Origin: Filimonas sp.
GTDB lineage: Bacteria > Bacteroidota > Bacteroidia > Chitinophagales > Chitinophagaceae
Direction: 5' to 3'
Assembly: GCA_017306865.1 (NCBI GenBank)
Contig: JAFKHH010000016.1
Coordinates: 310,001 to 374,000, forward strand
DNA: 64,000 nt
Below are positions 1 through 64,000 of the stretch, piece by piece (position 1 is the stretch's first letter; every line of letters starts with the position of its first letter). A program made the position numbers and the translations under genes. The notes below the pieces were generated by a model. The model saw only the letters and a program-made list of their open reading frames with translations. It searched no databases and was not told where the DNA came from.

Positions 1-1746
1 CGCTTTGGCAAAATAAGAGATCAAAGACCAATCTGATCTCGATGTAGTCGCTTGTGTAGGTGTAGCACCATTTTCAAGTGTATTTACACTTGCAGTAGGA
101 AAACCTCTTGCAGTGAGAGAATAACTATAAAATTTATCTTTTGTAAATTCGGAACCAATTAGTCCAGAAATATTATGATTTGCTCCTAGTGTTTGTACCC
201 AGTTGGCTGTATTTGTGAATACATAAACAAAATCTCTGTTACCATTATCACGTTTTTGATTATATCCAAGTGTCTGAGCTAAATAAGAACCGGGCTCAAG
301 ATAGTATTCTTGGCTTAACGTGTTGTAGTTCATCCCTATTTGAGAGCGAAGCACTAAATGCTTTAATAACTTCGCCTCTCCATAAATTGTAGCAAAAGAT
401 GAAATTCTATTCGCAACGTTAGGATTATCATCTGTAGTTTCCATTGCGTTTTGTCCTAAAGATGTAATGTTATATTTCCCATTTACATACAAAGGTTCAT
501 ATGCATTCAGCAAAAGAGCAGAAGTATATGCCGCTTGACCATTATACACTTCTCGTATTACATTCTCTACAGAATTAGTTACCCCGAGATTCGTCCCCAT
601 CTTCAACCAACTGTTGGCATTATATTCAACATTTAATCTACCTCCAACTGTATTAAAATAAGAGCCATAAACAGTACCCTCATTATTTGCTTTTGAGAGA
701 GATAAATAATATCTAAACTTATCAGAAGACCCAGATATAGATGCATCATGTTTAATAAATGTTCCCGTAGGCAACATTGCCTTTCTCCAATCACCTTGTC
801 CACGGCTAGTTGCTAGGCTCCACAATTGTTGACGTTGGTCGTTTGTCATCGTCAAAAGAGTCGTACCTGGGGCGTAAGTACCATTACTTATCCTATTCGA
901 AATCATTGAATCCAAAATCCCATTTCCATTATAGTATCCCCCATCAAATTCATATTGAAATTTTTGCATAGCATTCATTACATCAAGATGCTTAAGTTTC
1001 AATGCATTCATTTTACCATATTGAAAAGAGTATGACACTACTGGAGCGCCCTTTCCCTTCTTACTTGTAATTAAGATAACGCCATTAGAACCTCTTGATC
1101 CATAGATGGAAGTCGCAGAGGCATCTTTTAATATAGTAATATCATCGACATCGTCAGGATTAATCATATTAAAGGCAGTACTAGAAATAGATACACCATC
1201 CATAATAATTAATGGCTCTGAAGAAGCATTAATAGAGCCCGTTCCTCTAATTCTAATATAAGCGTTGGCACCTGGTTTTCCACTTTGTCCCATTACCTGT
1301 ACACCTGCGGCTTTTCCTTGTAATAATTGAGTAATAGATGCAATAGGTTTTTCAGTCAGCTCTTGACCATCCACTATTTTTACAGAGCCGGTAGCATCTT
1401 TCTTTTTTATTGCCTGATAACCAACTATGACGATGTCATCTAAAGACGTTGCATCCGAAGCCTGTAGCTGAACATTAAACATTTTTTTTCCAGCAAGCGA
1501 AATTTCCTGTGTCTGAAAATTTAAAGAGGTAATAATGATTGTTTTAGCAGCATCCCCAATAGAAAGTGAAAAACTGCCATCATCTTTGGTATTAGTTCCT
1601 GTGTTTGTACCCTTGATTGTTACAGATGCCCCATGAACAGGCGCTCCGCTTCCATCTGTAACCTTCCCCGTAATAGTTCGGTTTTGCGCCCACGATTGTA
1701 CAATGCACAAGCAAGTGCACATGAGCAGTAGTAGTAGTTTTCTCAT
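1..1746 (-). CDS. SusC/RagA-type TonB-dependent outer-membrane receptor, 3' part outside window
   Basis: Reading leftward from the ATG at 1746, the frame stays open for 582 codons to the window edge, so the C-terminal barrel is cut off. The protein starts with a signal peptide ending in Ala-Gln, then a carboxypeptidase-regulatory-like beta domain (about residues 20-100, motif ITGKVTDGSGAPV), then a TonB plug. The plug has the family signatures LYGSR-like IYGSRGSNGVILIT near residue 215 and IRIRGTGSINASSEPLII near 165. Such receptors import glycans or other large nutrients with a SusD lipoprotein. Any SusD partner would lie beyond the left edge. A terminator separates it from the next gene on the same strand (2028-3719), so it is its own unit. 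Substrate cannot be told. Confidence 0.93.
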   Translation of the reverse strand, partial: MRKLLLLLMCTCLCIVQSWAQNRTITGKVTDGSGAPVHGASVTIKGTNTGTNTKDDGSFSLSIGDAAKTIIITSLNFQTQEISLAGKKMFNVQLQASDATSLDDIVIVGYQAIKKKDATGSVKIVDGQELTEKPIASITQLLQGKAAGVQVMGQSGKPGANAYIRIRGTGSINASSEPLIIMDGVSISSTAFNMINPDDVDDITILKDASATSIYGSRGSNGVILITSKKGKGAPVVSYSFQYGKMNALKLKHLDVMNAMQKFQYEFDGGYYNGNGILDSMISNRISNGTYAPGTTLLTMTNDQRQQLWSLATSRGQGDWRKAMLPTGTFIKHDASISGSSDKFRYYLSLSKANNEGTVYGSYFNTVGGRLNVEYNANSWLKMGTNLGVTNSVENVIREVYNGQAAYTSALLLNAYEPLYVNGKYNITSLGQNAMETTDDNPNVANRISSFATIYGEAKLLKHLVLRSQIGMNYNTLSQEYYLEPGSYLAQTLGYNQKRDNGNRDFVYVFTNTANWVQTLGANHNISGLIGSEFTKDKFYSYSLTARGFPTASVNTLENGATPTQATTSRSDWSLISYFAKA

Positions 1747-1972
1747 TGTGTAATAAAAGTTTGTTTTCAAAAAAAATTTAGCCGGTACGGCTAGCGAAGG
1801 AGAGGTTGAGGCACTTAGGAGTTTGTGCGCAACTAGCTTATTTATTTGGATTGCCGAGACAGTAAATATAGGTTAACATTTTATTATAAAAACTTTTTTC
1901 ACCCTATTATCTTATCGCTGCGTCAGCATCGCAACACGTGTTTAATTAATCAGTGCAGACAATTAAACAAAA

Positions 1973-2005
1973 AGCCTTGACAGGTATTAAAGACCTGTCA
2001 AGGCT
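1973..2005 (-). terminator. Rho-independent terminator after the T9SS protein gene
   Basis: A perfect 13-bp inverted repeat (1973-1985 and 1993-2005, arm AGCCTTGACAGGT) has a 7-base loop. On the minus strand it is followed by a T-rich run. It sits 22 bases past the stop codon of the 2028-3719 gene. Confidence 0.85.
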
Positions 2006-2027
2006 ACTAAAAACAACACCCCATTGT

Positions 2028-3719
2028 TTACTTAAGTATTACCTGCTGTGTTTTGATTAGCTTTCCTTTCTTATCTCTAATTGCCAATACATATTTTCCT
2101 TTAGGCAAATGACTCACTTGTATTTTTGCAGACTTCGTTCCTTTCTTTATCTTTTGAGACAGGCTAAGTTTATTCGATTCAAAATTGTATAGTTCTACTC
2201 CATAGTCATCAGGTAAAGCAGTTACATTCTCTAAGCTAATCATATTAGATGCCGGATTTGGATAAGCGACCATGTTAAAATCAATAGGTTCAAACTCGCC
2301 TTGACCACCTTTAATAAATCCATCAAAGTAGCCATAACCACTCCACGTTCCGCAATTAGTTGTACCAGTTGCTGAAATTGAAAACTGATTATCTGCTCGT
2401 ATTCCTCCCGCACCGAGTTGTATGGTAACATTTCCCGTTCCTTGACCAGATATTATCGTTCCTCCTATTACGCTCCATTGCACATTCGAAAATTCATTAT
2501 CCTCTATTATGCAATTAATAACAGAATATGGATCAAACGGCACTCCTTGGTACTGCGGACAACTAATTCTTGGTATAGGAGTTCCTACAGCTATATTGGT
2601 TTTAGTAACAGTGAAAGTACCACATGCATTATTTATTGTAGCTGTTAGCGTAGCATACCCGCTAGTATTTTGTGTAAGAATAGCCGATCCTACTCCCGGC
2701 GTTACTGTAAGAATTCCAGATGGAGTAGCACTCCACAAAATCGTTGATCCTTGAGGTAGACCTAATATTTGATAAGTTGCATTTGTACAAAGATTACTCG
2801 GCCCACTAATCGTATAAGATGGCGCCGTGTTTGTTACCGTTGCAGTATATGTTCTATAATCCTGCTGATTCATTCTTACTGTAACGGATACATTTTGCAA
2901 TGCAATACTGCCTGAAGGTGCTAGTATTAAAGTGTTCGCTGTTGTAGAAATATATTGCGGCGCAGCGATTCCATTATACAGCCACCCATTGTTCGCTCCC
3001 AAATCCCACTCATAAGATGTAACACCAGGAGAATTATAAGCGTTGGCAACAGCAAATGTTTGCGGAGCAGTGGAGCCGCAAGGCACACTTATATTATTGA
3101 TCGAAAAAGCTGGCGCAGGTGGCGTTTCTGTAATCGTAATTTTTCGAACATTTATCGTCTGTAGGTCGGCCGCAAGTGAAGGTATTGCCGAAACATTGAG
3201 GTAAGACCACTGGGTAGCATATACAGGAAGATTAAATGTATAATCATTCCAGGTAGTACCAGAGATAATTGTATTACTAACATATCCATTCCCTGATGCA
3301 TTGGGATCAATGATGTCACTGCCATTACAAATCATATTCGCCCCTCCGCCATTTGCCTGCAATAATCTTAAGCGAGCCGAGGTGCCGCCTACACAAGAGG
3401 CATTAATAGTTACTTTGTAAATATAATTTGCTTTAAAATTATATGCAAGACGATACTCTGTTCCCTTAGTTGTGCCGCTGTTTTCTGTCTTACAATCTAG
3501 CATAATGCTCTTGTTCACACTACCATACATAGGTTGTCCTATAGCCGTCTGGTGTAAACTGGAAGTACTTGCACCATTAGCCATAGCGGGTACGTTCACT
3601 CCTGTTGCAAACGCATTACAGGCGGAAGAACTCCAGGCTTGATAATCAATAATAGTTTGAGCAAAGAGACTTGTACATACAAAAGAGGCGAATAAAATAA
3701 GTGTAAACTTCTTTCTCAT
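2028..3719 (-). CDS. Secreted protein with PKD-like modules and T9SS type A sorting domain
   Basis: The 563-residue protein begins with a signal peptide (MRKKFTLILFASFVCTSLFAQ). It has an N-terminal region resembling a carbohydrate-binding-like beta sandwich (about 25-200), then Ig/PKD-like repeats (about 205-470, e.g. SVTVRMNQQDYRTYTATVT). The last 80 residues form a typical Por secretion tail, starting at VAYPNPASNMISLENV and ending in KGKYVLAIRDKKGKLIKTQQVILK-type strands. That tail sends proteins out through the type IX secretion system. No catalytic domain is recognisable, so an adhesin or binding role is inferred. It has its own terminator downstream. Confidence 0.85.
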   Translation of the reverse strand: MRKKFTLILFASFVCTSLFAQTIIDYQAWSSSACNAFATGVNVPAMANGASTSSLHQTAIGQPMYGSVNKSIMLDCKTENSGTTKGTEYRLAYNFKANYIYKVTINASCVGGTSARLRLLQANGGGANMICNGSDIIDPNASGNGYVSNTIISGTTWNDYTFNLPVYATQWSYLNVSAIPSLAADLQTINVRKITITETPPAPAFSINNISVPCGSTAPQTFAVANAYNSPGVTSYEWDLGANNGWLYNGIAAPQYISTTANTLILAPSGSIALQNVSVTVRMNQQDYRTYTATVTNTAPSYTISGPSNLCTNATYQILGLPQGSTILWSATPSGILTVTPGVGSAILTQNTSGYATLTATINNACGTFTVTKTNIAVGTPIPRISCPQYQGVPFDPYSVINCIIEDNEFSNVQWSVIGGTIISGQGTGNVTIQLGAGGIRADNQFSISATGTTNCGTWSGYGYFDGFIKGGQGEFEPIDFNMVAYPNPASNMISLENVTALPDDYGVELYNFESNKLSLSQKIKKGTKSAKIQVSHLPKGKYVLAIRDKKGKLIKTQQVILK

Positions 3720-4033
3720 AGAACAGTTGTTTAGGTGATGAATAAAAATGAGAAAGGCAGGTTGGCATCTGTACGGTTGTAACGCTATGGTTCTGCATCT
3801 GGTTGGAGATGGTTAAATATACACGATTTCCCAATATTTCACACAGGCTTTTACCTATAAAGAATGTAATGTCACTATCGTTTATCGTTTCATGGCAAAC
3901 GGAGATACAATTGTTTAATTTACAAAGTGAATTATTTAAACAAAATGCGCCGACCTAATTATACTTGTCCTTACAAGCTAAAAGTCATTACTTCGCGCGA
4001 TCTGTTTATACACAATTACCTGAAGCATGTAGT
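3720..4033. promoter_or_regulatory. Divergent intergenic region between T9SS protein and NlpC/P60 genes
   Basis: This 314-base AT-rich gap holds the starts of two divergent genes. TATACTTG at 3960-3967 matches the Bacteroidetes -7 box TAnnTTTG with one mismatch and could serve the plus-strand gene. It also lies upstream of the preferred ATG at 4034, which argues against the longer reading frame from 3965. No gene or strong repeat was seen in it. Confidence 0.35.
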
Positions 4034-4522
4034 ATGAAGAGAAGATTACTTGCATTACTCACCTGTATTATAAGCGCAGTATCACTGGCGCAGGCGCAAC
4101 GCGTAGACTTACCTATTAATAAAAATAGTTTTCTTGACATCTGTTATCGTCTTAAAGGCATCCATTATAAATGGGCGGGCGCTACTACAAAGGGCTTTGA
4201 CTGCTCCGGCTTTATTATGTATGTGTTTAACAAGTTCAACGTACTGGTGAGCCATTCTACCAAAGAGCTTGCCACTACAGGAGAGAAGGTGATGCTGTCT
4301 GAAGCAAAGACTGGCGATATTATTATTTTCACCGGCACTAAAAAGAAGGATAGGTCACCGGGGCACGCTGGCATCGTAGTGAGCAAGGAAGGCGAGCCGC
4401 TTCAGTTTATTCACTCCTCTTCTTCTACCAAAAAGAATGGTGTAATTGTTACCACTTATGATTCGAGTAATTACCCGGCACGCTTTTTAGATATTCGCAG
4501 GGTTACAAACATTGCTGATTGA
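4034..4522 (+). CDS. NlpC/P60 family cell-wall peptidase
   Basis: The predicted protein has 162 residues when begun at the ATG at 4034, which places a clean signal peptide (MKRRLLALLTCIISAVSLAQAQ) at the N-terminus. The frame is open further upstream to 3965, but that would bury the signal sequence. The NlpC/P60 fold is shown by the catalytic Cys57 in FDCSGFIMYVF, His111 in PGHAGIVV and a third polar residue His127 in FIHSSSS. Members cleave the gamma-D-Glu-diaminopimelate bond in peptidoglycan, here in the periplasm. It is monocistronic and converges on the SusD gene at 5151. Confidence 0.9.
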   Translation: MKRRLLALLTCIISAVSLAQAQRVDLPINKNSFLDICYRLKGIHYKWAGATTKGFDCSGFIMYVFNKFNVLVSHSTKELATTGEKVMLSEAKTGDIIIFTGTKKKDRSPGHAGIVVSKEGEPLQFIHSSSSTKKNGVIVTTYDSSNYPARFLDIRRVTNIAD

Positions 4523-4535
4523 GTTGGGATATAAA

Positions 4536-4950
4536 GATTACAAATTTGAGATTTGAAATGCAGGGGCGCGAAGCGGAGCTGCTATGTGGTCTTATATTAC
4601 CTCTACTGAAATAAAGACGGCTGTTTATTAAAAACTTTCACCCTCCCTATGTCTTCTTTTTACCTATGTCCCTATGTGTTAAAAAAACTCCCCAAATGTT
4701 TCTCGCGGAAAACACGAAATACGCGGAATTAGTTTTCGCGCAAAGATTGCAAATTTGAGATTTGAGATTTGAAATGAGGGATGCAACGCAGACCTCCTCC
4801 AATGTGGCCTTATATTCCCTCTATTGAAATGAAGACGGCTATTTATTAAAAATTTTCGCCCTTCCTATGTCTTCTTTTTACCTATGTCCCTATGTGTTAA
4901 AAAAACTCCCCAAATGTTTCTCGCGAAAAACTGTTTTCACGCAAAGGCGC
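4536..4950. repeat. Tandemly duplicated composite intergenic repeat
   Basis: 4584-4707 and 4802-4925 are 124-base direct repeats in fixed register (offset 218) with about eight substitutions. Both copies are preceded by heptad words (ATTTGAG, ATTTGAA; 4541-4560 and 4750-4776). They are followed by degenerate words built on CGCGGAA. Each copy contains CCTATGTCTTC and CTATGTCCCTATGTG. No convincing coding frame crosses it. Confidence 0.85.
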
Positions 4951-5060
4951 ATAAGCATACAATGATTACAAATTTGAGATGCAAGACCTTATGTCGTTTA
5001 GTTAACCACAAAGAACACAAAGTATGCACAAGGATCACAAGGGCTTCTCTGTGTACTCCT
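4951..5060. repeat. Intergenic word repeats (ATTTGAG and CACAAAG families)
   Basis: A third, truncated ATTTGAG segment lies at 4969-4985. It is followed at 5005-5045 by tandem variants of CACAAAG (CACAAAGAA, CACAAAGTATG, CACAAGGAT, CACAAGGG). The same vocabulary returns at 12953-13045. There is no gene here; the short frame at 4884-5084 is composed of these repeats. Confidence 0.6.
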
Positions 5061-5082
5061 CCCTGGCTCCGTAGTAAACAAT

Positions 5083-5113
5083 AAAAAAGGGCTGCCTCTA
5101 TTACGAGACAGCC
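5083..5113 (-). terminator. Rho-independent terminator of the 5151-9853 SusC-SusD operon
   Basis: The stem GGCTG/CAGCC is extended by CTC/GAG around one mismatch (5090-5098 with 5105-5113). On the minus strand a run of six T follows. It begins about 40 bases past the SusD stop codon. Confidence 0.75.
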
Positions 5114-5150
5114 TCTTCTACTAAATGTACACTATAAGGGGAATGCTTAA

Positions 5151-6575
5151 TTAAAATTTATCCCAGAACAATTTCACTTCTACTTTATCACCACCAATAG
5201 CAGCGGCGGCGGCTGTGTAGTTTTTATTGTTCAGCGTTTGTTCGTTTGTAGGATAAGTGAAGCGGTTAGGGAAACCAGACTTCGCTGTTGTTGGCGGTGT
5301 GATCACCGGGAAGTCCAACCTTCTCAACTCTGTCCACGCTTCATAACCACGGTTATACAAGGCCAGCCATTTTTGTGTACCGATCTTTTGCTTGTAGTTG
5401 CCCGCAGCAGTTGCATACGCTACGTCCGGCCTTGCCAGGTAAGTAGCTACATCTGTAGTCGTGCCACCCCAGTACAAGATGGATGCAGCTATAGCATTGT
5501 TGTAATGCTCCGCAGCAGTACCACTTACAGTATATCCACGCTCTATGGCCTCTGCACGATAAAACTCAATCTCTGAATAGTCCAGCAACAATGCAGGAAA
5601 ATCCATCGCTACCATTTTATCACTTGCTTTTGCAAACAGGGAGAAGGTATTCGTAGCGCCGTCTATACCACCTACATACTGCCCCGCATCGTTTGGTTTC
5701 AGGTATTGTTTAAGACGTGGATCGCTAAGTGCATTCATTTTATCTACCAGTGTATTGGCTGCAATAAAATCCTGCCTTTTACTTTGTACTAGGTCTGTCC
5801 AGATAGGATTGTTATTTGGCGTAACAGAATAGTATTTGAACAGGGCATTGTCCGTAGCGCTGGCAAATGCTTTTGCATCTGCAGCTTCTATGGCTGTTTT
5901 AGCTTTCCCGTTGTCGTCATCTGCGGTGGTCATTGCCAATCTTATTTTCAATGAATTGGCAAACTTGATCCATGCAGTTATAGAACCTCCATAAACAAGG
6001 TCCTGGTTTGCATCAAATCCTTTTTCTGCCGTATTCATTGCAGCAATGTCTGCATCTACTCTTGCCATTAGGTCTGCATAGATGGTTTTGGCATCATCGT
6101 ACACAGGGAACAGGTTGTCGGAGTTTAATGCTTTGCTATAAGGCACATTGCCAAAAGTATTGACAAGCACAGAATAGGTGTACACCTGCATCAGGTCTGC
6201 AATGGCATTCTGGTTAGCCTTTGCACCTGCAGTTACTCCTGCGGAAGAAGGTATTTGTTTTTTACACTCTGCCAGGTCTGCCAGTACATCTTTATACATT
6301 ACTGTCCACCAGCGCTGCGGAATGTTTCTTGTAGTAAAGTCATAGTTAGGCTCATCCGTATAGGTAGTTGTAGCCCAGTGTTGTATTACCAGCCTGTACA
6401 CATTTGTGTTTACGTTGGAACTGGTTAATACATCTGTAAGGTTGCGTACTGCGTTGGAAAACAAAGTGGGCGCAGGTGCAGAAGATGCCTGCTTTGTCTG
6501 ATCATTATAGTCTGATATATTTTTTGTACAGGCTACTAATGAAAGAAGTGATATAGATAATAATATTTTTTTCAT
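5151..6575 (-). CDS. SusD/RagB-like nutrient-binding outer-membrane lipoprotein
   Basis: The 474-residue protein has a lipoprotein signal with lipobox LVAC (Cys16). The rest matches the SusD-like_2 style of family members: an alpha-helical TPR-like scaffold, with RWWTVMYKDVLADLAECKK near residues 88-106 and a C-terminal region rich in short loops. SusD proteins cap the SusC barrel and help capture the substrate at the cell surface. It starts 11 bases after the SusC gene stops, on the same strand, so the two are co-transcribed. No glycoside hydrolase or protease gene accompanies the pair, so the nutrient is unknown. Confidence 0.92.
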   Translation of the reverse strand: MKKILLSISLLSLVACTKNISDYNDQTKQASSAPAPTLFSNAVRNLTDVLTSSNVNTNVYRLVIQHWATTTYTDEPNYDFTTRNIPQRWWTVMYKDVLADLAECKKQIPSSAGVTAGAKANQNAIADLMQVYTYSVLVNTFGNVPYSKALNSDNLFPVYDDAKTIYADLMARVDADIAAMNTAEKGFDANQDLVYGGSITAWIKFANSLKIRLAMTTADDDNGKAKTAIEAADAKAFASATDNALFKYYSVTPNNNPIWTDLVQSKRQDFIAANTLVDKMNALSDPRLKQYLKPNDAGQYVGGIDGATNTFSLFAKASDKMVAMDFPALLLDYSEIEFYRAEAIERGYTVSGTAAEHYNNAIAASILYWGGTTTDVATYLARPDVAYATAAGNYKQKIGTQKWLALYNRGYEAWTELRRLDFPVITPPTTAKSGFPNRFTYPTNEQTLNNKNYTAAAAAIGGDKVEVKLFWDKF

Positions 6576-6586
6576 CGCGCTAAGAT

Positions 6587-9500
6587 TTAAAATTTCAATT
6601 TAAGATTCACACCAACGCTTCTTGTAGTAGGGTATGCACCACTCTGGTAACCTTGTGCGTTGCCCGCAGTCAGGTTTTCTTCAGGGTCTGCATAAGGAAG
6701 ATTTTTGTGAATGATCCACAGGTTTCTTCCGATCACAGAAACGTCAATTCCTTTAAACACTTTCCATTTTGAAATCAGGTCTTGAGGGAATGAGTAGGTA
6801 AACGTGAGCTCTCTCAGTTTCACATAGCTTGCATCATATACAAATGCAGCAGCCGGGTTGTAAGAGTAACCGTAGTAACCAGTCTTCGTATTGTCAACAC
6901 GTTTTGTATTTGCTTTTCCATCTGCAGTTACACCAGGCACCAGCAGGCCGCCATTTGTTGTTACAGCAGGGTTCGTTCTCTTGTCTACACCGAACTCATT
7001 TGTTCCCACGGTTTCAGGGTACATACCTGTGGCAAGGCCATAATACATATCCAGCGAGAATACATCGCCACCTTTTTTCACATCTATCAGGAAGCCAAGC
7101 GAGAAGTTTTTATACTTGAATGTGTTGTACACGCCGCCATACCAGTCAGGGTTTACATTACCTATTACGTTGTTGGTAGTAGTCGTCTGTACATAGTAAC
7201 CATTACTGCCCACCAGTTTTTGCCCGGTAGTAGCCTCGTACGTCCATGTTTTACCCTGTATAGTTCCGTAAGGCTGGCCTACAGTTGCATTCACCGTTAC
7301 ACCACCCTGGAAAGAAGCCAACTGTAAGTTTTTGCTGCTATCGTACAAAGACAATACTTTGCTGGTATTTTTTGTCCAGTTCAGGTTAATGGTCCAGGAG
7401 AAATCTTTTGTTTTAACAGGCGTTGCAAATAAGGAAAGTTCCACGCCACGGTTACGTACATCACCAGCATTTACATACTTGCTGGCATAACCTGTAGCCG
7501 TAGATACTGCAACAGGAATGATCTGGTCTACTGTATTGGTTTGATAGTATGTAACATCAAAACCCAAGCGGTTTTTGAAGAATGCCATTTCCAGGCCCAC
7601 TTCTTTACTCTTCGTTCTTTCTGATTTCAGGTCCCTGTTGTTTTTAGTATCAGGCAAAGAGAACAGCACCGCATTATTGAAAGATGTGTTTCTATCATAC
7701 GCATCGTTCAAACTTGCAAATGGCGCACCGTTACCTACTTCCGCATAGTTCAGCCTTACTTTACCCTGGCTTAACCATGGCGCATCTATAAACTTAGAAA
7801 ACAGGAAGCTGGCAGATACCGCAGGGTAGTTATACGCTTTGTTGTTGATAGGCAGCGTAGAAGAAATATCCCTTCTGAATGAGGCATCCAAAGAAAGGAA
7901 GTCTTTGTATGTCAGCGTAGCATTTGCATAGTAACCATCTACCGCTATCTTTTGTGCAGACTCTGTAGGGTATGCAATCGGGTTTAGTGAGTTGCCTAAG
8001 AAATACTGACCAGGCACTACCAACCCTCCGTTCGTAATTGCATACAAAGAATTTACATAGTTTCTTCTCAGGTTAATGCCCGCTACAGCATTCAGCTTAA
8101 GATCTGTAGACAGGTTTTTGCTGAATGTAGCCATCAGGTCGTAGTTATACTCTCTGAATGTTCTTTCGAAGCGGCTGTAAGATGATACAGCTACGCTACC
8201 CACAGCTATTCTTTCTTCTTCCAGTTCATCATAAGAGTCTAATGATACGCGGCCCAGTATGCTCAACCAGTCAGTTACATTATAGTTGAGTGACGCTGTA
8301 CCAAAGTACCTGTAGCGGCTATCTGTCTCATAGTTCTGGTTGCGGATGAAATAAGGGTTGTCTGTATAGATCGGGTACAATCCGCTACCATCTGTTTTAG
8401 TAGGGTCAGCCCAGTTCCAGGTAATGTTCCTGCCTGTTCTGTTGTACGCATCTTTCAGCTCCTGCATGTCTACGTTTGTTTCCCACCACTGGCGGAAAGA
8501 CTGGTTTACGTTGTATTTGCTGTAACCTGTACCATAGCGGCCTTTGCCATCTATCTTGGAGAAGTTTAGCGAGCCGCTTACTGTTACCTTACTGGTTACG
8601 TTATAGCTTGCGCCAAAGTTTACAAGGTTTTTCAGCAAGCTGCTGTTTGGTAAAATACCTCTTTCATCATTGCGCGTATAGCCCAGTTTGAATGACCCTT
8701 TGTCTCCACCACCATCAAGATATACACTGTTGTTGGTAGATACCGCAGTCTGGAAGAAAGTTACCGGATCGTTAGCACCAGCTACCCACGGCCTCATTTT
8801 TTTATAATAAGGAGAGGTGGAGTCGAATGCATCCCAATGATACACCATCAACGACGGGTCAAACTTGGCACCATAAGAAGCATCTTCTGTTGTAGGTACA
8901 ATCAGGCTTTTAGTACCTGTGCCAAATGCATCTTTGTACCAGAATGCCGGGTTAGGCGAGCCGTCAGTCGTTTTACTATAGCCACCCTGCTGGTAACCGG
9001 CGCCATAATCTTTCTGGTATTTAGCATAAGTGCTCTTATCTATTTTACCAACTGTTACGCTACTGTTCACTACCACACCCAGGCCTTTCTTTGCCTTCTT
9101 AGTGGTGATCATAATCACACCATTTGCAGCGCGTGAGCCATACAGTGCAGTAGATGCCGCACCTTTCAGCACTGTTACAGATTCTATATCGTCAGGATTA
9201 ATATCTGCACCGGCATTACCATAGTCATAACCGCCACGGCCATTAGACTGGTCAGCAGATGTTGTACCTGTTTTGTTGGAGCCGTTGTTATTAGAGTTGT
9301 CTACAGGCACACCATCTACTACAAACAGCGCCTGGTTATTACCTGTTAACGATTTAGCGCCACGTATTACTATGTTGGTAGAAGCGCCCATCGCATTACC
9401 TTGTTGTATCTGCAAACCCGACACACGGCCCGACAAGCCTTGTGCAAAGTTGCCGCCTCTTGTCTGGCTTACCTCAGCACCGCTTACCTGCTGTGCAGCA

Positions 9501-9853
9501 TAAGGAAGCGTGTTCCTGTTTCTTTTAATACCAAGTGCCGTAACCACTACTTCTTCCATTACAGCATCCGCTTTTTTCAGTGTAACGTTCACACTGCTTT
9601 CGCCAGCCAGTTTCAGTTCCAGCGTAGAAAAGCCAACGGCAGTAATAACGAGAATGTCACCTGTTTTTGCGGAAATTTTAAAATTGCCTTTTGTATCGGC
9701 GGCAGTACCGGCAGATGATCCTTTGACTTGTACGGAAGCTCCGTCAACGGGGATGTTAGATTCATCTGTGACTTTACCGGAGATGGTCCGGGTTTGTGCA
9801 TACGCTCCCAATGTGCACAGGAACGTACATACGAGTAATAGCAGTTTTCTCAT
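6587..9853 (-). CDS. SusC/RagA family TonB-linked outer-membrane receptor
   Basis: This is a full-length 1088-residue receptor. It has a signal peptide (to about residue 20), a carboxypeptidase-regulatory-like domain (about 22-97), a TonB-box-like MEEVVVTALG near residue 98, a plug with VLKGAASTALYGSRAANG near 228-245, and a long TonB-dependent beta barrel ending in aromatic-rich VGVNLKLKF. It forms the transport barrel of the SusC-SusD complex with the product of 5151-6575, drawing energy from TonB-ExbBD. The gene is first in the pair. Its 533-base upstream gap contains nested hairpins at 9892-9935 and 9963-10049. Confidence 0.95.
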   Translation of the reverse strand: MRKLLLLVCTFLCTLGAYAQTRTISGKVTDESNIPVDGASVQVKGSSAGTAADTKGNFKISAKTGDILVITAVGFSTLELKLAGESSVNVTLKKADAVMEEVVVTALGIKRNRNTLPYAAQQVSGAEVSQTRGGNFAQGLSGRVSGLQIQQGNAMGASTNIVIRGAKSLTGNNQALFVVDGVPVDNSNNNGSNKTGTTSADQSNGRGGYDYGNAGADINPDDIESVTVLKGAASTALYGSRAANGVIMITTKKAKKGLGVVVNSSVTVGKIDKSTYAKYQKDYGAGYQQGGYSKTTDGSPNPAFWYKDAFGTGTKSLIVPTTEDASYGAKFDPSLMVYHWDAFDSTSPYYKKMRPWVAGANDPVTFFQTAVSTNNSVYLDGGGDKGSFKLGYTRNDERGILPNSSLLKNLVNFGASYNVTSKVTVSGSLNFSKIDGKGRYGTGYSKYNVNQSFRQWWETNVDMQELKDAYNRTGRNITWNWADPTKTDGSGLYPIYTDNPYFIRNQNYETDSRYRYFGTASLNYNVTDWLSILGRVSLDSYDELEEERIAVGSVAVSSYSRFERTFREYNYDLMATFSKNLSTDLKLNAVAGINLRRNYVNSLYAITNGGLVVPGQYFLGNSLNPIAYPTESAQKIAVDGYYANATLTYKDFLSLDASFRRDISSTLPINNKAYNYPAVSASFLFSKFIDAPWLSQGKVRLNYAEVGNGAPFASLNDAYDRNTSFNNAVLFSLPDTKNNRDLKSERTKSKEVGLEMAFFKNRLGFDVTYYQTNTVDQIIPVAVSTATGYASKYVNAGDVRNRGVELSLFATPVKTKDFSWTINLNWTKNTSKVLSLYDSSKNLQLASFQGGVTVNATVGQPYGTIQGKTWTYEATTGQKLVGSNGYYVQTTTTNNVIGNVNPDWYGGVYNTFKYKNFSLGFLIDVKKGGDVFSLDMYYGLATGMYPETVGTNEFGVDKRTNPAVTTNGGLLVPGVTADGKANTKRVDNTKTGYYGYSYNPAAAFVYDASYVKLRELTFTYSFPQDLISKWKVFKGIDVSVIGRNLWIIHKNLPYADPEENLTAGNAQGYQSGAYPTTRSVGVNLKLKF

Positions 9854-10313
9854 GACTCATTTAGGTTTAATAAAAAAATACAGCCTCTTGCGGTAGCCTA
9901 TAGGGTGGCCCCGAAATATGTTTCCTGAGGCTACCTAAAATTCATTCATTGCTTTTCTTCTGCTAATTTTTGGCTGCAACTTCGTTAGATTTTTCGCTGT
10001 AGTAACCAACTACATCTGCAAAATCTGCCTTGTTTCGCTCAAAAATTAGTACACAATAAAAGGCAACAATAAAATTTAGGCAGCCTCTTCATGATTTACA
10101 GTTTAGTTTTCTTGATAACTAAAAGAAGTTCCAATAAGGCGGGATCAGATTAATACATGTTTTTCTCACTAAGCTTTGATGCACACTCAGGCAAGATATT
10201 GAATATTTAAACTCTCACAACTTTCCAAATTTTCTGCGTTAATTAAAAGCAAATAAAAATTCACCTTATAAAGCAGCCTGTTTACCGACAACTTCTTGTA
10301 AATCAGCACAAAA
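9854..10313. other. Long non-coding leader region upstream of SusC, with hairpins
   Basis: No gene is evident. It contains an 8-bp dyad (GGTAGCCT 9892-9899 with AGGCTACC 9928-9935). It also has a larger nested structure at 9963-10049: outer arms CTAATTTTTG/CAAAAATTAG, middle arms AGATTTT/AAAATCT and a tip TGTAGT-loop-ACTACA. The word AGCCTCTT occurs at 9882 and 10082. It may be a dispersed repeat or a regulatory leader for the receptor gene. Confidence 0.4.
9963..10049. repeat. Nested three-tier inverted repeat
   Basis: Perfect arm pairs at 9963-9972/10040-10049, 9987-9993/10020-10026 and 9998-10003/10009-10014 share one centre. The last has a five-base loop AACCA. The lower part between the outer and middle arms pairs poorly. 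This looks like a folded dispersed element rather than a terminator, because no T run follows. Confidence 0.6.
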
Positions 10314-10343
10314 AAGCCTATCATCTTAGGAGACAATAGGCTT
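10314..10343 (-). terminator. Rho-independent terminator of the MMPL/RND gene
   Basis: The 8-bp stem AAGCCTAT/ATAGGCTT (10314-10321 with 10336-10343) is followed on the minus strand by TTTTTT. It lies 43 bases past the stop of the 10387-12717 gene. Confidence 0.8.
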
Positions 10344-10386
10344 CAAAAAAAAATTTAAAATGTCAAAAAAAATGGCTGAAATGAGC

Positions 10387-12717
10387 CTATTTTTCGTGCT
10401 TTCTACGCGAAATCCAGATCAAAACCGGCAATAATATCAGGTTTGTAAGTGTGCCCACCACCAGCGTTAGCGATGTTAGCCATCCAAGGGCTTTTGTACC
10501 GCCAAAATTACTGATGCAGAATACGATGAAACCCGCTATTAATACGAGCGATGTATAAATAATACTTACACCGGTGTGATGTATGGTTTGTATTAAGGTC
10601 TGTTTTACGTCTTTGTTATAATGCGGCAGTTCCTGCTTATAGTTGACCAGGAACCGTATGGTAACGTCTATGGCTATGCCAAGCGCTACGCTAAACACAA
10701 GCACTGTAGAGGGCTTTAATGAAATGCCTACCCAGCCCATAACGCCCGCCGTTACTACCAGTGGTATGAGGTTAGGAATAAGTGAGCAGATCAATATTCT
10801 GAAAGAGCGGAAGAGGTAAAGCATGCACAGTGCGATAAGGCCAAACGCCCAGAGAATACTTTCTTTCAAACCATTAATGATAAAGCTAGAACCTTCCAAA
10901 AAAGTAACGCTGCTACCTGTGTAGGTAACTTTGTAGTGCGCTGTGTCAAATATTCTATCAGACTCCCGCTTAAAGCTATCAATGAGAATAGGCAGTTGTT
11001 TGCTGCCAATATCTTTCATATTTACTGTAATGCGCGCTACCTGTTTATTGCTATCTATGTAAGATGAGATCATTTGCGAGAAGCCTGTTTTTGCTTTAGG
11101 CGCACCCGTAGTGTCTTTATTGGTTTTGAGATAGCTGGCCATTACAGGAATGTCAAACGCCGTAGGCGTTGCATAATAGGTGCTGTCCCCATCATAAAAA
11201 GCCTGGCGTGCAAACTTCAATCCTTCTACAAAGGAGAGTGGCCTTGCTGTCTCTGGCTTATCGCCGATAAAGCGTGAAAACGTGTCGATCTTTTCAATCG
11301 GCTCTATACCACGCGTAATACCGTTTTTCTTTTTTGTATCTACTAATATCTCCAAAGGCATTACACCGTTAAAGTTGCTTTCAAACCATTTAAGGTCTGT
11401 ATAGATCACATCACTCTTTGGCAGGTCATCTACAATGAAGCCTTCACTTTTCAGCCTAAAAATACCAATGATGGCTACTATCATTACCACAGCTGTTACG
11501 CCAAACACAGTAGGCCTGTTATTGAACGTCCACTTTTCTATTCGCACCAGCAGTTTTTCCAGCATCTTATTGTCCAGGTAACGCACGTGCTTCGGCTTGG
11601 GCGCAGGCAAATAGCTTAATACAATAGGAATAAATATAAGAGAGATGATAAAGAGGGCCATAATGTTAATGCCAGACACTACGCCAAATTCTTTTAACAG
11701 ATCACTCCTGGTAAGCCCAAATACGGCAAACCCTATAGCGGCAGCAATGTTGCAGAACAGGGTTACAATACCCATTCTACCCACCATTGTTACAATCGCT
11801 TTTTGTTTATCGTTTGTATCGCGATAGGAAGTGTGATACTTATTCAGGAAATAAATACAGTTAGGAATGCCGATCACTACGATCAATGGCGGTATCAATG
11901 CAGTGAGCAAGGTGATCTTGTAATGAAAGATAACCATTGTTGCTACACTCCATACAACGCCCATGCCTACTACTAGTAAACTCATAATGGTAGCGCTGAT
12001 AGACCGGAAGAAGAGCAATAGGGTAATAGCAGATAACAGGAGTGAGCCAATAAGGAACCACTGCATTTCTTTCTCGATCTTGTTTGCAACGGTTGTACGT
12101 ATATATGGCAAACCACTTACATGCGCTTTGATATTTGTTTTTTTCTCAAATGTGCTGATGGCTGCTACTATATCATTTACCAAACGTTTTCTCGATTTAC
12201 TGTTGGCTGTATCTTTATTTACCTGCACGCCAAAGAGGTACGCATGTGTTTCTGCATTGTATAAAAGAGAATTGTAAAATGGCAGGTTTTCAAACACGGC
12301 GCGGTTGCTGTCCAGTATAGCCTGGTCCGTAACCGGTGTATGAAATATTCTTTGCGGCACTATTTTATCGGAGCTGTCTTTAACCAGCGTTACGGCCTCC
12401 GGTATGCTCAGCACACCTTCCACGCCTTTTACTTTGCGTAGGTCTTTGTGCAATTCTTCTGCAGCATTGAATACAGGCAGGGTGTAGAAGTCTTTCGAAT
12501 CTACGCCTACAACAACTGTATTGCCGTCATCGCCAAATTTTTCCTTGAAAGCTTTGTATTCTTTAAACTTAATATTGTCAGTAGGTACAGCGCGGGAGAA
12601 GTCATAACTCATCTGGATCTTGGTAGCCAGGTAAGCCATAAAGCCGGTAATGACAATCAGAATGATCAATAATGCTAACCTGAACTTTAAAATAAACTGT
12701 CCGAGTCTATACCACAT
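10387..12717 (-). CDS. MMPL/RND-type transporter (hydrophobic-substrate exporter family)
   Basis: The 776-residue protein has the RND/MMPL plan. One N-terminal membrane helix (about 14-32) leads to a large periplasmic loop. Then comes a cluster of five helices (about 218-375, e.g. LLTALIPPLIVVIGIPNCIYFL with the conserved Gly/Pro pattern). The layout then repeats: helix near 403-422, a second periplasmic loop, and five more helices from about 625 to the C-terminus. It is shorter than AcrB-type pumps (about 1030) and closer to MmpL or hopanoid/lipid exporters, so export of lipids or other hydrophobic compounds is inferred. It is monocistronic with its own terminator. Confidence 0.85.
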   Translation of the reverse strand: MWYRLGQFILKFRLALLIILIVITGFMAYLATKIQMSYDFSRAVPTDNIKFKEYKAFKEKFGDDGNTVVVGVDSKDFYTLPVFNAAEELHKDLRKVKGVEGVLSIPEAVTLVKDSSDKIVPQRIFHTPVTDQAILDSNRAVFENLPFYNSLLYNAETHAYLFGVQVNKDTANSKSRKRLVNDIVAAISTFEKKTNIKAHVSGLPYIRTTVANKIEKEMQWFLIGSLLLSAITLLLFFRSISATIMSLLVVGMGVVWSVATMVIFHYKITLLTALIPPLIVVIGIPNCIYFLNKYHTSYRDTNDKQKAIVTMVGRMGIVTLFCNIAAAIGFAVFGLTRSDLLKEFGVVSGINIMALFIISLIFIPIVLSYLPAPKPKHVRYLDNKMLEKLLVRIEKWTFNNRPTVFGVTAVVMIVAIIGIFRLKSEGFIVDDLPKSDVIYTDLKWFESNFNGVMPLEILVDTKKKNGITRGIEPIEKIDTFSRFIGDKPETARPLSFVEGLKFARQAFYDGDSTYYATPTAFDIPVMASYLKTNKDTTGAPKAKTGFSQMISSYIDSNKQVARITVNMKDIGSKQLPILIDSFKRESDRIFDTAHYKVTYTGSSVTFLEGSSFIINGLKESILWAFGLIALCMLYLFRSFRILICSLIPNLIPLVVTAGVMGWVGISLKPSTVLVFSVALGIAIDVTIRFLVNYKQELPHYNKDVKQTLIQTIHHTGVSIIYTSLVLIAGFIVFCISNFGGTKALGWLTSLTLVVGTLTNLILLPVLIWISRRKHEK

Positions 12718-12773
12718 ACTGCTAGTTTTCCAATTATTAAATGGGGTACAAAGAAAAGCAATCTGGAGGATAT

Positions 12774-13093
12774 ATGTACGATGTCAGATGTACGATGTGA
12801 CGTGTAATAGCTATTAAGTAAGTGTTGCAGGTTACCGGCTAGCCAGTTAACTGGCAACTTGCAGACGTAGATATTCCATATCTGCAAGTACATGGACAAT
12901 AAATCTTTAGAATGAGATATGGAAGGGCTCCCGGTACCCCAATGTCATTAAGTTAACCACAAGGCTCACAATGATAACACAAAGGGCACAAGGGTTTCCC
13001 CTTGTGTCCCTTGTGAAATAGCTTTGCGCTCTTTGTGGTTAGCTTCTTAACTTAATGACATTGCCCAGTACCCCACATCTGCCATCGTACATT
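12774..13093. repeat. Large imperfect palindrome made of intergenic words
   Basis: Outer arms use TACGATG/AGATGT words (12774-12798 against the reverse of 13073-13092). A 15-bp perfect arm CAATGTCATTAAGTT (12940-12954) pairs with 13049-13063. The centre uses CACAAAG/CACAAGG words (12956-12992 against 12998-13040). A sub-element at 12869-12924 is shared with 28050-28112. The whole fills the gap between two divergent genes and contains no gene. Confidence 0.75.
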
Positions 13094-13139
13094 TTTGCTG
13101 GCATTCCGTTTGCACTATGCTCTTCAAAACCTTTCATAT

Positions 13140-13334
13140 ATGGAAAAGCGAATGTTTGGTATAATACTCACCATTTTGGGTATTGTGGGGCTGATACTGG
13201 CGGCAGTAAATTTCCTGAACGGCGGTGGCGGCGCTTACAATATAAAAACCATTATAATCTACGCCATTTTAGGCGCCGTTTTCTTCTTTGCAGGTATCGG
13301 CTTGTTAAGGAATACGAGGGATAAGGCTACGTAG
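13140..13334 (+). CDS. Small hypothetical membrane protein
   Basis: The protein has 64 residues from the ATG at 13140 (a second ATG lies at 13152). It has two predicted membrane helices: GIILTILGIVGLILAAVNFL near residues 7-26 and TIIIYAILGAVFFFAGIGLL near 36-55, joined by a glycine-rich turn. The arrangement resembles small inner-membrane proteins common in Bacteroidetes, but no function is known. The reading frame continues upstream to 13095 through the palindromic repeat, which is unlikely to be coding. The strongly hydrophobic pattern with short charged ends supports a real gene. Confidence 0.6.
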   Translation: MEKRMFGIILTILGIVGLILAAVNFLNGGGGAYNIKTIIIYAILGAVFFFAGIGLLRNTRDKAT

Positions 13335-13340
13335 GGAAGT

Positions 13341-13779
13341 GTTTAATGGTTATATGGCTGCATTGTTTCATTGTTGTCCGACTAAGCTTAGTGGATTTTC
13401 AATTGTAAGCTTTCATTTGTCTACCGACGGTGTTACTTTTTGTCTTGATACAAAAAGTAACCAAAAAGATCAAGGCTCCAGAAAAGCAGGCTAAAAATTG
13501 TCATGCCCACCGAAATCCATTGAACTCGCCACTAACAGCATGAGTACGTAAACTATCCCTGGCTCAAACAGCAATGGATTTTTCCGGCGTTCATGCCAAT
13601 TTTCTTAACGCAGCTTTTCTGAGGCCGAACGTTTCTCTAAAAAAGCTAACAGGGAAACTCTCCCCAATTTTGAAACCATTCTTTTTCTTCTACAATCCTT
13701 TCCGGGAAACAGTTACAGACAACTATCTATTACCTTTAGTCGGACAACCACAGGAATTATTATATGACAACCATTAAAC
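13341..13779. mobile_element. Candidate MITE-like element with terminal inverted repeats
   Basis: Perfect 12-bp inverted ends TTGTCCGACTAA (13374-13385) and TTAGTCGGACAA (13736-13747) bound 374 bases that contain no transposase. Inside is a hairpin GTTACTTTTTG/CAAAAAGTAAC (13432-13442 with 13451-13461). A long imperfect palindrome follows (about 13466-13530 against 13560-13625). Outside, GTTTAATGGTT (13341-13351) pairs with AACCATTAAAC (13769-13779), a word of the local intergenic repeat family. The hairpin sequence resembles a dispersed repeat I recall from other Bacteroidetes, unverified. Confidence 0.5.
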
Positions 13780-13803
13780 AATTTAACCATATAACAATTA
13801 TTC

Positions 13804-16800
13804 CTACATACTCCTCCTGTACTGCCCACCTACTTCATACAGCGCATGGGTGATCTGCCCGAGGGAACAATGCTTCACGGTCTCCATCAGCTCTTCAAAT
13901 AAATTGCCGTTATGTACCGCTGCTTTCTTCAGTTTATTCAGCATTGCCGCTGACTGGTTTTCGTTACGCTTCCAGAAGGCACGCAAGTTTTGGATCTGCT
14001 GCTCTTTTTCTTCTGTTGTACTCCTGATCACTTCTCCCGGAATTACAGTCGGGCTTCCTTTTTTATTCAGGAAAGTATTTACACCCACTATCGGGAATTC
14101 ACCTGTATGTTTCAGCATTTCATAATGCAGGCTTTCTTCCTGTATCTTATTACGCTGGTACATGCGCTCCATGGCGCCCAATACACCACCGCGTTCCGTC
14201 AGGCGGTCAAATTCCGCCAGCACAGCTTCTTCTACCAGGTCCGTTAGTTCCTCTATTGCAAAGCTACCCTGTATAAAGTTTTCTGTTTTCGCACTTCCCA
14301 GCTCACGGTTAATGATCAGTTGTATAGCCATTGCACGGCGCACACTCTCTTCCGTAGGCGTAGTAATAGCCTCGTCATAAGCATTTGTATGCAGGCTGTT
14401 ACAGTTATCATAGATGGCATACAAAGCCTGGAGCGTAGTACGTATATCATTGAAGTCTATCTCCTGTGCGTGCAGGCTTCTTCCGCTTGTTTGTATATGG
14501 TATTTCAGTTTCTGGGAGCGGTCATTTGCCTTATACTTATTCTTCATGGCCTTTGCCCATATTCTTCTTGCCACACGGCCTATCACACTATACTCAGGGT
14601 CCATACCATTACTAAAGAAGAAAGAAAGGTTCGGCGCAAAGTCGTCAATATGCATACCGCGGCTCAGGTAATATTCTACGTAGGTAAAACCATTGGACAA
14701 CGTAAACGCCAATTGCGTAATAGGGTTGGCGCCCGCTTCGGCAATATGATAACCGCTGATGCTTACGCTATAGAAATTGCGCACTTTCTCTTTAATAAAA
14801 TACTCCTGCACATCTCCCATCAGCTTTAATGCAAACTCTGTAGAAAAAATACAAGTGTTCTGCGCCTGGTCTTCTTTCAGTATATCAGCCTGCACAGTAC
14901 CACGCACCTGTGACAAAGCTTCTGCCCTGATCTTTGCATACACATCTGCTGGCAATACTTCATCTCCACTCAGGCCCAGCAGTTTCAGGCCAAGCCCATT
15001 ATTTCCCTCCGGCAATCTTTCGGGAGCTGAAGGGTTATAATAAACAGGTTTTGTTGCGTGCTGGTATTTTTTATTGAAAGCCTCTGATACTTTATCCCAC
15101 TGGTTATTTTCTTCAATCCATTTTTCGCATAACTGGTCTATTGCCGTATTCATAAAGAAGGCCAGCAATATTGGCGCAGGCCCGTTTATCGTCATACTTA
15201 CGGATGTTTTCGGATCGCACAGATCAAAACCACTATAGAGTTTTTTGGCATCATCTACCGTTGCAATGCTTACACCCGCATTACCTACTTTACCATAAAT
15301 ATCCGGCCTGTGGTCAGGATCTTCGCCATAGAGTGTAACGCTGTCAAATGCAGTAGACAAACGCTTTGCAGGTTGTCCTAATGACACATAGTGAAAACGT
15401 TTATTCGTTCTTTCCGGGCCACCCTCACCTGCAAACATGCGGGTAGGGTCTTCGCCAGTACGCTTCAGCTCAAACACACCTGCCGTATAGGGAAACTCGC
15501 CCGGCAAATTTTCCTGTAGCTGCCAGCGCAGCAGATCGCCCCAGTCTTTATACTTGGGTAATACTACTTTTGGAATGCGTGTGCCGGATAAACTTTGCGT
15601 AGTCAACGGCTGCTTGATCACTTTATCACGCACCTGGTATTCAAAAAAGTCTGCGGTATATTTCTTTACTATTTCCGGCCAGTTGGAAATCAGTTGCCGG
15701 TTAGCCGGGGACAAGTTATCAGTAAGCGATTCTCTCAACTTACCTAACTCACCGGAAGAAGTTTTTGTTAATTGCAATACACCGTCTACCTGGTATAGCT
15801 GTGTGGCTATTTTACATTGCTCATTCACCCACTCATCATACGCGCGGTTGTTTTCTGAGATCTCAGAAAGATAGCGTGTACGTTTTGCAGGTATGATCAC
15901 ACCATCTATGGTATCTGCTGTTGCAGGCGCTTCGTATGTACCGTACGACACATGCAGTTTTTCTTCTACCTTTTGCAGTAGCAACTGGAACAAGTTGTTT
16001 ACACCATGATCGTTAAACTTATTGGCAACCGTACCCATTATCGGCAGCTCATTATCTTTTGCCATAAAGAGCTGGTGGTTGCGTTTATATTGCTTGCGTA
16101 CATCCTGCAATGCATCTAATGCACCTGCTTTGTCAAACTTATTGATGGCTATTACATCTGCATAGTCCAGCATGTTTATCTTTTCCAGTTGGGATGCAGC
16201 ACCATACTCTGGCGTCATTACGTACAAGCTTACATTACAGAAGTCAAGAATGGACGCATCACTTTGCCCTACACCTGCACTTTCTAAAATAATGAAATCG
16301 TACCCAGCCTGCTTTACTATTTCCAAAGCCTCTTCTACGTATGCACTCAATGCTACATCACTATCACGCGTTGCAAGAGAGCGCATATATGCACGGGGAG
16401 AGCTGATGCTATTCATACGAATGCGGTCGCCGAGCAACGCACCGCCGGTCTTCTTCTTAGATGGGTCAACAGAAATAACCGCAATGGTCTTATCTGTAAA
16501 CGTGCTTAAAAAGCGACGTACAATCTCATCCGTTACTGATGATTTACCCGCACCACCGGTACCTGTAATACCCAACACTGGCACCACGGTAGCAGACTTG
16601 GCAGGCGCACCTTTCTCCAACCCTTCTTCCACTATAGTAATGGCACGCGCAATCCTTCTTACATCCTTTGCTTCGCCCAATGGTAATTTTCCATTCCATG
16701 TCTTGGCAGCATTCCAGTAACCTTTACCCTTAGACGCTTCTTCCGGCTCACACTGCTTCAGCACATCTTCTATCATACCTTCCAGCCCCATGTGTCGCCC

Positions 16801-17163
16801 GTCGTCCGGCGAATAGATCTTTGTGATACCGTATGTGTGTAGCTCCCGTATTTCTTCCGGCAATATAGTGCCGCCGCCGCCACCAAATATTTTAATATGC
16901 CCGCAACCATTCTCTTCCAGCAGGTCTTTCATGTATTTAAAAAACTCCACATGTCCGCCCTGGTAGCTGGTAATAGCAATGCCATGTGCATCTTCTTCAA
17001 TAGCAGCTTCTACTATCTCATGCACACTTCTGTTGTGTCCGAGGTGTATAATTTCAGCACCTTTACTTTGCATAATACGGCGCATTATATTGATGGCAGC
17101 ATCGTGCCCGTCAAACAAACTGGCAGCGGTAACAATTCTTATCTTCTGATTGGTAATAAACAT
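13804..17163 (-). CDS. icmF: Fused isobutyryl-CoA mutase with G-protein chaperone domain
   Basis: The protein has 1119 residues with three parts in one chain. First is a cobalamin-binding domain with the DxH motif (His20 in FDGHDAA, lower axial ligand). Next is a MeaB-like GTPase with P-loop GTGGAGKSS (Lys207) and NKFD near 341-344. Last is the mutase barrel. It isomerises isobutyryl-CoA and n-butyryl-CoA with adenosylcobalamin. Two substrate-contact positions read Phe577 (in RMFAGEGG) and Gln768 (in [10 protein letters not shown]), where methylmalonyl-CoA mutases carry Tyr and Arg; this fits IcmF. I chose the ATG at 17163: the longer frame starts with TTG at 17187, inside a -7 promoter box. 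Confidence 0.95.
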
Positions 17164-17184
17164 AGCAGGCAAATTTCGCGCTAT

Positions 17185-17192
17185 CAAAGGTA
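17185..17192 (-). promoter_or_regulatory. -7 promoter box of icmF
   Basis: TACCTTTG on the minus strand matches the TAnnTTTG -7 element of Bacteroidetes promoters exactly. Transcription would begin about 15 bases before the ATG at 17163, giving a short leader and ruling out the TTG start at 17187. Confidence 0.6.
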
Positions 17193-17230
17193 ACGAAAAG
17201 GCGGGTTAAAATAACAGGTGTTAGTTTTCG

Positions 17231-17306
17231 AATTGAATGGTTGTATTGCTATATGGTTAAATTGTCTGAATACCCAACAATTTAGCCATACAACAATTTG
17301 ACAATT
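17231..17306. repeat. Imperfect inverted repeat, AATTGT/ATGGTTA word family
   Basis: The left arm (17231-17268, words AATTG, ATGGTTGTAT, ATGGTTAAATTGT) mirrors the right arm (17274-17306) with several mismatches. It lies between the divergent icmF and mutarotase genes. The same words occur at 26768-26850, 42713-42742 and 43841-43928. Confidence 0.65.
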
Positions 17307-17352
17307 CCCCTCACAGTTATTACGTAACTTCCTGCCCCAATTATACAACCAC

Positions 17353-18294
17353 ATGCCATTTGAACTCATTGTTAACGATAGAAAAGACGTTATTGTATTA
17401 AAAGATATTACCGGGAACTGCGAGGCTGAAATTTATTGCACAGGCGCTTTACTAAACGCTTTCCGTGTTCAAACCGCCGCCGGCAATTACAATGTAGTAC
17501 ATGGCTTTAATTCTGTGGAAGAGGTAAAAGAAAAGATCACCGCAGGTTTTCATAGTGCCAAATTAAGTCCATTTGTATGCCGCTTAGACAAAGGCAGTTA
17601 TGTACTGGCAGGAAAATCTTATACGATAGAAAAATTTTACCTGCCGCCGCATGCTATTCACGGCATTATTTACGACGAAACTTTTTCTATTGCCAGCACA
17701 CATGTAGATGGTAAAAGTGCCTCTGTAACACTACAATATCATTATAGCGGGCAAGACAGTGGTTATCCTTTTCCTTACGACATCTCTATTCAATGGACGC
17801 TGAAGGAAAAACAAACACTTTCTGTTACTACTACTGTGCAACATGCAAACGACAATTATATTCCGTACGCTGATGGATGGCATCCGTATTTTAAACTGGA
17901 CACTGCTACAATAGATGAATGCACATTACAGTTCGACTCATTTACACAAGTGCAGTTTGACAGTACTCTAATCCCTACGGGCAAAGTATTGCAGGATGTA
18001 CGTTTTCAACAGGCAGCTACCTTACAAGGCGTGGAGCTGGACAATTGCTTTACGCTGGATCCGCTTACGCAGCATTCCGGATGCGTACTTACCGGCAAGC
18101 AATTAAGATTAAATATCAGGCCCGAAAAGGCATACCCATATTTACAGGTGTACACACCACCACATCGTGAAAGCATTGCTATAGAAAATTTAAGCAGCGC
18201 ACCGGATGCATTTAATAACGGCATTGGCCTGATCATGATGGAAAAAAATAAATCGTACAGTTTTACAACAAGCTATATTATAGAAACCGTCTAA
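17353..18294 (+). CDS. Aldose 1-epimerase (galactose mutarotase) family protein
   Basis: The 313-residue protein belongs to the beta-sandwich mutarotase family, which interconverts alpha and beta anomers of hexoses. Catalytic-type histidines appear in PPHAIHGIIYD (about residues 97-107) and DGWHPYFKLD (about 175-184). The general base region is near the C-terminus (RESIAIENLSSAPDAF, with Glu). There is no signal peptide, so it acts in the cytoplasm. It lies five bases upstream of galactokinase on the same strand, which points to beta-D-galactose as the substrate, made ready for the kinase. It belongs to the broader DUF4432/YihR-like branch rather than classical GalM, so sugar specificity is inferred from context. 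Confidence 0.88.
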   Translation: MPFELIVNDRKDVIVLKDITGNCEAEIYCTGALLNAFRVQTAAGNYNVVHGFNSVEEVKEKITAGFHSAKLSPFVCRLDKGSYVLAGKSYTIEKFYLPPHAIHGIIYDETFSIASTHVDGKSASVTLQYHYSGQDSGYPFPYDISIQWTLKEKQTLSVTTTVQHANDNYIPYADGWHPYFKLDTATIDECTLQFDSFTQVQFDSTLIPTGKVLQDVRFQQAATLQGVELDNCFTLDPLTQHSGCVLTGKQLRLNIRPEKAYPYLQVYTPPHRESIAIENLSSAPDAFNNGIGLIMMEKNKSYSFTTSYIIETV

Positions 18295-18299
18295 CAGTT

Positions 18300-19457
18300 A
18301 TGAGCGAATCAGCACTAAAGTCTTCAGTACAGGAATTTTTTATTTCTAAATTCAACACAACTCCCCGTTTATTTTTCTCTCCGGGCCGTATCAATTTTAT
18401 AGGAGAGCATGTAGATTACAATGATGGTTTTGTAATGCCTGCAGCTATTGACAAAGGCATTGTATTTGCCATAGCGCCCAACAACAGCAATATGCTCCGC
18501 ATCCACAGCATAGACATGAATGACTACTATGAAGTAGCATTGGATAAGATAGAAAAACATCCGGGCTGGCAAAACTATGTACTTGGTGTAATAGACCAGT
18601 TTCAGCAATCCGGCCTGCCTGTGAATGGTATGGATGTAGCATTTGGCGGCGACCTGCCTACAGGCGCAGGCCTGTCTTCTTCCGCAGCAGTAGAGTGCGG
18701 ATTGGCATTTGGCATCAGCACCATTTTTAATATACCTATGCCCCGTGTACAGGTAGCATTGTTAGGGCAAAAGGCAGAGCATACTTTTCCCGGTGTGCAA
18801 TGTGGCATCATGGACCAGTTTGCCAACATGATGGGCAAGAAAGGCCATGTATTGCTACTGGACTGCAACTCACTTAATTACCAGGCGCTGCCTTTACAAC
18901 TAGATAATTATGTGATCATGCTGGTGAACTCCAAAGTGCATCACTCCCTTGCAAGCGGCGAATACAATGTTCGCAGAAAGCAATGCGAGGAAGGCTGGTC
19001 TATATTGCAAAAGCACTACCTGCATGCAAAAACATTCCGGGACATTTCTCCTGACCAGGTGAAGCAACTGGAAGACCATTTTGATGCAGATGTATATCGC
19101 CGTTGCCTGTATGTAACAGAAGAAATACAACGCACACAAATAGCAGCGGAACTGTTGAAGCAAAACAAATTGCAGGAATTTGGACAACTAATGTTTGCTA
19201 CACATTGGGGCTTAAGCAGGCTGTATGATGTAAGCTGCCCTGAACTGGACTACCTTGTAACGGAAGCAACAAAATATCCGCAGATCTTAGGCTCAAGACT
19301 GATGGGTGGCGGCTTTGGCGGATGCACGATCAACATTGTAGAAAAAGACAGTGCTGCACAGATAGCAGACGAAATAAAAGCGAACTACAAAAAGGCATTC
19401 AACATAGATACAGAGGTCTACATTATGCAGACTGAAGATGGCACGCACGAAATATAG
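18300..19457 (+). CDS. galK: Galactokinase
   Basis: The 385-residue GHMP-family kinase phosphorylates alpha-D-galactose at C1 with ATP, the first step of the Leloir pathway. The galactokinase signature GRINFIGEHVDYNDG is at about residues 29-43. The ATP-binding loop LPTGAGLSSSAAVE is near 118-131, and the third motif LMGGGFGGCTIN is near 337-348. Length is the usual one for the family. It is the second gene of a mutarotase-galK unit. No galT or galE is present in this window. A terminator follows at 19609-19632. Confidence 0.97.
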   Translation: MSESALKSSVQEFFISKFNTTPRLFFSPGRINFIGEHVDYNDGFVMPAAIDKGIVFAIAPNNSNMLRIHSIDMNDYYEVALDKIEKHPGWQNYVLGVIDQFQQSGLPVNGMDVAFGGDLPTGAGLSSSAAVECGLAFGISTIFNIPMPRVQVALLGQKAEHTFPGVQCGIMDQFANMMGKKGHVLLLDCNSLNYQALPLQLDNYVIMLVNSKVHHSLASGEYNVRRKQCEEGWSILQKHYLHAKTFRDISPDQVKQLEDHFDADVYRRCLYVTEEIQRTQIAAELLKQNKLQEFGQLMFATHWGLSRLYDVSCPELDYLVTEATKYPQILGSRLMGGGFGGCTINIVEKDSAAQIADEIKANYKKAFNIDTEVYIMQTEDGTHEI

Positions 19458-19461
19458 AATA

Positions 19462-19601
19462 TTGAACAAGGAATTTCGAATTGTGAAGTAAGAAAATGTT
19501 CAATGAGCAATGCTCAAATGAAAATTGAGTGTTGAACGTTGAGCATTGAACATTATTCTTCATTCGAAATTCCTTGTTCCTTGTTCGATATTCCACTGTT
19601 C
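19462..19601. repeat. Inverted repeat with heptad TTGAACA words
   Basis: The perfect 16-bp outer arm AACAAGGAATTTCGAA (19465-19480) pairs with 19563-19578. The inner arm AATGTTCAATG (19495-19505) pairs with 19544-19554. The right inner arm is phased every seven bases (TTGAGTG, TTGAACG, TTGAGCA, TTGAACA). It fills the convergent gap after galK. Confidence 0.8.
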
Positions 19602-19608
19602 GATATTA

Positions 19609-19632
19609 AAAAAGCGCCTTTCGGCGCTTTTT
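19609..19632. terminator. Bidirectional terminator between galK and the lipoprotein gene
   Basis: The stem AAAAAGCGCC/GGCGCTTTTT has a four-base loop and T runs on both strands. It is placed between two convergent genes, two bases from the stop of the minus-strand gene. Confidence 0.88.
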
Positions 19633-19633
19633 C

Positions 19634-20215
19634 TTATTTCACTACTTCTGTTAGTTTACCAAGCGTTTCTCTTGCTTCGTCTACTGTCAGAAATTTATAA
19701 ATTTCAGGCGCTTTACCATCCGGTGTTGCTTCTAACTGTGCAGGCACTTTATGGAAAGGACCATATACTTTTGATGCTGTGTTAGCAGATATTTTAGCTG
19801 ACTGACCCGGCGCTAACAGGAAATTACGGTTAGCAGCAGATACGTTTGCACCTTTGATCAGTTGGCTAAGGCTGTCAATTCTTTTTCTTACAACTTCCTC
19901 TGCAATAGAGCCGCTACCATCGCCTTCCGGTTGGTACGCACCGATCAGGGTATCTTTACGCAGGTTCAATACGAAATAACCTGGTCCTTCAATATCAGCA
20001 GTTGTTTTACCTGCAGGTGAAGTGATATTCAAAGTTGTTTTTCCGCTTCCGCTCAATTCTACTTCCTGCTCAGCATAGCTGCTGCCTTCCTTTACTGTAA
20101 CATCGTTGCCTTGTACAGCAATATCACCTTTGGAGATGATCAATACTTTTTTGGAAGGGCCGCCACAAGCTGCAAGCATAGCTAAAGGCAGAACGCCGAG
20201 AATAATTTTTTTCAT
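19634..20215 (-). CDS. Hypothetical lipoprotein
   Basis: The protein has 193 residues from the ATG at 20215. The frame runs on to 20275, but only the internal start gives the lipoprotein signal MKKIILGVLPLAMLAAC (lipobox LAAC). The mature part has a short beta-rich domain (about 25-95, GKTTLNITSPAGKTTADIEGPGYFVLNL) and a helical C-terminal half (DEARETLGKLTEVVK). I do not recognise a family with known function. It follows the superoxide dismutase gene on the same strand but is separated from it by a terminator at 20242-20272. Confidence 0.75.
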   Translation of the reverse strand: MKKIILGVLPLAMLAACGGPSKKVLIISKGDIAVQGNDVTVKEGSSYAEQEVELSGSGKTTLNITSPAGKTTADIEGPGYFVLNLRKDTLIGAYQPEGDGSGSIAEEVVRKRIDSLSQLIKGANVSAANRNFLLAPGQSAKISANTASKVYGPFHKVPAQLEATPDGKAPEIYKFLTVDEARETLGKLTEVVK

Positions 20216-20241
20216 ACTAATGTTGGATGATATGTTTAGGT

Positions 20242-20272
20242 AAAAAAGAAGTCCGGCTGTTAAGCCAGACTT
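20242..20272 (-). terminator. Rho-independent terminator of the superoxide dismutase gene
   Basis: The stem AAGTCTGGCT/AGCCGGACTT (one G-T pair) occupies 20249-20258 and 20263-20272, followed on the minus strand by CTTTTTT. It is 34 bases past the sod stop codon. Confidence 0.85.
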
Positions 20273-20305
20273 CAAAGTAAAATTTATTTAGCATTCATGC
20301 CAAGT

Positions 20306-20911
20306 TTATTTGGCTGCTGAAAAACGCTCGCTAACTTTTGTCCAGTTAACTACATTCCAGAATGCGCCCAGGTACTCAGGACGACGGTTCTGGTATTTCA
20401 GGTAGTACGCATGTTCCCATACGTCAACACCTAACAGTGGAGTGCCTTTTACTTCAGCCACATCCATTAGCGGGTTATCCTGGTTAGGCGTAGAACTTAT
20501 TTCCAGTTTACCATCTTTTACCAGCAACCATGCCCAGCCACTACCAAAACGTGTAGTGCCAGCAGCATTGAATTTTTCTTTGAAAGCATCGAATGAACCA
20601 AAAGTAGCATTGATCGCGTCAGCCAGCGCACCTGTAGGTGTACCGCCTGCATTTGGCGCCAGGCTCTCCCAGAAGAAAGAATGGTTCCAGTGACCGCCAC
20701 CATTGTTGCGAACTGCAGGAGAAATCTTTCCGGCAGCAGCTACCAGCTCTTCCAGGCTTTTGCCTTCGTGCTCTGTGCCTGCGATTGCTTTATTTAAATT
20801 GTCTACATATGCCTGGTGATGTTTACCATGGTGAATCTGCATGGTAAGCGTGTCGATATGCGGTTCCAAAGCCTCGTGAGCATAAGGAAGCGCAGGTAAA
20901 GTAAATGCCAT
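20306..20911 (-). CDS. sodA: Superoxide dismutase, Fe/Mn family
   Basis: The 201-residue cytoplasmic enzyme converts superoxide to hydrogen peroxide and oxygen. All four metal ligands are visible: His27 (MQIHHGKHH), His77 (HWNHSFFW), Asp163 and His167 (DVWEHAYY). Residues that usually separate metal types read Gly73 in NNGGGHWNH and Gln144 in TPNQDNPL, as in manganese enzymes, rather than the Gln/Ala pair of iron enzymes. A manganese or cambialistic enzyme is therefore inferred. It has its own promoter (20959-20991) and terminator, so it is monocistronic. Confidence 0.96.
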
Positions 20912-20958
20912 GATTATCTGTTTTTTATAAGTAAAGAACTAATTAGCTGTTTAGCTAA

Positions 20959-20991
20959 CAAATTTATTGCCACAAGGTTGATAATACCAAA
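20959..20991 (-). promoter_or_regulatory. Promoter of the superoxide dismutase gene
   Basis: On the minus strand TTTG (20988-20991), a 21-base spacer and TAAATTTG (20959-20966) match the -33/-7 consensus TTTG / TAnnTTTG of the Bacteroidetes primary sigma factor. Confidence 0.65.
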
Positions 20992-21554
20992 TACCCGGCA
21001 TCATTTGTTTCTGAATTCGAAAAAGAACATTGGTTATTTATTTCTTTGGTCGCCTTTCTTTAGCATTCATTTCCGGTTACTAACATTTGTTCAGCTTTCT
21101 TATTTCATTTATGCAACAAATTGCGGATTTCACATCGCAAAAATAAATATGTAGAAATAAATAGCACTTAAACTATTTTTTGGGCAGTACGCCACCTAAA
21201 AAATTACATTCCATTAATTAATAATTATTTTTTATTTTAATATCGGAAAATATTGTACTACTCAAAATCATTTTTTGCTATGGGAAGATTGAAATCCGGC
21301 AACCGGATTAGTCATGTGCTACGCTTGCCCCTGCTTACATCCAGCCAAAATCGGCAAATTTCCGGCAGAATAACGAACAAAAAAGACGAGCCTTTTTCTT
21401 TTGCAATAATCATTGTAAAACAAGGAACACAACCTGCGTGTGCCAACCGGCATCGCACTAATTCTTTCATTGCGTTATTGGACATGATCATACCAGGGCT
21501 TATCAACTACAGTCCTGCCATAAACCAAAACTTCAGACCACTAAAACTTTCATT
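20992..21554. other. AT-rich intergenic region upstream of SusC
   Basis: About 560 bases lie between the divergent sod promoter and the SusC start. The stretch 21160-21260 is very AT-rich. Short frames here lack codon character and show no known domain. No clear promoter box, hairpin or repeat was found for the SusC gene. Confidence 0.4.
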
Positions 21555-24500
21555 ATGAAAAAAAGTATTCTACTGTTTCTCTTTGGACTATTGGTGTGTT
21601 GTCTCACCACGTATGCCCAGACTACCATTAAAGGCAAAGTGGTTGACAACAACAAGGCTGGCCTGCCTGCCGTAAGCGTACAGGTAAAAGGTAGCAAGAC
21701 AAGTGTTGTTACCGGCAACGATGGTACTTATTCTATCAATGTACCAGCTACTGCCACTACGCTTGTTTTTTCTTCTGTTGGTTTTACGACACAGGAAGTT
21801 GCCATCGGAGGGCGTTCTGCTATTGATGTAACGCTCGAGTCCAGTTATCAATCGCTGGATGATGTAATGGTGGTAGCGTATGGTACTGCCAAGAAGGGCA
21901 CTTATACCGGTGCAGCTTCTGTAATAAAGCAGAGCGACATCAAAGATGTACCAACCACATCTTTCCAAAATGCGCTGGTAGGCAGAACAGCCGGTGTGCA
22001 GGTAACCACTTCGAGCGGTGAGGCCGGCGGCACTCCCAGCATACGCATCAGGGGCATTGGCTCTATGAATGCAAGCAATGAACCCTTATATGTAATAGAT
22101 GGTGTACCGGTTATTTCCGGCGACCAGGGCAGCCTGAGTGGCTCTTTCATTGGCTCTAACAATGTAATGAACACCATAAACCCGGCAGACATTGAAACCA
22201 TTACTATACTGAAAGATGCTGCGGCATCTTCGCTCTATGGTTCAAGAGCAGCGAATGGTGTGGTACTGATCACAACTAAAAAAGGCAAGAAGGGTAAACC
22301 AGCAGTGCATTTGTCTTCATCCATCGGCCTTACGCCTACATGGGCAACAGACAACTATGAATCTGCCGGCCCGCAGGAACAAACAAATATGCTGTACCGG
22401 ATCTTTTATGACTATAGAACATCTGCAGGGCAAACTGCAGCACAGGCAAACACTTATGCACTTTCCCAGCTAAATACTAAGTTTAATAAACATGGTTATA
22501 AGTTTGCTACAAACGGTACAACGCTTGGTGAAAATGTGATCATTACCGGTATGACTGACGGCCAGGTAAACAGGCAAGGACAATATTTTGATTGGGACAA
22601 TGCTTACTTTGGAACAGGCGTTTACCAGACTAACGACCTTTCTGTAAGTGGTGGCGACCAGAACACAACGTACTATACTTCTTTAAACTATACGAAAGAT
22701 CAAAACAGGATCAAGGTAAATAAGTTTGACCGTATATCAGGGCGTATGAATCTCACGCAAAAAGTAGGCAAGTACCTGGAGTTTGCAACCAATGTTGGTA
22801 TTGCAAGAAACAGCCAGGCTGGGTTTAACGACACAAGGAACACCGGCTCTAACTACTTCTTCCAGGTAAGGAACCTGCTATGGCCATTTTACTGGCCTAC
22901 AGATTATAAAACAGGCCAGCCATGGACAGCACGCTACGGTAGTTTAGCACAAAACAACTTGTACTACAACGATCAGTGGAACAATAGCTCTATCACAAAA
23001 AGGTTTTCGGTAAACGAAACAGTAACACTGAACATTCTTCCTGAGTTAAATGTAAAATCTGTGTTCTCTTATGACAACTCAGAGATAAAAGATCATTTGT
23101 ATTATAGCGCACTCCACTATAACGGCGCTGCAACAAATGGATCGCTTACAGAAACCAGCACCAGCATTACTAAACTGGTTTCTTCCAACACAGCTAATTA
23201 TGCAAAACAGTTCGGCGCACATAGTGTTACATTACTTGGAGGTTTTGAAGTAGAACAGAACAAAACAAGTTTCCAAAGTGCTACAGGCACTAACCTGCCT
23301 TCCAGCTCACTATCTACTTTATCGCCTGCAGGCGCATTTACTGCCAGCGGATATGATTATGGTAATGCCATTGTTTCAGTATTGTCGCGCGCAGAATATA
23401 ACTACAGGCAAAAATATTTTGTTTCTGGTTCTTATCGCCGCGATGGCTCTTCCAAATTAGCACCGCAGACACGCTGGGGTAACTTCTGGTCTGTTGCAGG
23501 ATCATGGAGGATCAATAGCGAAGAGTTTATGCAAGACCTTACTTACATCAGTAATTTAAGACTAAGGGCATCTTACGGTATCAACGGTACGCTTCCCAGC
23601 CAGAACTATGGATGGAGATCATTAACCAACTATACATTGAAATATAACGGTAATGCAGGTGGCTACCTTTCCACCAACGCCAATCCTAACCTGACATGGG
23701 AAACCAACTATACAACGAACATTGGCTTGGACTTTGGTCTCTTTAAACAGCGTTTGACGGGTAGCATTGAATACTTCAACCGCGATTCTAAAAACCTGTT
23801 GCAGGATGTGCCTATTTCTGCAACCACTGGTTTTTCCAGTGCATTGTCTAACGTAGGTGAAATGAACAACCGCGGCATTGAAGTAGAACTTGGCGGTGAC
23901 ATCATCAATAATCCTAAAAATGGTTTGAGATGGAGTGCATCTGTAAACGCATCATTTATCAAATCAAAAGTTACCAAATTATATGGCGGCAGGGATATTG
24001 TGTGGTATGATCCAACCGGAGGTGATGCAAGGGCACAATATGTATATAGGGAAGGGTCATCTACATTAAGCTTCTATGGCTATGAGTGGGCTGGTGTAGA
24101 CCCTAAAAATGGCAATAACGTTTGGTACGTAAATGATCCTAATGACGCTAAGGCCGGAGACTTCCTGTACAATGGCAGGGGCGCTACTAATACATTTACA
24201 AAAGCTAATTACAAGATCATTGGCAATGCGGTTCCGGATGTGTATGGTGGTTTAAATACAGATGTTTCTTATAAAGGTTTTACACTTGCCTTTAACTTCA
24301 TTTACAAATTTGGAGGCCAGTTATATGATGGTGCAGCCAAAGACGTTTCCGACGATGGCTACTATTGGGAAAGGATCAGGGCGCAATATGTATGGGATAA
24401 TATGTGGACACCTGATCACACAAATGCATCTGTACCATTACTCAGGGGCACTGACCTTACTGACCCCATGCAATATAGCTCACGCCAAATGCACAGCGCA

Positions 24501-24722
24501 AGTTTCTTAAGACTTAAGAACATTAACCTTGCTTATAACATTCCTAAAAAAATAATCAGCAAAGTGGGCATATCTGGCGCCAGGGTATATTTCAACGGTA
24601 TGAACTTATTAACGTTCTCCAAGTACAAGATTGCCGATCCGGAAGTGAACCAATATGGAACACGTGGATGGGAAACACCTATCGGCAAAATTTACACATT
24701 TGGTCTAGACATTAATTTCTAA
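21555..24722 (+). CDS. SusC/RagA family TonB-linked outer-membrane receptor
   Basis: The 1055-residue protein has a signal peptide ending near YAQ22, then a carboxypeptidase-regulatory-like domain (about 23-95, IKGKVVDNNKAGLPAV). It has a TonB-box-like DDVMVVAYG near 97, a plug with ILKDAAASSLYGSRAANG near 217-234, and a full beta barrel ending in YTFGLDINF. It pairs with the SusD gene 20 bases downstream to import an unknown nutrient. It differs clearly in sequence from the receptor at 6587-9853, so the two pairs are not a recent duplication. Confidence 0.95.
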   Translation: MKKSILLFLFGLLVCCLTTYAQTTIKGKVVDNNKAGLPAVSVQVKGSKTSVVTGNDGTYSINVPATATTLVFSSVGFTTQEVAIGGRSAIDVTLESSYQSLDDVMVVAYGTAKKGTYTGAASVIKQSDIKDVPTTSFQNALVGRTAGVQVTTSSGEAGGTPSIRIRGIGSMNASNEPLYVIDGVPVISGDQGSLSGSFIGSNNVMNTINPADIETITILKDAAASSLYGSRAANGVVLITTKKGKKGKPAVHLSSSIGLTPTWATDNYESAGPQEQTNMLYRIFYDYRTSAGQTAAQANTYALSQLNTKFNKHGYKFATNGTTLGENVIITGMTDGQVNRQGQYFDWDNAYFGTGVYQTNDLSVSGGDQNTTYYTSLNYTKDQNRIKVNKFDRISGRMNLTQKVGKYLEFATNVGIARNSQAGFNDTRNTGSNYFFQVRNLLWPFYWPTDYKTGQPWTARYGSLAQNNLYYNDQWNNSSITKRFSVNETVTLNILPELNVKSVFSYDNSEIKDHLYYSALHYNGAATNGSLTETSTSITKLVSSNTANYAKQFGAHSVTLLGGFEVEQNKTSFQSATGTNLPSSSLSTLSPAGAFTASGYDYGNAIVSVLSRAEYNYRQKYFVSGSYRRDGSSKLAPQTRWGNFWSVAGSWRINSEEFMQDLTYISNLRLRASYGINGTLPSQNYGWRSLTNYTLKYNGNAGGYLSTNANPNLTWETNYTTNIGLDFGLFKQRLTGSIEYFNRDSKNLLQDVPISATTGFSSALSNVGEMNNRGIEVELGGDIINNPKNGLRWSASVNASFIKSKVTKLYGGRDIVWYDPTGGDARAQYVYREGSSTLSFYGYEWAGVDPKNGNNVWYVNDPNDAKAGDFLYNGRGATNTFTKANYKIIGNAVPDVYGGLNTDVSYKGFTLAFNFIYKFGGQLYDGAAKDVSDDGYYWERIRAQYVWDNMWTPDHTNASVPLLRGTDLTDPMQYSSRQMHSASFLRLKNINLAYNIPKKIISKVGISGARVYFNGMNLLTFSKYKIADPEVNQYGTRGWETPIGKIYTFGLDINF

Positions 24723-24742
24723 TTGATTAAACGTATTGTAAG

Positions 24743-26206
24743 ATGAATAAAATAAAAATATTCCTGTTATGCCTTCTTGCAGCAAGCTTGTTCTCCTGTA
24801 AAAAATTTCTGGATGAACAGCCTACCAACCAGGTAGATGCAGGCATTTCTATCCAGACACCGGCCGATGCACAGATCATGATCAATGGCATTGAGCGCGC
24901 TATGACCAGCTCTGATTATTATGGAAGAAACTTTGTGCTCTACGGAGATACAAAAGGTGGCGACATGACCATTCCTTCGCAGGGTAGAGGACTGGATGCT
25001 TTATACACTTTTGCCCATTCTCCATCCAGCAATAGCTATTCTGGCTTTTGGTCACAGATCTATTTCACATTACTGCAGGTAAACAATTTGCTGCAGAATA
25101 TAGACAAGCTGGAAGCAGCAGGCGCAACAGGTTTTAGCAGCTACAAAGCACAAGCGCTAACGCTAAGGGCGATGATGTATTTTGACCTTGTACGTTTATA
25201 TGGCAAGTGCTACGACGATGATAAGAACTCATATGGTGTACCTAATGTAACAAAACCATTGAGCGCTACTGCACAGCCCCTCAGGAATACAGTGAATGAA
25301 AACTATACACAGATCTTAGCCGACCTGCAAGCTGCTGCGCCATTATTGTCTAAAACAAAATCTAATGGATTTATAAACTACTATGGCAACATCGCTATGC
25401 AGGCGCGTGTGTACTTGTATATGAAGGATTATACAAACGCACTGAAATATTCTGAAGAGATCATTAACAGTAACGTATATACTTTATATACCAATGCAAC
25501 GTGGGTAGACTCATGGAAAGCTCAGTTTGGTTCAGAATCTATTTTTGAATTGGGTATTTATCCATTGGAAGGCGATTTAGGTGCAGCCTCTTTGGGTGCT
25601 TACCAAAGAGCGAAAGGTGTAGGCGGAAGCACGATTTTAGGTTGGTTTATAGCCAGCGATTATTTCTTAAACAGGCTGAAGCAGGATGCAACAGACATCA
25701 GGTGGGGTGTAATGAATGATGATGAGCTTTCTACATCTGGCACACCACGCAAAGGATGTGTATATAAATACAGTGGCAATACTGCACTGGCAGGTGATGG
25801 TAAGACGACTAACACTGCTGTAAATATAAAAGTGATCAGGCTATCTGAGATCTACCTGATAGCGGCAGAAGCGGCATTGGCAAGTGATATGACGAAAGCT
25901 GCCAATTATTTGAATGCTATCCGTAAGCGTGCGCCGAACTTAGCAGCGGCAACATCCACAACAGTAACTGCGGACATGATCCTGGATGAAAGAAGTAAAG
26001 AGTTGTATGGAGAAGGTCAACGCTTCTTTGACATGCTCCGTTTGAACAAAACGATAGTATTCAACGATGAGGTGATCGGTTTAACCGTAGCAACACGTGC
26101 AAAACAAATTGACAGAACTTTCTATAAAACGATCTTGCCGATCTCGCAGGCAGAGATCAATGCAAACCCGGGTTTGAAAGCACAGCAAAACCCACAATAC
26201 CAATAA
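24743..26206 (+). CDS. SusD/RagB-like nutrient-binding outer-membrane lipoprotein
   Basis: The 487-residue lipoprotein has lipobox LFSC (Cys19), followed by the family-typical KKFLDEQPTNQ. Helical repeats cover the middle, with the SusD signature ALTLRAMMYFDLVRLYGKCY near residues 138-157. The C-terminal RagB region includes VIRLSEIYLIAAEAAL near 361-376 and DERSKELYGEGQRFFDMLRL near 416-435. It works with the upstream SusC. The pair ends at a terminator, and no degradative enzyme is encoded beside it. Confidence 0.94.
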   Translation: MNKIKIFLLCLLAASLFSCKKFLDEQPTNQVDAGISIQTPADAQIMINGIERAMTSSDYYGRNFVLYGDTKGGDMTIPSQGRGLDALYTFAHSPSSNSYSGFWSQIYFTLLQVNNLLQNIDKLEAAGATGFSSYKAQALTLRAMMYFDLVRLYGKCYDDDKNSYGVPNVTKPLSATAQPLRNTVNENYTQILADLQAAAPLLSKTKSNGFINYYGNIAMQARVYLYMKDYTNALKYSEEIINSNVYTLYTNATWVDSWKAQFGSESIFELGIYPLEGDLGAASLGAYQRAKGVGGSTILGWFIASDYFLNRLKQDATDIRWGVMNDDELSTSGTPRKGCVYKYSGNTALAGDGKTTNTAVNIKVIRLSEIYLIAAEAALASDMTKAANYLNAIRKRAPNLAAATSTTVTADMILDERSKELYGEGQRFFDMLRLNKTIVFNDEVIGLTVATRAKQIDRTFYKTILPISQAEINANPGLKAQQNPQYQ

Positions 26207-26209
26207 ATA

Positions 26210-26235
26210 AAAAGCGCATCTAATGATGCGCTTTT
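26210..26235. terminator. Bidirectional terminator after SusD
   Basis: The 11-bp stem AAAAGCGCATC/GATGCGCTTTT has a TAAT loop and a T run on both strands. It begins four bases past the SusD stop. Confidence 0.88.
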
Positions 26236-26238
26236 TTA

Positions 26239-26311
26239 AGTACTAAATACGAGGTACTAAGTACGAAGTAGTCTCTGCGTAGAGTTGTACTTCGTACTTA
26301 GTACCTCGTAC
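26239..26311. repeat. Perfect 20-bp inverted repeat of heptad words (AGTACGA family)
   Basis: The arm GAGGTACTAAGTACGAAGTA (26251-26270) is perfectly repeated in reverse at 26288-26307. The left side is phased by sevens (TACTAAA, TACGAGG, TACTAAG, TACGAAG). It lies between convergent genes, after a regular terminator. The same words occur at 40147-40180. Confidence 0.85.
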
Positions 26312-26317
26312 TTTTTA

Positions 26318-26755
26318 TCATCTTCTCATTCTAAAAAACTCTTTCATCAGTATCGCACATTCTTCTTCCATTACACCATGTACCAATTCTGTTTTGGGAT
26401 GGAAGGGCCAGTTCTCTTTTGTTAATCGCTTATAGCCATTTTTTTCATCAGATGCGCCATACACTATACGTGCCAGTTTACTCCAGTATAGTGCGCCGCA
26501 GCACATAAGACAAGGCTCCACCGTTACATACAGTGTTGCATCCGGCAGATACTTTGCACCCAAATAATTAAATGCAGAAGTAAGCGCGATCATCTCTGCA
26601 TGTGCCGTAGCATCATTCAACCGCTCTACCTGGTTATAACCACGTGCTATAATCTTATCATTGATCACTACAACAGCGCCAATAGGTATTTCATCTTCCT
26701 CAAAAGCCCGCTGCGCTTCTTTCAGCGCATGTTGCATGAAGTATTCATCTGTCAT
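26318..26755 (-). CDS. tadA: Nucleoside deaminase, tRNA adenosine(34) deaminase type
   Basis: The 145-residue zinc-dependent deaminase carries the two signature motifs: His52-Ala-Glu54 (TAHAEM, proton shuttle Glu) and PCxxC as Pro81-Cys82...Cys85 (EPCLMCCGA). The N-terminal helix and the C-terminal EECAILMKEFFRMRR agree with TadA, which changes A34 to inosine in tRNA-Arg(ACG). Related guanine or cytosine deaminases share the fold, but this is the usual TadA length and pattern. It lies divergent from the methionine sulfoxide reductase gene, with a repeat between them. Confidence 0.85.
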   Translation of the reverse strand: MTDEYFMQHALKEAQRAFEEDEIPIGAVVVINDKIIARGYNQVERLNDATAHAEMIALTSAFNYLGAKYLPDATLYVTVEPCLMCCGALYWSKLARIVYGASDEKNGYKRLTKENWPFHPKTELVHGVMEEECAILMKEFFRMRR

Positions 26756-26767
26756 GCAGCGAAGATA

Positions 26768-26850
26768 AATTGTTAAATGGTTACATGGCTTAATTGATAA
26801 ATTGTAATTTTACCTACATAACAATTTATCTATATAACCATTTAGCAATT
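26768..26850. repeat. Imperfect inverted repeat between divergent tadA and msrC-type genes
   Basis: The left arm AATTGTTAAATGGTTACAT (26768-26786) and GATAAATTGT (26796-26805) mirror the right arm ACAATTTATC (26821-26830) and the block to 26850 with two mismatches. It occupies almost the whole promoter gap of both genes. Confidence 0.75.
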
Positions 26851-26856
26851 AGACGT

Positions 26857-27330
26857 ATGGCTGAAGACTTATCCATTATAAAAGGCACAAAAGAAGAGCA
26901 ATACATTTCACTGATACCACAGATCAAAGGCTTGCTCGAAGGAGAGGAAGACCTGGTAGCAAACCTGGCAAACGTAGCTGCTGCATTGAGAGAACAGTTT
27001 GGCTGGTTTTGGGTTGGCTTTTATTTAGTGAAAAAAGATGAACTTGTTTTAGGTCCATTCCAGGGGCCGGTCGCTTGCACACGCATCAAAAAAGGCAGAG
27101 GCGTTTGCGGCGCTAGCTGGGCGGAAGAAAAAACGTTGATCGTTCCCGATGTCGAAAAATTTCCGGGACACATTGCCTGCAGCAGTCTTTCCAAATCTGA
27201 AATAGTGGTTCCTATTATAAAAGATAATAATGTTGTTGCCGTACTGGATGTAGATAGTGAATTGTTGAACCAGTTCGACACGACTGATCAGCAATATCTT
27301 GAACAAATTGTATCTTTTCTTAATTTCTGA
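26857..27330 (+). CDS. msrC: Free methionine-(R)-sulfoxide reductase, GAF domain
   Basis: The protein has 157 residues from the ATG at 26857; the open frame to 26794 crosses a repeat and is not preferred. It is a single GAF domain with the three reactive cysteines of the fRMsr family: Cys74 (PVACTRIKKG), Cys84 (RGVCGASW) and Cys108 (HIACSSLSKSEIVVPI). The enzyme reduces free L-methionine-R-sulfoxide, using thioredoxin. Conserved acidic residues of the GAF pocket (LDVDSELL) are present. It is monocistronic, with a terminator at 27355-27379. Confidence 0.93.
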   Translation: MAEDLSIIKGTKEEQYISLIPQIKGLLEGEEDLVANLANVAAALREQFGWFWVGFYLVKKDELVLGPFQGPVACTRIKKGRGVCGASWAEEKTLIVPDVEKFPGHIACSSLSKSEIVVPIIKDNNVVAVLDVDSELLNQFDTTDQQYLEQIVSFLNF

Positions 27331-27354
27331 TCAGAAAAAAATAAATTGAATCAG

Positions 27355-27384
27355 CGGCACTCTTGTACGAAGAGTGCCGTTTTG
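27355..27384 (+). terminator. Rho-independent terminator of msrC
   Basis: The 10-bp stem CGGCACTCTT/AAGAGTGCCG (27355-27379) is followed by TTTTGTTTT. Confidence 0.88.
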
Positions 27385-27551
27385 TTTTGGCAGATGTTAA
27401 ACATTTCCGCTTAACAAAAAATTGTGGCCGTTCCGGCAAACATTTCCGTAAGTTTAGTTGTCTATATAAATAGAAGCCATGCTTCTCTCTCCCCAAAATC
27501 CTGGAAAAATCAGCTTGCCACGATGGCATTTTTCACGCTAAATGATTTTTT

Positions 27552-27995
27552 ATGAACACCATGCTAACACCAAATCAACCAAGTTACAAGGACAAGTTAC
27601 TCGCATTGTCACAAGCACTTTTTTATGTCTACAATGAAGAGGGTAACAAAGTATCTGCGGGTATTGTACACCAGTTTCAAATTACAGAAGAAGGAGACAT
27701 TTGTTTTTACCTGGACAGGTTACCACTGATGAATGCAAACTGGAATACTTATGCAGCAGAACTTTACTGCTATAAAAAAGGAACGCCATACAATATTCAG
27801 CTATCTGGCATTGCCACCGTTTCTTATAAAGAAGCGCCTTTTATTTGCTTCCGTATAGATGCAGTTGCAGACACATCAGGCAATGAAGCAGACCAACATT
27901 CTTACTGGCAAAAAATATTATCCTTTAAGCATTGGTTGAGTTATAACTTTTCGCAAAGTCACTGGTTCAAATTAGACAAACTTTTTTACCATTAG
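27552..27995 (+). CDS. Hypothetical protein, possible FMN-binding split-barrel relative
   Basis: The 147-residue cytoplasmic protein has no signal or membrane segment. It begins with a helix (KDKLLALSQALFYVYNEEG), then several predicted strands (GDICFYLDRLPL, AAELYCYKKGTPYNIQLSGIATVSY, PFICFRIDAVAD), then an aromatic C-terminal tail (FKHWLSYNFSQSHWFKLDKLFYH). The pattern of strand pairs and the QLSGIATV segment recall pyridoxamine-phosphate-oxidase-like proteins, but no diagnostic motif is present and I do not assign a function. It stands alone between terminators. Confidence 0.7.
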   Translation: MNTMLTPNQPSYKDKLLALSQALFYVYNEEGNKVSAGIVHQFQITEEGDICFYLDRLPLMNANWNTYAAELYCYKKGTPYNIQLSGIATVSYKEAPFICFRIDAVADTSGNEADQHSYWQKILSFKHWLSYNFSQSHWFKLDKLFYH

Positions 27996-28002
27996 TAAAC
28001 AC

Positions 28003-28034
28003 AAAAAATGCCTCCGGTTCGGAGGCATTTTTAT
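28003..28034. terminator. Bidirectional terminator
   Basis: The stem AAAAATGCCTCC/GGAGGCATTTTT has a five-base loop and T runs on both strands, placed right after the 27552-27995 gene. Confidence 0.88.
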
Positions 28035-28049
28035 TTATTACTAGCTAAT

Positions 28050-28112
28050 AGATATTCCATATCTATAAAAAGCAAGATGACATGGGTCTTTTAAGTGAGA
28101 TATGGAATATCT
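28050..28112. repeat. Perfect 15-bp inverted repeat, shared with 12869-12924
   Basis: AGATATTCCATATCT (28050-28064) is exactly reversed at 28098-28112, with 33 bases between. The identical first arm occurs at 12869-12883, and the start of the second arm (GAGATATGGAA) at 12914-12924, with nearly the same spacing. Confidence 0.8.
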
Positions 28113-28125
28113 CCCTATCCCGTTC

Positions 28126-30834
28126 TTATAACAATGACTTTACTTTCTCTATTACAGCCTGCAAGTTGCTTGCATCCTGCCCACCGGCAGTAGCCAATGT
28201 TTTCTGTCCACCACCGCCACCTTTGATCAAAGGTGCAATGTGCTCTTTAATGATCTTGCCTGCATCAAGATTTTTTGCAGCAACTACTTTCTCATCTATG
28301 CTTACTGCTACAAATGGCTTACCACCAATATTAGCACACAGTACTGCCAAATGATCGTTCAGGTGGCTCTTCAGTTCAAAGCACAATTTCTTCAATGCAT
28401 CTGCATTGCTCACTTCTACCATACTGCCTACAAACGTAACACCATTGATGATCTCATCTTTGTGCAATAGTTCATTACGTATGCCTACCAGGAACCTGTT
28501 TTCCAGGTGTTCAATAGTTTTCCTCAGTTCGCTGTTTTCTGCCTGCAGGCTCTCTACTGCTTTCTGCAAATCTTTTGGATTCTTTAAAGCTTCTTTTATA
28601 CTGCGTAGCAATACTCCTTGTTCCTTAATCACTTCTTCAGCCGCTTTTCCGCTTACCGCTTCTATACGTCTTACGCCTGCCGCCACCGCACTTTCAGCCT
28701 GTATTTTAAAGAAGCCTAACTGCCCTGTAGAACCTACGTGTGTACCCCCGCATAGCTCTATAGAGTATGCAGGGTCCATGATCACCACGCGTACAATATC
28801 ACCATATTTTTCTCCAAACAAAGCCATAGCACCCAAAGCAACAGCTTCATCTTTTGGCAATTCTTTAATCACTACCGGAATATTCTCCCGGATCTTTTCA
28901 TTCACAATTGCTTCTATCTGCTCTATCTCTTCATCTGTTACTTTAGCAAAATGTGAAAAGTCAAAACGCAGGTATTCGTTGTTTACCAAACTGCCTTTTT
29001 GTGCTACGTGCGCACCAAGTACCTTACGTAATGCAGCATGCAGCAAGTGCGTTGCACTATGGTTTGCTGCTGTTGAAAAACGTTTCTCTATATTCACTTT
29101 TGCAAACGCCTCTCCTGAAAGATCAGCAGGTAATTTCTCTGCGAAGTGGATAGTCAGGTTATTTTCCTTCTTTGTATCAACAATGTCTATTACTTCATCA
29201 CCAATTTGCAAAGTACCTGTATCACCTACCTGTCCACCGCTTTCTGCATAGAACGGTGTTGTCTCCAATACAACCTGGAAGGCTTCTTTGCCTTTGGCTT
29301 TTACCTTCCTGTATTTGGTTACTTTTGTTTTAATCTCTAGTGTATCATAACCAATAAATTCAGAAGCGGCAGTATCATGTAACACAATCCAGTCTTCCGT
29401 ATCTATAGCTGTAGCTGCACGGCTGCGGTTTTTCTGCTCCTTCATCTCCACCTCAAAACCAGCTTCATCTACAGAAAGATTATTTTCAGACGCGATCAGT
29501 CTTGTCAGGTCTATCGGGAAACCATATGTATCCAGTAATTCAAAAGCAGCTTTACCGTTTATAACAGTGGCGCTTTCCTGTTTTGTATCCGCTATTACGT
29601 CATCTATTTTCTTTAAACCTTTTTCCAGTGTACGCAGAAATGCTTCTTCCTCTTCACGTACTACTTTGCTTACGAAATCTGCTTGCTTAAAGAGTTCAGG
29701 AAATACCTGCTCAAACTGTTTTGCCAGCAAAGGCATTAACTGGTGTAACAAAGGCTGTTTATAATCCAGATAAGAATAATAATAGCGTACTGCGCGGCGC
29801 AGTATTCTCCTGATCACATAGCCAGCACCTGTATTGGATGGCAACTGTCCGTCTGCAATAGTGAATGCAATAGCGCGGATGTGGTCTGCCAACACACGGA
29901 ATGCAACAGCTTCTTTGCTGTCACTATAATCATATTTTTTGCCTGTGATCTTTTCTGTTTCAGCAATCGTACCGGTAAATACATCTGTATCGTAGTTACT
30001 TTGCTTACCCTGTATTACACGTACCAGGCGTTCAAAGCCCATACCTGTATCTACATGCTTCGCAGGAAGGTTTTCCAGTTTTGTGTATTGAACTACTTTT
30101 TTAGCACGTACTTCTTTTTTGTCATCACCCTCATATTGCTTTTCCCATTCGTCAAAGGATGCTTTGTTATCCCACACACGATTAAACTGCATGAATACAT
30201 TGTTCCATATTTCTATCACCTGCGGATGGTCTGCGTTCACCAGTGTTTTACCTTCCACTTGTTTACGCTCTTCATCGCTACGGCAGTCTACATGTATTTC
30301 GGAACATGGCCCGCACGGACCAGTATCGCCCATTTCCCAGAAATTATCTTTCTTGTTGCCCAGCAAGATCCTGTCTTCACCTATCCATTTTTTCCATTCG
30401 TTATATGCCTCCTCATCTTTAGCAAGATTCTCTTTTGCATCCCCTTCGAAGATGGTTACATACAGGCGGTCTTTGTCCAGCTTATATACTTCTGTCAGCA
30501 ATTCCCAGCTCCATTTAATGGCATCTGCTTTAAAATAGTCGCCAAAGCTCCAGTTGCCCAGCATTTCAAACATCGTGTGGTGATAGGTATCCACACCCAC
30601 TTCTTCCAGGTCATTGTGTTTACCGGATACACGCAAGCATTTTTGCGTATCGGCCACACGCGTAGAGGCCGGTTTTTTATTTCCCAGGAAATAATCTTTG
30701 AACTGGTTCATTCCCGCGTTTGTGAATAACAATGTTGGATCGTTCTTTACTACGATAGGGGCTGAAGGAACTATCTCGTGACCTTTTGATTTGAAAAAAT
30801 CTAAAAACTGCTGCCTGATTTCGCCTGATGTCAT
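28126..30834 (-). CDS. alaS: Alanine--tRNA ligase
   Basis: The 902-residue class II synthetase charges tRNA-Ala. I chose the ATG at 30834 (MTSGEIRQQFLDFFKSKGH), the usual AlaS N-terminus; the frame extends 24 codons upstream without homology. The catalytic domain shows FTNAGMNQFKDYFLG and the class II core up to about residue 440. The editing domain has HSATH and the zinc-site CGGTH. The C-terminal DHHA1-type domain ends with GGGGGQKTLATAGG. Length is standard. It is divergent from an M23 peptidase gene, a neighbourhood I recall as recurrent in Bacteroidetes. Confidence 0.97.
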   Translation of the reverse strand: MTSGEIRQQFLDFFKSKGHEIVPSAPIVVKNDPTLLFTNAGMNQFKDYFLGNKKPASTRVADTQKCLRVSGKHNDLEEVGVDTYHHTMFEMLGNWSFGDYFKADAIKWSWELLTEVYKLDKDRLYVTIFEGDAKENLAKDEEAYNEWKKWIGEDRILLGNKKDNFWEMGDTGPCGPCSEIHVDCRSDEERKQVEGKTLVNADHPQVIEIWNNVFMQFNRVWDNKASFDEWEKQYEGDDKKEVRAKKVVQYTKLENLPAKHVDTGMGFERLVRVIQGKQSNYDTDVFTGTIAETEKITGKKYDYSDSKEAVAFRVLADHIRAIAFTIADGQLPSNTGAGYVIRRILRRAVRYYYSYLDYKQPLLHQLMPLLAKQFEQVFPELFKQADFVSKVVREEEEAFLRTLEKGLKKIDDVIADTKQESATVINGKAAFELLDTYGFPIDLTRLIASENNLSVDEAGFEVEMKEQKNRSRAATAIDTEDWIVLHDTAASEFIGYDTLEIKTKVTKYRKVKAKGKEAFQVVLETTPFYAESGGQVGDTGTLQIGDEVIDIVDTKKENNLTIHFAEKLPADLSGEAFAKVNIEKRFSTAANHSATHLLHAALRKVLGAHVAQKGSLVNNEYLRFDFSHFAKVTDEEIEQIEAIVNEKIRENIPVVIKELPKDEAVALGAMALFGEKYGDIVRVVIMDPAYSIELCGGTHVGSTGQLGFFKIQAESAVAAGVRRIEAVSGKAAEEVIKEQGVLLRSIKEALKNPKDLQKAVESLQAENSELRKTIEHLENRFLVGIRNELLHKDEIINGVTFVGSMVEVSNADALKKLCFELKSHLNDHLAVLCANIGGKPFVAVSIDEKVVAAKNLDAGKIIKEHIAPLIKGGGGGQKTLATAGGQDASNLQAVIEKVKSLL

Positions 30835-30960
30835 GAACTTTCTTTTTTTAAAACCATTGGTTTCATTTCGAAACTGCCTGTTATAAATAAGGCCCGTTTG
30901 AAGCAAAACCTGTTTAGCAATATTTTATTATGCCTGAAAGGTATTTATAATGCAAGCCTT

Positions 30961-30992
30961 TATCTTTGTTAGCTTACAGGGCACCAAAGGTA
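30961..30992. promoter_or_regulatory. Back-to-back -7 boxes between alaS and the M23 peptidase gene
   Basis: TATCTTTG on the plus strand (30961-30968) and TACCTTTG on the minus strand (30985-30992) both match TAnnTTTG exactly and face outward. No clear -33 boxes are visible. They would give leaders of about 150 bases for alaS and 180 for the peptidase gene. Confidence 0.35.
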
Positions 30993-31152
30993 AGGATTTG
31001 ATGCTGTGTAGAAGAAAGGACGATGGCTGAACAATAGGAAAAAACCAGGGCACTGACAATATTTTTGACACAGTACCGTTTTCTCTAATATGTTCGCGTA
31101 ACAGAAACTTAATATAGTTCCCCAGGCGTTTGCCTGCAACCGGGATTTGTAC

Positions 31153-32124
31153 ATGAAAAAAATAAAATATTTCTATAATACACATACGCTTCGCTACGAA
31201 AAGCTGATTACGCCGCTCCGTGTAAAATTGCTTCGCATCTTCGCCTTCCTGGCTGCAGCAGTTGTAACAGCAGGTATTATCGTAGCTATTGCATTTCAGT
31301 ATTTAGACTCCCCAAAAGAAAAACTGTTGCGTCAGCAAAATGATGACCTGAAGGTAAACTACCGTGTAATGCAGGAGCAGGTGGGTAAACTGCAACAACA
31401 GATGGCAGAGTTGGAAAAGCGCGACAATGATGTGTATCGTGCCATCTTTGAAGCGTCGCCTATACCCGACAGTGCCAGGCTAAAACAAATGGAAAAAAGC
31501 AAAGAGGTACAATTGGTAGAGAGTATGGGTAGCGATCAGTTGGTAAACGAAATTACCAGCCAGCTAAATACACTTGCCAAGCGTATGGCCTTCCAGGTGA
31601 AATCTTACGCAGAGATAGATGAGATGCTGAAAAACAAAGCCAAGCTGTTAGCGGCTATTCCTGCTATACAGCCGGTTAGCAATAAAGAATTAACCAGGAT
31701 CGCATCTGGTTTTGGCACCCGTATAGATCCTGTGTATAAAATACCTAAAAGCCATTTGGGGCTTGACTTCGCAGCACCACAGGGTACGCCTATCTACGCA
31801 ACTGCCGATGGCGTAATAAAACAGGCAGATTATAATGAAGGCGGTTATGGTAACCACGTAGTGATCAATCATGGTTATGGCTATGAAACGCTGTACGGTC
31901 ACATGGTCCGTATAAAATCTCATGTTGGCGATCATGTAAAACGCGGTGAGGTTATCGGCTATGTAGGCAGCACTGGTAAAAGTACCGGCCCGCACTGCCA
32001 CTACGAGGTACACCGGAACGGGCAAGCTGTAGACCCGGTTTACTATTTCTACAACGATCTTACACCAGAACAATACGATCGCCTGCTGAAACTGGCAGCC
32101 GCAAGTAATCAGAGCTTTGACTAG
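31153..32124 (+). CDS. M23 family metallopeptidase, membrane-anchored
   Basis: The protein has 323 residues from the ATG at 31153; an in-frame TTG two codons earlier is less likely. It has one N-terminal transmembrane helix (about residues 27-49). A coiled-coil stretch follows (about 55-90, QQNDDLKVNYRVMQEQVGKL). The C-terminal LytM/M23 domain has all zinc ligands: His201 and Asp205 (HLGLDF) and His283 in HCH (281-283). It should cleave peptidoglycan cross-bridges in the periplasm. The organisation is like MepM/NlpD-type enzymes that act in growth or division. Confidence 0.92.
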   Translation: MKKIKYFYNTHTLRYEKLITPLRVKLLRIFAFLAAAVVTAGIIVAIAFQYLDSPKEKLLRQQNDDLKVNYRVMQEQVGKLQQQMAELEKRDNDVYRAIFEASPIPDSARLKQMEKSKEVQLVESMGSDQLVNEITSQLNTLAKRMAFQVKSYAEIDEMLKNKAKLLAAIPAIQPVSNKELTRIASGFGTRIDPVYKIPKSHLGLDFAAPQGTPIYATADGVIKQADYNEGGYGNHVVINHGYGYETLYGHMVRIKSHVGDHVKRGEVIGYVGSTGKSTGPHCHYEVHRNGQAVDPVYYFYNDLTPEQYDRLLKLAAASNQSFD

Positions 32125-32407
32125 GGAATACGTGAATCGTGAATCGGCAATGGTGAAAGCTTTGTAGCTTTTGCGTGGTAGAAAAATTTAATATTATGCC
32201 ACAGAAGCTCAGAAACACGGAAGCGCTTTTCTGTGTTTCTGAGCTTCTGTGGCAAATGATCTTGTGTAATGAATCCTTTTGATTCAGCAAACAATGCGAA
32301 ACACAGCCCAATGAAATACTGGCAGCTCACAACTGACCATTCACAATTAGCTAACTTGCTTTTTCTCCGAAAGAATTGTAATTTTTCCTTCGTAAAAACA
32401 CACACTT
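32125..32407. repeat. Intergenic inverted repeat with a perfect 22-bp arm
   Basis: A 22-bp arm at 32197-32218 (words CACAGAAGC, CAGAAACAC) is perfectly reversed at 32233-32254. With further pairing inside, the stem reaches about 26 bp. To its left lie heptad words CGTGAAT (32130-32145). No T run follows, so it is not a standard terminator. Confidence 0.8.
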
Positions 32408-32968
32408 ATGTTAGAGAACCTATTTAACCTGGTGAAAGAACACGCAGGGTCAGCCATTGTCTCCAATCCGGCTATTCCAAACGAACAAAATGACGAAGCT
32501 GTTGCATCAGCAACTTCCTCTATTACAGATGGCATTAAAAACGCAATTGCCGGTGGCAATCTGCAAGGCGTGCTAAGTATGTTTAGCGGACAGTCAGACG
32601 CCGGCTCTTCGCCAGTATCGCAAGAGATACAAGGCAATTTTGTACAAGACCTCGTATCAAAATTCGGCATGAACCAGTCAGACGCAACAAGTACTGCAAG
32701 CGGCCTTATTCCAAATGTTTTAAATAAACTCGTTCACAAAACAAATGATCCCGGCGATAGTAGTTTTGATCTGCAGGGCATCATGAACAGCCTATCCGGA
32801 GGCAGCACATCAGGCTTCAACATACAGGGACTGATGGATAAGTTTAAAGGTGGTCTCGATAAAAATGGTGACGGGCATGTGGATATGCAAGACCTTACTT
32901 CACTGTTTCAAGGTGGCGGAAGCGAAGGCGGTGGCATTATGGATAAGCTAAAAGGACTATTCAGCTAA
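32408..32968 (+). CDS. DUF937-like protein with an EF-hand loop
   Basis: The 186-residue protein is rich in Gly, Ser and Asn, without signal peptide. The N-terminal two thirds carry amphipathic helices such as MLENLFNLVKEHAGSAIVSN and a DUF937/YidB-like pattern (GLIPNVLNKLV near 99-109). Near residues 152-163 a textbook EF-hand loop appears, DKNGDGHVDMQD, with calcium-binding side chains at positions 1, 3, 5, 7, 9 and 12. It is followed by a glycine-rich tail ending GIMDKLKGLFS. Calcium binding is inferred from the loop. The physiological role is unknown. Confidence 0.75.
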   Translation: MLENLFNLVKEHAGSAIVSNPAIPNEQNDEAVASATSSITDGIKNAIAGGNLQGVLSMFSGQSDAGSSPVSQEIQGNFVQDLVSKFGMNQSDATSTASGLIPNVLNKLVHKTNDPGDSSFDLQGIMNSLSGGSTSGFNIQGLMDKFKGGLDKNGDGHVDMQDLTSLFQGGGSEGGGIMDKLKGLFS

Positions 32969-33001
32969 GCAACTACAAAACAAACGCACAACGTAATTTA
33001 A

Positions 33002-33041
33002 AAAGGAGTACAAAGTAAAGGCCTTTGTGCTCCTTTGTTAT
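33002..33041 (+). terminator. Probable terminator of the EF-hand protein gene
   Basis: An AAAGGAG...CTCCTTT stem (33002-33008 with 33030-33036) is supported by inner CAAAG/CTTTG pairing and a T-rich tail. It lies 34 bases past the stop codon. Confidence 0.6.
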
Positions 33042-33044
33042 TTA

Positions 33045-33302
33045 ATTTTCTCGCAGAAAGCACAGAAATCGCGGAAAATAATTCTGCGATTTTCGCGTCT
33101 TCCGCGAGAAAAGTTTGTCTGTTCTTTAAAAGAATCTTCGCGTTTATTACCACATAGACTCATTAGATATATAGGCACATAGGATAGATGGATGTCCTTT
33201 TATTCATGATAAGATTTGATTAATTCAAAAGAACATAATTCACATAGGAACGCCGCTTCGCGATGCTCATTTCAAATATCGAATCTCAAATTTCAAATCT
33301 TC
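33045..33302. repeat. Composite intergenic repeat, reverse-strand relative of 4536-4950
   Basis: Read on the minus strand it carries, in the same order as 4536-4750: ATTTGAA/ATTTGAG words, a GCGAAGCGG block, CTATGTG/CCTATGTG words, and CGCGGAA/CGCGAAA words. 33048-33113 is itself an imperfect dyad (CTCGC...GCGGAAA / GATTTTCGCG...GCGAG). No gene is present. Confidence 0.7.
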
Positions 33303-34310
33303 TTATATCTTAATCTTCACTCCCAAATTAAGCCCTAACCCACCAATATTTATAAAAGACCTCAGATCGTTGGAAGGACTGTTGTTATTCTTATACTGTG
33401 TTTGTGTCAGGTGTGCGGGATCTACGGCGCCTGTCGGCGTATTAGAAGATTGGTCTAATGTTGTTTTGTAATCCGTATATCTTTCAGCAGTTGACAAATC
33501 GTTTAAACCTCTTGATGGATAAGGAGTAGATGCCCCTGTGCTGGTATTAATTATATTACTTGTCTCATTGTATGAAGTAACTTCTTTACTCTTACTACCA
33601 ACCGGCACATTACGGTATTCAGCCTCTAAGAATATACTGAGCGTTTTAGTTGCCTTATAATTTACACCTAATGCACCCTGGAACCCGATTGTTGCATTCG
33701 GTTTAATTTCTTCTTTGCGATGCACGGTCGTTTGCAGTACCTGGGTTGCAGATAAGGAAGAAACTTTATATCCATCAGTTTCTATATGCAGTCTTCCCCA
33801 TATAGGCACAGCCGCTCCAAAACGTACATAAGGATTAAACTTGCCTTGCAGGCCCGGACTTATTACTATGCTTGGCGCAAGGTCTATCGCATTTACAAAA
33901 CCATGCGATTCTACACTGCCTAGTAAAGTGCCGGTTCCGGCCTGGTTGGTAACCTGGTGTGTCATCAGGTTTTTAGCACTATGGTAGTAATTGGCGGTCA
34001 ACTCTACTGCTATATACCTGTTGAAGTTGTATCCGCCGGAAATACCTCCCCGCATACCCTGCCCATAGGACCCCGTAAGCACTTTTCTTGAAACATCCGA
34101 ATATGTGCCGGTCGTTGCAGATGTAGGTGTGTAAGTCTGGTAAAGCTCTACAGGATCATAAGCCCCTACTTTAGGAAATTGCCCCGGCGATACGCTGAAG
34201 AAATAGCCACCGGCAGCTTTGAGATAAAAGCCTTTTTCTGCACTTTTTTGCGCTTTGGATACGTTAGCAAAACAGGCAAAGGCCAACGCACAGATCATTA
34301 CTCTTTTCAT
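33303..34310 (-). CDS. Outer-membrane beta-barrel protein
   Basis: The protein has 335 residues from the ATG at 34310 (the frame extends to 34346, but only this start gives the signal peptide MKRVMICALAFACFANVSKAQ). The mature chain alternates aromatic and small residues in amphipathic strands (FNRYIAVELTANYYHSAKN, KTLSIFLEAEYRNVPVG). It ends with the barrel-type GGLGLNLGVKIKI. This matches the outer-membrane beta-barrel families (OmpW/OprF-like fold) common in Bacteroidetes. No partner genes give a more exact role. It converges on the plus-strand EF-hand gene. Confidence 0.8.
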   Translation of the reverse strand: MKRVMICALAFACFANVSKAQKSAEKGFYLKAAGGYFFSVSPGQFPKVGAYDPVELYQTYTPTSATTGTYSDVSRKVLTGSYGQGMRGGISGGYNFNRYIAVELTANYYHSAKNLMTHQVTNQAGTGTLLGSVESHGFVNAIDLAPSIVISPGLQGKFNPYVRFGAAVPIWGRLHIETDGYKVSSLSATQVLQTTVHRKEEIKPNATIGFQGALGVNYKATKTLSIFLEAEYRNVPVGSKSKEVTSYNETSNIINTSTGASTPYPSRGLNDLSTAERYTDYKTTLDQSSNTPTGAVDPAHLTQTQYKNNNSPSNDLRSFINIGGLGLNLGVKIKI

Positions 34311-34355
34311 ATGGAATTGTTTTGTTGATTTAGCAATCGTTATCAAAGCAACAAC

Positions 34356-34368
34356 AACGATTATCGTT
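34356..34368. promoter_or_regulatory. Possible operator palindrome upstream of the barrel gene
   Basis: AACGATTATCGTT is a perfect 6+6 palindrome with one central base, 46 bases upstream of the start at 34310. A partial copy (AATCGTTAT) lies at 34335-34343. The size and position fit a dimeric repressor site, but no regulator is known. Confidence 0.3.
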
Positions 34369-34631
34369 CATTACAATCATATCTACCGTTTGTTTAATCT
34401 TATATAATATTTATAAGGTTTATAACAGACAAATAGTCAAGACATTTGAATGAGCAGACATTGATCTTGTGCCAGATCATCCTTAACATTTTATTATTAA
34501 ACTTTATATGAACTTCGTGCTCTAATATTTGTTATAGATACAGCGGAAGCAGCAAAGCAGGAGGAAAAGAGAGGTGAGAAGTTCTTTAGATGTTCATTAA
34601 CACAAGACGTTTATTTCTGGCATTAGCTTTG
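34369..34631. other. Intergenic region with candidate small-RNA promoter
   Basis: No gene of normal size is seen. TAGCTTTG at 34624-34631 (plus strand) is an exact TAnnTTTG -7 box. No good -33 partner is visible. A 17-codon frame (ATG at 34590) overlaps the box and was not accepted as a gene. Confidence 0.35.
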
Positions 34632-34724
34632 CATTTTCTATAATATAAATACGCAAGTAGTCAATTTTCTCATAAGCAGTTAGTTTTGGTTGCGGCCCTT
34701 GTTTCAACAAGGGCCAATTTTTTT
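34632..34724 (+). ncRNA. Candidate small RNA ending in a strong terminator
   Basis: Plus-strand DNA after the -7 box at 34624-34631 runs about 60 bases into a perfect 9-bp stem GGCCCTTGT/ACAAGGGCC (34694-34702 with 34707-34715) and a seven-T run at 34718-34724. The T run is only on the plus strand, and no plus-strand gene lies upstream for over 1.3 kb. The hairpin therefore does not belong to a neighbouring gene. A transcript of about 85 nt is inferred. No known family was recognised. Confidence 0.4.
34694..34724 (+). terminator. Rho-independent terminator of the candidate small RNA
   Basis: A perfect 9-bp G+C-rich stem with loop TTCA is followed by AATTTTTTT on the plus strand. On the minus strand, which carries the nearby VanZ gene, no T run follows. 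Confidence 0.8.
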
Positions 34725-34727
34725 GCC

Positions 34728-35114
34728 CTAACTGTTCGTCTTATTCCATCTTTTGCTCTGAAACACAATGAGTAAGTACCCAATTCCCGCACCTACACTA
34801 TCTGCTACAATGTCCATTAGATCGAATGATCTGTTAGGAATGTAATATTTCTGAACAAACTCCATGGCAACACCATAACAAATTGTCAGTATTAAAATAA
34901 CGATGGCTGCCGTTCCTCTTTTGTGATAAGAAAAGCCCATAGAGAGCAGGTAGGTAAGTACACAGAATAGGAAAATATGTACCCATTTGTCAAAAAAAGG
35001 AATCTTGTCAAAAAAACCGGACTGTGGCAAGTCTGATCCTGGAATGCAAAGCAGGAAACAGACGACCAGCAACCAGCCAATAGCTAAAAATATCCACTTG
35101 CTTTTTTTACTCAT
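34728..35114 (-). CDS. VanZ-like family membrane protein
   Basis: The 128-residue protein has four predicted membrane helices (about 6-23, 44-60, 68-86, 103-121). It has the VanZ-like pattern of acidic and aromatic residues between them: FFDKWVHIFLFCVLTYLLS and VAMEFVQKYYIPNRSFDLMDIVADSVGAGIGY, where the E-x-x-Q and D-x-x-D-x-x-A-N/D-x-x-G positions are typical. VanZ proteins are linked to low-level teicoplanin resistance in enterococci, but most bacterial homologues have no proven role. It lies downstream of the glycine C-acetyltransferase gene, behind a terminator. Confidence 0.88.
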   Translation of the reverse strand: MSKKSKWIFLAIGWLLVVCFLLCIPGSDLPQSGFFDKIPFFDKWVHIFLFCVLTYLLSMGFSYHKRGTAAIVILILTICYGVAMEFVQKYYIPNRSFDLMDIVADSVGAGIGYLLIVFQSKRWNKTNS

Positions 35115-35137
35115 ACTCTGGAAAACTGGTTAAAACA

Positions 35138-35161
35138 AAGGGCTGCAGTGATGCAGCCCTT
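35138..35161 (-). terminator. Terminator of the glycine C-acetyltransferase gene
   Basis: The 10-bp stem AAGGGCTGCA/TGCAGCCCTT with loop GTGA is followed on the minus strand by TGTTTT. It begins 24 bases past the stop at 35185. Confidence 0.75.
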
Positions 35162-35184
35162 GTTATTATTAAAAGTCTTTTTGA

Positions 35185-36372
35185 TTATTTTAAAACGCCT
35201 AATGCTTTACCTACTTTAGTAAAACCGGCTATTGCTTTATCCAGGTGCGCTTGCTCATGTGCTGCGCTCAACTGTACACGAATGCGCGCCTGCCCTTTTG
35301 CTACAACCGGGTAGAAGAACCCGATTACATACACACCTTCGTCCAGCAGTTGTGCAGCAAAGTTTTGCGCCACTACTGCATCATATAACATAATGGGAAC
35401 AATCGGGTGATCGCCTGGCTTAATGTCAAAGCCAGCTTCCGTCATCTTCTCTCTGAAATACTTTGTATTGAACTCCAGTTTATCTCTTAACGTTGTTGTT
35501 TCTGTAAGCATATCCACCACTGCTATAGACGCACCTACAATGCTTGGTGCTACGCTATTGGAAAACAGGTATGGCCTGCTGCGCTGGCGCAGCATTTCTA
35601 TCACTTCTTTTTTACCTGAAGTAAAACCACCGGATGCACCACCCAATGCTTTACCCAATGTACCAGTAATAATATCTACACGGCCCATTACATTTCTGTA
35701 TTCATGTGTACCACGGCCCGTTTTACCAAGAAAGCCAGAGCTATGCGATTCATCTATCATTACAATCGCATTATACTTATCTGCCAGGTCACATATTTTA
35801 TCCAGTTGCGCAATAGTACCGTCCATGCTGAACGAGCCATCCGTTACTATGATACGGCTGCGCAGCGATTGTGTTTCTTTCAGTTTTTCTTCCAGGTCTT
35901 CCATATTGTTGTGCTTATACCTGTAACGCTGCGCTTTACACAGTCGTACGCCATCAATAATGGAAGCATGGTTCAGTTCATCGCTGATAATCGCATCCTG
36001 CTCGTTGAACAATGGTTCGAACACACCACCATTCGCATCAAATGCTGCTACGTATAATATGGCATCCTCTGTTCCAAGAAAATTGGCAATTTTTTGCTCC
36101 AGTTCTTTGTGAATGTCTTGTGTACCGCAGATGAAACGTACACTGCTCATTCCATAGCCATGTGTATCTATAGCTTTATGAGCTGCTTCTATTACTTTAG
36201 GATGAGAGGAAAGACCGAGATAGTTGTTAGCACAAAAGTTCAGTACTTTTTTCCCGTTCACCATTATTTCCGGGCCCTGCTCACTTGTAATAACACGTTC
36301 TTTTTTAAATAAACCTGCTGATTCTATTTCTTCCAGCTCCTGTTTAATTCTTTTTGCAAAACCTTCATTCAT
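35185..36372 (-). CDS. kbl: Glycine C-acetyltransferase (2-amino-3-ketobutyrate CoA ligase)
   Basis: This is a 395-residue PLP enzyme of the alpha-oxoamine synthase family. It cleaves 2-amino-3-ketobutyrate with CoA to glycine and acetyl-CoA in threonine breakdown. The PLP Schiff-base Lys241 is in TGTLGKALGGASGG. Other cofactor contacts are His135 (DELNHASIID) and Asp207 (MIDESHSSGF). The ATG at 36372 is chosen because a promoter -7 box lies just upstream; the frame open to 36468 has no homology. No threonine dehydrogenase gene is nearby. Serine palmitoyltransferase, a close relative important in Bacteroidetes, is an alternative. Confidence 0.85.
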   Translation of the reverse strand: MNEGFAKRIKQELEEIESAGLFKKERVITSEQGPEIMVNGKKVLNFCANNYLGLSSHPKVIEAAHKAIDTHGYGMSSVRFICGTQDIHKELEQKIANFLGTEDAILYVAAFDANGGVFEPLFNEQDAIISDELNHASIIDGVRLCKAQRYRYKHNNMEDLEEKLKETQSLRSRIIVTDGSFSMDGTIAQLDKICDLADKYNAIVMIDESHSSGFLGKTGRGTHEYRNVMGRVDIITGTLGKALGGASGGFTSGKKEVIEMLRQRSRPYLFSNSVAPSIVGASIAVVDMLTETTTLRDKLEFNTKYFREKMTEAGFDIKPGDHPIVPIMLYDAVVAQNFAAQLLDEGVYVIGFFYPVVAKGQARIRVQLSAAHEQAHLDKAIAGFTKVGKALGVLK

Positions 36373-36393
36373 AAAGAAACTTTTTAGAGGCTT

Positions 36394-36401
36394 CAAAGGT
36401 A
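36394..36401 (-). promoter_or_regulatory. -7 promoter box of kbl
   Basis: TACCTTTG on the minus strand is an exact TAnnTTTG box. A TTG lies 22 bases further upstream. Transcription would start near 36388, 16 bases before the chosen ATG at 36372. Confidence 0.55.
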
Positions 36402-36606
36402 ATATTTGGCAACAAAAAACTAACAAGCAATCGATTGTGCATTTTATGTTGATTTTCAAGCATTTCAAATTTTAAAACGGCACAAAAACGCGTTAATGCT
36501 ATGCTAAAACAGCATTTCTGTGTTTTTTCACAGATCTACGTAACATTTAGTAGTCTACCTTCGTTATACTGTTGTAAAAACTGATTAAACTAAAACAAAC
36601 GCAAAA

Positions 36607-36834
36607 ATGAAAGCCAAATACATACTGCAATACTCACTTGTAGTTACGGCTTGCGCAAGCGGCCTTTGGGTTTCTAACAACCTGAGATCTGCCAAACAAA
36701 ATAAAACCAAGGAGTGCTGCATTCCGCAACCATCGAACTTGCAAAGCCCTCCAAGCCCCAACAACGGCGGCGAGCTGCAACTGGAGCATCCTATGTGGCA
36801 GACACTTAACCGGTTTATTGTTTCTATCAAATAA
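36607..36834 (+). CDS. Small hypothetical protein with one membrane helix
   Basis: The protein has 75 residues. A hydrophobic N-terminal stretch (ILQYSLVVTACASGLWV, residues 6-22) could be a signal or anchor. Next comes a basic stretch with two adjacent cysteines (KTKECCIPQPSN), a Pro/Ser/Asn-rich linker, and a C-terminal HPMWQTLNRFIVSI. No family is recognised. Its reality is supported by a good start context and by a strong dedicated terminator at 36838-36866. A TACCTTCG (one mismatch from the -7 box) lies about 50 bases upstream. Confidence 0.65.
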   Translation: MKAKYILQYSLVVTACASGLWVSNNLRSAKQNKTKECCIPQPSNLQSPPSPNNGGELQLEHPMWQTLNRFIVSIK

Positions 36835-36837
36835 TTC

Positions 36838-36866
36838 ATCCCACCACTTTGGTGGGATTTTTTTTA
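36838..36866 (+). terminator. Terminator of the 75-residue protein gene
   Basis: The 9-bp stem ATCCCACCA/TGGTGGGAT with a three-base loop is followed by eight T. It starts three bases after the stop codon. Confidence 0.9.
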
Positions 36867-36936
36867 CAATCATTTGTAACTTTCCGCCCCTTTCTGCGTA
36901 CTACAATCAGAAAACAACAACTGAACTGACGCCTTT

Positions 36937-37422
36937 ATGACCGAAAGAGAGTATAATGACTGTGTTAACTCATACGCTGACAACGTGTTCCGCTTTATCG
37001 TCAAGAATTTGCGACACGAGGAAGATGCGAAGGATGTGGTACAAAGTGCTTTTGAAAAATTGTGGCGCAACAGGGAGAATGTAGAAGTGGAAAAATGCAA
37101 ATCTTATCTCTTCACCGTTGCCTATAACCAGATGATCGATCACCTTCGCAAGGCAAAAAGAGTTTCACTTAAAGATGAATTTCATGCGGACGTTAAAACC
37201 CATGAGCAGCCGGTACATAACGCGCAGCAGACTTTGCGTGTAGCACTCAGCAGGCTTAGCGATACACAACGCAGCCTGGTAATGCTGAAAGACTATGAGG
37301 GTTACAGCTATGAAGAAATTGGAAAGATCATGTCGTTGAATGAAAGCCAGGTAAAGGTGTATCTGCACCGCGCCAGGCTAACGTTGAGAAATTATTTAGT
37401 AAGCCCCGAAAACGTAATGTAA
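36937..37422 (+). CDS. ECF-type RNA polymerase sigma factor
   Basis: The 161-residue sigma-70 family protein has only regions 2 and 4. Region 2 (about 8-75) includes EEDAKDVVQSAFEKLWRNRENV and the YLFTVAYNQMIDHLRK segment that contacts the -10 element. Region 4 (about 100-155) includes LPxx-like LSDTQRSLVMLKDYEGYSYEEIGKIMSLNESQVKVYLHRAR, a helix-turn-helix for the -35 element. It is followed one base later by a gene with anti-sigma features and then by an outer-membrane protein gene, so an envelope-signal regulon is inferred. Confidence 0.93.
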   Translation: MTEREYNDCVNSYADNVFRFIVKNLRHEEDAKDVVQSAFEKLWRNRENVEVEKCKSYLFTVAYNQMIDHLRKAKRVSLKDEFHADVKTHEQPVHNAQQTLRVALSRLSDTQRSLVMLKDYEGYSYEEIGKIMSLNESQVKVYLHRARLTLRNYLVSPENVM

Positions 37423-37423
37423 A

Positions 37424-38488
37424 ATGACAATCAACAGGCACAATTACGAAGAATACTTTCTGCTGTATGTTGATAATGAGCTCAGCTTACATCAACGTAT
37501 GGAAGTGGAACTGTTTGCAGAACAGAACCCCGACCTGCAGGCAGAATTGAAAATGCTACAGGAAGCAACGCTTTCTGACATAGCGGATGATATGGTATTC
37601 CCTGATAAATCATCCCTGCTCAGGCATGATGAAGCTTCAGTCTCCATCAATAACCACGAAGAACAATTTTTACTGTATATAGATAATGAGCTGAATGCAA
37701 AAGATAAAGCGGCTGTAGAAACGTTTGTTTTACAACATCCGCAACTGCAAACAACATTCTCTCTTTTGAAACAGGCTGTGCTGCAACCGGAAGAGATTGC
37801 CCACCCTGACAAAGCATCTTTGTACAGGTCAGCAGAAGAAAGGCGCGTGGTGCCTTTCCGTTGGGTACGCTTTGCCGCTGCGGCTGCCGTATTGGGAATA
37901 GCTGTTACGTTATGGCAGGTAAATAGCGGAGATAAACCAGTGGAGCCCAAAACAGCTTATGTAGCACCAACCATTGACAAAAAAGATGCAAAGAACCCTG
38001 TAGTCACTACACCTGCACAAACTGCACAGGCAACAGAGCAGGGAACAAGGGTGCAACCTGAAAATGTAGCACAGGTAAAACGTGATGTAACAAATCCGGT
38101 GGGCAGTGATAATGCACTTGTAAATGGCAATGCAAGGAACGAGGCAAATAATACACCTAATACGCCGGAGGAACCGCCAAAGACGTCTTATATAGCAGCA
38201 AATATTGTTACAAATGTTAGCGAACCAGAAAAAAACAACCTGGTTGTAACAAATATGGATGCTAAACCGTTGGAAACAGTGAAGGTAGAAGAGAAGGTAC
38301 TGAAAGTGCTGGATACAAATGAGGACAACAACAACGGACTTTACATCGGCTCACTGGAACTAAATAGAAATAAAGTCAAAGGCTTTTTAAGAAAGGCCGG
38401 CAACCTGTTCAGCGCTAAAGCAAAAGGTCCGCAAGAGGACAAAATACAGGTAGCCAATTTTGAGATAAAAAAGAACCAACAAAAGTAA
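37424..38488 (+). CDS. Putative membrane-anchored anti-sigma factor with duplicated N-terminal module
   Basis: The 354-residue protein starts one base after the sigma gene stops, so it is translationally coupled. Residues 7-67 and 77-135 are tandem copies, each opening with EE-x-FLLY-(V/I)-DNEL and closing with PDK-x-SL-x-R, offset by 70 residues. The copies are cytoplasmic. One membrane helix follows (about 147-165), then a long low-complexity Asn/Thr/Pro/Lys-rich periplasmic part (170-354). Anti-sigma function is inferred from position and from the DNEL-type N-terminal module. No zinc-binding His-Cys-Cys motif is present. Confidence 0.75.
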   Translation: MTINRHNYEEYFLLYVDNELSLHQRMEVELFAEQNPDLQAELKMLQEATLSDIADDMVFPDKSSLLRHDEASVSINNHEEQFLLYIDNELNAKDKAAVETFVLQHPQLQTTFSLLKQAVLQPEEIAHPDKASLYRSAEERRVVPFRWVRFAAAAAVLGIAVTLWQVNSGDKPVEPKTAYVAPTIDKKDAKNPVVTTPAQTAQATEQGTRVQPENVAQVKRDVTNPVGSDNALVNGNARNEANNTPNTPEEPPKTSYIAANIVTNVSEPEKNNLVVTNMDAKPLETVKVEEKVLKVLDTNEDNNNGLYIGSLELNRNKVKGFLRKAGNLFSAKAKGPQEDKIQVANFEIKKNQQK

Positions 38489-38513
38489 ACACCCCCAACA
38501 AAAATCCGGAACA

Positions 38514-39386
38514 ATGAACAGAGTACTATTATTGCTGGCAGGCATCCTGTTAGCTTCGGCAGGATTTGCGCAAACCGACACAACGAAACAAGACGGCGTA
38601 GACACCGTGAAAGTCGGCAACTTTATCATTATCAGGAAAAACAAGGATAAGGACAAGTCTGTAAGCGAGCCGAATACCAAAAAGTATGTCTTCAATGTAG
38701 AGATAGAAGATGGCTATCGCAGAAGACGTAACAACACGAATGTAACAACGAATTGGCTGATCCTTGACCTTGGCTTTGCCAACTGGCGTGATGAGACTGA
38801 TTATAGCTCACCAGAGGTAATGAACAGCGCATACCTGCACCGCGCACCGACGGATGCGCCTTACACGAAAAATGATTTTGCGTTGCGCAATGTAAAATCT
38901 TCGAATGTAAACATCTGGTTGTTTATGCAGAAGCTAAACATTGTGAACCACCAGTTCAACCTGAAATATGGGCTTGGCTATGAGATGTATAATTTCAGGT
39001 ATGAGACGAATATTTCGTACCACAAAAACCCGGCTTATATCTGGCGCGATACTTTGTCCTTCTCTAAGAATAAATTATTTGCAGGTTATGCTACTATCCC
39101 ACTGATGCTTAACTATACGCCTAACCCTGGCAGAAGGCATGGCTTTACAGTAAGTGCAGGTATGAGCGCAGGTTACCTGCTGGGCAGCCGCAACAAGCAG
39201 ATCAGCGGAGAGCGCGGTAAGGAAAAGATCAAGGGCAATATAGGATTGGACGACTGGCGTATTGCTTATGTAGCTGAAATAGGTTTTGGGCCGATCAAGC
39301 TCTATGGTTCTTACAGTGTAAATCCGTTACACGAGCAAACACTAAAACAGTATCCTTTTGCGTTTGGTATAAGGTTTAGCAATTAG
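38514..39386 (+). CDS. Outer-membrane beta-barrel protein (PorT-like fold)
   Basis: The 290-residue protein has a signal peptide (MNRVLLLLAGILLASAGFAQ), a charged linker (NKDKDKSVSEPNTKK) and a beta barrel from about residue 58 onward. Its strands include WLILDLGFANWRDE, NHQFNLKYGLGYEMYNF and a terminal YPFAFGIRFSN. It is third in the sigma / anti-sigma operon, 25 bases after the second gene, and could be a target or sensor of that system. The fold is that of OMP_b-brl/PorT-type proteins, but PorT itself (gliding/T9SS) cannot be claimed. Confidence 0.8.
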   Translation: MNRVLLLLAGILLASAGFAQTDTTKQDGVDTVKVGNFIIIRKNKDKDKSVSEPNTKKYVFNVEIEDGYRRRRNNTNVTTNWLILDLGFANWRDETDYSSPEVMNSAYLHRAPTDAPYTKNDFALRNVKSSNVNIWLFMQKLNIVNHQFNLKYGLGYEMYNFRYETNISYHKNPAYIWRDTLSFSKNKLFAGYATIPLMLNYTPNPGRRHGFTVSAGMSAGYLLGSRNKQISGERGKEKIKGNIGLDDWRIAYVAEIGFGPIKLYGSYSVNPLHEQTLKQYPFAFGIRFSN

Positions 39387-39518
39387 GAACGTCAAAAGTC
39401 ATTAGTCAAAAAAGTCATTGCTAATGTACGATGTAATATGACCCTGCGCATTATAACAATGTAACAATTGAGCAATTAAACATATTTATCTCTTTGTTTT
39501 CTCATGTGCATTATATCG
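39387..39518. repeat. Short intergenic word repeats
   Basis: ATGTACGATG (39424-39433) and AATTGAGCAATTAAA-type words (39466-39480) belong to the same families as at 12774 and 43841. They lie between the outer-membrane gene and its distant terminator. Confidence 0.4.
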
Positions 39519-39545
39519 CGGCCCGTTTCCACGGGCCGTTTTTAT
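39519..39545 (+). terminator. Rho-independent terminator
   Basis: The 8-bp stem CGGCCCGT/ACGGGCCG with loop TTCC is followed by TTTTTATTT. It is 132 bases past the last gene of the sigma operon and likely ends that transcript. Confidence 0.85.
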
Positions 39546-39625
39546 TTGCATACCTTAAAAAATTTTAATCAGTATTTACATACTGAAAAAAGATTTGCTA
39601 CGTTTTAAATATCAAACACACAAAA

Positions 39626-40147
39626 ATGAAGCGGCTGGGTAGTTTGATTTTGCTAACTGTTTTATTTTTTTCGGGCACATCCTTCTATTATCGAAATTAT
39701 TCGCAGGGAGGTTATTATATTATCATTGATAAAAGCGACTACGAACTAACTGTTTATGATGCCAGCGGATGGCTGGTGGCCTACCCTGTTGTATTTGGCA
39801 ATAAGAACCAGGGTGACAAAATGTATGAGGGTGACCGTAAAACACCTGATGGCACGTTTACTATTGTGAGTAAACGTGTACATGAAAAATGGGACCGCTT
39901 CTTAATGCTGGACTACCCCACACCAGAGAGCTACGAAAAATTTAACGACCGCAAAAACCGCGGGCTTATTCCTTCCAATGCAAAGATCGGTGGCGGTGTA
40001 GGCATACATGGCACATGGCCACATGAGGATTATGCGATTGACAACTATGACAACTGGACGCAAGGTTGCATCAGTATGAAGAATGAACATGTAGAACAGG
40101 TCTACAAGGCTATGCCGGTTGGCACTAAGGTGACGATAAGACCATGA
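39626..40147 (+). CDS. L,D-transpeptidase (YkuD family)
   Basis: The 173-residue protein has an N-terminal signal or anchor (residues 1-22). The YkuD catalytic domain follows (about 30-173). The nucleophile is Cys148 in NWTQGCISMKN and the paired His128 is in GIHGTWP, matching the HxxT-x(n)-SxGC-type motif of the family. Such enzymes make 3-3 cross-links in peptidoglycan or attach proteins to it, in the periplasm. The sequence TPDGTFTIVSK, the usual start of the fold's second half, is also present. It is monocistronic, with repeats downstream. Confidence 0.93.
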   Translation: MKRLGSLILLTVLFFSGTSFYYRNYSQGGYYIIIDKSDYELTVYDASGWLVAYPVVFGNKNQGDKMYEGDRKTPDGTFTIVSKRVHEKWDRFLMLDYPTPESYEKFNDRKNRGLIPSNAKIGGGVGIHGTWPHEDYAIDNYDNWTQGCISMKNEHVEQVYKAMPVGTKVTIRP

Positions 40148-40278
40148 TAAGTACGAAATACAAAGCACGAAGTACGAATTATGTACGATATAATAAGCTT
40201 AATTGCTGCATGGCTATATTGTTAAATTGTATTCAACAGCCTTGTAATTTTTACCATTCACGTTTGCTGATTCACGTT
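40147..40278. repeat. Heptad word repeats in a convergent gap
   Basis: AGTACGA-type words run in register of seven (40151-40180: AGTACGA, AATACAA, AGCACGA, AGTACGA). They are followed by ATGTACGAT (40184-40192), an ATGGCTATATTGTTAAATTG segment (40210-40229) and a reversed GATTCACG segment (40269-40277). Four word families stand side by side here. No dyad as clean as at 26239 is formed. Confidence 0.6.
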
Positions 40279-41220
40279 TCACGGTTTCATCCCTTTCGGG
40301 CTATCCATAAACGGTGTTACTACCTGTAGCCATTTTTCTGTTTCTTTATCGTGCAGGCTTTCATGGCCGGAGTTGGCATATTTGATTAGTAGTTTATCCT
40401 GGCTTTGCAGATTTTTAAATATTTCGTGGGTTTCCTTTTCAGATACACGAGGGTCATTAATGCCCCATTGGAGCAATACCGGGCAATTCACTTTTTTAGC
40501 ATACTCTGTCGGCTTCAGATCAAAAGCCCAGAAGCCTTGTTCTGCACCTCCCCAGAATGTCAGGAAGGTAGCCAGCGGCTCTCTAGGTACATTCATTATG
40601 TGTAGTCGTCCTTCCACTGCATCTACCAATGATCCGAATGGCATTTCCAATATTAGCTTAGATGGTTTCAGGTCGTAATCATGTATTGCTTTCAGCGCGG
40701 TGGCTGCGCCCATAGAGATGCCCCATATAGCTACATTCTTTTCTTTTTTCTTTTCTATATAATCATATACCGCTTTCACGTCTTTGGATTCATAAAACCC
40801 CACAGTAGAAACATTACCTTCACTGGTACCATGTGCTCTGAAGTCCACGGTGCAAATGTTCCAGCCCATTTTATGAAAAGCGTTGATCTCATTTACAATG
40901 CCGCTACGGGAAGATGCATGCCCATGAAACATCAGTAATGTACCACGCGGCGTACTATCGGCTTTCACATACCAGCCTTGCAGCTTTACATTATCGCTGG
41001 TAGTAAGTGTAATATTCTCGAAAGGAAAAGCAGGCTGCTCCTTTACATCTTTACGCGCATTCTGCTTACCCAGCAATATTTCCCTCCATGCGGGCCTTTG
41101 CTTTATTTCATTGGCATAATAAAAGTGTGTCAGGTAATATGCCTGGGATGCAACAAGTATGTTGAACAACACAAAAATGAAGAATAAGGTGTAGGCCGCA
41201 ATTCTTAGGAATTTTTTCAT
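40279..41220 (-). CDS. Alpha/beta hydrolase, membrane-anchored
   Basis: The 313-residue protein has one N-terminal membrane helix (about 7-28) and an alpha/beta-hydrolase domain. The nucleophile elbow is GISMGAA (Ser near residue 170). The acid is in GINDPRVSE (Asp near 255), and the catalytic His is in SGHESLHD near 288. The oxyanion region LLMFHGHASSR lies near 95. It is closest to the BEM46/S9-like hydrolases, which act on esters or peptides; the substrate is unknown. It lies downstream of serS on the same strand, but a terminator separates them. Confidence 0.88.
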   Translation of the reverse strand: MKKFLRIAAYTLFFIFVLFNILVASQAYYLTHFYYANEIKQRPAWREILLGKQNARKDVKEQPAFPFENITLTTSDNVKLQGWYVKADSTPRGTLLMFHGHASSRSGIVNEINAFHKMGWNICTVDFRAHGTSEGNVSTVGFYESKDVKAVYDYIEKKKEKNVAIWGISMGAATALKAIHDYDLKPSKLILEMPFGSLVDAVEGRLHIMNVPREPLATFLTFWGGAEQGFWAFDLKPTEYAKKVNCPVLLQWGINDPRVSEKETHEIFKNLQSQDKLLIKYANSGHESLHDKETEKWLQVVTPFMDSPKGMKP

Positions 41221-41268
41221 AGACGGGCATGTTTATATAAAAATAGGAAGAAGATGTATATGAATAAA

Positions 41269-41299
41269 ATACGCGGGAACAATGTCCCGCGCATTTTTA
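41269..41299 (-). terminator. Terminator of serS
   Basis: A 10-bp stem with one mismatch (41269-41278 with 41285-41294, core GCGGGA/TCCCGC) has T-rich flanks on both strands. It lies 68 bases past the serS stop. Confidence 0.7.
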
Positions 41300-41361
41300 T
41301 TCATTTCAATATAATCGTAATTCTAAACACCGCTAAAAGCAGCAATAAATTAATCTCCGTT

Positions 41362-42633
41362 TTACTGGATCAACGCTGCACCAAAGTAGGTTTGTAATGC
41401 TTTAGGAATATGAATACCCTCCGCTGACTGGTTATTTTCCAGCAGGCAGGCCATGATCCTTGGCAAGGCTAACGAGCTTCCGTTCAGCGTATGAACGATC
41501 TGCGTTTTACCGCTACCGTCTTTAAAGCGGCATTTCATCCTGTTTGCCTGGAAACTTTCGAAATTGCTCACACTACTTACTTCCAGCCAGCGCTCCTGTG
41601 CCGCACTGTACACTTCAAAGTCGTATGTAAGCGCACTTGCAAATCCCATGTCTCCGCCACACAATCTTAATATGCGGTAAGGAATTTCTAATGATTGTAC
41701 AAGGCGTTCTACGTGCGATACCATTTCATCCAACACTTCATAACTTTTTTCCGGCTGTACCAACTGTATCACTTCTACTTTTTCAAACTGGTGCACCCTG
41801 TTCAGGCCACGCACATCTTTACCAAAGCTCCCTGCCTCCCTTCTGAAACAAGGGGAATGCGCCGTCATTTTAACAGGCAGTTCTTCTTCTTTCAAAATAA
41901 CATCACGATAAATATTCGTTACCGGCACTTCCGCAGTCGGTATCAGGTAAAGATTGTCTTCCGTTACATGATACATCTGCCCTTCCTTGTCCGGTAACTG
42001 GCCTGTGCCATACGCAGAAGCTTCATTTACCATAAAAGGAGGAATATACTCTGTATAACCCGCTGTTATATTATAATCCAGGAAGTACTGTACAAGCGCG
42101 CGCTGCAATTTTGCACCTTTCCCTTTGTACACCGGGAAGCCGCTACCAGTCAGCTTTGCACCTGTTTCAAAATCTACCAGGTCGTATTTTTTGATCAGGT
42201 CCCAGTGTGGAACTGCACCTGCTGCCAATGTTGGTTTTACACCACCTTCACGCACTACTTCATTATCTTCAGGCGTTTTACCCACCGGCACACGTGTAGA
42301 TGGCAGGTTAGGCAATAGTATCAACGTATCATGCAATGCTTTTTCTACGGAAGCCATTTTTTCTTTCAGCGGCTCCAGTTCTGTTTTCCATTGTGCTACA
42401 TCAGCCCTAAATTGCTCAGCAGCATCTTTGTTGCCCTGCGACATCAGTTTACCGATCTCTTTAGAAGCACTATTCACTTTTGACTGCGTTTCGTCAAACG
42501 ATGCCTGCAGTTTTTTTCGCTCATCATCCAGGGCTACTATCCTGTCTACCAGTTCCGGCTGCTTAAAAAGCTTTACTGCCAGGCGTTCTTTTACCTTTTC
42601 TGTTTCCTGGCGTAAAACTGTCACTTGTAACAT
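41362..42633 (-). CDS. serS: Serine--tRNA ligase
   Basis: The 423-residue class II synthetase starts at the ATG at 42633 (MLQVTVLRQETEKVKERLAVK). The frame open to 42663 overlaps a promoter box. The N-terminal helical arm for tRNA-Ser binding (about 20-105) is a clear coiled coil. The catalytic domain shows motif 2 (CFRREAGSFGKDVRGLNRVHQFEKVE) and motif 3 (GSSLALPRIMACLLENNQ). Length is normal. It is divergent from the hypothetical gene at 42777, with word repeats in the promoter gap. Confidence 0.97.
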   Translation of the reverse strand: MLQVTVLRQETEKVKERLAVKLFKQPELVDRIVALDDERKKLQASFDETQSKVNSASKEIGKLMSQGNKDAAEQFRADVAQWKTELEPLKEKMASVEKALHDTLILLPNLPSTRVPVGKTPEDNEVVREGGVKPTLAAGAVPHWDLIKKYDLVDFETGAKLTGSGFPVYKGKGAKLQRALVQYFLDYNITAGYTEYIPPFMVNEASAYGTGQLPDKEGQMYHVTEDNLYLIPTAEVPVTNIYRDVILKEEELPVKMTAHSPCFRREAGSFGKDVRGLNRVHQFEKVEVIQLVQPEKSYEVLDEMVSHVERLVQSLEIPYRILRLCGGDMGFASALTYDFEVYSAAQERWLEVSSVSNFESFQANRMKCRFKDGSGKTQIVHTLNGSSLALPRIMACLLENNQSAEGIHIPKALQTYFGAALIQ

Positions 42634-42651
42634 ACAAATAGAAATTTGCGC

Positions 42652-42659
42652 CAAAGATA
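42652..42659 (-). promoter_or_regulatory. -7 promoter box of serS
   Basis: TATCTTTG on the minus strand is an exact TAnnTTTG box, 18 bases upstream of the ATG at 42633. The expected -33 region falls within the ATGTACGATG repeat at 42665-42689, and no TTTG is visible there. Confidence 0.5.
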
Positions 42660-42664
42660 ACAAT

Positions 42665-42742
42665 ATGTACGATGTCAGATGTACGATGTAAAAACTACCC
42701 GGAATAAGTTCAAGTGTTATATTGTTTAATGGCTAAATTGTC
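42665..42742. repeat. Word repeats in the divergent serS gap
   Basis: 42665-42689 is identical over 25 bases to 12774-12798 (words ATGTACGATG, TCAGATG). 42713-42742 carries the TATTGTTTAATGGCTAAATTG words seen also at 17231, 26768 and 43841. Confidence 0.75.
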
Positions 42743-42761
42743 TTCTGTCCGATATTCCCAG

Positions 42762-42769
42762 TAGCTTTG
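42762..42769 (+). promoter_or_regulatory. -7 promoter box of the 42777 gene
   Basis: TAGCTTTG is an exact TAnnTTTG box. A TTG at 42738-42740, inside the AATTGT word repeat, lies 21 bases upstream and can serve as the -33 element. The transcript would start almost at the ATG at 42777. Confidence 0.5.
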
Positions 42770-42776
42770 CAGCATT

Positions 42777-43121
42777 ATGATTATTAACGACGACTTACAA
42801 CAGAGATGGTGGGACCTTGAGTTTCGCCTGGTGGAAAGATTTGGCAAGAAGCCTGATCTTGACGCCATTCTCTTCCTCATAGGTATCCAGGAGACGGGGC
42901 TGGTAACACAAAAGGTAACCAAAGAACAGAAGCAAGATCTGATGCACGTAGCCGTATGCTCTATTTTGCTGCCAAGCGGATACTATGAACTGGAAGGAAA
43001 GGACCAGGACGGATGGCCTCATTTTAAGCAGCTAAAAGCTTTGCCTGACATGCCGCTGCCGGAGCAGGAAAATTTTTTGAAAGACCATGTTTTATTCTAT
43101 TTTGAGCAACATGGATTTTAA
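42777..43121 (+). CDS. Conserved hypothetical protein
   Basis: The 114-residue soluble protein opens with a Trp-rich helix (LQQRWWDLEFRLVERFGKKPDLDAILFLIGIQETG). A helix with KVTKEQKQDLMHVAVCSILLPSGYYEL follows, and it ends with KDHVLFYFEQHGF. The pattern looks like a small all-alpha protein that I have seen annotated only as hypothetical in Bacteroidetes. No catalytic motif is visible. It lies 9 bases upstream of a cyclophilin gene, so the two are probably co-transcribed. Confidence 0.78.
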   Translation: MIINDDLQQRWWDLEFRLVERFGKKPDLDAILFLIGIQETGLVTQKVTKEQKQDLMHVAVCSILLPSGYYELEGKDQDGWPHFKQLKALPDMPLPEQENFLKDHVLFYFEQHGF

Positions 43122-43130
43122 AATTCACTT

Positions 43131-43835
43131 ATGAGAAATAAAGTACAACTCTTATCCCTGCTATTACTGGCTGTGGCTTTTTACGCTTGCTCGGGCACGG
43201 CTAAAAACCAGCAATCCAGGCTATCCGCTAAAAGAAAGGCTGAAATAAAAACCAATTATGGAACAATTGTCGTAAAGCTATATGACTCCACGCCTTTACA
43301 CCGGGACAATTTTGTGTCACTGGTACAAAGCAAATTTTACGACAGCTTGTTATTTCACCGCATTATCGATGGGTTTATGATACAAGGGGGCGACCCGACC
43401 AGCAAGTATGCAGATAGCTCCGCAAATGTTGGCGAGGGAGAAGGCACGCACAAAAGCCGTGTACCGGCGGAGTTCAAGCCCTACTACATTCATAAAAAAG
43501 GGGCTTTGGCTGCAGCAAGGGATAATAACCCGGCAAAGGCAAGTAGCAATTGCCAGTTTTACCTGGTACAAGGCAAGGTGTACACAGACTCTTCACTCAA
43601 CGCTATTGAATGTAACAGGATAAGGCCAAACAATCCGTCTTTTGCTTACACAGAAGCGCAACGCACCGTATATAAAACAATCGGCGGCACGCCTTTCCTC
43701 GATCAGAACTATACTGTATTTGGGGAGGTGGTAAAGGGTATAGAAGTCATAGATATTATTGCCAAGCTACCGCGCGATAAAAGAGACCGGCCGCTTAAGG
43801 AAGCGAGGATAGTTTCGATAAAGATGTTGAACTAA
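43131..43835 (+). CDS. Cyclophilin-type peptidyl-prolyl isomerase, lipoprotein
   Basis: The 234-residue protein has a lipoprotein signal with lipobox FYAC (Cys20). A cyclophilin domain follows (about 38-232). The fold signatures are FHRIIDGFMIQGGDPTS (with the catalytic Arg in FHRI) and the SSNCQFYLVQ segment. An insertion around residues 150-190 (IECNRIRPNNPSFAYTEAQR) is longer than in minimal cyclophilins. It should speed cis-trans isomerisation at prolines in envelope proteins. It follows the hypothetical gene at 42777 after 9 bases. Confidence 0.92.
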   Translation: MRNKVQLLSLLLLAVAFYACSGTAKNQQSRLSAKRKAEIKTNYGTIVVKLYDSTPLHRDNFVSLVQSKFYDSLLFHRIIDGFMIQGGDPTSKYADSSANVGEGEGTHKSRVPAEFKPYYIHKKGALAAARDNNPAKASSNCQFYLVQGKVYTDSSLNAIECNRIRPNNPSFAYTEAQRTVYKTIGGTPFLDQNYTVFGEVVKGIEVIDIIAKLPRDKRDRPLKEARIVSIKMLN

Positions 43836-43840
43836 TAGAA

Positions 43841-43928
43841 TTGCTGAATTGTCTGATGGTTAAATTGTTGGATCGCTGATTTCACCAAGTGTCTCCCAAC
43901 AATTAAACAATACAACCATCAGACAATT
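43841..43928. repeat. Inverted repeat, AATTGTCTGATGGTT words
   Basis: The perfect 15-bp arm AATTGTCTGATGGTT (43847-43861) pairs with 43914-43928, and AATTGTTGG (43863-43871) pairs with 43896-43904. It fills the gap between convergent genes and reaches the stop codon of the minus-strand gene. Confidence 0.8.
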
Positions 43929-43929
43929 T

Positions 43930-44535
43930 CTATCTTTTCCAATCCGCTATACCCGGCATTTTTGTAATGGATATTTTCACCGGCTTGTTGACCAGTTTGG
44001 AGAGTTGTCTCTCCTGTTCCGTCAATTCTTTACGCCGCAGCTCTGCAATAATGGTAGGCAGGTATTGCTCAAGCGCCTTTTGATCCAGTTGTTTAATGAT
44101 CTGTTCTTTGTCTATATTAATAGTAGGGTCCAGTGATCTGTCTTTTACCTGCTCCAGCGTAGACATGTCAAAGCTTACATACGTGATCTGCAAAGGTGCG
44201 TCTACGTAGACTGTGTCTTTCTGATGAAATATCCTGGTGTGTATGCTATCTGACAGGTCTATATGAAACCCCATTTTCCCGCGTACAGTGGTGGATACAG
44301 ACTCTTTGGAATCGAACCAGAATTTGTATTTTTTCTCTATCGTCTCTATATCATTCAGCATAAAGTCCTGCTCCCATACAACCAGTTTAGTAACGCCCCG
44401 TAACTGTTGCAGGCTGAGGTTGAACTGGGTTGTTTGCTTTTCTTCACTCCATTTGCCATTCAGTTTTATGAAAAGATAAACCAGTGCTATGGCTATGACA
44501 GTAAATAATATGAGGTATCGTTTTTTAATGTGCAT
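43930..44535 (-). CDS. DUF4230 family protein
   Basis: The 201-residue protein has one N-terminal membrane helix (about 7-24). A domain then matches the DUF4230 layout: an early strand pair [18 protein letters not shown], a central [11 protein letters not shown] and [26 protein letters not shown], and a C-terminal helical part ([28 protein letters not shown]). Members are found in many phyla without a known function; the topology suggests the domain lies outside the cytoplasm. It stands alone between a convergent and a divergent neighbour. Confidence 0.8.
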
Positions 44536-44687
44536 ATCTGTTCCGGGTTAGAAGTACAAAAATAAACCAGGGCCGGTTAAGACAACCGTTTGTGCTGTTA
44601 TATTACATAAGCCAAATAAATGTTTTAGCATTTCTCATTGAAACATTCGGGTTTTTATTCAATATTTGTACCTCAAAATCTTTGATT

Positions 44688-45068
44688 ATGAATTTTCCTG
44701 CAGAACTTAAGTACACGAAAGAACACGAGTGGATTAAACTTACTGATGGCGATACTGCCCTTATCGGTATTACAGCTTTTGCACAAAGCGAGTTAGGCGA
44801 TATCGTATATGTAGATATCAATACCATTGGTAGTACATTGGCAGCCGATCAGATCTTTGGAACTGTAGAAGCGGTAAAAACTGTAAGTGATCTTTTCTTG
44901 CCTGTAGCAGGAACTATTCTCGAAGTAAACCCTGCTTTGGAAGGACAACCAGAACTGGTAAACAGCGACTCTTATGGTGAGGGCTGGATGGTAAAAATAA
45001 AAGTAGCAAACCCGGCAGATCTTGACAGCCTGATGTCTGCTGAAGATTACCAGAAACTGGTAGGATAG
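44688..45068 (+). CDS. gcvH: Glycine cleavage system H protein
   Basis: The 126-residue lipoyl-carrier protein shuttles the aminomethyl group from the P to the T protein. The lipoylated Lys64 is in [10 protein letters not shown]. The N-terminus [12 protein letters not shown] and the motif [12 protein letters not shown] are typical. The ATG at 44688 gives the normal length; the frame open to 44592 adds 32 residues without homology. No gcvP or gcvT lies nearby. An ECF sigma gene begins 8 bases after the stop, so the two may share a transcript by chance of layout. Confidence 0.96.
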
Positions 45069-45076
45069 TCATATAA

Positions 45077-45634
45077 ATGCACTATCTTACCGTAGTGCCT
45101 GATCAAAAAAAATATTCAGAAGCCGACCTGGTGGTAGCCTTAAAAGCTCGTCACCAGTCGGCTTTTGCGTATTTATATGATAATTATGCCGGCGCACTCA
45201 ATAGTGTTATTTCCGGCATTCTCCCTAACCAGGAAGAGGCAACAGATGTGCTGCAGGAGGTTTTTGTAAAGATCTGGCGTCAGATAGAAAAATATGATGA
45301 TGCAAAGGGGCGACTGTTTACATGGATGCTCAACATTGCAAGGAACACCAGCATAGACCGGCTGAGAAATAAGGATTACCAGCACAACCAGCAAAACCTT
45401 GAATTGACAGAATCCGTATATGAGTCGGGAGTCACACAGCCTAACATTGATAAAATCGGCCTTCGCAAAGTAGTGCACTTGTTAAAAGACGAATACAAGA
45501 TCCTTGTTGAGCTGTCTTATTTTGAGGGTTATACCCAGGATGAAATATCAAAAATGTTAAATATACCTCTTGGCACCATTAAAACCAGGCTGCGTACAGC
45601 TTTGGTGCAATTGAGGTCGTTAATTAAACCGTAG
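45077..45634 (+). CDS. ECF-type RNA polymerase sigma factor (SigK-like)
   Basis: The 185-residue sigma-70 family factor has region 2 (about 25-95, FAYLYDNYAGALNSVISGIL, QEEATDVLQEVFVKIWRQ and RLFTWMLNIARNTSIDRLR). It also has region 4 (about 125-182, LVELSYFEGYTQDEISKMLNIPLGTIKTRLRTALVQLR). The FTWMLNIARN motif and the RskA-type partner two bases downstream place it with SigK-like group factors. Such factors respond to envelope or redox stress when the anti-sigma protein releases them. Confidence 0.94.
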   Translation: MHYLTVVPDQKKYSEADLVVALKARHQSAFAYLYDNYAGALNSVISGILPNQEEATDVLQEVFVKIWRQIEKYDDAKGRLFTWMLNIARNTSIDRLRNKDYQHNQQNLELTESVYESGVTQPNIDKIGLRKVVHLLKDEYKILVELSYFEGYTQDEISKMLNIPLGTIKTRLRTALVQLRSLIKP

Positions 45635-45636
45635 CA

Positions 45637-46461
45637 GTGGATATACAGGCATACATACAAAGCGGGATAGTGGAAAGCTATGTTTTGGGTTTAGCAAACG
45701 CAGAAGAAATTGCTGAAATAGAGCAACTGCGGCTTGAATATCCCGAAGTGAACCAAGCTATTCTCGATTTTGAACTATCGCTTGAAAAACAGGCGATGGA
45801 TAATGCTGTGTCTCCGTTAGCAGGTGTTAGAGAAAAACTCTTCGATAGGCTTTCATCCGAGTTTGAAGCGGAAGCACCTGTTGTTCCGATCAATGAAGAA
45901 ATCACTGCTACGCCAGTCATTCCTATACAGCCGCAAACTTCCCGTAGCTGGAAGTGGGTAGCCGCAGCAGCTATCATTTTACTGGCAGGAAGTATTTGGA
46001 TGAATATTTATTATTATGGTCGCTACCAGAAAACAGCTTCAGATTACCAGGCCCTGGTAACAGAGCGAAACAGCCTGCAGGCAAACACAGACCTGTACCA
46101 GACAAAGCTTCGTGAAATGGATTCCAGCCTGCTACTGATGCAAAACCCTGTAATGGCGGTAATAAAAATGCCGGGCGTTCCGGGTAAAGAAGGTAATACT
46201 GCTACCGTGTACTGGAACACACAAACGAAAGACGTTTATCTCCTTGCTGCAAAACTGCCAACACCGGAAACCGGTAAACAATATCAATTGTGGGCGATCG
46301 TAGATGGAAAACCCGTAGATGCAGGGATGATGGGCAACTGCAATGGCTTGTGCAAAATGAAAAACATTCCGCATGCCCAGGCGTTCGCCATCACCCTGGA
46401 AAAAGAAGGCGGCAGTCCAAGCCCTACATTATCTGCACTATATGTAATGGGCAAAATTTAA
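45637..46461 (+). CDS. Anti-sigma-K-like factor (RskA family)
   Basis: The 274-residue protein starts with GTG two bases after the sigma stop; no ATG is near and the N-terminus matches the family. Residues 1-45 form the short helical anti-sigma module (IVESYVLGLANAEEIAEIEQL). A membrane helix lies near 108-125 (WVAAAAIILLAGSIWMNIYYYG), followed by a coiled coil (130-165). The extracytoplasmic RskA domain (about 175-274) has the hallmark YQLWAIVDGKPVDAGMMG and FAITLEKEGGSPSPT. It should hold the 45077 sigma factor at the membrane. Confidence 0.92.
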   Translation: MDIQAYIQSGIVESYVLGLANAEEIAEIEQLRLEYPEVNQAILDFELSLEKQAMDNAVSPLAGVREKLFDRLSSEFEAEAPVVPINEEITATPVIPIQPQTSRSWKWVAAAAIILLAGSIWMNIYYYGRYQKTASDYQALVTERNSLQANTDLYQTKLREMDSSLLLMQNPVMAVIKMPGVPGKEGNTATVYWNTQTKDVYLLAAKLPTPETGKQYQLWAIVDGKPVDAGMMGNCNGLCKMKNIPHAQAFAITLEKEGGSPSPTLSALYVMGKI

Positions 46462-46557
46462 TATGTTGCAACTGTAAATAATTGTCAGCTTTTTTTAATT
46501 GACTTATTCTCAACACGACTTTATCTTTATCCTACCAAGGCAAACGACTGTTTATTG

Positions 46558-48354
46558 ATGCGAAAGCTGTACAAAATCCTTCAACTTCACAATGAAAACA
46601 TATCCTTAGAAAACAGGGTGTACATTATTGCATGTACAGCACTATGCATTACCTGCATAGCCGGACTGATAGAAAATACCATCTTACATCTTCCTTTCTG
46701 GCTAAATGCTTCGCTGTCAATTTGTGTATGTATATACGCGTTTCTGCTTAGAACAGCTTTATCTAATAACTTTTCGCTTACCTACCAGGTCACCTTTCTT
46801 GCCACTGGGGCATTTTTTCTTCTTGCTAGTTGGTTGTGGAACGGAGGCATTACAGGTATCACTCCATTATTTTTTGTTTTCGTATTAGGCACAGGTATAT
46901 TGGCGCTCACCTCCCGCCAGTCCACTGTCTTTAGCTGTTTTATTATCAGCCTTATTATATTGCTTATCGTTATAGAATTCATTTACCCTAATGTAGTAAC
47001 GAACTATCCGGATGAGATGTCCCGTAAAGCGGATTTTGTTATTTCTACTTTTTTTGTATCAGTAATACTTTCTGTAATCCTTATTTATTACAAACGTACG
47101 TATCAACTGGAAAGGGAACGGTTACTCACAGCCAATAAAGCGTTTGAGGAATCGCACAAAGCACTGTTGCATGCAAAACAAGAGGCAGAAATAGCCACGC
47201 AGGCTAAATCCAAATTTCTCGCAACCATGAGCCATGAGATACGTACACCACTTAATGGTATTATTGGTACAGTAGAGGTGCTGAAATATACTGAGCTTAC
47301 ACAAGATCAGCAGGAACTGCTACAGACCTTGCAAGTAAGTAACACTTTACTATTAGAGATCATTAATGACCTATTGGATATTGCAAAAATAGAGGCCGAC
47401 AAATTGGTGATCCTGGAAACGGAAACCAGCATACGCAAGTGTGTGAAAGAAGTGTTTGACCTGTTACAACCAAGGCTCAAGGCTTTGCAAAAAAATATCC
47501 AGTTTTATTATCATATTGAAGAAGGGATTGTAGACCATATAATGCTTGATGAAAGCAGGTTAAAACAATTGCTGATAAACATGCTGGGCAATGCGATCAA
47601 ATTTACAGATAAAGGCTATGTAGAACTACAGGTAAAAGCAACATTACATAGAAATATACAAACTATACAGTTCCAGATAAAAGATACCGGCATTGGCATA
47701 AAACCGGAGAGCCTCAATAAATTATTTATTCCTTTTTCCCAGGTAGATGAGTCTATTACACGCAGGCATTCAGGAACCGGGCTAGGTCTTGCTATCTCTA
47801 AAAAACTGGTTGAGCTGATGGGTGGTACCATTCATGCAGCAAGCCAGGTAGGCCAGGGTTCAGTATTCTCGTTTATACTGCCAGCCCGTATAGTAAAACC
47901 AGGCAATGTGCCTGCCGGCTCACCGGTGAACAGCTCTCTCATGAATCTTTTGCCGCACAAGCCCATCACGATTCTGCTAGCCGAGGACAATATGATCAAC
48001 CAACTGATCACTACTAAAATGCTGAAGCAACATGGCTATGTATGCGACGTTGCGCATGATGGGGAGCAGGCTGTAAACATGGTAAAAAAATACCATTACG
48101 ACTGTGTTTTAATGGATATACAAATGCCATATAAAGATGGCGTTGCCGCAACAATTGAGATACTGGATCATTGTCAACAACAAGCATTGAAGCCACCTGT
48201 CATTATTGCGATTACGGCTAATGCAATGAAGCATGATGAAGAGAGATGTCTTAAATCCGGCATGAAGGATTTTCTTTCCAAGCCTTTTACTCCGGAGCAG
48301 CTTATTAAAGCTATTCATAAATGGACTGCACATAACGTTGCAATAAAAAATTAG
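46558..48354 (+). CDS. Hybrid sensor histidine kinase with receiver domain
   Basis: The protein has 598 residues from the ATG at 46558 (a TTG one codon earlier is also in frame). About six membrane helices fill residues 20-180 and form a sensor without a recognised ligand domain. A linker coiled coil (182-215) leads to the kinase. Key residues are phospho-acceptor His226 ([11 protein letters not shown]), Asn345 in the N box (NMLGNAIKF), DTGIGI (376-381) and [11 protein letters not shown] (406-416). The C-terminal receiver has acceptor Asp520 (CVLMDIQMP) and the conserved Lys in SKPF. Output must pass to a phosphotransfer partner encoded elsewhere. Confidence 0.94.
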
Positions 48355-48427
48355 CCGTTACAAAACCAGGCTTACTTTCTTCCCGTATGTGATGGAAACG
48401 ATTCATTCATCACATAATAATTTATCT

Positions 48428-48988
48428 ATGAAACAGGTTATCACTAAAGCGTTTGCTATCGCAATCATTGCAGCTTCCGTATTTACAGGCAAAGCGTTTG
48501 CACAGGAAAAAACAGTAATGGTTGGCGGTGCAGCTATGTATCCGAGTAAAAACATTATTGAAAATGCCGTTAACTCTAAAGACCATACAACACTGGTTGC
48601 TGCAGTAAAAGCTGCCGGTCTTGTAGAGACATTGCAGGGCGATGGTCCCTTTACTGTTTTTGCACCTACCAATGAGGCATTTAATAAACTACCAAAGGGT
48701 ACAGTAGAAACATTGTTGAAACCAGAAAACAAAGCAACATTGACGTCTGTACTAACGTATCACGTAGTTGCAGGAAAAATAGACAGCAAAACGCTAATGG
48801 AATGGATTAAAAAGAACAATGGCACTTATACCGCAACAACAGTACAGGGCGGATCATTAAAATTCTGGATGAAGGGTAACAACCTGATAGTTACAGATAC
48901 AAAAGGCAACATGGCCAGGGTCACAATTAAGGATGTATATCAAAAGAATGGCGTAATACATGTAATAGATACAGTATTGATGCCGTAA
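48428..48988 (+). CDS. Fasciclin domain-containing secreted protein
   Basis: The protein has 186 residues from the ATG at 48428, which gives the signal peptide MKQVITKAFAIAIIAASVFTGKAFA; an upstream in-frame ATG at 48392 adds 12 residues that do not fit. A single FAS1 domain (about 45-186) shows the H1 motif GDGPFTVFAPTNEAFNKLP and the H2-type end GVIHVIDTVLMP, plus the YH motif (LTYHVVAGK). FAS1 domains mediate adhesion or matrix contacts. The gene stands alone. Confidence 0.92.
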   Translation: MKQVITKAFAIAIIAASVFTGKAFAQEKTVMVGGAAMYPSKNIIENAVNSKDHTTLVAAVKAAGLVETLQGDGPFTVFAPTNEAFNKLPKGTVETLLKPENKATLTSVLTYHVVAGKIDSKTLMEWIKKNNGTYTATTVQGGSLKFWMKGNNLIVTDTKGNMARVTIKDVYQKNGVIHVIDTVLMP

Positions 48989-48991
48989 AAT

Positions 48992-49143
48992 AATTTGAGA
49001 TTTAAAATTTCAGATTTGAGATATAGGAACAGAGTGGGCCACTTTTTCAGGATATTTATTTTACTATAAGTATGCCTATTGAAAGTGGCCCACTCTGACT
49101 TATAGGCTACCCTTCTTCAAATTTTAAATCTCAAATCTCAAAT
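48992..49143. repeat. Nested inverted repeat with ATTTGAG words outside
   Basis: The inner perfect 15-bp arm AGAGTGGGCCACTTT (49031-49045) pairs with 49082-49096. The outer arms are ATTTGAG/ATTTAAA words (48992-49020) mirrored at 49118-49144. It lies between tandem genes, and the outer right arm abuts the promoter box of the beta-lactamase-like gene. Confidence 0.8.
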
Positions 49144-49156
49144 TCTGTCTTTTATG

Positions 49157-49164
49157 TAGCTTTG
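49157..49164 (+). promoter_or_regulatory. -7 promoter box of the beta-lactamase-like gene
   Basis: TAGCTTTG is an exact TAnnTTTG box ending 19 bases before the ATG at 49184. The -33 region lies in the outer arm of the inverted repeat. Confidence 0.5.
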
Positions 49165-49183
49165 CCGCAAATTATTGTAATCA

Positions 49184-50014
49184 ATGGCTAAGTCCCTGTT
49201 ATTCGTAGCATTCATGGCTTTATTAATCGCAGGTTGTTCTCCGAACAACGTTACTGTAGAAAGTGGTCTCAAGAAATATTTTGATCAGAATAATGTAACG
49301 GGCAGCTTTGGCCTGTTTGATAATGGCCAGGGGCATTTCACTATTTACAATCTTTCGCGCTTCAAAGATTCTTCTTATCTGCCTGCATCTACTTTCAAAA
49401 TTGTAAATGCATTGGTTGGTTTACAAACAGGGAAGATCGTAGATGATAAAATGGAGATCAAGTGGGATGGTGTAACCCGCTTTTATCCTTCCGGAGACAC
49501 AGCCGCGTCCTGGAACAAAGACCTTACAATGGGCGAAGCATTTAAGGCATCTGCAATGCCATATTTCCAGGAGGTAGCAAGACGTATTGGTAAAGACACC
49601 ATGCAGCGCTGGCTGGATACATTGCATTATGGTACACAAAAGATCACTTCCCGTATAGATACTTTCTGGCTGGACAATTCTCTAAAGATCACTGCTGATG
49701 AGCAGTTGGGTTTGGTGAAAAGATTATACTTCGAACAACTTCCGTTTCAGAAAAAACACTGTATGGATATTGTAAAGAAATTGATGGAGCAGGAAAGTAA
49801 TGCAAACTACAAACTGGCGTATAAAAGTGGCTGGGGCTTCAGGGAAAACGGTAATGCAATTGGCTGGCTGGTTGGCTGGCTGGAAGAAAACAATCACCCT
49901 TATTTCTTTGTGCTGAATGTGGAAGGGCCGCACAACACGAATATGACTGAAGTAAGAAAGGCTGTGCTGGATGGTATTTTGAAAGACCAGGGCTTCCTTT
50001 TGGGTAAAAAATAA
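49184..50014 (+). CDS. Class D (OXA-type) beta-lactamase-like lipoprotein
   Basis: The 276-residue protein has a lipoprotein signal with lipobox IAGC (Cys18). All class D motifs are in place and spaced normally: Ser69-Thr-Phe-Lys72 (active serine and the lysine that is carbamylated), Ser123-Ala-Met (SxV/I position), Tyr149-Gly-Thr (YGN position), Phe161-Trp162-Leu163, and Lys214-Ser215-Gly216 (KTG position). The fold can hydrolyse beta-lactams or bind them as a BlaR-type sensor domain. Here the protein is a stand-alone periplasmic lipoprotein with no regulator nearby, so an intrinsic chromosomal enzyme is inferred. Spectrum cannot be read from sequence. Confidence 0.9.
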   Translation: MAKSLLFVAFMALLIAGCSPNNVTVESGLKKYFDQNNVTGSFGLFDNGQGHFTIYNLSRFKDSSYLPASTFKIVNALVGLQTGKIVDDKMEIKWDGVTRFYPSGDTAASWNKDLTMGEAFKASAMPYFQEVARRIGKDTMQRWLDTLHYGTQKITSRIDTFWLDNSLKITADEQLGLVKRLYFEQLPFQKKHCMDIVKKLMEQESNANYKLAYKSGWGFRENGNAIGWLVGWLEENNHPYFFVLNVEGPHNTNMTEVRKAVLDGILKDQGFLLGKK

Positions 50015-50034
50015 TTGAAAAAAAATAGTTATTG

Positions 50035-50082
50035 ACAAATTCCGGTCGGCCTCATATTAAGGCAAACCGGAATTTGTTTTTT
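50035..50082 (+). terminator. Rho-independent terminator of the beta-lactamase-like gene
   Basis: The perfect 12-bp stem ACAAATTCCGGT/ACCGGAATTTGT (50035-50046 with 50066-50077) is followed by six to seven T. Confidence 0.88.
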
Positions 50083-50110
50083 GGATTTTGCCGTGTAGAT
50101 TGCAACTTCC

Positions 50111-51109
50111 ATGTTATCCTTTGAACATACAGGCTATTTGTTAGGGCTGGTCATTATAATACCGCTTGCCCTCTTGTTTGCCTGGGTGGTACGCTGGAAA
50201 ATAAAGTCACGAAAACTATTAGGTGACAAGCCCCTGATCGATGCGCTAACACGGAATTATTCCCGCCGTTTATTCTTTCTCAAATTCTTATTACTACTCA
50301 TATCAGTTATATTGTGCATCCTTACGCTGGCAAACCTGCGTAAAGCTATTCCTGCGGAAAAGGAACAAAAAGCCGGAATAGATGTGATGATCGCGCTGGA
50401 TGTGAGTAAGAGTATGTGGAGTGAGGATATAAAGCCATCCAGGTTAGAAAAGGCAAAGCAGTTTATCAATACATTAACTGAAGGGCTTGATGATAACCGC
50501 GTAGGCCTTGTTGTTTTTGCAGGGCAGGCTTTTTTGCAAATGCCATTGACACCGGATATTGCATCTGCAAATATGTTTGTATCAAATGCCTCGCCTAATG
50601 CAGTGCCTGTACAAGGTACAGCCATTGGTGACGCATTAGCGCTTTGCAATACATCGCTTGATACTAAGGAGAAAAAATATAAGGCTGTTATTTTAATCAC
50701 AGATGGAGAGGATCATGATCCGAAGTCCGAAGATGTGATCAAACAGCTAAATGACGATGGTGTAATTGTAAACACGATAGGTGTTGGAACAACAGAGGGC
50801 GCTCCGATCACAGAGCCGGGCAGTAAGGATTATAAGGTGGATGAAAACGGCAAGACTGTTATTTCCAAACTCAATGAAGATGAGTTAAAAGACATTGCAA
50901 AAAAGACAGGAGGCGAATACTTTTGGCTGGATAATTCTGAAAAAGTGGCAAATGCAGTACTGAAAGAATTAAACAGCATGGACAAAAAGTTAATTTCCAG
51001 TACCAGTGCTAAAAAGTACAGCTCCTTGTTCCCATATTTCCTTGGTTTCGTAATTTTATTATTAATAGCAGATATTTTTATACCTGAAGTAAAAAGGCGT
51101 AAGCGTTGA
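50111..51109 (+). CDS. batB: Aerotolerance-type VWA protein (BatB-like)
   Basis: The 332-residue inner-membrane protein has N-terminal helices at about 8-27 and 54-75, a von Willebrand A domain (about 90-290) and a C-terminal helix (about 306-322). The metal-binding MIDAS motif DxSxS is Asp97-Val-Ser99-Lys-Ser101, with a later conserved Thr/Asp (VQGTAIGDAL, TDGEDHD). Bat proteins were linked to oxygen tolerance in Bacteroides fragilis. The gene overlaps the next one, a TPR protein, as in Bat operons, but MoxR, BatA, BatD and BatE are absent here. Confidence 0.85.
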   Translation: MLSFEHTGYLLGLVIIIPLALLFAWVVRWKIKSRKLLGDKPLIDALTRNYSRRLFFLKFLLLLISVILCILTLANLRKAIPAEKEQKAGIDVMIALDVSKSMWSEDIKPSRLEKAKQFINTLTEGLDDNRVGLVVFAGQAFLQMPLTPDIASANMFVSNASPNAVPVQGTAIGDALALCNTSLDTKEKKYKAVILITDGEDHDPKSEDVIKQLNDDGVIVNTIGVGTTEGAPITEPGSKDYKVDENGKTVISKLNEDELKDIAKKTGGEYFWLDNSEKVANAVLKELNSMDKKLISSTSAKKYSSLFPYFLGFVILLLIADIFIPEVKRRKR

Positions 51110-51729
51110 AATATATAGTACCAATAATCCTAAGTCTGGGCTGCATTACAACCGTGTATGCACAATCTTCCAATGAAATGCTGAAGAAGGGGAATGATTT
51201 GTACAAAAAAGGAGATTATGCTGCTGCCGGTTCTAACTACCAGAAAGCATTGACCAAAGACCCTAAAAACGACAATGCTAAATTTAATCTTGCCAATGCG
51301 CAATTGCGGCAAAATCAAACTGCAGAAGCTGAAAAAAACTACGATGAAGTTGCCAATGAAACCAGCGATAAAAAATTAAGGGCAAATGCATTGTACAATA
51401 AGGGGTTAACGCTTGTAAAAGAAAAGAAACTGAATGATGCCATTGATGCATTCAAACAATCCCTTCGTTTACAGCCAGATGATGAGGCAACAAGAGAGAA
51501 CCTGCAAAAAGCGATGAATGACCTGAAAAAACAGAATCAAAGCCAGCAGCAGAATCAAAACAAACAGCAGCCACAGTCTACAAAACCTAAGCCACAGCCC
51601 AATAACGGTTCTAAAATGAACCAGCAGCAGGCAGACCAGTTGTTAAACAAGCTGCGCGAAAACGAAAAACAGCTTCAAAAGCAAAACCAGCAACAAAAAA
51701 AATCTTCTCCTAACGGAAAAGATTGGTAA
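51106..51729 (+). CDS. batC: TPR-repeat protein (BatC-like)
   Basis: The 207-residue protein starts with TTG at 51106, which overlaps the stop TGA of the batB-like gene (four-base TTGA overlap). The first ATG at 51178 would remove the signal peptide (KYIVPIILSLGCITTVYAQ), so TTG is preferred. TPR repeats fill about residues 25-140 (DLYKKGDYAAAGSNYQKALTKDPKNDNA and KLNDAIDAFKQSLRLQPDD). A Gln/Asn/Lys-rich tail follows (142-207). It probably works with the VWA protein in the periplasm. Confidence 0.82.
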   Translation: MKYIVPIILSLGCITTVYAQSSNEMLKKGNDLYKKGDYAAAGSNYQKALTKDPKNDNAKFNLANAQLRQNQTAEAEKNYDEVANETSDKKLRANALYNKGLTLVKEKKLNDAIDAFKQSLRLQPDDEATRENLQKAMNDLKKQNQSQQQNQNKQQPQSTKPKPQPNNGSKMNQQQADQLLNKLRENEKQLQKQNQQQKKSSPNGKDW

Positions 51730-51749
51730 TAACCGAAAAAGGTAACGGG

Positions 51750-51798
51750 AATAAGGTTTAAGATGTGAGGCAGCTCATATTTTAAACCTTATTTTTTT
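51750..51798 (+). terminator. Rho-independent terminator of the batBC-like operon
   Basis: The 11-bp stem AATAAGGTTTA/TAAACCTTATT has an inner ATGTGAG/CTCATAT pairing and is followed by seven T. Confidence 0.82.
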
Positions 51799-51900
51799 CT
51801 TACACCTCATGCCTTAAAGCTTACACTTTCCCTCAAACCATATTTCCCCACGTCGGCTATTATTCGCAACTTTGCTTATTGTTTCACAGTTAATGTATAT

Positions 51901-53895
51901 ATGCAACTTTATTGTAACTCACTTACCAGGTACGGCAGACTTAAGACAAGAGAGGTTAAAGTAGGTGATCTGCTGATCGGCAATTGCCACCCTGTTCGTG
52001 TGCAGACCATGACCACCACAGATACGATGGATACAATCGCTACTGTGGAGCAGACAATCCGGTGTATTGAAGCTGGGGCAGAGTTGGTACGCATAACAGC
52101 CCCTAGCAAAAAGGAAGCAGAAAATCTACAGAATATAAAAGATGAATTGCGCAAAAGAGGATACAACACGCCACTGATCGCAGACATCCATTTTACACCA
52201 AACGCAGCAGAAATAGCAGCGCGTATTGTAGAGAAGGTGCGCGTAAACCCGGGCAACTATGTTGACAAAAAGAAATTTGAAGTATTAGAATATACGGACG
52301 CAGAATACAATGAAGAAATAGAACGCATTCGCGAACGGTTCACCCCGCTGGTACGCATTTGCAAAGAGCATGGAACCGCTATGCGTATAGGCACAAACCA
52401 CGGCAGCCTGAGTGACCGTATCATGAGCCGTTATGGCGATACGCCAATTGGAATGGTAGAAAGTGCAATGGAGTTTTTGCGCATTGCACGTAATGAAGAT
52501 TACCACAACATCATCCTTAGCATGAAGTCCAGTAATCCGCAGGTAATGGTACAAGCTTACAGATTGCTCATCCACCAGATGCAGCATGAGTTTGGCGAAT
52601 GCTATCCATTACACCTTGGTGTTACAGAGGCGGGAGATGGAGAGGATGGCCGTATTAAATCTGCAATTGGCATTGGCACTTTACTGGAAGATGGCATTGG
52701 AGATACAATACGTGTAAGCCTGACGGAAGATCCGGAGTTTGAAATACCTGTTTGTAAGGACCTGGTAAAACGCTATGGCAACAGGGAACACCATGCTTCT
52801 ATAAAAGAGCTGGCAGAAGAAACGAACATTCCATATTCACCATTCGAGTATAAAAGAAGAGATGCCAGGGAAGTAGCTAACATCGGCGCAAAACATGTAC
52901 CGGTAGTTGTAGCTGACTTCATGGAGAAAGAGGCTATACATGTAGAAAGCCTTCTGGCAATTGGCTACAACTATAATGCAGATACGGATAAATGGAACAT
53001 TAGCGACGGTGCAGCGGATTTTATTTACACTGCAGGTAAAACAGTTCCATTTGCACTACCTGGCACACTGAAAGTGATCTGCGATCCACTTACATGGCGG
53101 GAGGCTGCGGATAAGGACAAATATTTCCCTTTGTTCCAGGGTGTTGAATACCTTGATGCATCACACAAATCCGAACGCATCAACTTTATTGGCATTGATA
53201 CACATGCAATAGATAAAGCGATAGAGCAGCGCATTTTTGAAATGGCAGCAACTGATCCGACAGCAGTGTTTTGTTTTTTCTCTACAAACAAACATTCAAT
53301 GGCGGATGTGCGTAGGACACTTATTCATTTAATGGAACAGAAGATAACTACACCGGTTATCATTTGTGTGGAAAGTCATGCTACTACCGCCGATGAACAG
53401 TTGATCCAGTTCTCTGCAGAGGCGGGTGCATTATTGCTGGACGGCATCGGTGATGGCATCTGGCTGATGAATGATCCGAAGAAGCTAAACAACGTAAGTG
53501 TAAGCGGCAGGAATTACATTTCTATCGCAAATAATCATCAATTCCTGAATGCAACTGCATTTTCCATTTTACAGGCAACAAGAACACGTATTTCCAAAAC
53601 AGAATATATCTCTTGTCCTAGCTGCGGCAGAACATTGTTTGATCTGCAGGAAACCACGGCTAAAATACGCGCGGTTACCAATCACCTGAAGGGATTAAAG
53701 ATCGCTATCATGGGTTGCATTGTAAACGGGCCGGGAGAAATGGCTGATGCCGATTTTGGTTACGTTGGTAGTGGTGTAGGAAAGATCACTTTATATAAAG
53801 GAAAGGAAGTGGTAAAAAGAAATATAGACAGCTCTATTGCAGTAAATGAATTGATCAATTTGCTGAAAGAGAATGATGCATGGATAGAGCCGTAA
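51901..53895 (+). CDS. ispG: 4-hydroxy-3-methylbut-2-enyl-diphosphate synthase, long (three-domain) form
   Basis: The 664-residue enzyme performs the penultimate MEP-pathway step for isoprenoids. The N-terminal TIM barrel (about 10-280) contains VRVQTMTTTDT and ADIHFTPNAA. The C-terminal iron-sulfur domain holds Cys572, Cys575 (SCPSCGRT) and Cys606 (GCIVNGPGE), with Glu613 as fourth ligand. Between them is an extra domain (about 290-560), as in plant, Chlamydia and Bacteroidetes enzymes; the E. coli type is only about 370 residues. It should need a ferredoxin or flavodoxin electron donor. Confidence 0.96.
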   Translation: MQLYCNSLTRYGRLKTREVKVGDLLIGNCHPVRVQTMTTTDTMDTIATVEQTIRCIEAGAELVRITAPSKKEAENLQNIKDELRKRGYNTPLIADIHFTPNAAEIAARIVEKVRVNPGNYVDKKKFEVLEYTDAEYNEEIERIRERFTPLVRICKEHGTAMRIGTNHGSLSDRIMSRYGDTPIGMVESAMEFLRIARNEDYHNIILSMKSSNPQVMVQAYRLLIHQMQHEFGECYPLHLGVTEAGDGEDGRIKSAIGIGTLLEDGIGDTIRVSLTEDPEFEIPVCKDLVKRYGNREHHASIKELAEETNIPYSPFEYKRRDAREVANIGAKHVPVVVADFMEKEAIHVESLLAIGYNYNADTDKWNISDGAADFIYTAGKTVPFALPGTLKVICDPLTWREAADKDKYFPLFQGVEYLDASHKSERINFIGIDTHAIDKAIEQRIFEMAATDPTAVFCFFSTNKHSMADVRRTLIHLMEQKITTPVIICVESHATTADEQLIQFSAEAGALLLDGIGDGIWLMNDPKKLNNVSVSGRNYISIANNHQFLNATAFSILQATRTRISKTEYISCPSCGRTLFDLQETTAKIRAVTNHLKGLKIAIMGCIVNGPGEMADADFGYVGSGVGKITLYKGKEVVKRNIDSSIAVNELINLLKENDAWIEP

Positions 53896-53897
53896 TA

Positions 53898-54022
53898 GTT
53901 TGAAAGTTTCATTGTTTCATGGTTTCATTTTTATGTTGAAGCAATGAAGTCAATATACCAGGATGTTTCAGCGTTTTAATATTTAGTTCCTTGAAACACT
54001 GAAACGATGTAACATTGAAACT
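53898..54022. repeat. Inverted word repeat, GTTTCAT family, period eight
   Basis: The left arm holds GTTTCATT, GTTTCATG, GTTTCATT (53906-53929). The right arm holds GAAACACT, GAAACGAT, GTAACATT, GAAACTAT (53993-54024), so the units are phased every eight bases and reversed. The right arm runs to within a few bases of the next start codon. Confidence 0.75.
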
Positions 54023-54029
54023 ATTTTTC

Positions 54030-54521
54030 ATGGGACAGGCAATTACGTATATAACGACTTTGCAGCAGGAAGCCATCGGAACCCGGAAAATACTGGCCCG
54101 TGTACCTGAGTCTCAACTGGGTTGGAAGCCCCATGAAAAATCCATGTCGCTTGGCAGGCTTGCTATGCATATTGCAGAGCTGCCGAGATGGATAGTGAGA
54201 AGCCTTCTTTCTACTGAATTTGATTTCTCCAAAGAAACACTGCAACGTACCACACCTGAGTCTCAGTCCCACATATTACAGGTGTTTGAAGATAACCTTG
54301 CCAATGCTATCAATGCACTACATGCCACTTCTGATGAGGCATTGTCAGACAGGTGGACGATAAGAAAAGGCCCACACATCATCTTTGAATTTCCGCGTAA
54401 GGTAAATATCCGTTGGACCATACACCACATTATTCACCACAGGGGCCAGTTAAGCGTATATTTGCGTTTGCTGAATGTACCGTTACCAAATTTATACGGG
54501 CCAACGGCAGATGAAAATTAA
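54030..54521 (+). CDS. DinB-like family protein
   Basis: The protein has 163 residues from the ATG at 54030; an upstream TTG in frame (54015) lies within the repeat. The four-helix DinB bundle is shown by the first metal His47 (LGRLAMHIAELPRW) and the histidine cluster HHIIHHRGQL at 132-141, which supplies the other two ligands. The N-terminal helix and the LGWKPHEKSMSL loop are also typical. Family members bind zinc or nickel and include thiol transferases such as BacA/YfiT types; a precise reaction cannot be given. It is upstream of nadB with about 90 bases between. Confidence 0.87.
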   Translation: MGQAITYITTLQQEAIGTRKILARVPESQLGWKPHEKSMSLGRLAMHIAELPRWIVRSLLSTEFDFSKETLQRTTPESQSHILQVFEDNLANAINALHATSDEALSDRWTIRKGPHIIFEFPRKVNIRWTIHHIIHHRGQLSVYLRLLNVPLPNLYGPTADEN

Positions 54522-54613
54522 CTTTACCATTCCTTTCCGTATTGTCTGTAACTTTTTCAGTTGAGGGTTGATACGGCCGGGAACAAATGTTATTCTTGAA
54601 TAAAACTCAAACG

Positions 54614-56209
54614 ATGCAAACAGATTTTTTGGTCATTGGATCGGGGATTGCTGGCTTGACTTACGCATTGAAAATATCAAAAGAATTTCCTGATAAAAAA
54701 ATAACGGTCATTACCAAGACGCAGGAAGATGAGACAAACACAAAATACGCGCAGGGTGGTGTTGCTGGTGTTTGGGATGAAGTGAAGGATAGTTTCGAAA
54801 AGCATATAGAAGACACATTGATTGCCGGCGATGGCCTTTGTAATGAGCAAATTGTGGAAATAGTGGTAAAGGAAGGTCCGGAGCGCATTAAAGAGATCAT
54901 TGACTACGGTGCCCAGTTTGACAAAGATGCTTCTGGAGAGTATGCGCTGGGGCGTGAAGGCGGGCATAGTGAGCATCGTATATTACACCACAAAGACGTA
55001 ACAGGCAAAGAGATGGAACGCGCGCTGCTGTCGCAGCTAAACGCGGCAAAGAATATAGAAGTATTGAGCCATTGTTATGTAGTAGATCTCATTACACAAC
55101 ATCACCTGGGCTATCTTGTTACAAAATCTACATTAGACATTACCTGCTTTGGTGTATATGTTTTAAACCTTCGCAATAAGCAGATTGAAAAGATACTCTC
55201 GAAAATAACGGTACTGGCAACAGGAGGTTGTGGGCAATCATACCGCACAACAACCAACCCTAAGATAGCAACAGGCGACGGTGTTGCTATGGTGTACAGG
55301 GCAAAGGGTAAAATTGAGAATATGGAGTTCATCCAGTTTCACCCGACAGCGTTGTATGAACCAGGCACATCTCCTTCTTTCCTGATAACAGAAGCCGTTC
55401 GCGGAGACGGAGGCATCTTACGAAATAAAGATGGCGAAGCGTTTATGGAGCGTTATGATGCAAGAAAAGACCTTGCCCCACGTGATATTGTGGCGCGCGC
55501 TATTGATAATGAGATGAAGCGTAATGGTACCGAACATGTGTATCTCGATTGCCGCCACATGGATAAAGAAAAATTTATCCAGCACTTTCCAAATATCTAC
55601 CAGAAGTGTTTATCTATCGGCATAGATGTAATGCAACAAATGATACCAGTAGCACCTGCAGCACATTATAGTTGCGGTGGCATTAAAACCGACGAGTGGG
55701 GTAACACTTCCATTCAGCATTTGTATGCGTGTGGTGAGTGTGCCAGTACTGGCCTGCATGGCGCCAACCGCCTTGCAAGTAACAGCCTGCTGGAGGCAAT
55801 GGTTTTTGCACATCGCGCATATCTTGACAGTGTTCAAAAGATCAATACTATTTCTTTTGAAGGGCATATACCAGACTGGAATACGCACGGTACAACAGAA
55901 CCAAGCGAGATGATCCTTATAACACAGAGCCAAAAAGAATTGCAGCAGGTAATGAGTGATTATGTTGGTATTGTAAGAAACGATGTGCGTTTAGAAAGAG
56001 CAATGAGCAGGCTGGACCTTTTGCACAAGGAAACGGAAGAGTTATACCAAACTACCAAGGTATCGCCTCAATTGTGCGAGCTTAGAAATATTATTACAGT
56101 TGGTTACCTGATCGTAAAGGGTGCGCAATTCCGCAAGGAAAGCCGTGGCCTGCATTACAACACAGACCACCTGGAAAAAAGCAACTTATTACAAAACATT
56201 ATTTTATAG
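54614..56209 (+). CDS. nadB: L-aspartate oxidase
   Basis: The 531-residue FAD enzyme oxidises L-aspartate to iminoaspartate, the first step of de novo NAD synthesis. The ATG at 54614 gives the standard N-terminus MQTDFLVIGSGIAGLTYAL with the FAD GxGxxG motif; an upstream ATG at 54587 adds nine residues. Active-site and FAD-domain signatures are REGGHSEHRILH, FIQFHPTALYEPG and the catalytic-type EAVRGDGGILRN. SCGGIKTDEWGNTSI and GANRLASNSLLEA complete the family pattern. nadA and nadC are not in the window. Confidence 0.95.
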   Translation: MQTDFLVIGSGIAGLTYALKISKEFPDKKITVITKTQEDETNTKYAQGGVAGVWDEVKDSFEKHIEDTLIAGDGLCNEQIVEIVVKEGPERIKEIIDYGAQFDKDASGEYALGREGGHSEHRILHHKDVTGKEMERALLSQLNAAKNIEVLSHCYVVDLITQHHLGYLVTKSTLDITCFGVYVLNLRNKQIEKILSKITVLATGGCGQSYRTTTNPKIATGDGVAMVYRAKGKIENMEFIQFHPTALYEPGTSPSFLITEAVRGDGGILRNKDGEAFMERYDARKDLAPRDIVARAIDNEMKRNGTEHVYLDCRHMDKEKFIQHFPNIYQKCLSIGIDVMQQMIPVAPAAHYSCGGIKTDEWGNTSIQHLYACGECASTGLHGANRLASNSLLEAMVFAHRAYLDSVQKINTISFEGHIPDWNTHGTTEPSEMILITQSQKELQQVMSDYVGIVRNDVRLERAMSRLDLLHKETEELYQTTKVSPQLCELRNIITVGYLIVKGAQFRKESRGLHYNTDHLEKSNLLQNIIL

Positions 56210-56283
56210 TCTGACGTGGCAGTTTACACTTTCTTTAAGTGTAGCTGCAACTGTGAAGAAAGAACAATTTTTAACTTTACGGA

Positions 56284-57159
56284 ATGTATTATATCGTTTA
56301 CGGGCTTTTATACCTCGTTTCGCTTTTACCCTTTCGCGTATTATATTTTATAAGCGACATTTTTTATTACCTGTTATACTATGTTATCGGGTATAGAAAA
56401 GATGTGGTGATGAATAATTTAAAGATCGCTTTCCCGGAAAAAACGGATGCGGAGCGATTGAAAATAGCGAGGAAGTTTTACAGCCAGTTCGTAGACAACT
56501 TTATTGAGATGCTGAAGCTTTTGTCTATCAGCAAAAAGACACTGGAAAAACGCTTCAAGGTCAATATTGAAGTGTTAAATGATCTCAAGGGAAAAATTGA
56601 TAAAGTACAAGTAGTAACCGGGCATTATTTCAATTGGGAATTTGCCAATAGTGCAGTTGGGCATACCAGCTTGTTCCCATTTATTGTGGTGTATATGCCG
56701 GTTAAAAATAAAGTGTTTGACAAGCTTGTTTACAAATTGCGCTCGCGCTTCGGTACTATACTTGTTCCGGCAACAGCTTTCAGAACAAATTTTCATCAGT
56801 ATATAAAAGATGAGTATGCTTTGATACTGGTAGCAGATCAAAACGCGGGTCACGTAGATAATGCTTATTGGCTACCATTCTTTGGCAAAATGGCTCCGTT
56901 TGTACGTGGGCCGGAACGTGGCGCCATTAAGAACAATACTGCTGTTATATACGCCCATTTTTACCCATATAAACGTGGCTATTATACAGCTAAGCTGGAA
57001 CTGATCACCACTACTCCACGGGAATATGCAGAAGGGGAATTAACAAAGATCCTTGTAAAGAAAGTAGAAGATTCTGTAAAGGAGATTCCATCATCTTACC
57101 TGTGGACACACAAGAGATGGAAATGGGAGTTTGATCCAACGAAGCATAAGGCGTTGTAA
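56284..57159 (+). CDS. Lysophospholipid/lipid A acyltransferase family protein (LpxL/HtrB-like)
   Basis: The 291-residue membrane-associated enzyme has an N-terminal hydrophobic segment (about 5-38). The catalytic HX4E motif is His114...Glu119 (TGHYFNWEF). The second family motif is in FRTNFHQYIKDEYALILVADQNAG, where the acceptor site lies, and it ends with SSYLWTHKRWKW. Members add secondary acyl chains to lipid A. As Bacteroidetes lipid A is often penta- or tetra-acylated and other lipids use the same family, the exact acceptor is not certain. Confidence 0.88.
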   Translation: MYYIVYGLLYLVSLLPFRVLYFISDIFYYLLYYVIGYRKDVVMNNLKIAFPEKTDAERLKIARKFYSQFVDNFIEMLKLLSISKKTLEKRFKVNIEVLNDLKGKIDKVQVVTGHYFNWEFANSAVGHTSLFPFIVVYMPVKNKVFDKLVYKLRSRFGTILVPATAFRTNFHQYIKDEYALILVADQNAGHVDNAYWLPFFGKMAPFVRGPERGAIKNNTAVIYAHFYPYKRGYYTAKLELITTTPREYAEGELTKILVKKVEDSVKEIPSSYLWTHKRWKWEFDPTKHKAL

Positions 57160-57163
57160 TCAA

Positions 57164-57220
57164 TCGTGAATCGATAATCGTGAATGCAAAGCGTCTTACT
57201 TCACGATTATCGATTCACGA
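57164..57220. repeat. Perfect 21-bp inverted repeat of heptad words (CGTGAAT family)
   Basis: The arm at 57164-57184 (heptads CGTGAAT, CGATAAT, CGTGAAT) is perfectly reversed at 57200-57220, with a 15-base loop. It fills the gap between convergent genes, and the stop of RidA lies nine bases away. There is no T run. Confidence 0.85.
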
Positions 57221-57228
57221 CTCACGGT

Positions 57229-57615
57229 TTACAATGTCATCGTCGCAATCACGCTTATCTCTACGTTCACATTTCTTGGCAATGTTTTTACAGCTACTGT
57301 TTCCCGTGCAGGATAGTCTCCTGTAAAGTAGGAGCCATACACCTCGTTTACTTCGCTGAATAGTCCCATATCGCTTAAGAAAATGGTTGTTTTCACTACG
57401 TGGTCAAAGGAGATCTTTGCTTCGCTAAGAATAGCTTGCAGGTTTTTCATTACCTGGTGAGCTTCCTCTTTAATACTGCCCTGGATCAGTTCATTCGTTG
57501 CAGGGTCAAAAGCGACCTGCCCGCTAACAAATAAAAGATCGCCGGCTTTTACAGCCTGGTTATAAGGACCTATAGGTGCAGGGGCTTTTTCTGTTTTTAC
57601 TATTTGCTTTGGCAT
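57229..57615 (-). CDS. ridA: RidA family enamine/imine deaminase
   Basis: The protein has 128 residues from the ATG at 57615; the frame continues upstream to 57660 without homology. The YjgF/RidA fold is shown by TEKAPAPIGPYNQAVKAGDLLFVSGQVAFDP, the catalytic Arg in YPARETVAVKTLP and the final VNVEISVIA. RidA hydrolyses reactive 2-aminoacrylate-type enamines made by PLP enzymes such as serine/threonine dehydratases. It is a short, soluble, monocistronic gene. Confidence 0.95.
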   Translation of the reverse strand: MPKQIVKTEKAPAPIGPYNQAVKAGDLLFVSGQVAFDPATNELIQGSIKEEAHQVMKNLQAILSEAKISFDHVVKTTIFLSDMGLFSEVNEVYGSYFTGDYPARETVAVKTLPRNVNVEISVIATMTL

Positions 57616-57670
57616 AGAATTTTTTATTTGCGTAACAGCAAGTTGCACCATTTCCTTCAACCTTCCAACC

Positions 57671-57678
57671 TATTTTTG
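57671..57678 (+). promoter_or_regulatory. -7 promoter box of the 3HCDH-like gene
   Basis: TATTTTTG is an exact TAnnTTTG box, 18 bases before the ATG at 57697. No clear -33 element is seen at the right distance. Confidence 0.45.
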
Positions 57679-57696
57679 TAAATCAAACCAAGGCGT

Positions 57697-58314
57697 ATGC
57701 AAATATTGGTCAGAGCAAATGCGTTTCAACAAAAAGAATGGTTGGAAAGCAATATGATACCTGTACGTTTTACAACAGACTTACAGGAATGGTTATTGTC
57801 TGAAGCAGATATACTTATTGATCTGCTGTACGATATTGATCAGCCAACAGGCATAACAAACGTTCCCGTTATTGTAAACAGCATGTTGCATACCTGCCAG
57901 GAGCTTCCGTATAATTACATCAGGCTAAATGGCTGGAATGGGTTTCTTAGTAAGCCGGTGAAAGAAATTGCCGTAACCGCTTACTTTGGAGAGCAGAAGC
58001 TACAGGAAGTAATGGATGCATTGCAATGGCAATATGCCATTGCGCCGGATGTGCCAGGTTTCGCATCTGCAAGAACCATTGCAATGATCATTAACGAGGC
58101 ATATTTCGCACTCGGCGACAATGTTAGCTCAAAAGAAGATATAGATACTGCGATGAAGCTGGGAACCAATTACCCATTTGGTCCGTTTGAGTGGGCATCC
58201 AGGATCGGTCTACAAAATATCTATGACCTGCTACTTGTTTTAAGCAAAACAGATGAACGCTATGTAGTAGCAGATGCATTAATAAAGGAAGTAAGTTTGC
58301 AGCGCAATACCTGA
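57697..58314 (+). CDS. 3-hydroxyacyl-CoA dehydrogenase C-terminal-domain-like protein
   Basis: The protein has 205 residues. The C-terminal half (about 105-200) is a clear 3HCDH C-terminal domain, with DVPGFASARTIAMIINEAYFAL and TAMKLGTNYPFGPFEWASRIGL. The N-terminal half (1-100) is short and lacks the GxGxxG nucleotide loop of the usual Rossmann domain, although it keeps remnants of strand order (ADILIDLLYDID, VPVIVNSMLHTC). A full enzyme has about 285 residues, so NAD-dependent activity is doubtful. It may be a diverged or regulatory form. It lies upstream of tsaB. Confidence 0.78.
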   Translation: MQILVRANAFQQKEWLESNMIPVRFTTDLQEWLLSEADILIDLLYDIDQPTGITNVPVIVNSMLHTCQELPYNYIRLNGWNGFLSKPVKEIAVTAYFGEQKLQEVMDALQWQYAIAPDVPGFASARTIAMIINEAYFALGDNVSSKEDIDTAMKLGTNYPFGPFEWASRIGLQNIYDLLLVLSKTDERYVVADALIKEVSLQRNT

Positions 58315-58350
58315 CCCATTTTTGCAATAACTAAATAATTGAAAACGATC

Positions 58351-59046
58351 ATGGCTCTTTTGTTAAACATAGATACCGCAACCGAACATGCAAGCGTATG
58401 TCTTAGTAAAGACAACCTGGTATTGCATGAACTGCACAGCCCTGACCAAAAGAATCATGCGTCATTCATACAGTCTGCCATCAACGAGCTGGTACGTATA
58501 GCAGGCATTGCATTAAAAGATATTGATGCAATAGCCGTTTCCGCAGGGCCTGGTAGCTATACGGGGTTACGGGTTGGTATGTCCACAGCCAAGGGATTAT
58601 GTTATGCTTTAAATAAGCCACTCATACTTGTGAATACATTACAGGTAATCGCCTCCTCTGCCATACATTATTTTACAGGAAAAGATGAGACTTTGAATGC
58701 ATCTACACTCATTTGCCCAATGATCGATGCCCGTAGAATGGAAGTATTTACTGCTGTATATAATAAGGACCTTTTGGAAGTTGTATCGCCTGTAGCAATG
58801 ATCCTGGACAGCACTTCTTTCAGCACTATATTGCAACAACATAAGGTGATCTTTTGTGGTAGTGGTGTTCAAAAAGCGCCTTCCGCATTTACACATGAAA
58901 ATGCTGTCTTTATCACATTACAACATAGCGCTAAGGACATGGTTATTCTTGCCGCTAACGCTTATACAGTGCGGCATTTTGCGGATATTGCCTACAGCGA
59001 ACCATTTTATCTTAAGGAATTTTTCAGCCCGGCTCCAAAGGCTTAA
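58351..59046 (+). CDS. tsaB: tRNA threonylcarbamoyladenosine biosynthesis protein TsaB
   Basis: The 231-residue ASKHA-fold protein starts at the ATG at 58351 (MALLLNIDTATEHASVCL). An in-frame TTG at 58339 is less likely. The diagnostic segments are ISVSAGPGSYTGLRVG-like AVSAGPGSYTGLRVGMSTAKGLCYAL (about 65-90) and MIDARRMEVFTAVY (about 124-137). TsaB pairs with TsaD and TsaE to make the t6A37 modification in ANN-decoding tRNAs. It lacks the metal-binding HxxxH of TsaD, as expected for TsaB. Confidence 0.95.
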   Translation: MALLLNIDTATEHASVCLSKDNLVLHELHSPDQKNHASFIQSAINELVRIAGIALKDIDAIAVSAGPGSYTGLRVGMSTAKGLCYALNKPLILVNTLQVIASSAIHYFTGKDETLNASTLICPMIDARRMEVFTAVYNKDLLEVVSPVAMILDSTSFSTILQQHKVIFCGSGVQKAPSAFTHENAVFITLQHSAKDMVILAANAYTVRHFADIAYSEPFYLKEFFSPAPKA

Positions 59047-59160
59047 ATATCATTTAAATTAAGGGTTACAGGGGGGTAAAACGGCCTACATAACAATTTA
59101 TTTATAATATCTTTACATAGATAATTATATTTTATTATCAACCCCAATTTTATAATCCCA

Positions 59161-59499
59161 ATGACTACCCTGCAAACTGTTATGATTAATGATCCTAATA
59201 CGAAAACCGGCGTAAAGATCGATTTCATCCACCTGAAAAAGGCGGCTCTGATTTTACGCGCACTTAACCATAAGCTGAGACAGCAGATGGTTAAGCTGAT
59301 CGATGAGAACAAACGTATGACGGTGACCGAAATCTATGTAAAGCTTCGTTTGGAGCAATCCGTGGCATCCCAGCATCTGGCAATACTCAGACGCGCCGGC
59401 ATTGTAATTACCGAACGTGATGGAAAGTTCATCTATTATGCTATCAATTATTCCCGCGTACAGGAGGTAAATAATTTTGTAGAGCAATTAGTTGGCTAA
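59161..59499 (+). CDS. ArsR-family transcriptional regulator without cysteines
   Basis: The 112-residue winged-helix protein has recognition helix SVASQHLAILRRAGIVITERDGKFIYYAIN (about 67-96), with the ArsR-typical L-RQQMVKLIDENKRMTVTEIYVKL before it. It contains no cysteine at all, so neither metal sensing by ELCV-type thiolates nor the persulfide switch of BigR/SqrR is possible. It precedes an MBL-fold/rhodanese gene by 96 bases on the same strand, as in bigR-blh-like loci, but the neighbour has its own promoter box. Confidence 0.9.
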   Translation: MTTLQTVMINDPNTKTGVKIDFIHLKKAALILRALNHKLRQQMVKLIDENKRMTVTEIYVKLRLEQSVASQHLAILRRAGIVITERDGKFIYYAINYSRVQEVNNFVEQLVG

Positions 59500-59573
59500 T
59501 TCCTTAGCTTTTCTCTAACAAATTCACTATCATCCATTTCGGCAAAAAAGGCATACAGCCGTTCGCTAAGTCG

Positions 59574-59581
59574 TATCTTTG
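59574..59581 (+). promoter_or_regulatory. -7 promoter box of the MBL-fold/rhodanese gene
   Basis: TATCTTTG is an exact TAnnTTTG box ending 14 bases before the ATG at 59596, so transcription would start just ahead of the start codon. It suggests that this gene can be transcribed apart from the ArsR gene. Confidence 0.5.
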
Positions 59582-59595
59582 CGAAAAGATTTGTT

Positions 59596-61008
59596 ATGTA
59601 TATAGAACAGCTTTATACAGGATGTTTGAGCGAAGCGGCATATTATATTGAAAGCGAGGGAGAAGCAGCTATTATAGATCCGCTGAGGGACATTGAAGAG
59701 TACCTGCAGTTGGCAACGAAGCGCAAAGCAACAATCAAATATATATTTGAAACGCATTTCCATGCTGACTTCGTTAGCGGGCATGTAGACCTTGCACAGG
59801 CAACAAATGCCCAGATCATTTATGGCCCTAATGCTGAAGTAGGTTTTACTGCACATATAGCAAAAGACCGTGAAACATTTAAGCTTGGCAAATTATCCAT
59901 AGAAGTTTTACATACTCCGGGGCATACGATGGAGAGTACCTGTTACTTGCTGAAGGATGAGAATGGCAACGACCACGCCATCTTTACTGGCGATACATTA
60001 TTCGTTGGGGATGTGGGCAGGCCAGACCTGGCACAGAAGGGTGAAGAATTGACAATGGATGACCTGGCTGGTATGTTGTACGACAGTCTTCAAAAGAAGA
60101 TCATACCGCTGGCAGATAGCGTGATCATATACCCGGCACACGGCGCTGGCAGTAGCTGTGGCAAAAACCTTGGCCCGGAAACCCACAGTACCATTGGTGA
60201 TGAAAAGAACAGCAACTACGCATTGCAACCGCAATCAAGGGAAGAATTTATCAAAGCTGTTACAGAAGGGTTGACAGCACCTCCACAATATTTCCCGATC
60301 AATGCACGCATTAATAAAGAGGGTTATGAAGCATTGGATAATATCTTATCCAAAGGCTTAACAGCACATTCTGTAGACGCATTTAAAGCATTGAAGAATG
60401 AAGACAACATAGTGGTATTGGATACAAGACGTGCAGATACTTTTACAATGGGCTTTGTACCTGGCTCTATCAGCATTGGTCTTGAGGGACGCTTTGCAGA
60501 GTGGGCGGGTAGTTTGTTACCGTTTGATAAAACATTATTACTTGTAACAGAGCAAGGCAAAGAGAAGGAATCTATCATTCGCCTGGCACGCGTTGGATTT
60601 CAAAACTTTGCCGGTTACCTGGAAGGCGGTTTTGAGGCATGGCAAAAATCCGGCGAAGAGATTGACATGATCATTGACATTGAAGCAGATGAACTGGCAA
60701 TGGATCTTCCTTTTGATGATAATATCGTAGTAATGGATGTGCGCAAAGAAGCAGAGTTTGCGGATGGCCATGTAAAAGATGCTGTAAATGTACCATTAAC
60801 TTCATTGATAGATCCGGCGAGTATGTCTGCGATCAATGATGAAGACAATGTATATGTTCATTGTGCAGGCGGCTACCGTAGTGTGATTGCAAGTTCCTTG
60901 CTGAAACGTCAGGGCATTCACAACATTCGTAATGTTGTCGGTGGCTGGTCAGCGATAAAAGAAGAGAGTAAAATACCTACAGAGAAATCTGTAGCTGCAT
61001 TGAATTAG
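59596..61008 (+). CDS. Persulfide dioxygenase-rhodanese fusion (MBL-fold hydrolase with two rhodanese domains)
   Basis: The 470-residue protein has an N-terminal metallo-beta-lactamase fold (1-250) of the ETHE1/Blh type, with HxHxD as His54-Phe-His56-Ala-Asp58, a later HTPGHT and TGDTLFVGDVGRPDL. Two rhodanese domains follow. The first (about 260-360) has no cysteine at the active loop (LLLVTEQGKEKES). The second (about 365-465) keeps the catalytic Cys423 in VHCAGGYRS. Such proteins oxidise glutathione-type persulfide and move sulfane sulfur in sulfide detoxification. It follows the ArsR gene. Confidence 0.9.
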   Translation: MYIEQLYTGCLSEAAYYIESEGEAAIIDPLRDIEEYLQLATKRKATIKYIFETHFHADFVSGHVDLAQATNAQIIYGPNAEVGFTAHIAKDRETFKLGKLSIEVLHTPGHTMESTCYLLKDENGNDHAIFTGDTLFVGDVGRPDLAQKGEELTMDDLAGMLYDSLQKKIIPLADSVIIYPAHGAGSSCGKNLGPETHSTIGDEKNSNYALQPQSREEFIKAVTEGLTAPPQYFPINARINKEGYEALDNILSKGLTAHSVDAFKALKNEDNIVVLDTRRADTFTMGFVPGSISIGLEGRFAEWAGSLLPFDKTLLLVTEQGKEKESIIRLARVGFQNFAGYLEGGFEAWQKSGEEIDMIIDIEADELAMDLPFDDNIVVMDVRKEAEFADGHVKDAVNVPLTSLIDPASMSAINDEDNVYVHCAGGYRSVIASSLLKRQGIHNIRNVVGGWSAIKEESKIPTEKSVAALN

Positions 61009-61029
61009 TGTTATAATTGATACATTGTT

Positions 61030-61067
61030 AAATGGCTGAATTGTTTACACAGTTTAGCCATTTTTCA
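61030..61067 (+). terminator. Probable terminator after the MBL-fold/rhodanese gene, within AATGGCT word repeat
   Basis: AAATGGCT (61030-61037) pairs with AGCCATTT (61056-61063) and is followed by TTTTT. The loop of 18 bases is long and the words belong to the AATTGT/AATGGCT repeat family, so it is weaker than the others here. Confidence 0.5.
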
Positions 61068-61242
61068 TTCCTATTCCATCCGCTAAAGCGGACGTCAATA
61101 AAAGGCTACCGAATAGAAAGAAAAATTCTTGAGCATTAATATTGAATTCTCCATTTGACATTCCTATATACAAATGCTTTAGCTTTAAAAGTTACTACGA
61201 TTGGCAGCAATATCACATCACACATCTAGCATCGTACATTTT

Positions 61243-61473
61243 CTACGGCACCGGGTCATAACCACTTCCCCCGCCGGGATGACATTTTGAAATTCGTTTT
61301 GCCGCTAATACTGTTCCTTTCAGCACTCCGTGTTTTTTCAGTGCTTCTACTGCATATTGCGAACAGGTAGGTGTGAACCTGCATTTAGGCCCGAGTGCAG
61401 GAGATATTACGTACTGGTAAAATTTTATCAGCAGTATAAACGGATAGGCTAATATTTTAAGCAGCGGCTTCAT
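61243..61473 (-). CDS. yidD: Membrane protein insertion efficiency factor
   Basis: The 76-residue YidD protein has the N-terminal hydrophobic helix ([25 protein letters not shown]), then the conserved core [23 protein letters not shown] and the C-terminal [16 protein letters not shown] with its three cysteines. It assists YidC-dependent insertion of membrane proteins. Its start overlaps the end of rnpA by 17 bases, which fits the standard rpmH-rnpA-yidD order. The following yidC is not in the window. Confidence 0.95.
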
Positions 61474-61864
61474 CTAACTCTTTTATAATCCGTTGAATAA
61501 TGCCCGGCATTTTTTTATTCAGTACCTCCAGTGTGGGTAGTACTTTATCTATATATAAAAAGAAAATGATCAATTGCTTTTTCTCTTTCTCCAAGTAAGC
61601 ATGCAAAGGATGTTTGTTTACCCGGTATGCCTCTCGCAGCAATCGTTTTATCCGGTTACGATGTACAGCTCTTTTAAAGTTACGCTTACTTGCGCTCACC
61701 CCTGCTTTTATAAGCGTTGCGTCTACATTTTCTCCTGGCGTATAAATCACTTTTACAGGAAATGCCAGGAAGGATTTTCCTTTACTGAAAAGTGTATCGA
61801 TCTGATTTCTGCTTTTCAGTTTCTCCTGTTTATTATATGTGTTTTTAGCTGCGATGGATGAAAT
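61457..61864 (-). CDS. rnpA: Ribonuclease P protein component, with non-standard start codon
   Basis: This is the protein subunit of RNase P, which matures tRNA 5' ends. The RNR signature is [24 protein letters not shown]. The first standard start in frame is GTG at 61750, but it would delete the conserved N-terminus. Codons 61751-61849 continue in frame with [13 protein letters not shown], then [18 protein letters not shown], the normal RnpA opening. The frame is open up to a stop at 61868-61870 and contains no ATG, GTG or TTG before 61750. ATT at 61862-61864, ATC at 61853-61855 or CTG at 61817-61819 could serve. I list the ATT; the true start is uncertain. Confidence 0.85.
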
Positions 61865-61878
61865 AGTTTAGATATTAA

Positions 61879-61906
61879 TAAAAAAGCCCCATCGCAAAGA
61901 TGAGGC
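61879..61906 (-). terminator. Terminator between rpmH and rnpA
   Basis: GCCTCATC/GATGGGGC (61899-61906 with 61886-61893, one G-T pair) with a five-base loop is followed on the minus strand by seven T. It would end or reduce transcription from rpmH into rnpA. Confidence 0.75.
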
Positions 61907-61937
61907 CTTATATTGTTTACCGATAAAGATTCCGGTA

Positions 61938-62093
61938 TTATTTCAATTTTCTTTCGTCAGAAACAGTCAGTTTCTTACGACCTTTCTTGCGACGGCTAGC
62001 CAATACTTTGCGGCCGTTAGCTGTTTCCATACGTTTGCGGAAACCGTGTACCGTCTTACGACGACGTCTGTGTGGTTGAAATGTACGTTTCAT
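61938..62093 (-). CDS. rpmH: 50S ribosomal protein L34
   Basis: The 51-residue highly basic ribosomal protein runs from the ATG at 62093 to the TAA at 61938. It opens with the invariant [18 protein letters not shown] and continues with [22 protein letters not shown], with a short acidic-basic tail that is a few residues longer than E. coli L34 (46). It is too short to appear among longer reading frames but is certain by sequence. It heads the rpmH-rnpA-yidD cluster and has a strong promoter upstream. Confidence 0.97.
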
Positions 62094-62176
62094 AAAAATG
62101 TTTTTAAACTAACCCAAAAATGATATTTCAACAAACAGGTAACAGTCACCATCACTGGCACCCGGTGAAAGGACGG

Positions 62177-62207
62177 CAAAGGTAGTAAAAATATGGTTGC
62201 TGCAAAA
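62177..62207 (-). promoter_or_regulatory. Promoter of rpmH
   Basis: On the minus strand TTTTG (62203-62207), an 18-base spacer and TACCTTTG (62177-62184) fit the Bacteroidetes -33/-7 consensus fully. The leader would be about 78 bases. Confidence 0.7.
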
Positions 62208-62226
62208 CAATATTGGCCTTAATTTT

Positions 62227-62256
62227 AAAAAATTGAGGGGGTAAGAATACCCCCTC
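62227..62256 (-). terminator. Terminator of the 62314 operon
   Basis: The 9-bp stem GAGGGGGTA/TACCCCCTC with loop AGAA (62235-62256) is followed on the minus strand by AATTTTTT. It ends the DUF4270 / outer-membrane operon. Confidence 0.85.
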
Positions 62257-62313
62257 GTTCCCTTATTAATCTATAATTGGGCATTACTACCCAACAAGTT
62301 GAAAGCCAAAGGC

Positions 62314-63564
62314 TTAATCATATTTTTTAACCTTGGTGAACCAGAAATCCCTGTAACTAAGCATTACACCGACTTGTACATAGTTCTGCTGCAAAAGGTT
62401 TTTTTGTGTCGTTCCAAACTGTCCAACTTCCAGGTTAAACTGGTAAGACAGGGCAGATCTCCTGGAGTTAAGGCCAAGACCAACTGTAGCCCCGTACGTC
62501 TTCAGTTGCGTGTTATACATCTGCAGGTAAGAACCTCCATAAAAGCCACCGGCCTGTACATAATATTTTTCAAACTTCAGGCCCTGGTAATACAGCTTTT
62601 TAGAATATTCAACTCCGGCAGAGATACGATTGCTGTTTACTAACTGATAGGTCAATCCTTTATATCCTATATCAGTCCATTGCTGTTGCGTAAAATCTGT
62701 GGCGAAAGTCCACTTATCGTTGTATGTAGCGGAAATGCCGCCTGTGTACATTATCGGCAATGTAAAATAGCCTGTCTTATATTTTTCATCACTTACAATC
62801 GTCTGCGAACCATCCGTTACTGTTAACGAATAATCTGCATTCATTGTTGTCTTGTTAGAAAAAGTTGCACCGGCAGATACTGACCATTTTTTAGAAATAC
62901 GTGTATTGTATAGCGCACCAAACTTGTAATACATTTTACTTAGGTAAATATCGCGCTGTGTTGTAATCGCCGATCCTATTACGTTATCTGTTGGCAGGTT
63001 TTCTGTCTGTGACAGGGAACCGGAAAGAAATGCGCTTTCAACACCTACTGAGAAATTTTTAAACGGTGTGAATGCATTGGCAAGATAAAATTTGTGTACC
63101 CCACCAGTTCCTGTATAGTATCCGTTTATACTTGCATTACTACCTTGTACATCTTTAGGCGCATGAAAAGAATAATTGCTGCTGCTAAATGGTAATATAC
63201 CAAAGCTAATGCCCCACCAGGGCTTTATCTTGATTGCCATAGCCAGTTTTTCTATCTGGAAGTCACTGGAGTTACCAGTACTGCTTATCTGGTCTGAATT
63301 GTAAGTAACACCTTTATACCGCCCTGCCATTTCTACAGCGAAGAAATGATCATCCAACCTGCTGTAAGAGGCAGGGTTTGCATGATACATTGCTTTACCT
63401 GAAAACAAACTTACACCGGAGTTGCCCATACCATAGGACCTGTCGAAATAACTGTTTTCAATATCACCTATGCCAATAATAGAATAGGCAGAGGTGTTAT
63501 TTTGAGACCAGGCAGGAACTTTAGAAAATAACGCAATGATTAATATGGTCGTGATTTTTCTCAT
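62314..63564 (-). CDS. Outer-membrane beta-barrel protein, FadL/PorV-like
   Basis: The 416-residue protein has a signal peptide (MRKITTILIIALFSKVPAWSQ). A long beta barrel follows. Its start (SAYSIIGIGDIENSYFDRSYGMGNSGVSLFSGKAMYHANPASYSRL) resembles the N-terminal hatch of FadL/PorV-type outer-membrane proteins with the NPA motif. It ends with YVQVGVMLSYRDFWFTKVKKYD. It begins 6 bases after the DUF4270 gene stops, so the two form an operon. I recall the pairing as common in Bacteroidetes. A role in outer-membrane transport or export is inferred only from fold. Confidence 0.82.
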   Translation of the reverse strand: MRKITTILIIALFSKVPAWSQNNTSAYSIIGIGDIENSYFDRSYGMGNSGVSLFSGKAMYHANPASYSRLDDHFFAVEMAGRYKGVTYNSDQISSTGNSSDFQIEKLAMAIKIKPWWGISFGILPFSSSNYSFHAPKDVQGSNASINGYYTGTGGVHKFYLANAFTPFKNFSVGVESAFLSGSLSQTENLPTDNVIGSAITTQRDIYLSKMYYKFGALYNTRISKKWSVSAGATFSNKTTMNADYSLTVTDGSQTIVSDEKYKTGYFTLPIMYTGGISATYNDKWTFATDFTQQQWTDIGYKGLTYQLVNSNRISAGVEYSKKLYYQGLKFEKYYVQAGGFYGGSYLQMYNTQLKTYGATVGLGLNSRRSALSYQFNLEVGQFGTTQKNLLQQNYVQVGVMLSYRDFWFTKVKKYD

Positions 63565-63570
63565 TTGAAT

Positions 63571-64000
63571 TTATTGTACAGCCAGGTAATAGATTATCAG
63601 CTGTATTCTACTATTTGGGTTTATGGCACTGCCCACCAGTATCCTGTCAAACTTTGTTGTATGGCTTGGAGACGGTGGCACTAATAGTAAGCCGTTTTGA
63701 CTGGTAGGGCTTGCTGAGATCTGCTGTTGCAGATAAGAAGTAACATCATACTGGTAAGAGGTGTTCTGCCCAGACATCTCATCTATCACCAGATTACCGG
63801 TCTGTGTAACAGTTTGTCCGTTTACAGATGCCGCCAGATCACTACCCAGTTGATTATTAATATCCGTTACAGATAACCTTAATTGCGGTGGCAATGTATA
63901 AAGACCTGTGTAAGTATTTTTCAACGGAACTACCATCAATCTTGCCTGTAGTATCCCTTTGTAATTATTTGCCTGTAACAATGATCTTAAAGTAGGGAAA
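63571..64000 (-). CDS. DUF4270 family protein, C-terminal part
   Basis: The last 142 codons lie in the window; the 5' end is outside. The frame is open to position 64000. The visible part has a DUF4270-type ending: LRSLLQANNYKGILQARLMVVPLKNTYTGLYTLP, a strand with YQYDVTSYLQQQI, and the final PNSRIQLIIYYLAVQ. Family members are predicted surface lipoproteins of Bacteroidetes with unknown function. It is co-transcribed with the outer-membrane protein gene six bases downstream. Confidence 0.78.
   Translation of the reverse strand, partial: FPTLRSLLQANNYKGILQARLMVVPLKNTYTGLYTLPPQLRLSVTDINNQLGSDLAASVNGQTVTQTGNLVIDEMSGQNTSYQYDVTSYLQQQISASPTSQNGLLLVPPSPSHTTKFDRILVGSAINPNSRIQLIIYYLAVQ

Follow-up and report, generated by a model that had tools for sequence, protein, structure and literature searches.

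The window analysed here is a stretch of 64,000 nucleotides from Filimonas sp., and the features that concern us lie on its minus strand (Table 1). The frame between rpmH and yidD is an rnpA gene. Read from stop to stop it matches the Pfam family Ribonuclease_P (PF00825) with 63.6 bits against a gathering cut-off of 22.3, and in an alignment with relatives it has the hallmarks of the RnpA family, the RNRIKR core and an N-terminal LK..LF..G segment. Its 3' end overlaps yidD by 17 nt (61457-61473). Elsewhere on the same strand, at 62235-62256, there is a strong terminator-like hairpin, GAGGGGGTA-TTCT-TACCCCCTC followed by a T tract, 3' of the 416-residue open reading frame that precedes rpmH. 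An Rfam search of 61200-62400 returned one sub-threshold lncRNA match, which we read as chance, and a scan of the locus with a sigma-70 promoter model did no better than on shuffled sequences.

Table 1. Genes and elements of the rpmH-rnpA-yidD locus, in positions of the window
Feature	Position	Strand	Evidence or remark
rnpA (RNase P protein component), proposed coding sequence, 132 residues, ATC to stop	61457..61855	-	PF00825 E 2.1e-17; start by alignment with relatives
ATC, proposed rnpA start, 12 codons 5' of the anchor leucine, commonest start site in relatives	61853..61855	-	
ATT, alternative near-cognate rnpA start, three codons 5' of the ATC	61862..61864	-	
TAA, in frame, upstream bound of the rnpA frame	61868..61870	-	
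GTG, first canonical codon of the rnpA frame, 35 residues past the ATC	61748..61750	-	
Intrinsic-terminator-like hairpin and T tract, between rpmH and rnpA	61873..61909	-	
rpmH (ribosomal protein L34), ATG start	61938..62093	-	PF00468 E 3.2e-21; stop 82 nt 5' of the proposed rnpA start
yidD, ATG start within the rnpA 3' end	61243..61473	-	PF01809 E 1.3e-30

What the rnpA gene lacks is a canonical start codon. There is no ATG, GTG or TTG in the frame from the TAA at 61870-61868 to the GTG at 61750-61748. The codons 5' of that GTG are open and encode an N-terminus of the RnpA type; they number 39 (61867-61751), one more than the 38 counted in the first-pass annotation, which had otherwise been right that this N-terminus has no ATG, GTG or TTG, as the frame and the profile match both bear out. 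The near-cognate codons up to the conserved [RK]LK motif are ATT 61864-61862, ATC 61855-61853 and CTG 61819-61817, the last of which is the motif's own leucine. Counted back from this leucine, the anchor of our alignments, the ATC stands at -12 and the ATT at -15.

One objection is that translation begins at the GTG at 61750, and in other genomes at codons likewise inside the gene, to give a shortened RnpA. That GTG is after all the first canonical codon in frame, and some relatives have an internal ATG only 15-18 residues in. We nevertheless hold this to be very improbable. Starting at the GTG would lose the part that lines up with roughly residues 4-31 of B. subtilis RnpA (31 was counted by eye), a stretch that is conserved as protein. 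The N-terminal segment aligns to residues 4 onward of the solved RnpA chains 4jg4 and 1a6f, and the profile match begins at position 4-8 in 9 of 11 solved chains and at 49 in the other 2. With its N-terminus the window protein scores 47.6 bits against TIGR00188, without it 35.8, and the curated cut-off is 38.35. In the 43 frames of our survey with comparable starts, the first canonical codon past the anchor is scattered from 15 to 105 residues in, with no shared place.

The survey covered 289 rnpA loci of Bacteroidota, and the profile picked out the rnpA frame in all 289. Merging 20 loci with identical frames left 269 distinct stop-to-stop frames, which were aligned on the anchor. Most relatives start rnpA 10-12 codons 5' of the [RK]LK leucine. 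An ATG, GTG or TTG lies within -24 to -7 in 215 of the 269 frames; a further 44 lack any canonical codon at -7 or upstream of it, and the remaining 10 have theirs only beyond -24. The canonical labels may hide further starts at ATT, ATC or ATA (together ATH), since the labelling prefers any ATG in -24 to -7. In L013 a TTG stands two codons 5' of an ATT that L022 and L024 also have.

We believe the frames without a nearby canonical codon make the case for a non-standard start. Once L318, one of the 44 and the bearer of a GTG at -6, is left out, there are 53 of them, and 41 have ATT, ATC or ATA at -12 to -10. Permuting codons within rows 5000 times gave a mean of 16.2 (sd 3.1) and a maximum of 28. 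At -9 to -4 ATH is absent in all 53. Taking -15 to -10 as the range for start candidates gives 43 ATH frames (ATA 20, ATC 12, ATT 11, with L215, whose ATA has an ATC before it, placed under ATC). Of these, 39 lack any canonical codon at -7 or further upstream; in the other four (L075, L174, L219 and L266) such a codon lies far upstream, which leaves room for a longer protein in these frames. L277 additionally carries a TTG at -6. Among the 53 frames, ten offer no canonical codon nearby and no ATH at -15 to -10 either (L106, L135, L280, L284, L258, L265, L283, L029, L298 and L306); at the aligned start site, -12, L106 has ACG and L135 has CTG.

Within the window this alignment makes the ATC at 61855-61853, not the ATT, the likeliest start of rnpA. 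The ATT at 61864-61862 is near-cognate and in frame as well, and 12 of 51 frames have ATH at -15; even so, a start at the ATT, or the use of both codons, seems unlikely to us. The ATC sits at -12. ATH occupies this position in 19 of the 53 frames, and ATG is found there more often than at any other position in the canonical frames (53 of 202). The GCA that follows the ATC parallels the GCT that follows the ATG of L006.

The missing canonical start is real and is shared with other genomes. The first-pass annotation had proposed comparing start codons in related Chitinophagaceae. In the family sample of 113 distinct frames from 59 genera there are 63 ATG, 23 TTG, 4 GTG and 23 ATH starts, a share of ATH that is not an unbiased estimate because sampling was partly by similarity to the window protein, best matches first. 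Eleven of the 59 genera have ATH, 8 of them throughout and 3 mixed, and in one mixed genus (g23) it occurs only via a frame with a far-upstream canonical codon. Filimonas zeae rnpA has ATC. The other families of the order have ATH in 4 of 47 frames, with no start found in 7; outside the order, the rest of the class has 0 of 20, and outside the class the rest of the phylum has 0 of 23, with no start found in 2. A FastTree gene tree of 222 short proteins, 42 of them ATH, built after omitting rows that scored weakly against the profile and four more besides, needs 16 changes between ATH and canonical starts. One short protein resolves poorly, so we claim several origins rather than 16: judging by this tree, several lineages of the order seem to have gained or retained the ATH class. 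It is important to realize that a weak AUH start is not a requirement of this operon, since rnpA has an ATG, TTG or GTG start in the majority of relatives that share the operon.

The same recurrence speaks to whether an ATG is simply hidden by a sequencing or assembly error, or whether the gene is decaying. In favour of an error, the genus of the window is represented by one genome. However, the trait is found in those 11 genera and partly in one-contig genomes (for example G136, G251, G352, G398 and G128), so it is very improbable that an ATG has been lost from view through an error. The rnpA frame is also intact and present as a single copy in the source genome, and we give error and decay together almost no weight.

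Chitinophaga is where the pattern is most complete. All 18 Chitinophaga-type frames lack a canonical start; 10 come from Chitinophaga records (C. alhagiae, chungangae, filiformis, niastensis, ginsengisegetis, rupis, dinghuensis, silvisoli and two further species) and 8 from genus g7, which on sequence grounds we take to be Chitinophaga. At the aligned site 17 have ATA and 1 has ATT. Across the 18 frames pN/pS is 1.32 in the three codons before the ATA, 0.36 in the ten codons after it, 0.15 in the next 25 and 0.57 in codons 27-90. The synonymous sites themselves are unusually conserved in the first codons, where pS is 0.22-0.30 vs 0.67 further on. This is probably the result of a hairpin embedded in these codons, described below, and it complicates pN/pS there.

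The neighbouring genes and infC served as controls. Where rpmH was found (206 of 269 loci) it has an ATG start in all 206, directly before the motif in 190 and after a short extension in 16. For yidD, found in 141 loci, a canonical codon precedes the motif in all 137 whose upstream stop could be seen; in the other 4 no such stop was visible. The textbook AUU gene is infC, which in E. coli starts with AUU. Among our genomes 38 had a match to infC, and the 30 loci read (L137-L166) all have a canonical codon before the motif: ATG in 24, including the source genome, and TTG alone in 6. The AUH gene here is thus rnpA and not infC, and AUU-based autoregulation by IF3 seems absent in these relatives. 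The first-pass annotation had suggested a non-standard start as in infC that allows autoregulation. The non-standard start itself is well supported, the trait recurring at the aligned site in other genomes, and the likeness to infC is right as to the class of codon, but infC of the same genome starts with ATG. The autoregulation is unsupported: RnpA is not IF3, and we found no feedback element for rnpA in the window.

How a ribosome would find such a start is the next question. Between -20 and -5 an SD-like tetramer (GGAG, GAGG or AGGA) occurs at 0 of the 43 ATH starts, and the same scan finds it at 7 of 149 ATG starts and 2 of 66 GTG/TTG starts. This is as expected, because Bacteroidota mRNAs lack SD sequences, according to passages of PMC6847099. 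An A at -3, a favourable feature in this phylum, is seen at 27% of ATH starts and 36% of ATG starts, so it is not enriched at the former. Another way into the frame would be for ribosomes to shift into it from rpmH or after starting at an out-of-frame AUG. An out-of-frame ATG does occur between -60 and the anchor at 14 of the 43 ATH loci, but such a frame is open to the anchor at only 6 of 43, in differing places, and the one in the window (ATG 61892-61890) reaches a stop after five codons, which leaves frameshifting with hardly any credibility in our opinion. We also considered a variant initiator tRNA. The initiator anticodon-arm pattern is found in 11 places in the source genome, and ARAGORN calls a tRNA at only one, with anticodon CAT; we rejected the variant on this single CAT tRNA, a weak negative, as initiators whose arms differ from the pattern would escape it. 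The sequence GGGATCATAACCC occurs six times in the source genome with no ARAGORN tRNA (L320, L321, L323, L324, L325 and L327) and may mark a repeated element.

We turn to initiation by the ordinary initiator tRNA. In the in vitro work on IF3 described in parts of PMC10158994, Watson-Crick pairs are needed at the first two bases of the codon, and mismatches at the third are disfavoured but not always abolished. These rules fit the pattern of A and U kept at bases 1 and 2 with a variable base 3, and they also fit the weakness of such starts. In the S. aureus reporters, passages of PMC13009471 give AUA and AUU starts about 10% of the yield of AUG in poor medium, and up to 30% for ccpN in rich medium. 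From the discrimination at base 3 and these reporter yields we infer low synthesis of RnpA. L34 is required in ribosomal amounts, and RnpA far less. Low RnpA synthesis is sensible because the same operon must supply L34 in bulk.

The other half of the argument concerns terminators. The first-pass annotation had a terminator separating rnpA from rpmH, and it holds up: a stem at 61909-61883 is followed by TTTATTAATA, and the 76-nt stretch around this hairpin and its T tract has a folding z of -4.7, with 0 of 200 shuffles as stable. We counted as terminator-like any hairpin of -12 kcal/mol or better with a T tract. Where the gap between rpmH and rnpA is at least 45 nt, 113 of 137 loci have such an element between the genes, as the window does (shuffles, 10 each: mean 2.2, maximum 5). 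Where the gap is below 45 nt, 29 of 58 loci have the element inside rnpA, in its first 135 nt, compared with a mean of 3.0 and a maximum of 6 in 20 synonymous-codon shuffles. An embedded element is also present in 10 of the 137 wide-spaced loci (shuffles: mean 3.0, maximum 7), and in 25 of the 58 close-spaced loci no element appears even when the threshold is relaxed to -6. Examples of an embedded terminator-like hairpin, in the first ~110 nt of rnpA, are found in L015, L079 and L204 as well as in L257, L266, L269, L273, L277, L291 and L292.

The 29 embedded elements comprise 13 in Chitinophaga-type frames, 5 more with the same hairpin and 11 with different sequences (L028, L257/L261, L266/L278, L269/L271, L273, L277, L291 and L292). 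In an alignment of the Chitinophaga-type hairpin 97.1% of cells are paired, with no two-sided change in 16 sequences, which is hardly different from column shuffles. We consider the hairpin supported on other grounds, the synonymous shuffles and the unrelated hairpins at a similar place elsewhere. The embedded form is not specific to ATH starts, since the ATG-start loci L027, L204, L257 and L261 have one too.

Putting the two halves together, we think it likely that a weak AUH start, probably the AUC at 61855-61853, and the terminator keep RnpA scarce relative to L34. The ordinary initiator tRNA would read this AUC with a third-base mismatch and so initiate infrequently, and the terminator after rpmH would cut transcripts short of rnpA; with the weak start this would leave RnpA scarce and L34 in bulk from the same operon. 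Initiation at the AUC, its low yield and selection for that yield are all things we infer, and low expression is the best-supported purpose of the weak start and a plausible one. The distance from the ATH start to the rpmH stop is 7-37 nt at 21 loci and 73-116 nt at 20, the window among the latter; rpmH was not found at 2 of the 43 ATH loci. In close-spaced operons it is plausible that ribosomes leaving rpmH re-initiate on rnpA. A more elaborate scheme can be imagined for Chitinophaga and its relatives, in which AUH starts without SD are routine on rnpA, are reached by re-initiation after rpmH when the genes are close-spaced, and are followed by first codons that double as an intrinsic terminator firing under sparse translation, which would couple the weakness of the start to transcription as an attenuator, possibly with RNase P itself as the sensor. 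We regard this scheme as doubtful.

If a weak AUH start on rnpA is true, Bacteroidota ribosomes would accept AUH in natural mRNAs, in a housekeeping gene and without an SD, across all Chitinophaga frames surveyed and in other genera. Gene finders that accept no start other than ATG, GTG and TTG would presumably overlook rnpA here or call it too short. The relatives would also offer a natural series at one site (ATG, TTG, GTG, ATT, ATC and ATA) for asking how an operon sets the strength of a start. To our knowledge, few bacterial genes have been described with AUU or AUA starts. We found no report of a non-AUG rnpA start in titles and abstracts of mainly open-access literature.

In the E. coli rpmH-rnpA operon terminators limit rnpA. 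The window is alike in having a terminator between the bulk synthesis of L34 and rnpA. The window terminator is intergenic, unlike that of E. coli, and the embedded version is found in the window's relatives. Genes with AUU or AUA starts include infC, cvfC1 and ccpN of S. aureus in passages of PMC13009471, whose reference list adds E. coli pcnB; rnpA does not occur in the main text of that paper. S. aureus infC, cvfC1 and ccpN and E. coli pcnB are, as far as these passages go, like the window rnpA in having an AUH start, a product that is to stay scarce and an expected limit on yield. The three S. aureus sites are described there with predicted extended SD motifs, whereas none of the 43 Bacteroidota rnpA ATH starts has an SD-like tetramer. 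In S. aureus and E. coli infC is AUH-started, but in the rnpA relatives here it is canonical, and the infC type of autoregulation, in which IF3 proofreads the start codon of its own gene, does not apply as the product here is RnpA. The overlap of rnpA and rpmH in Thermus, as passages of PMC9841429 describe it, is likewise a case in which rnpA is linked to rpmH through an uncommon way of starting translation. There both genes start with AUG and rpmH is nested in rnpA, whereas in the window rpmH ends 82 nt upstream and the frames are not nested.
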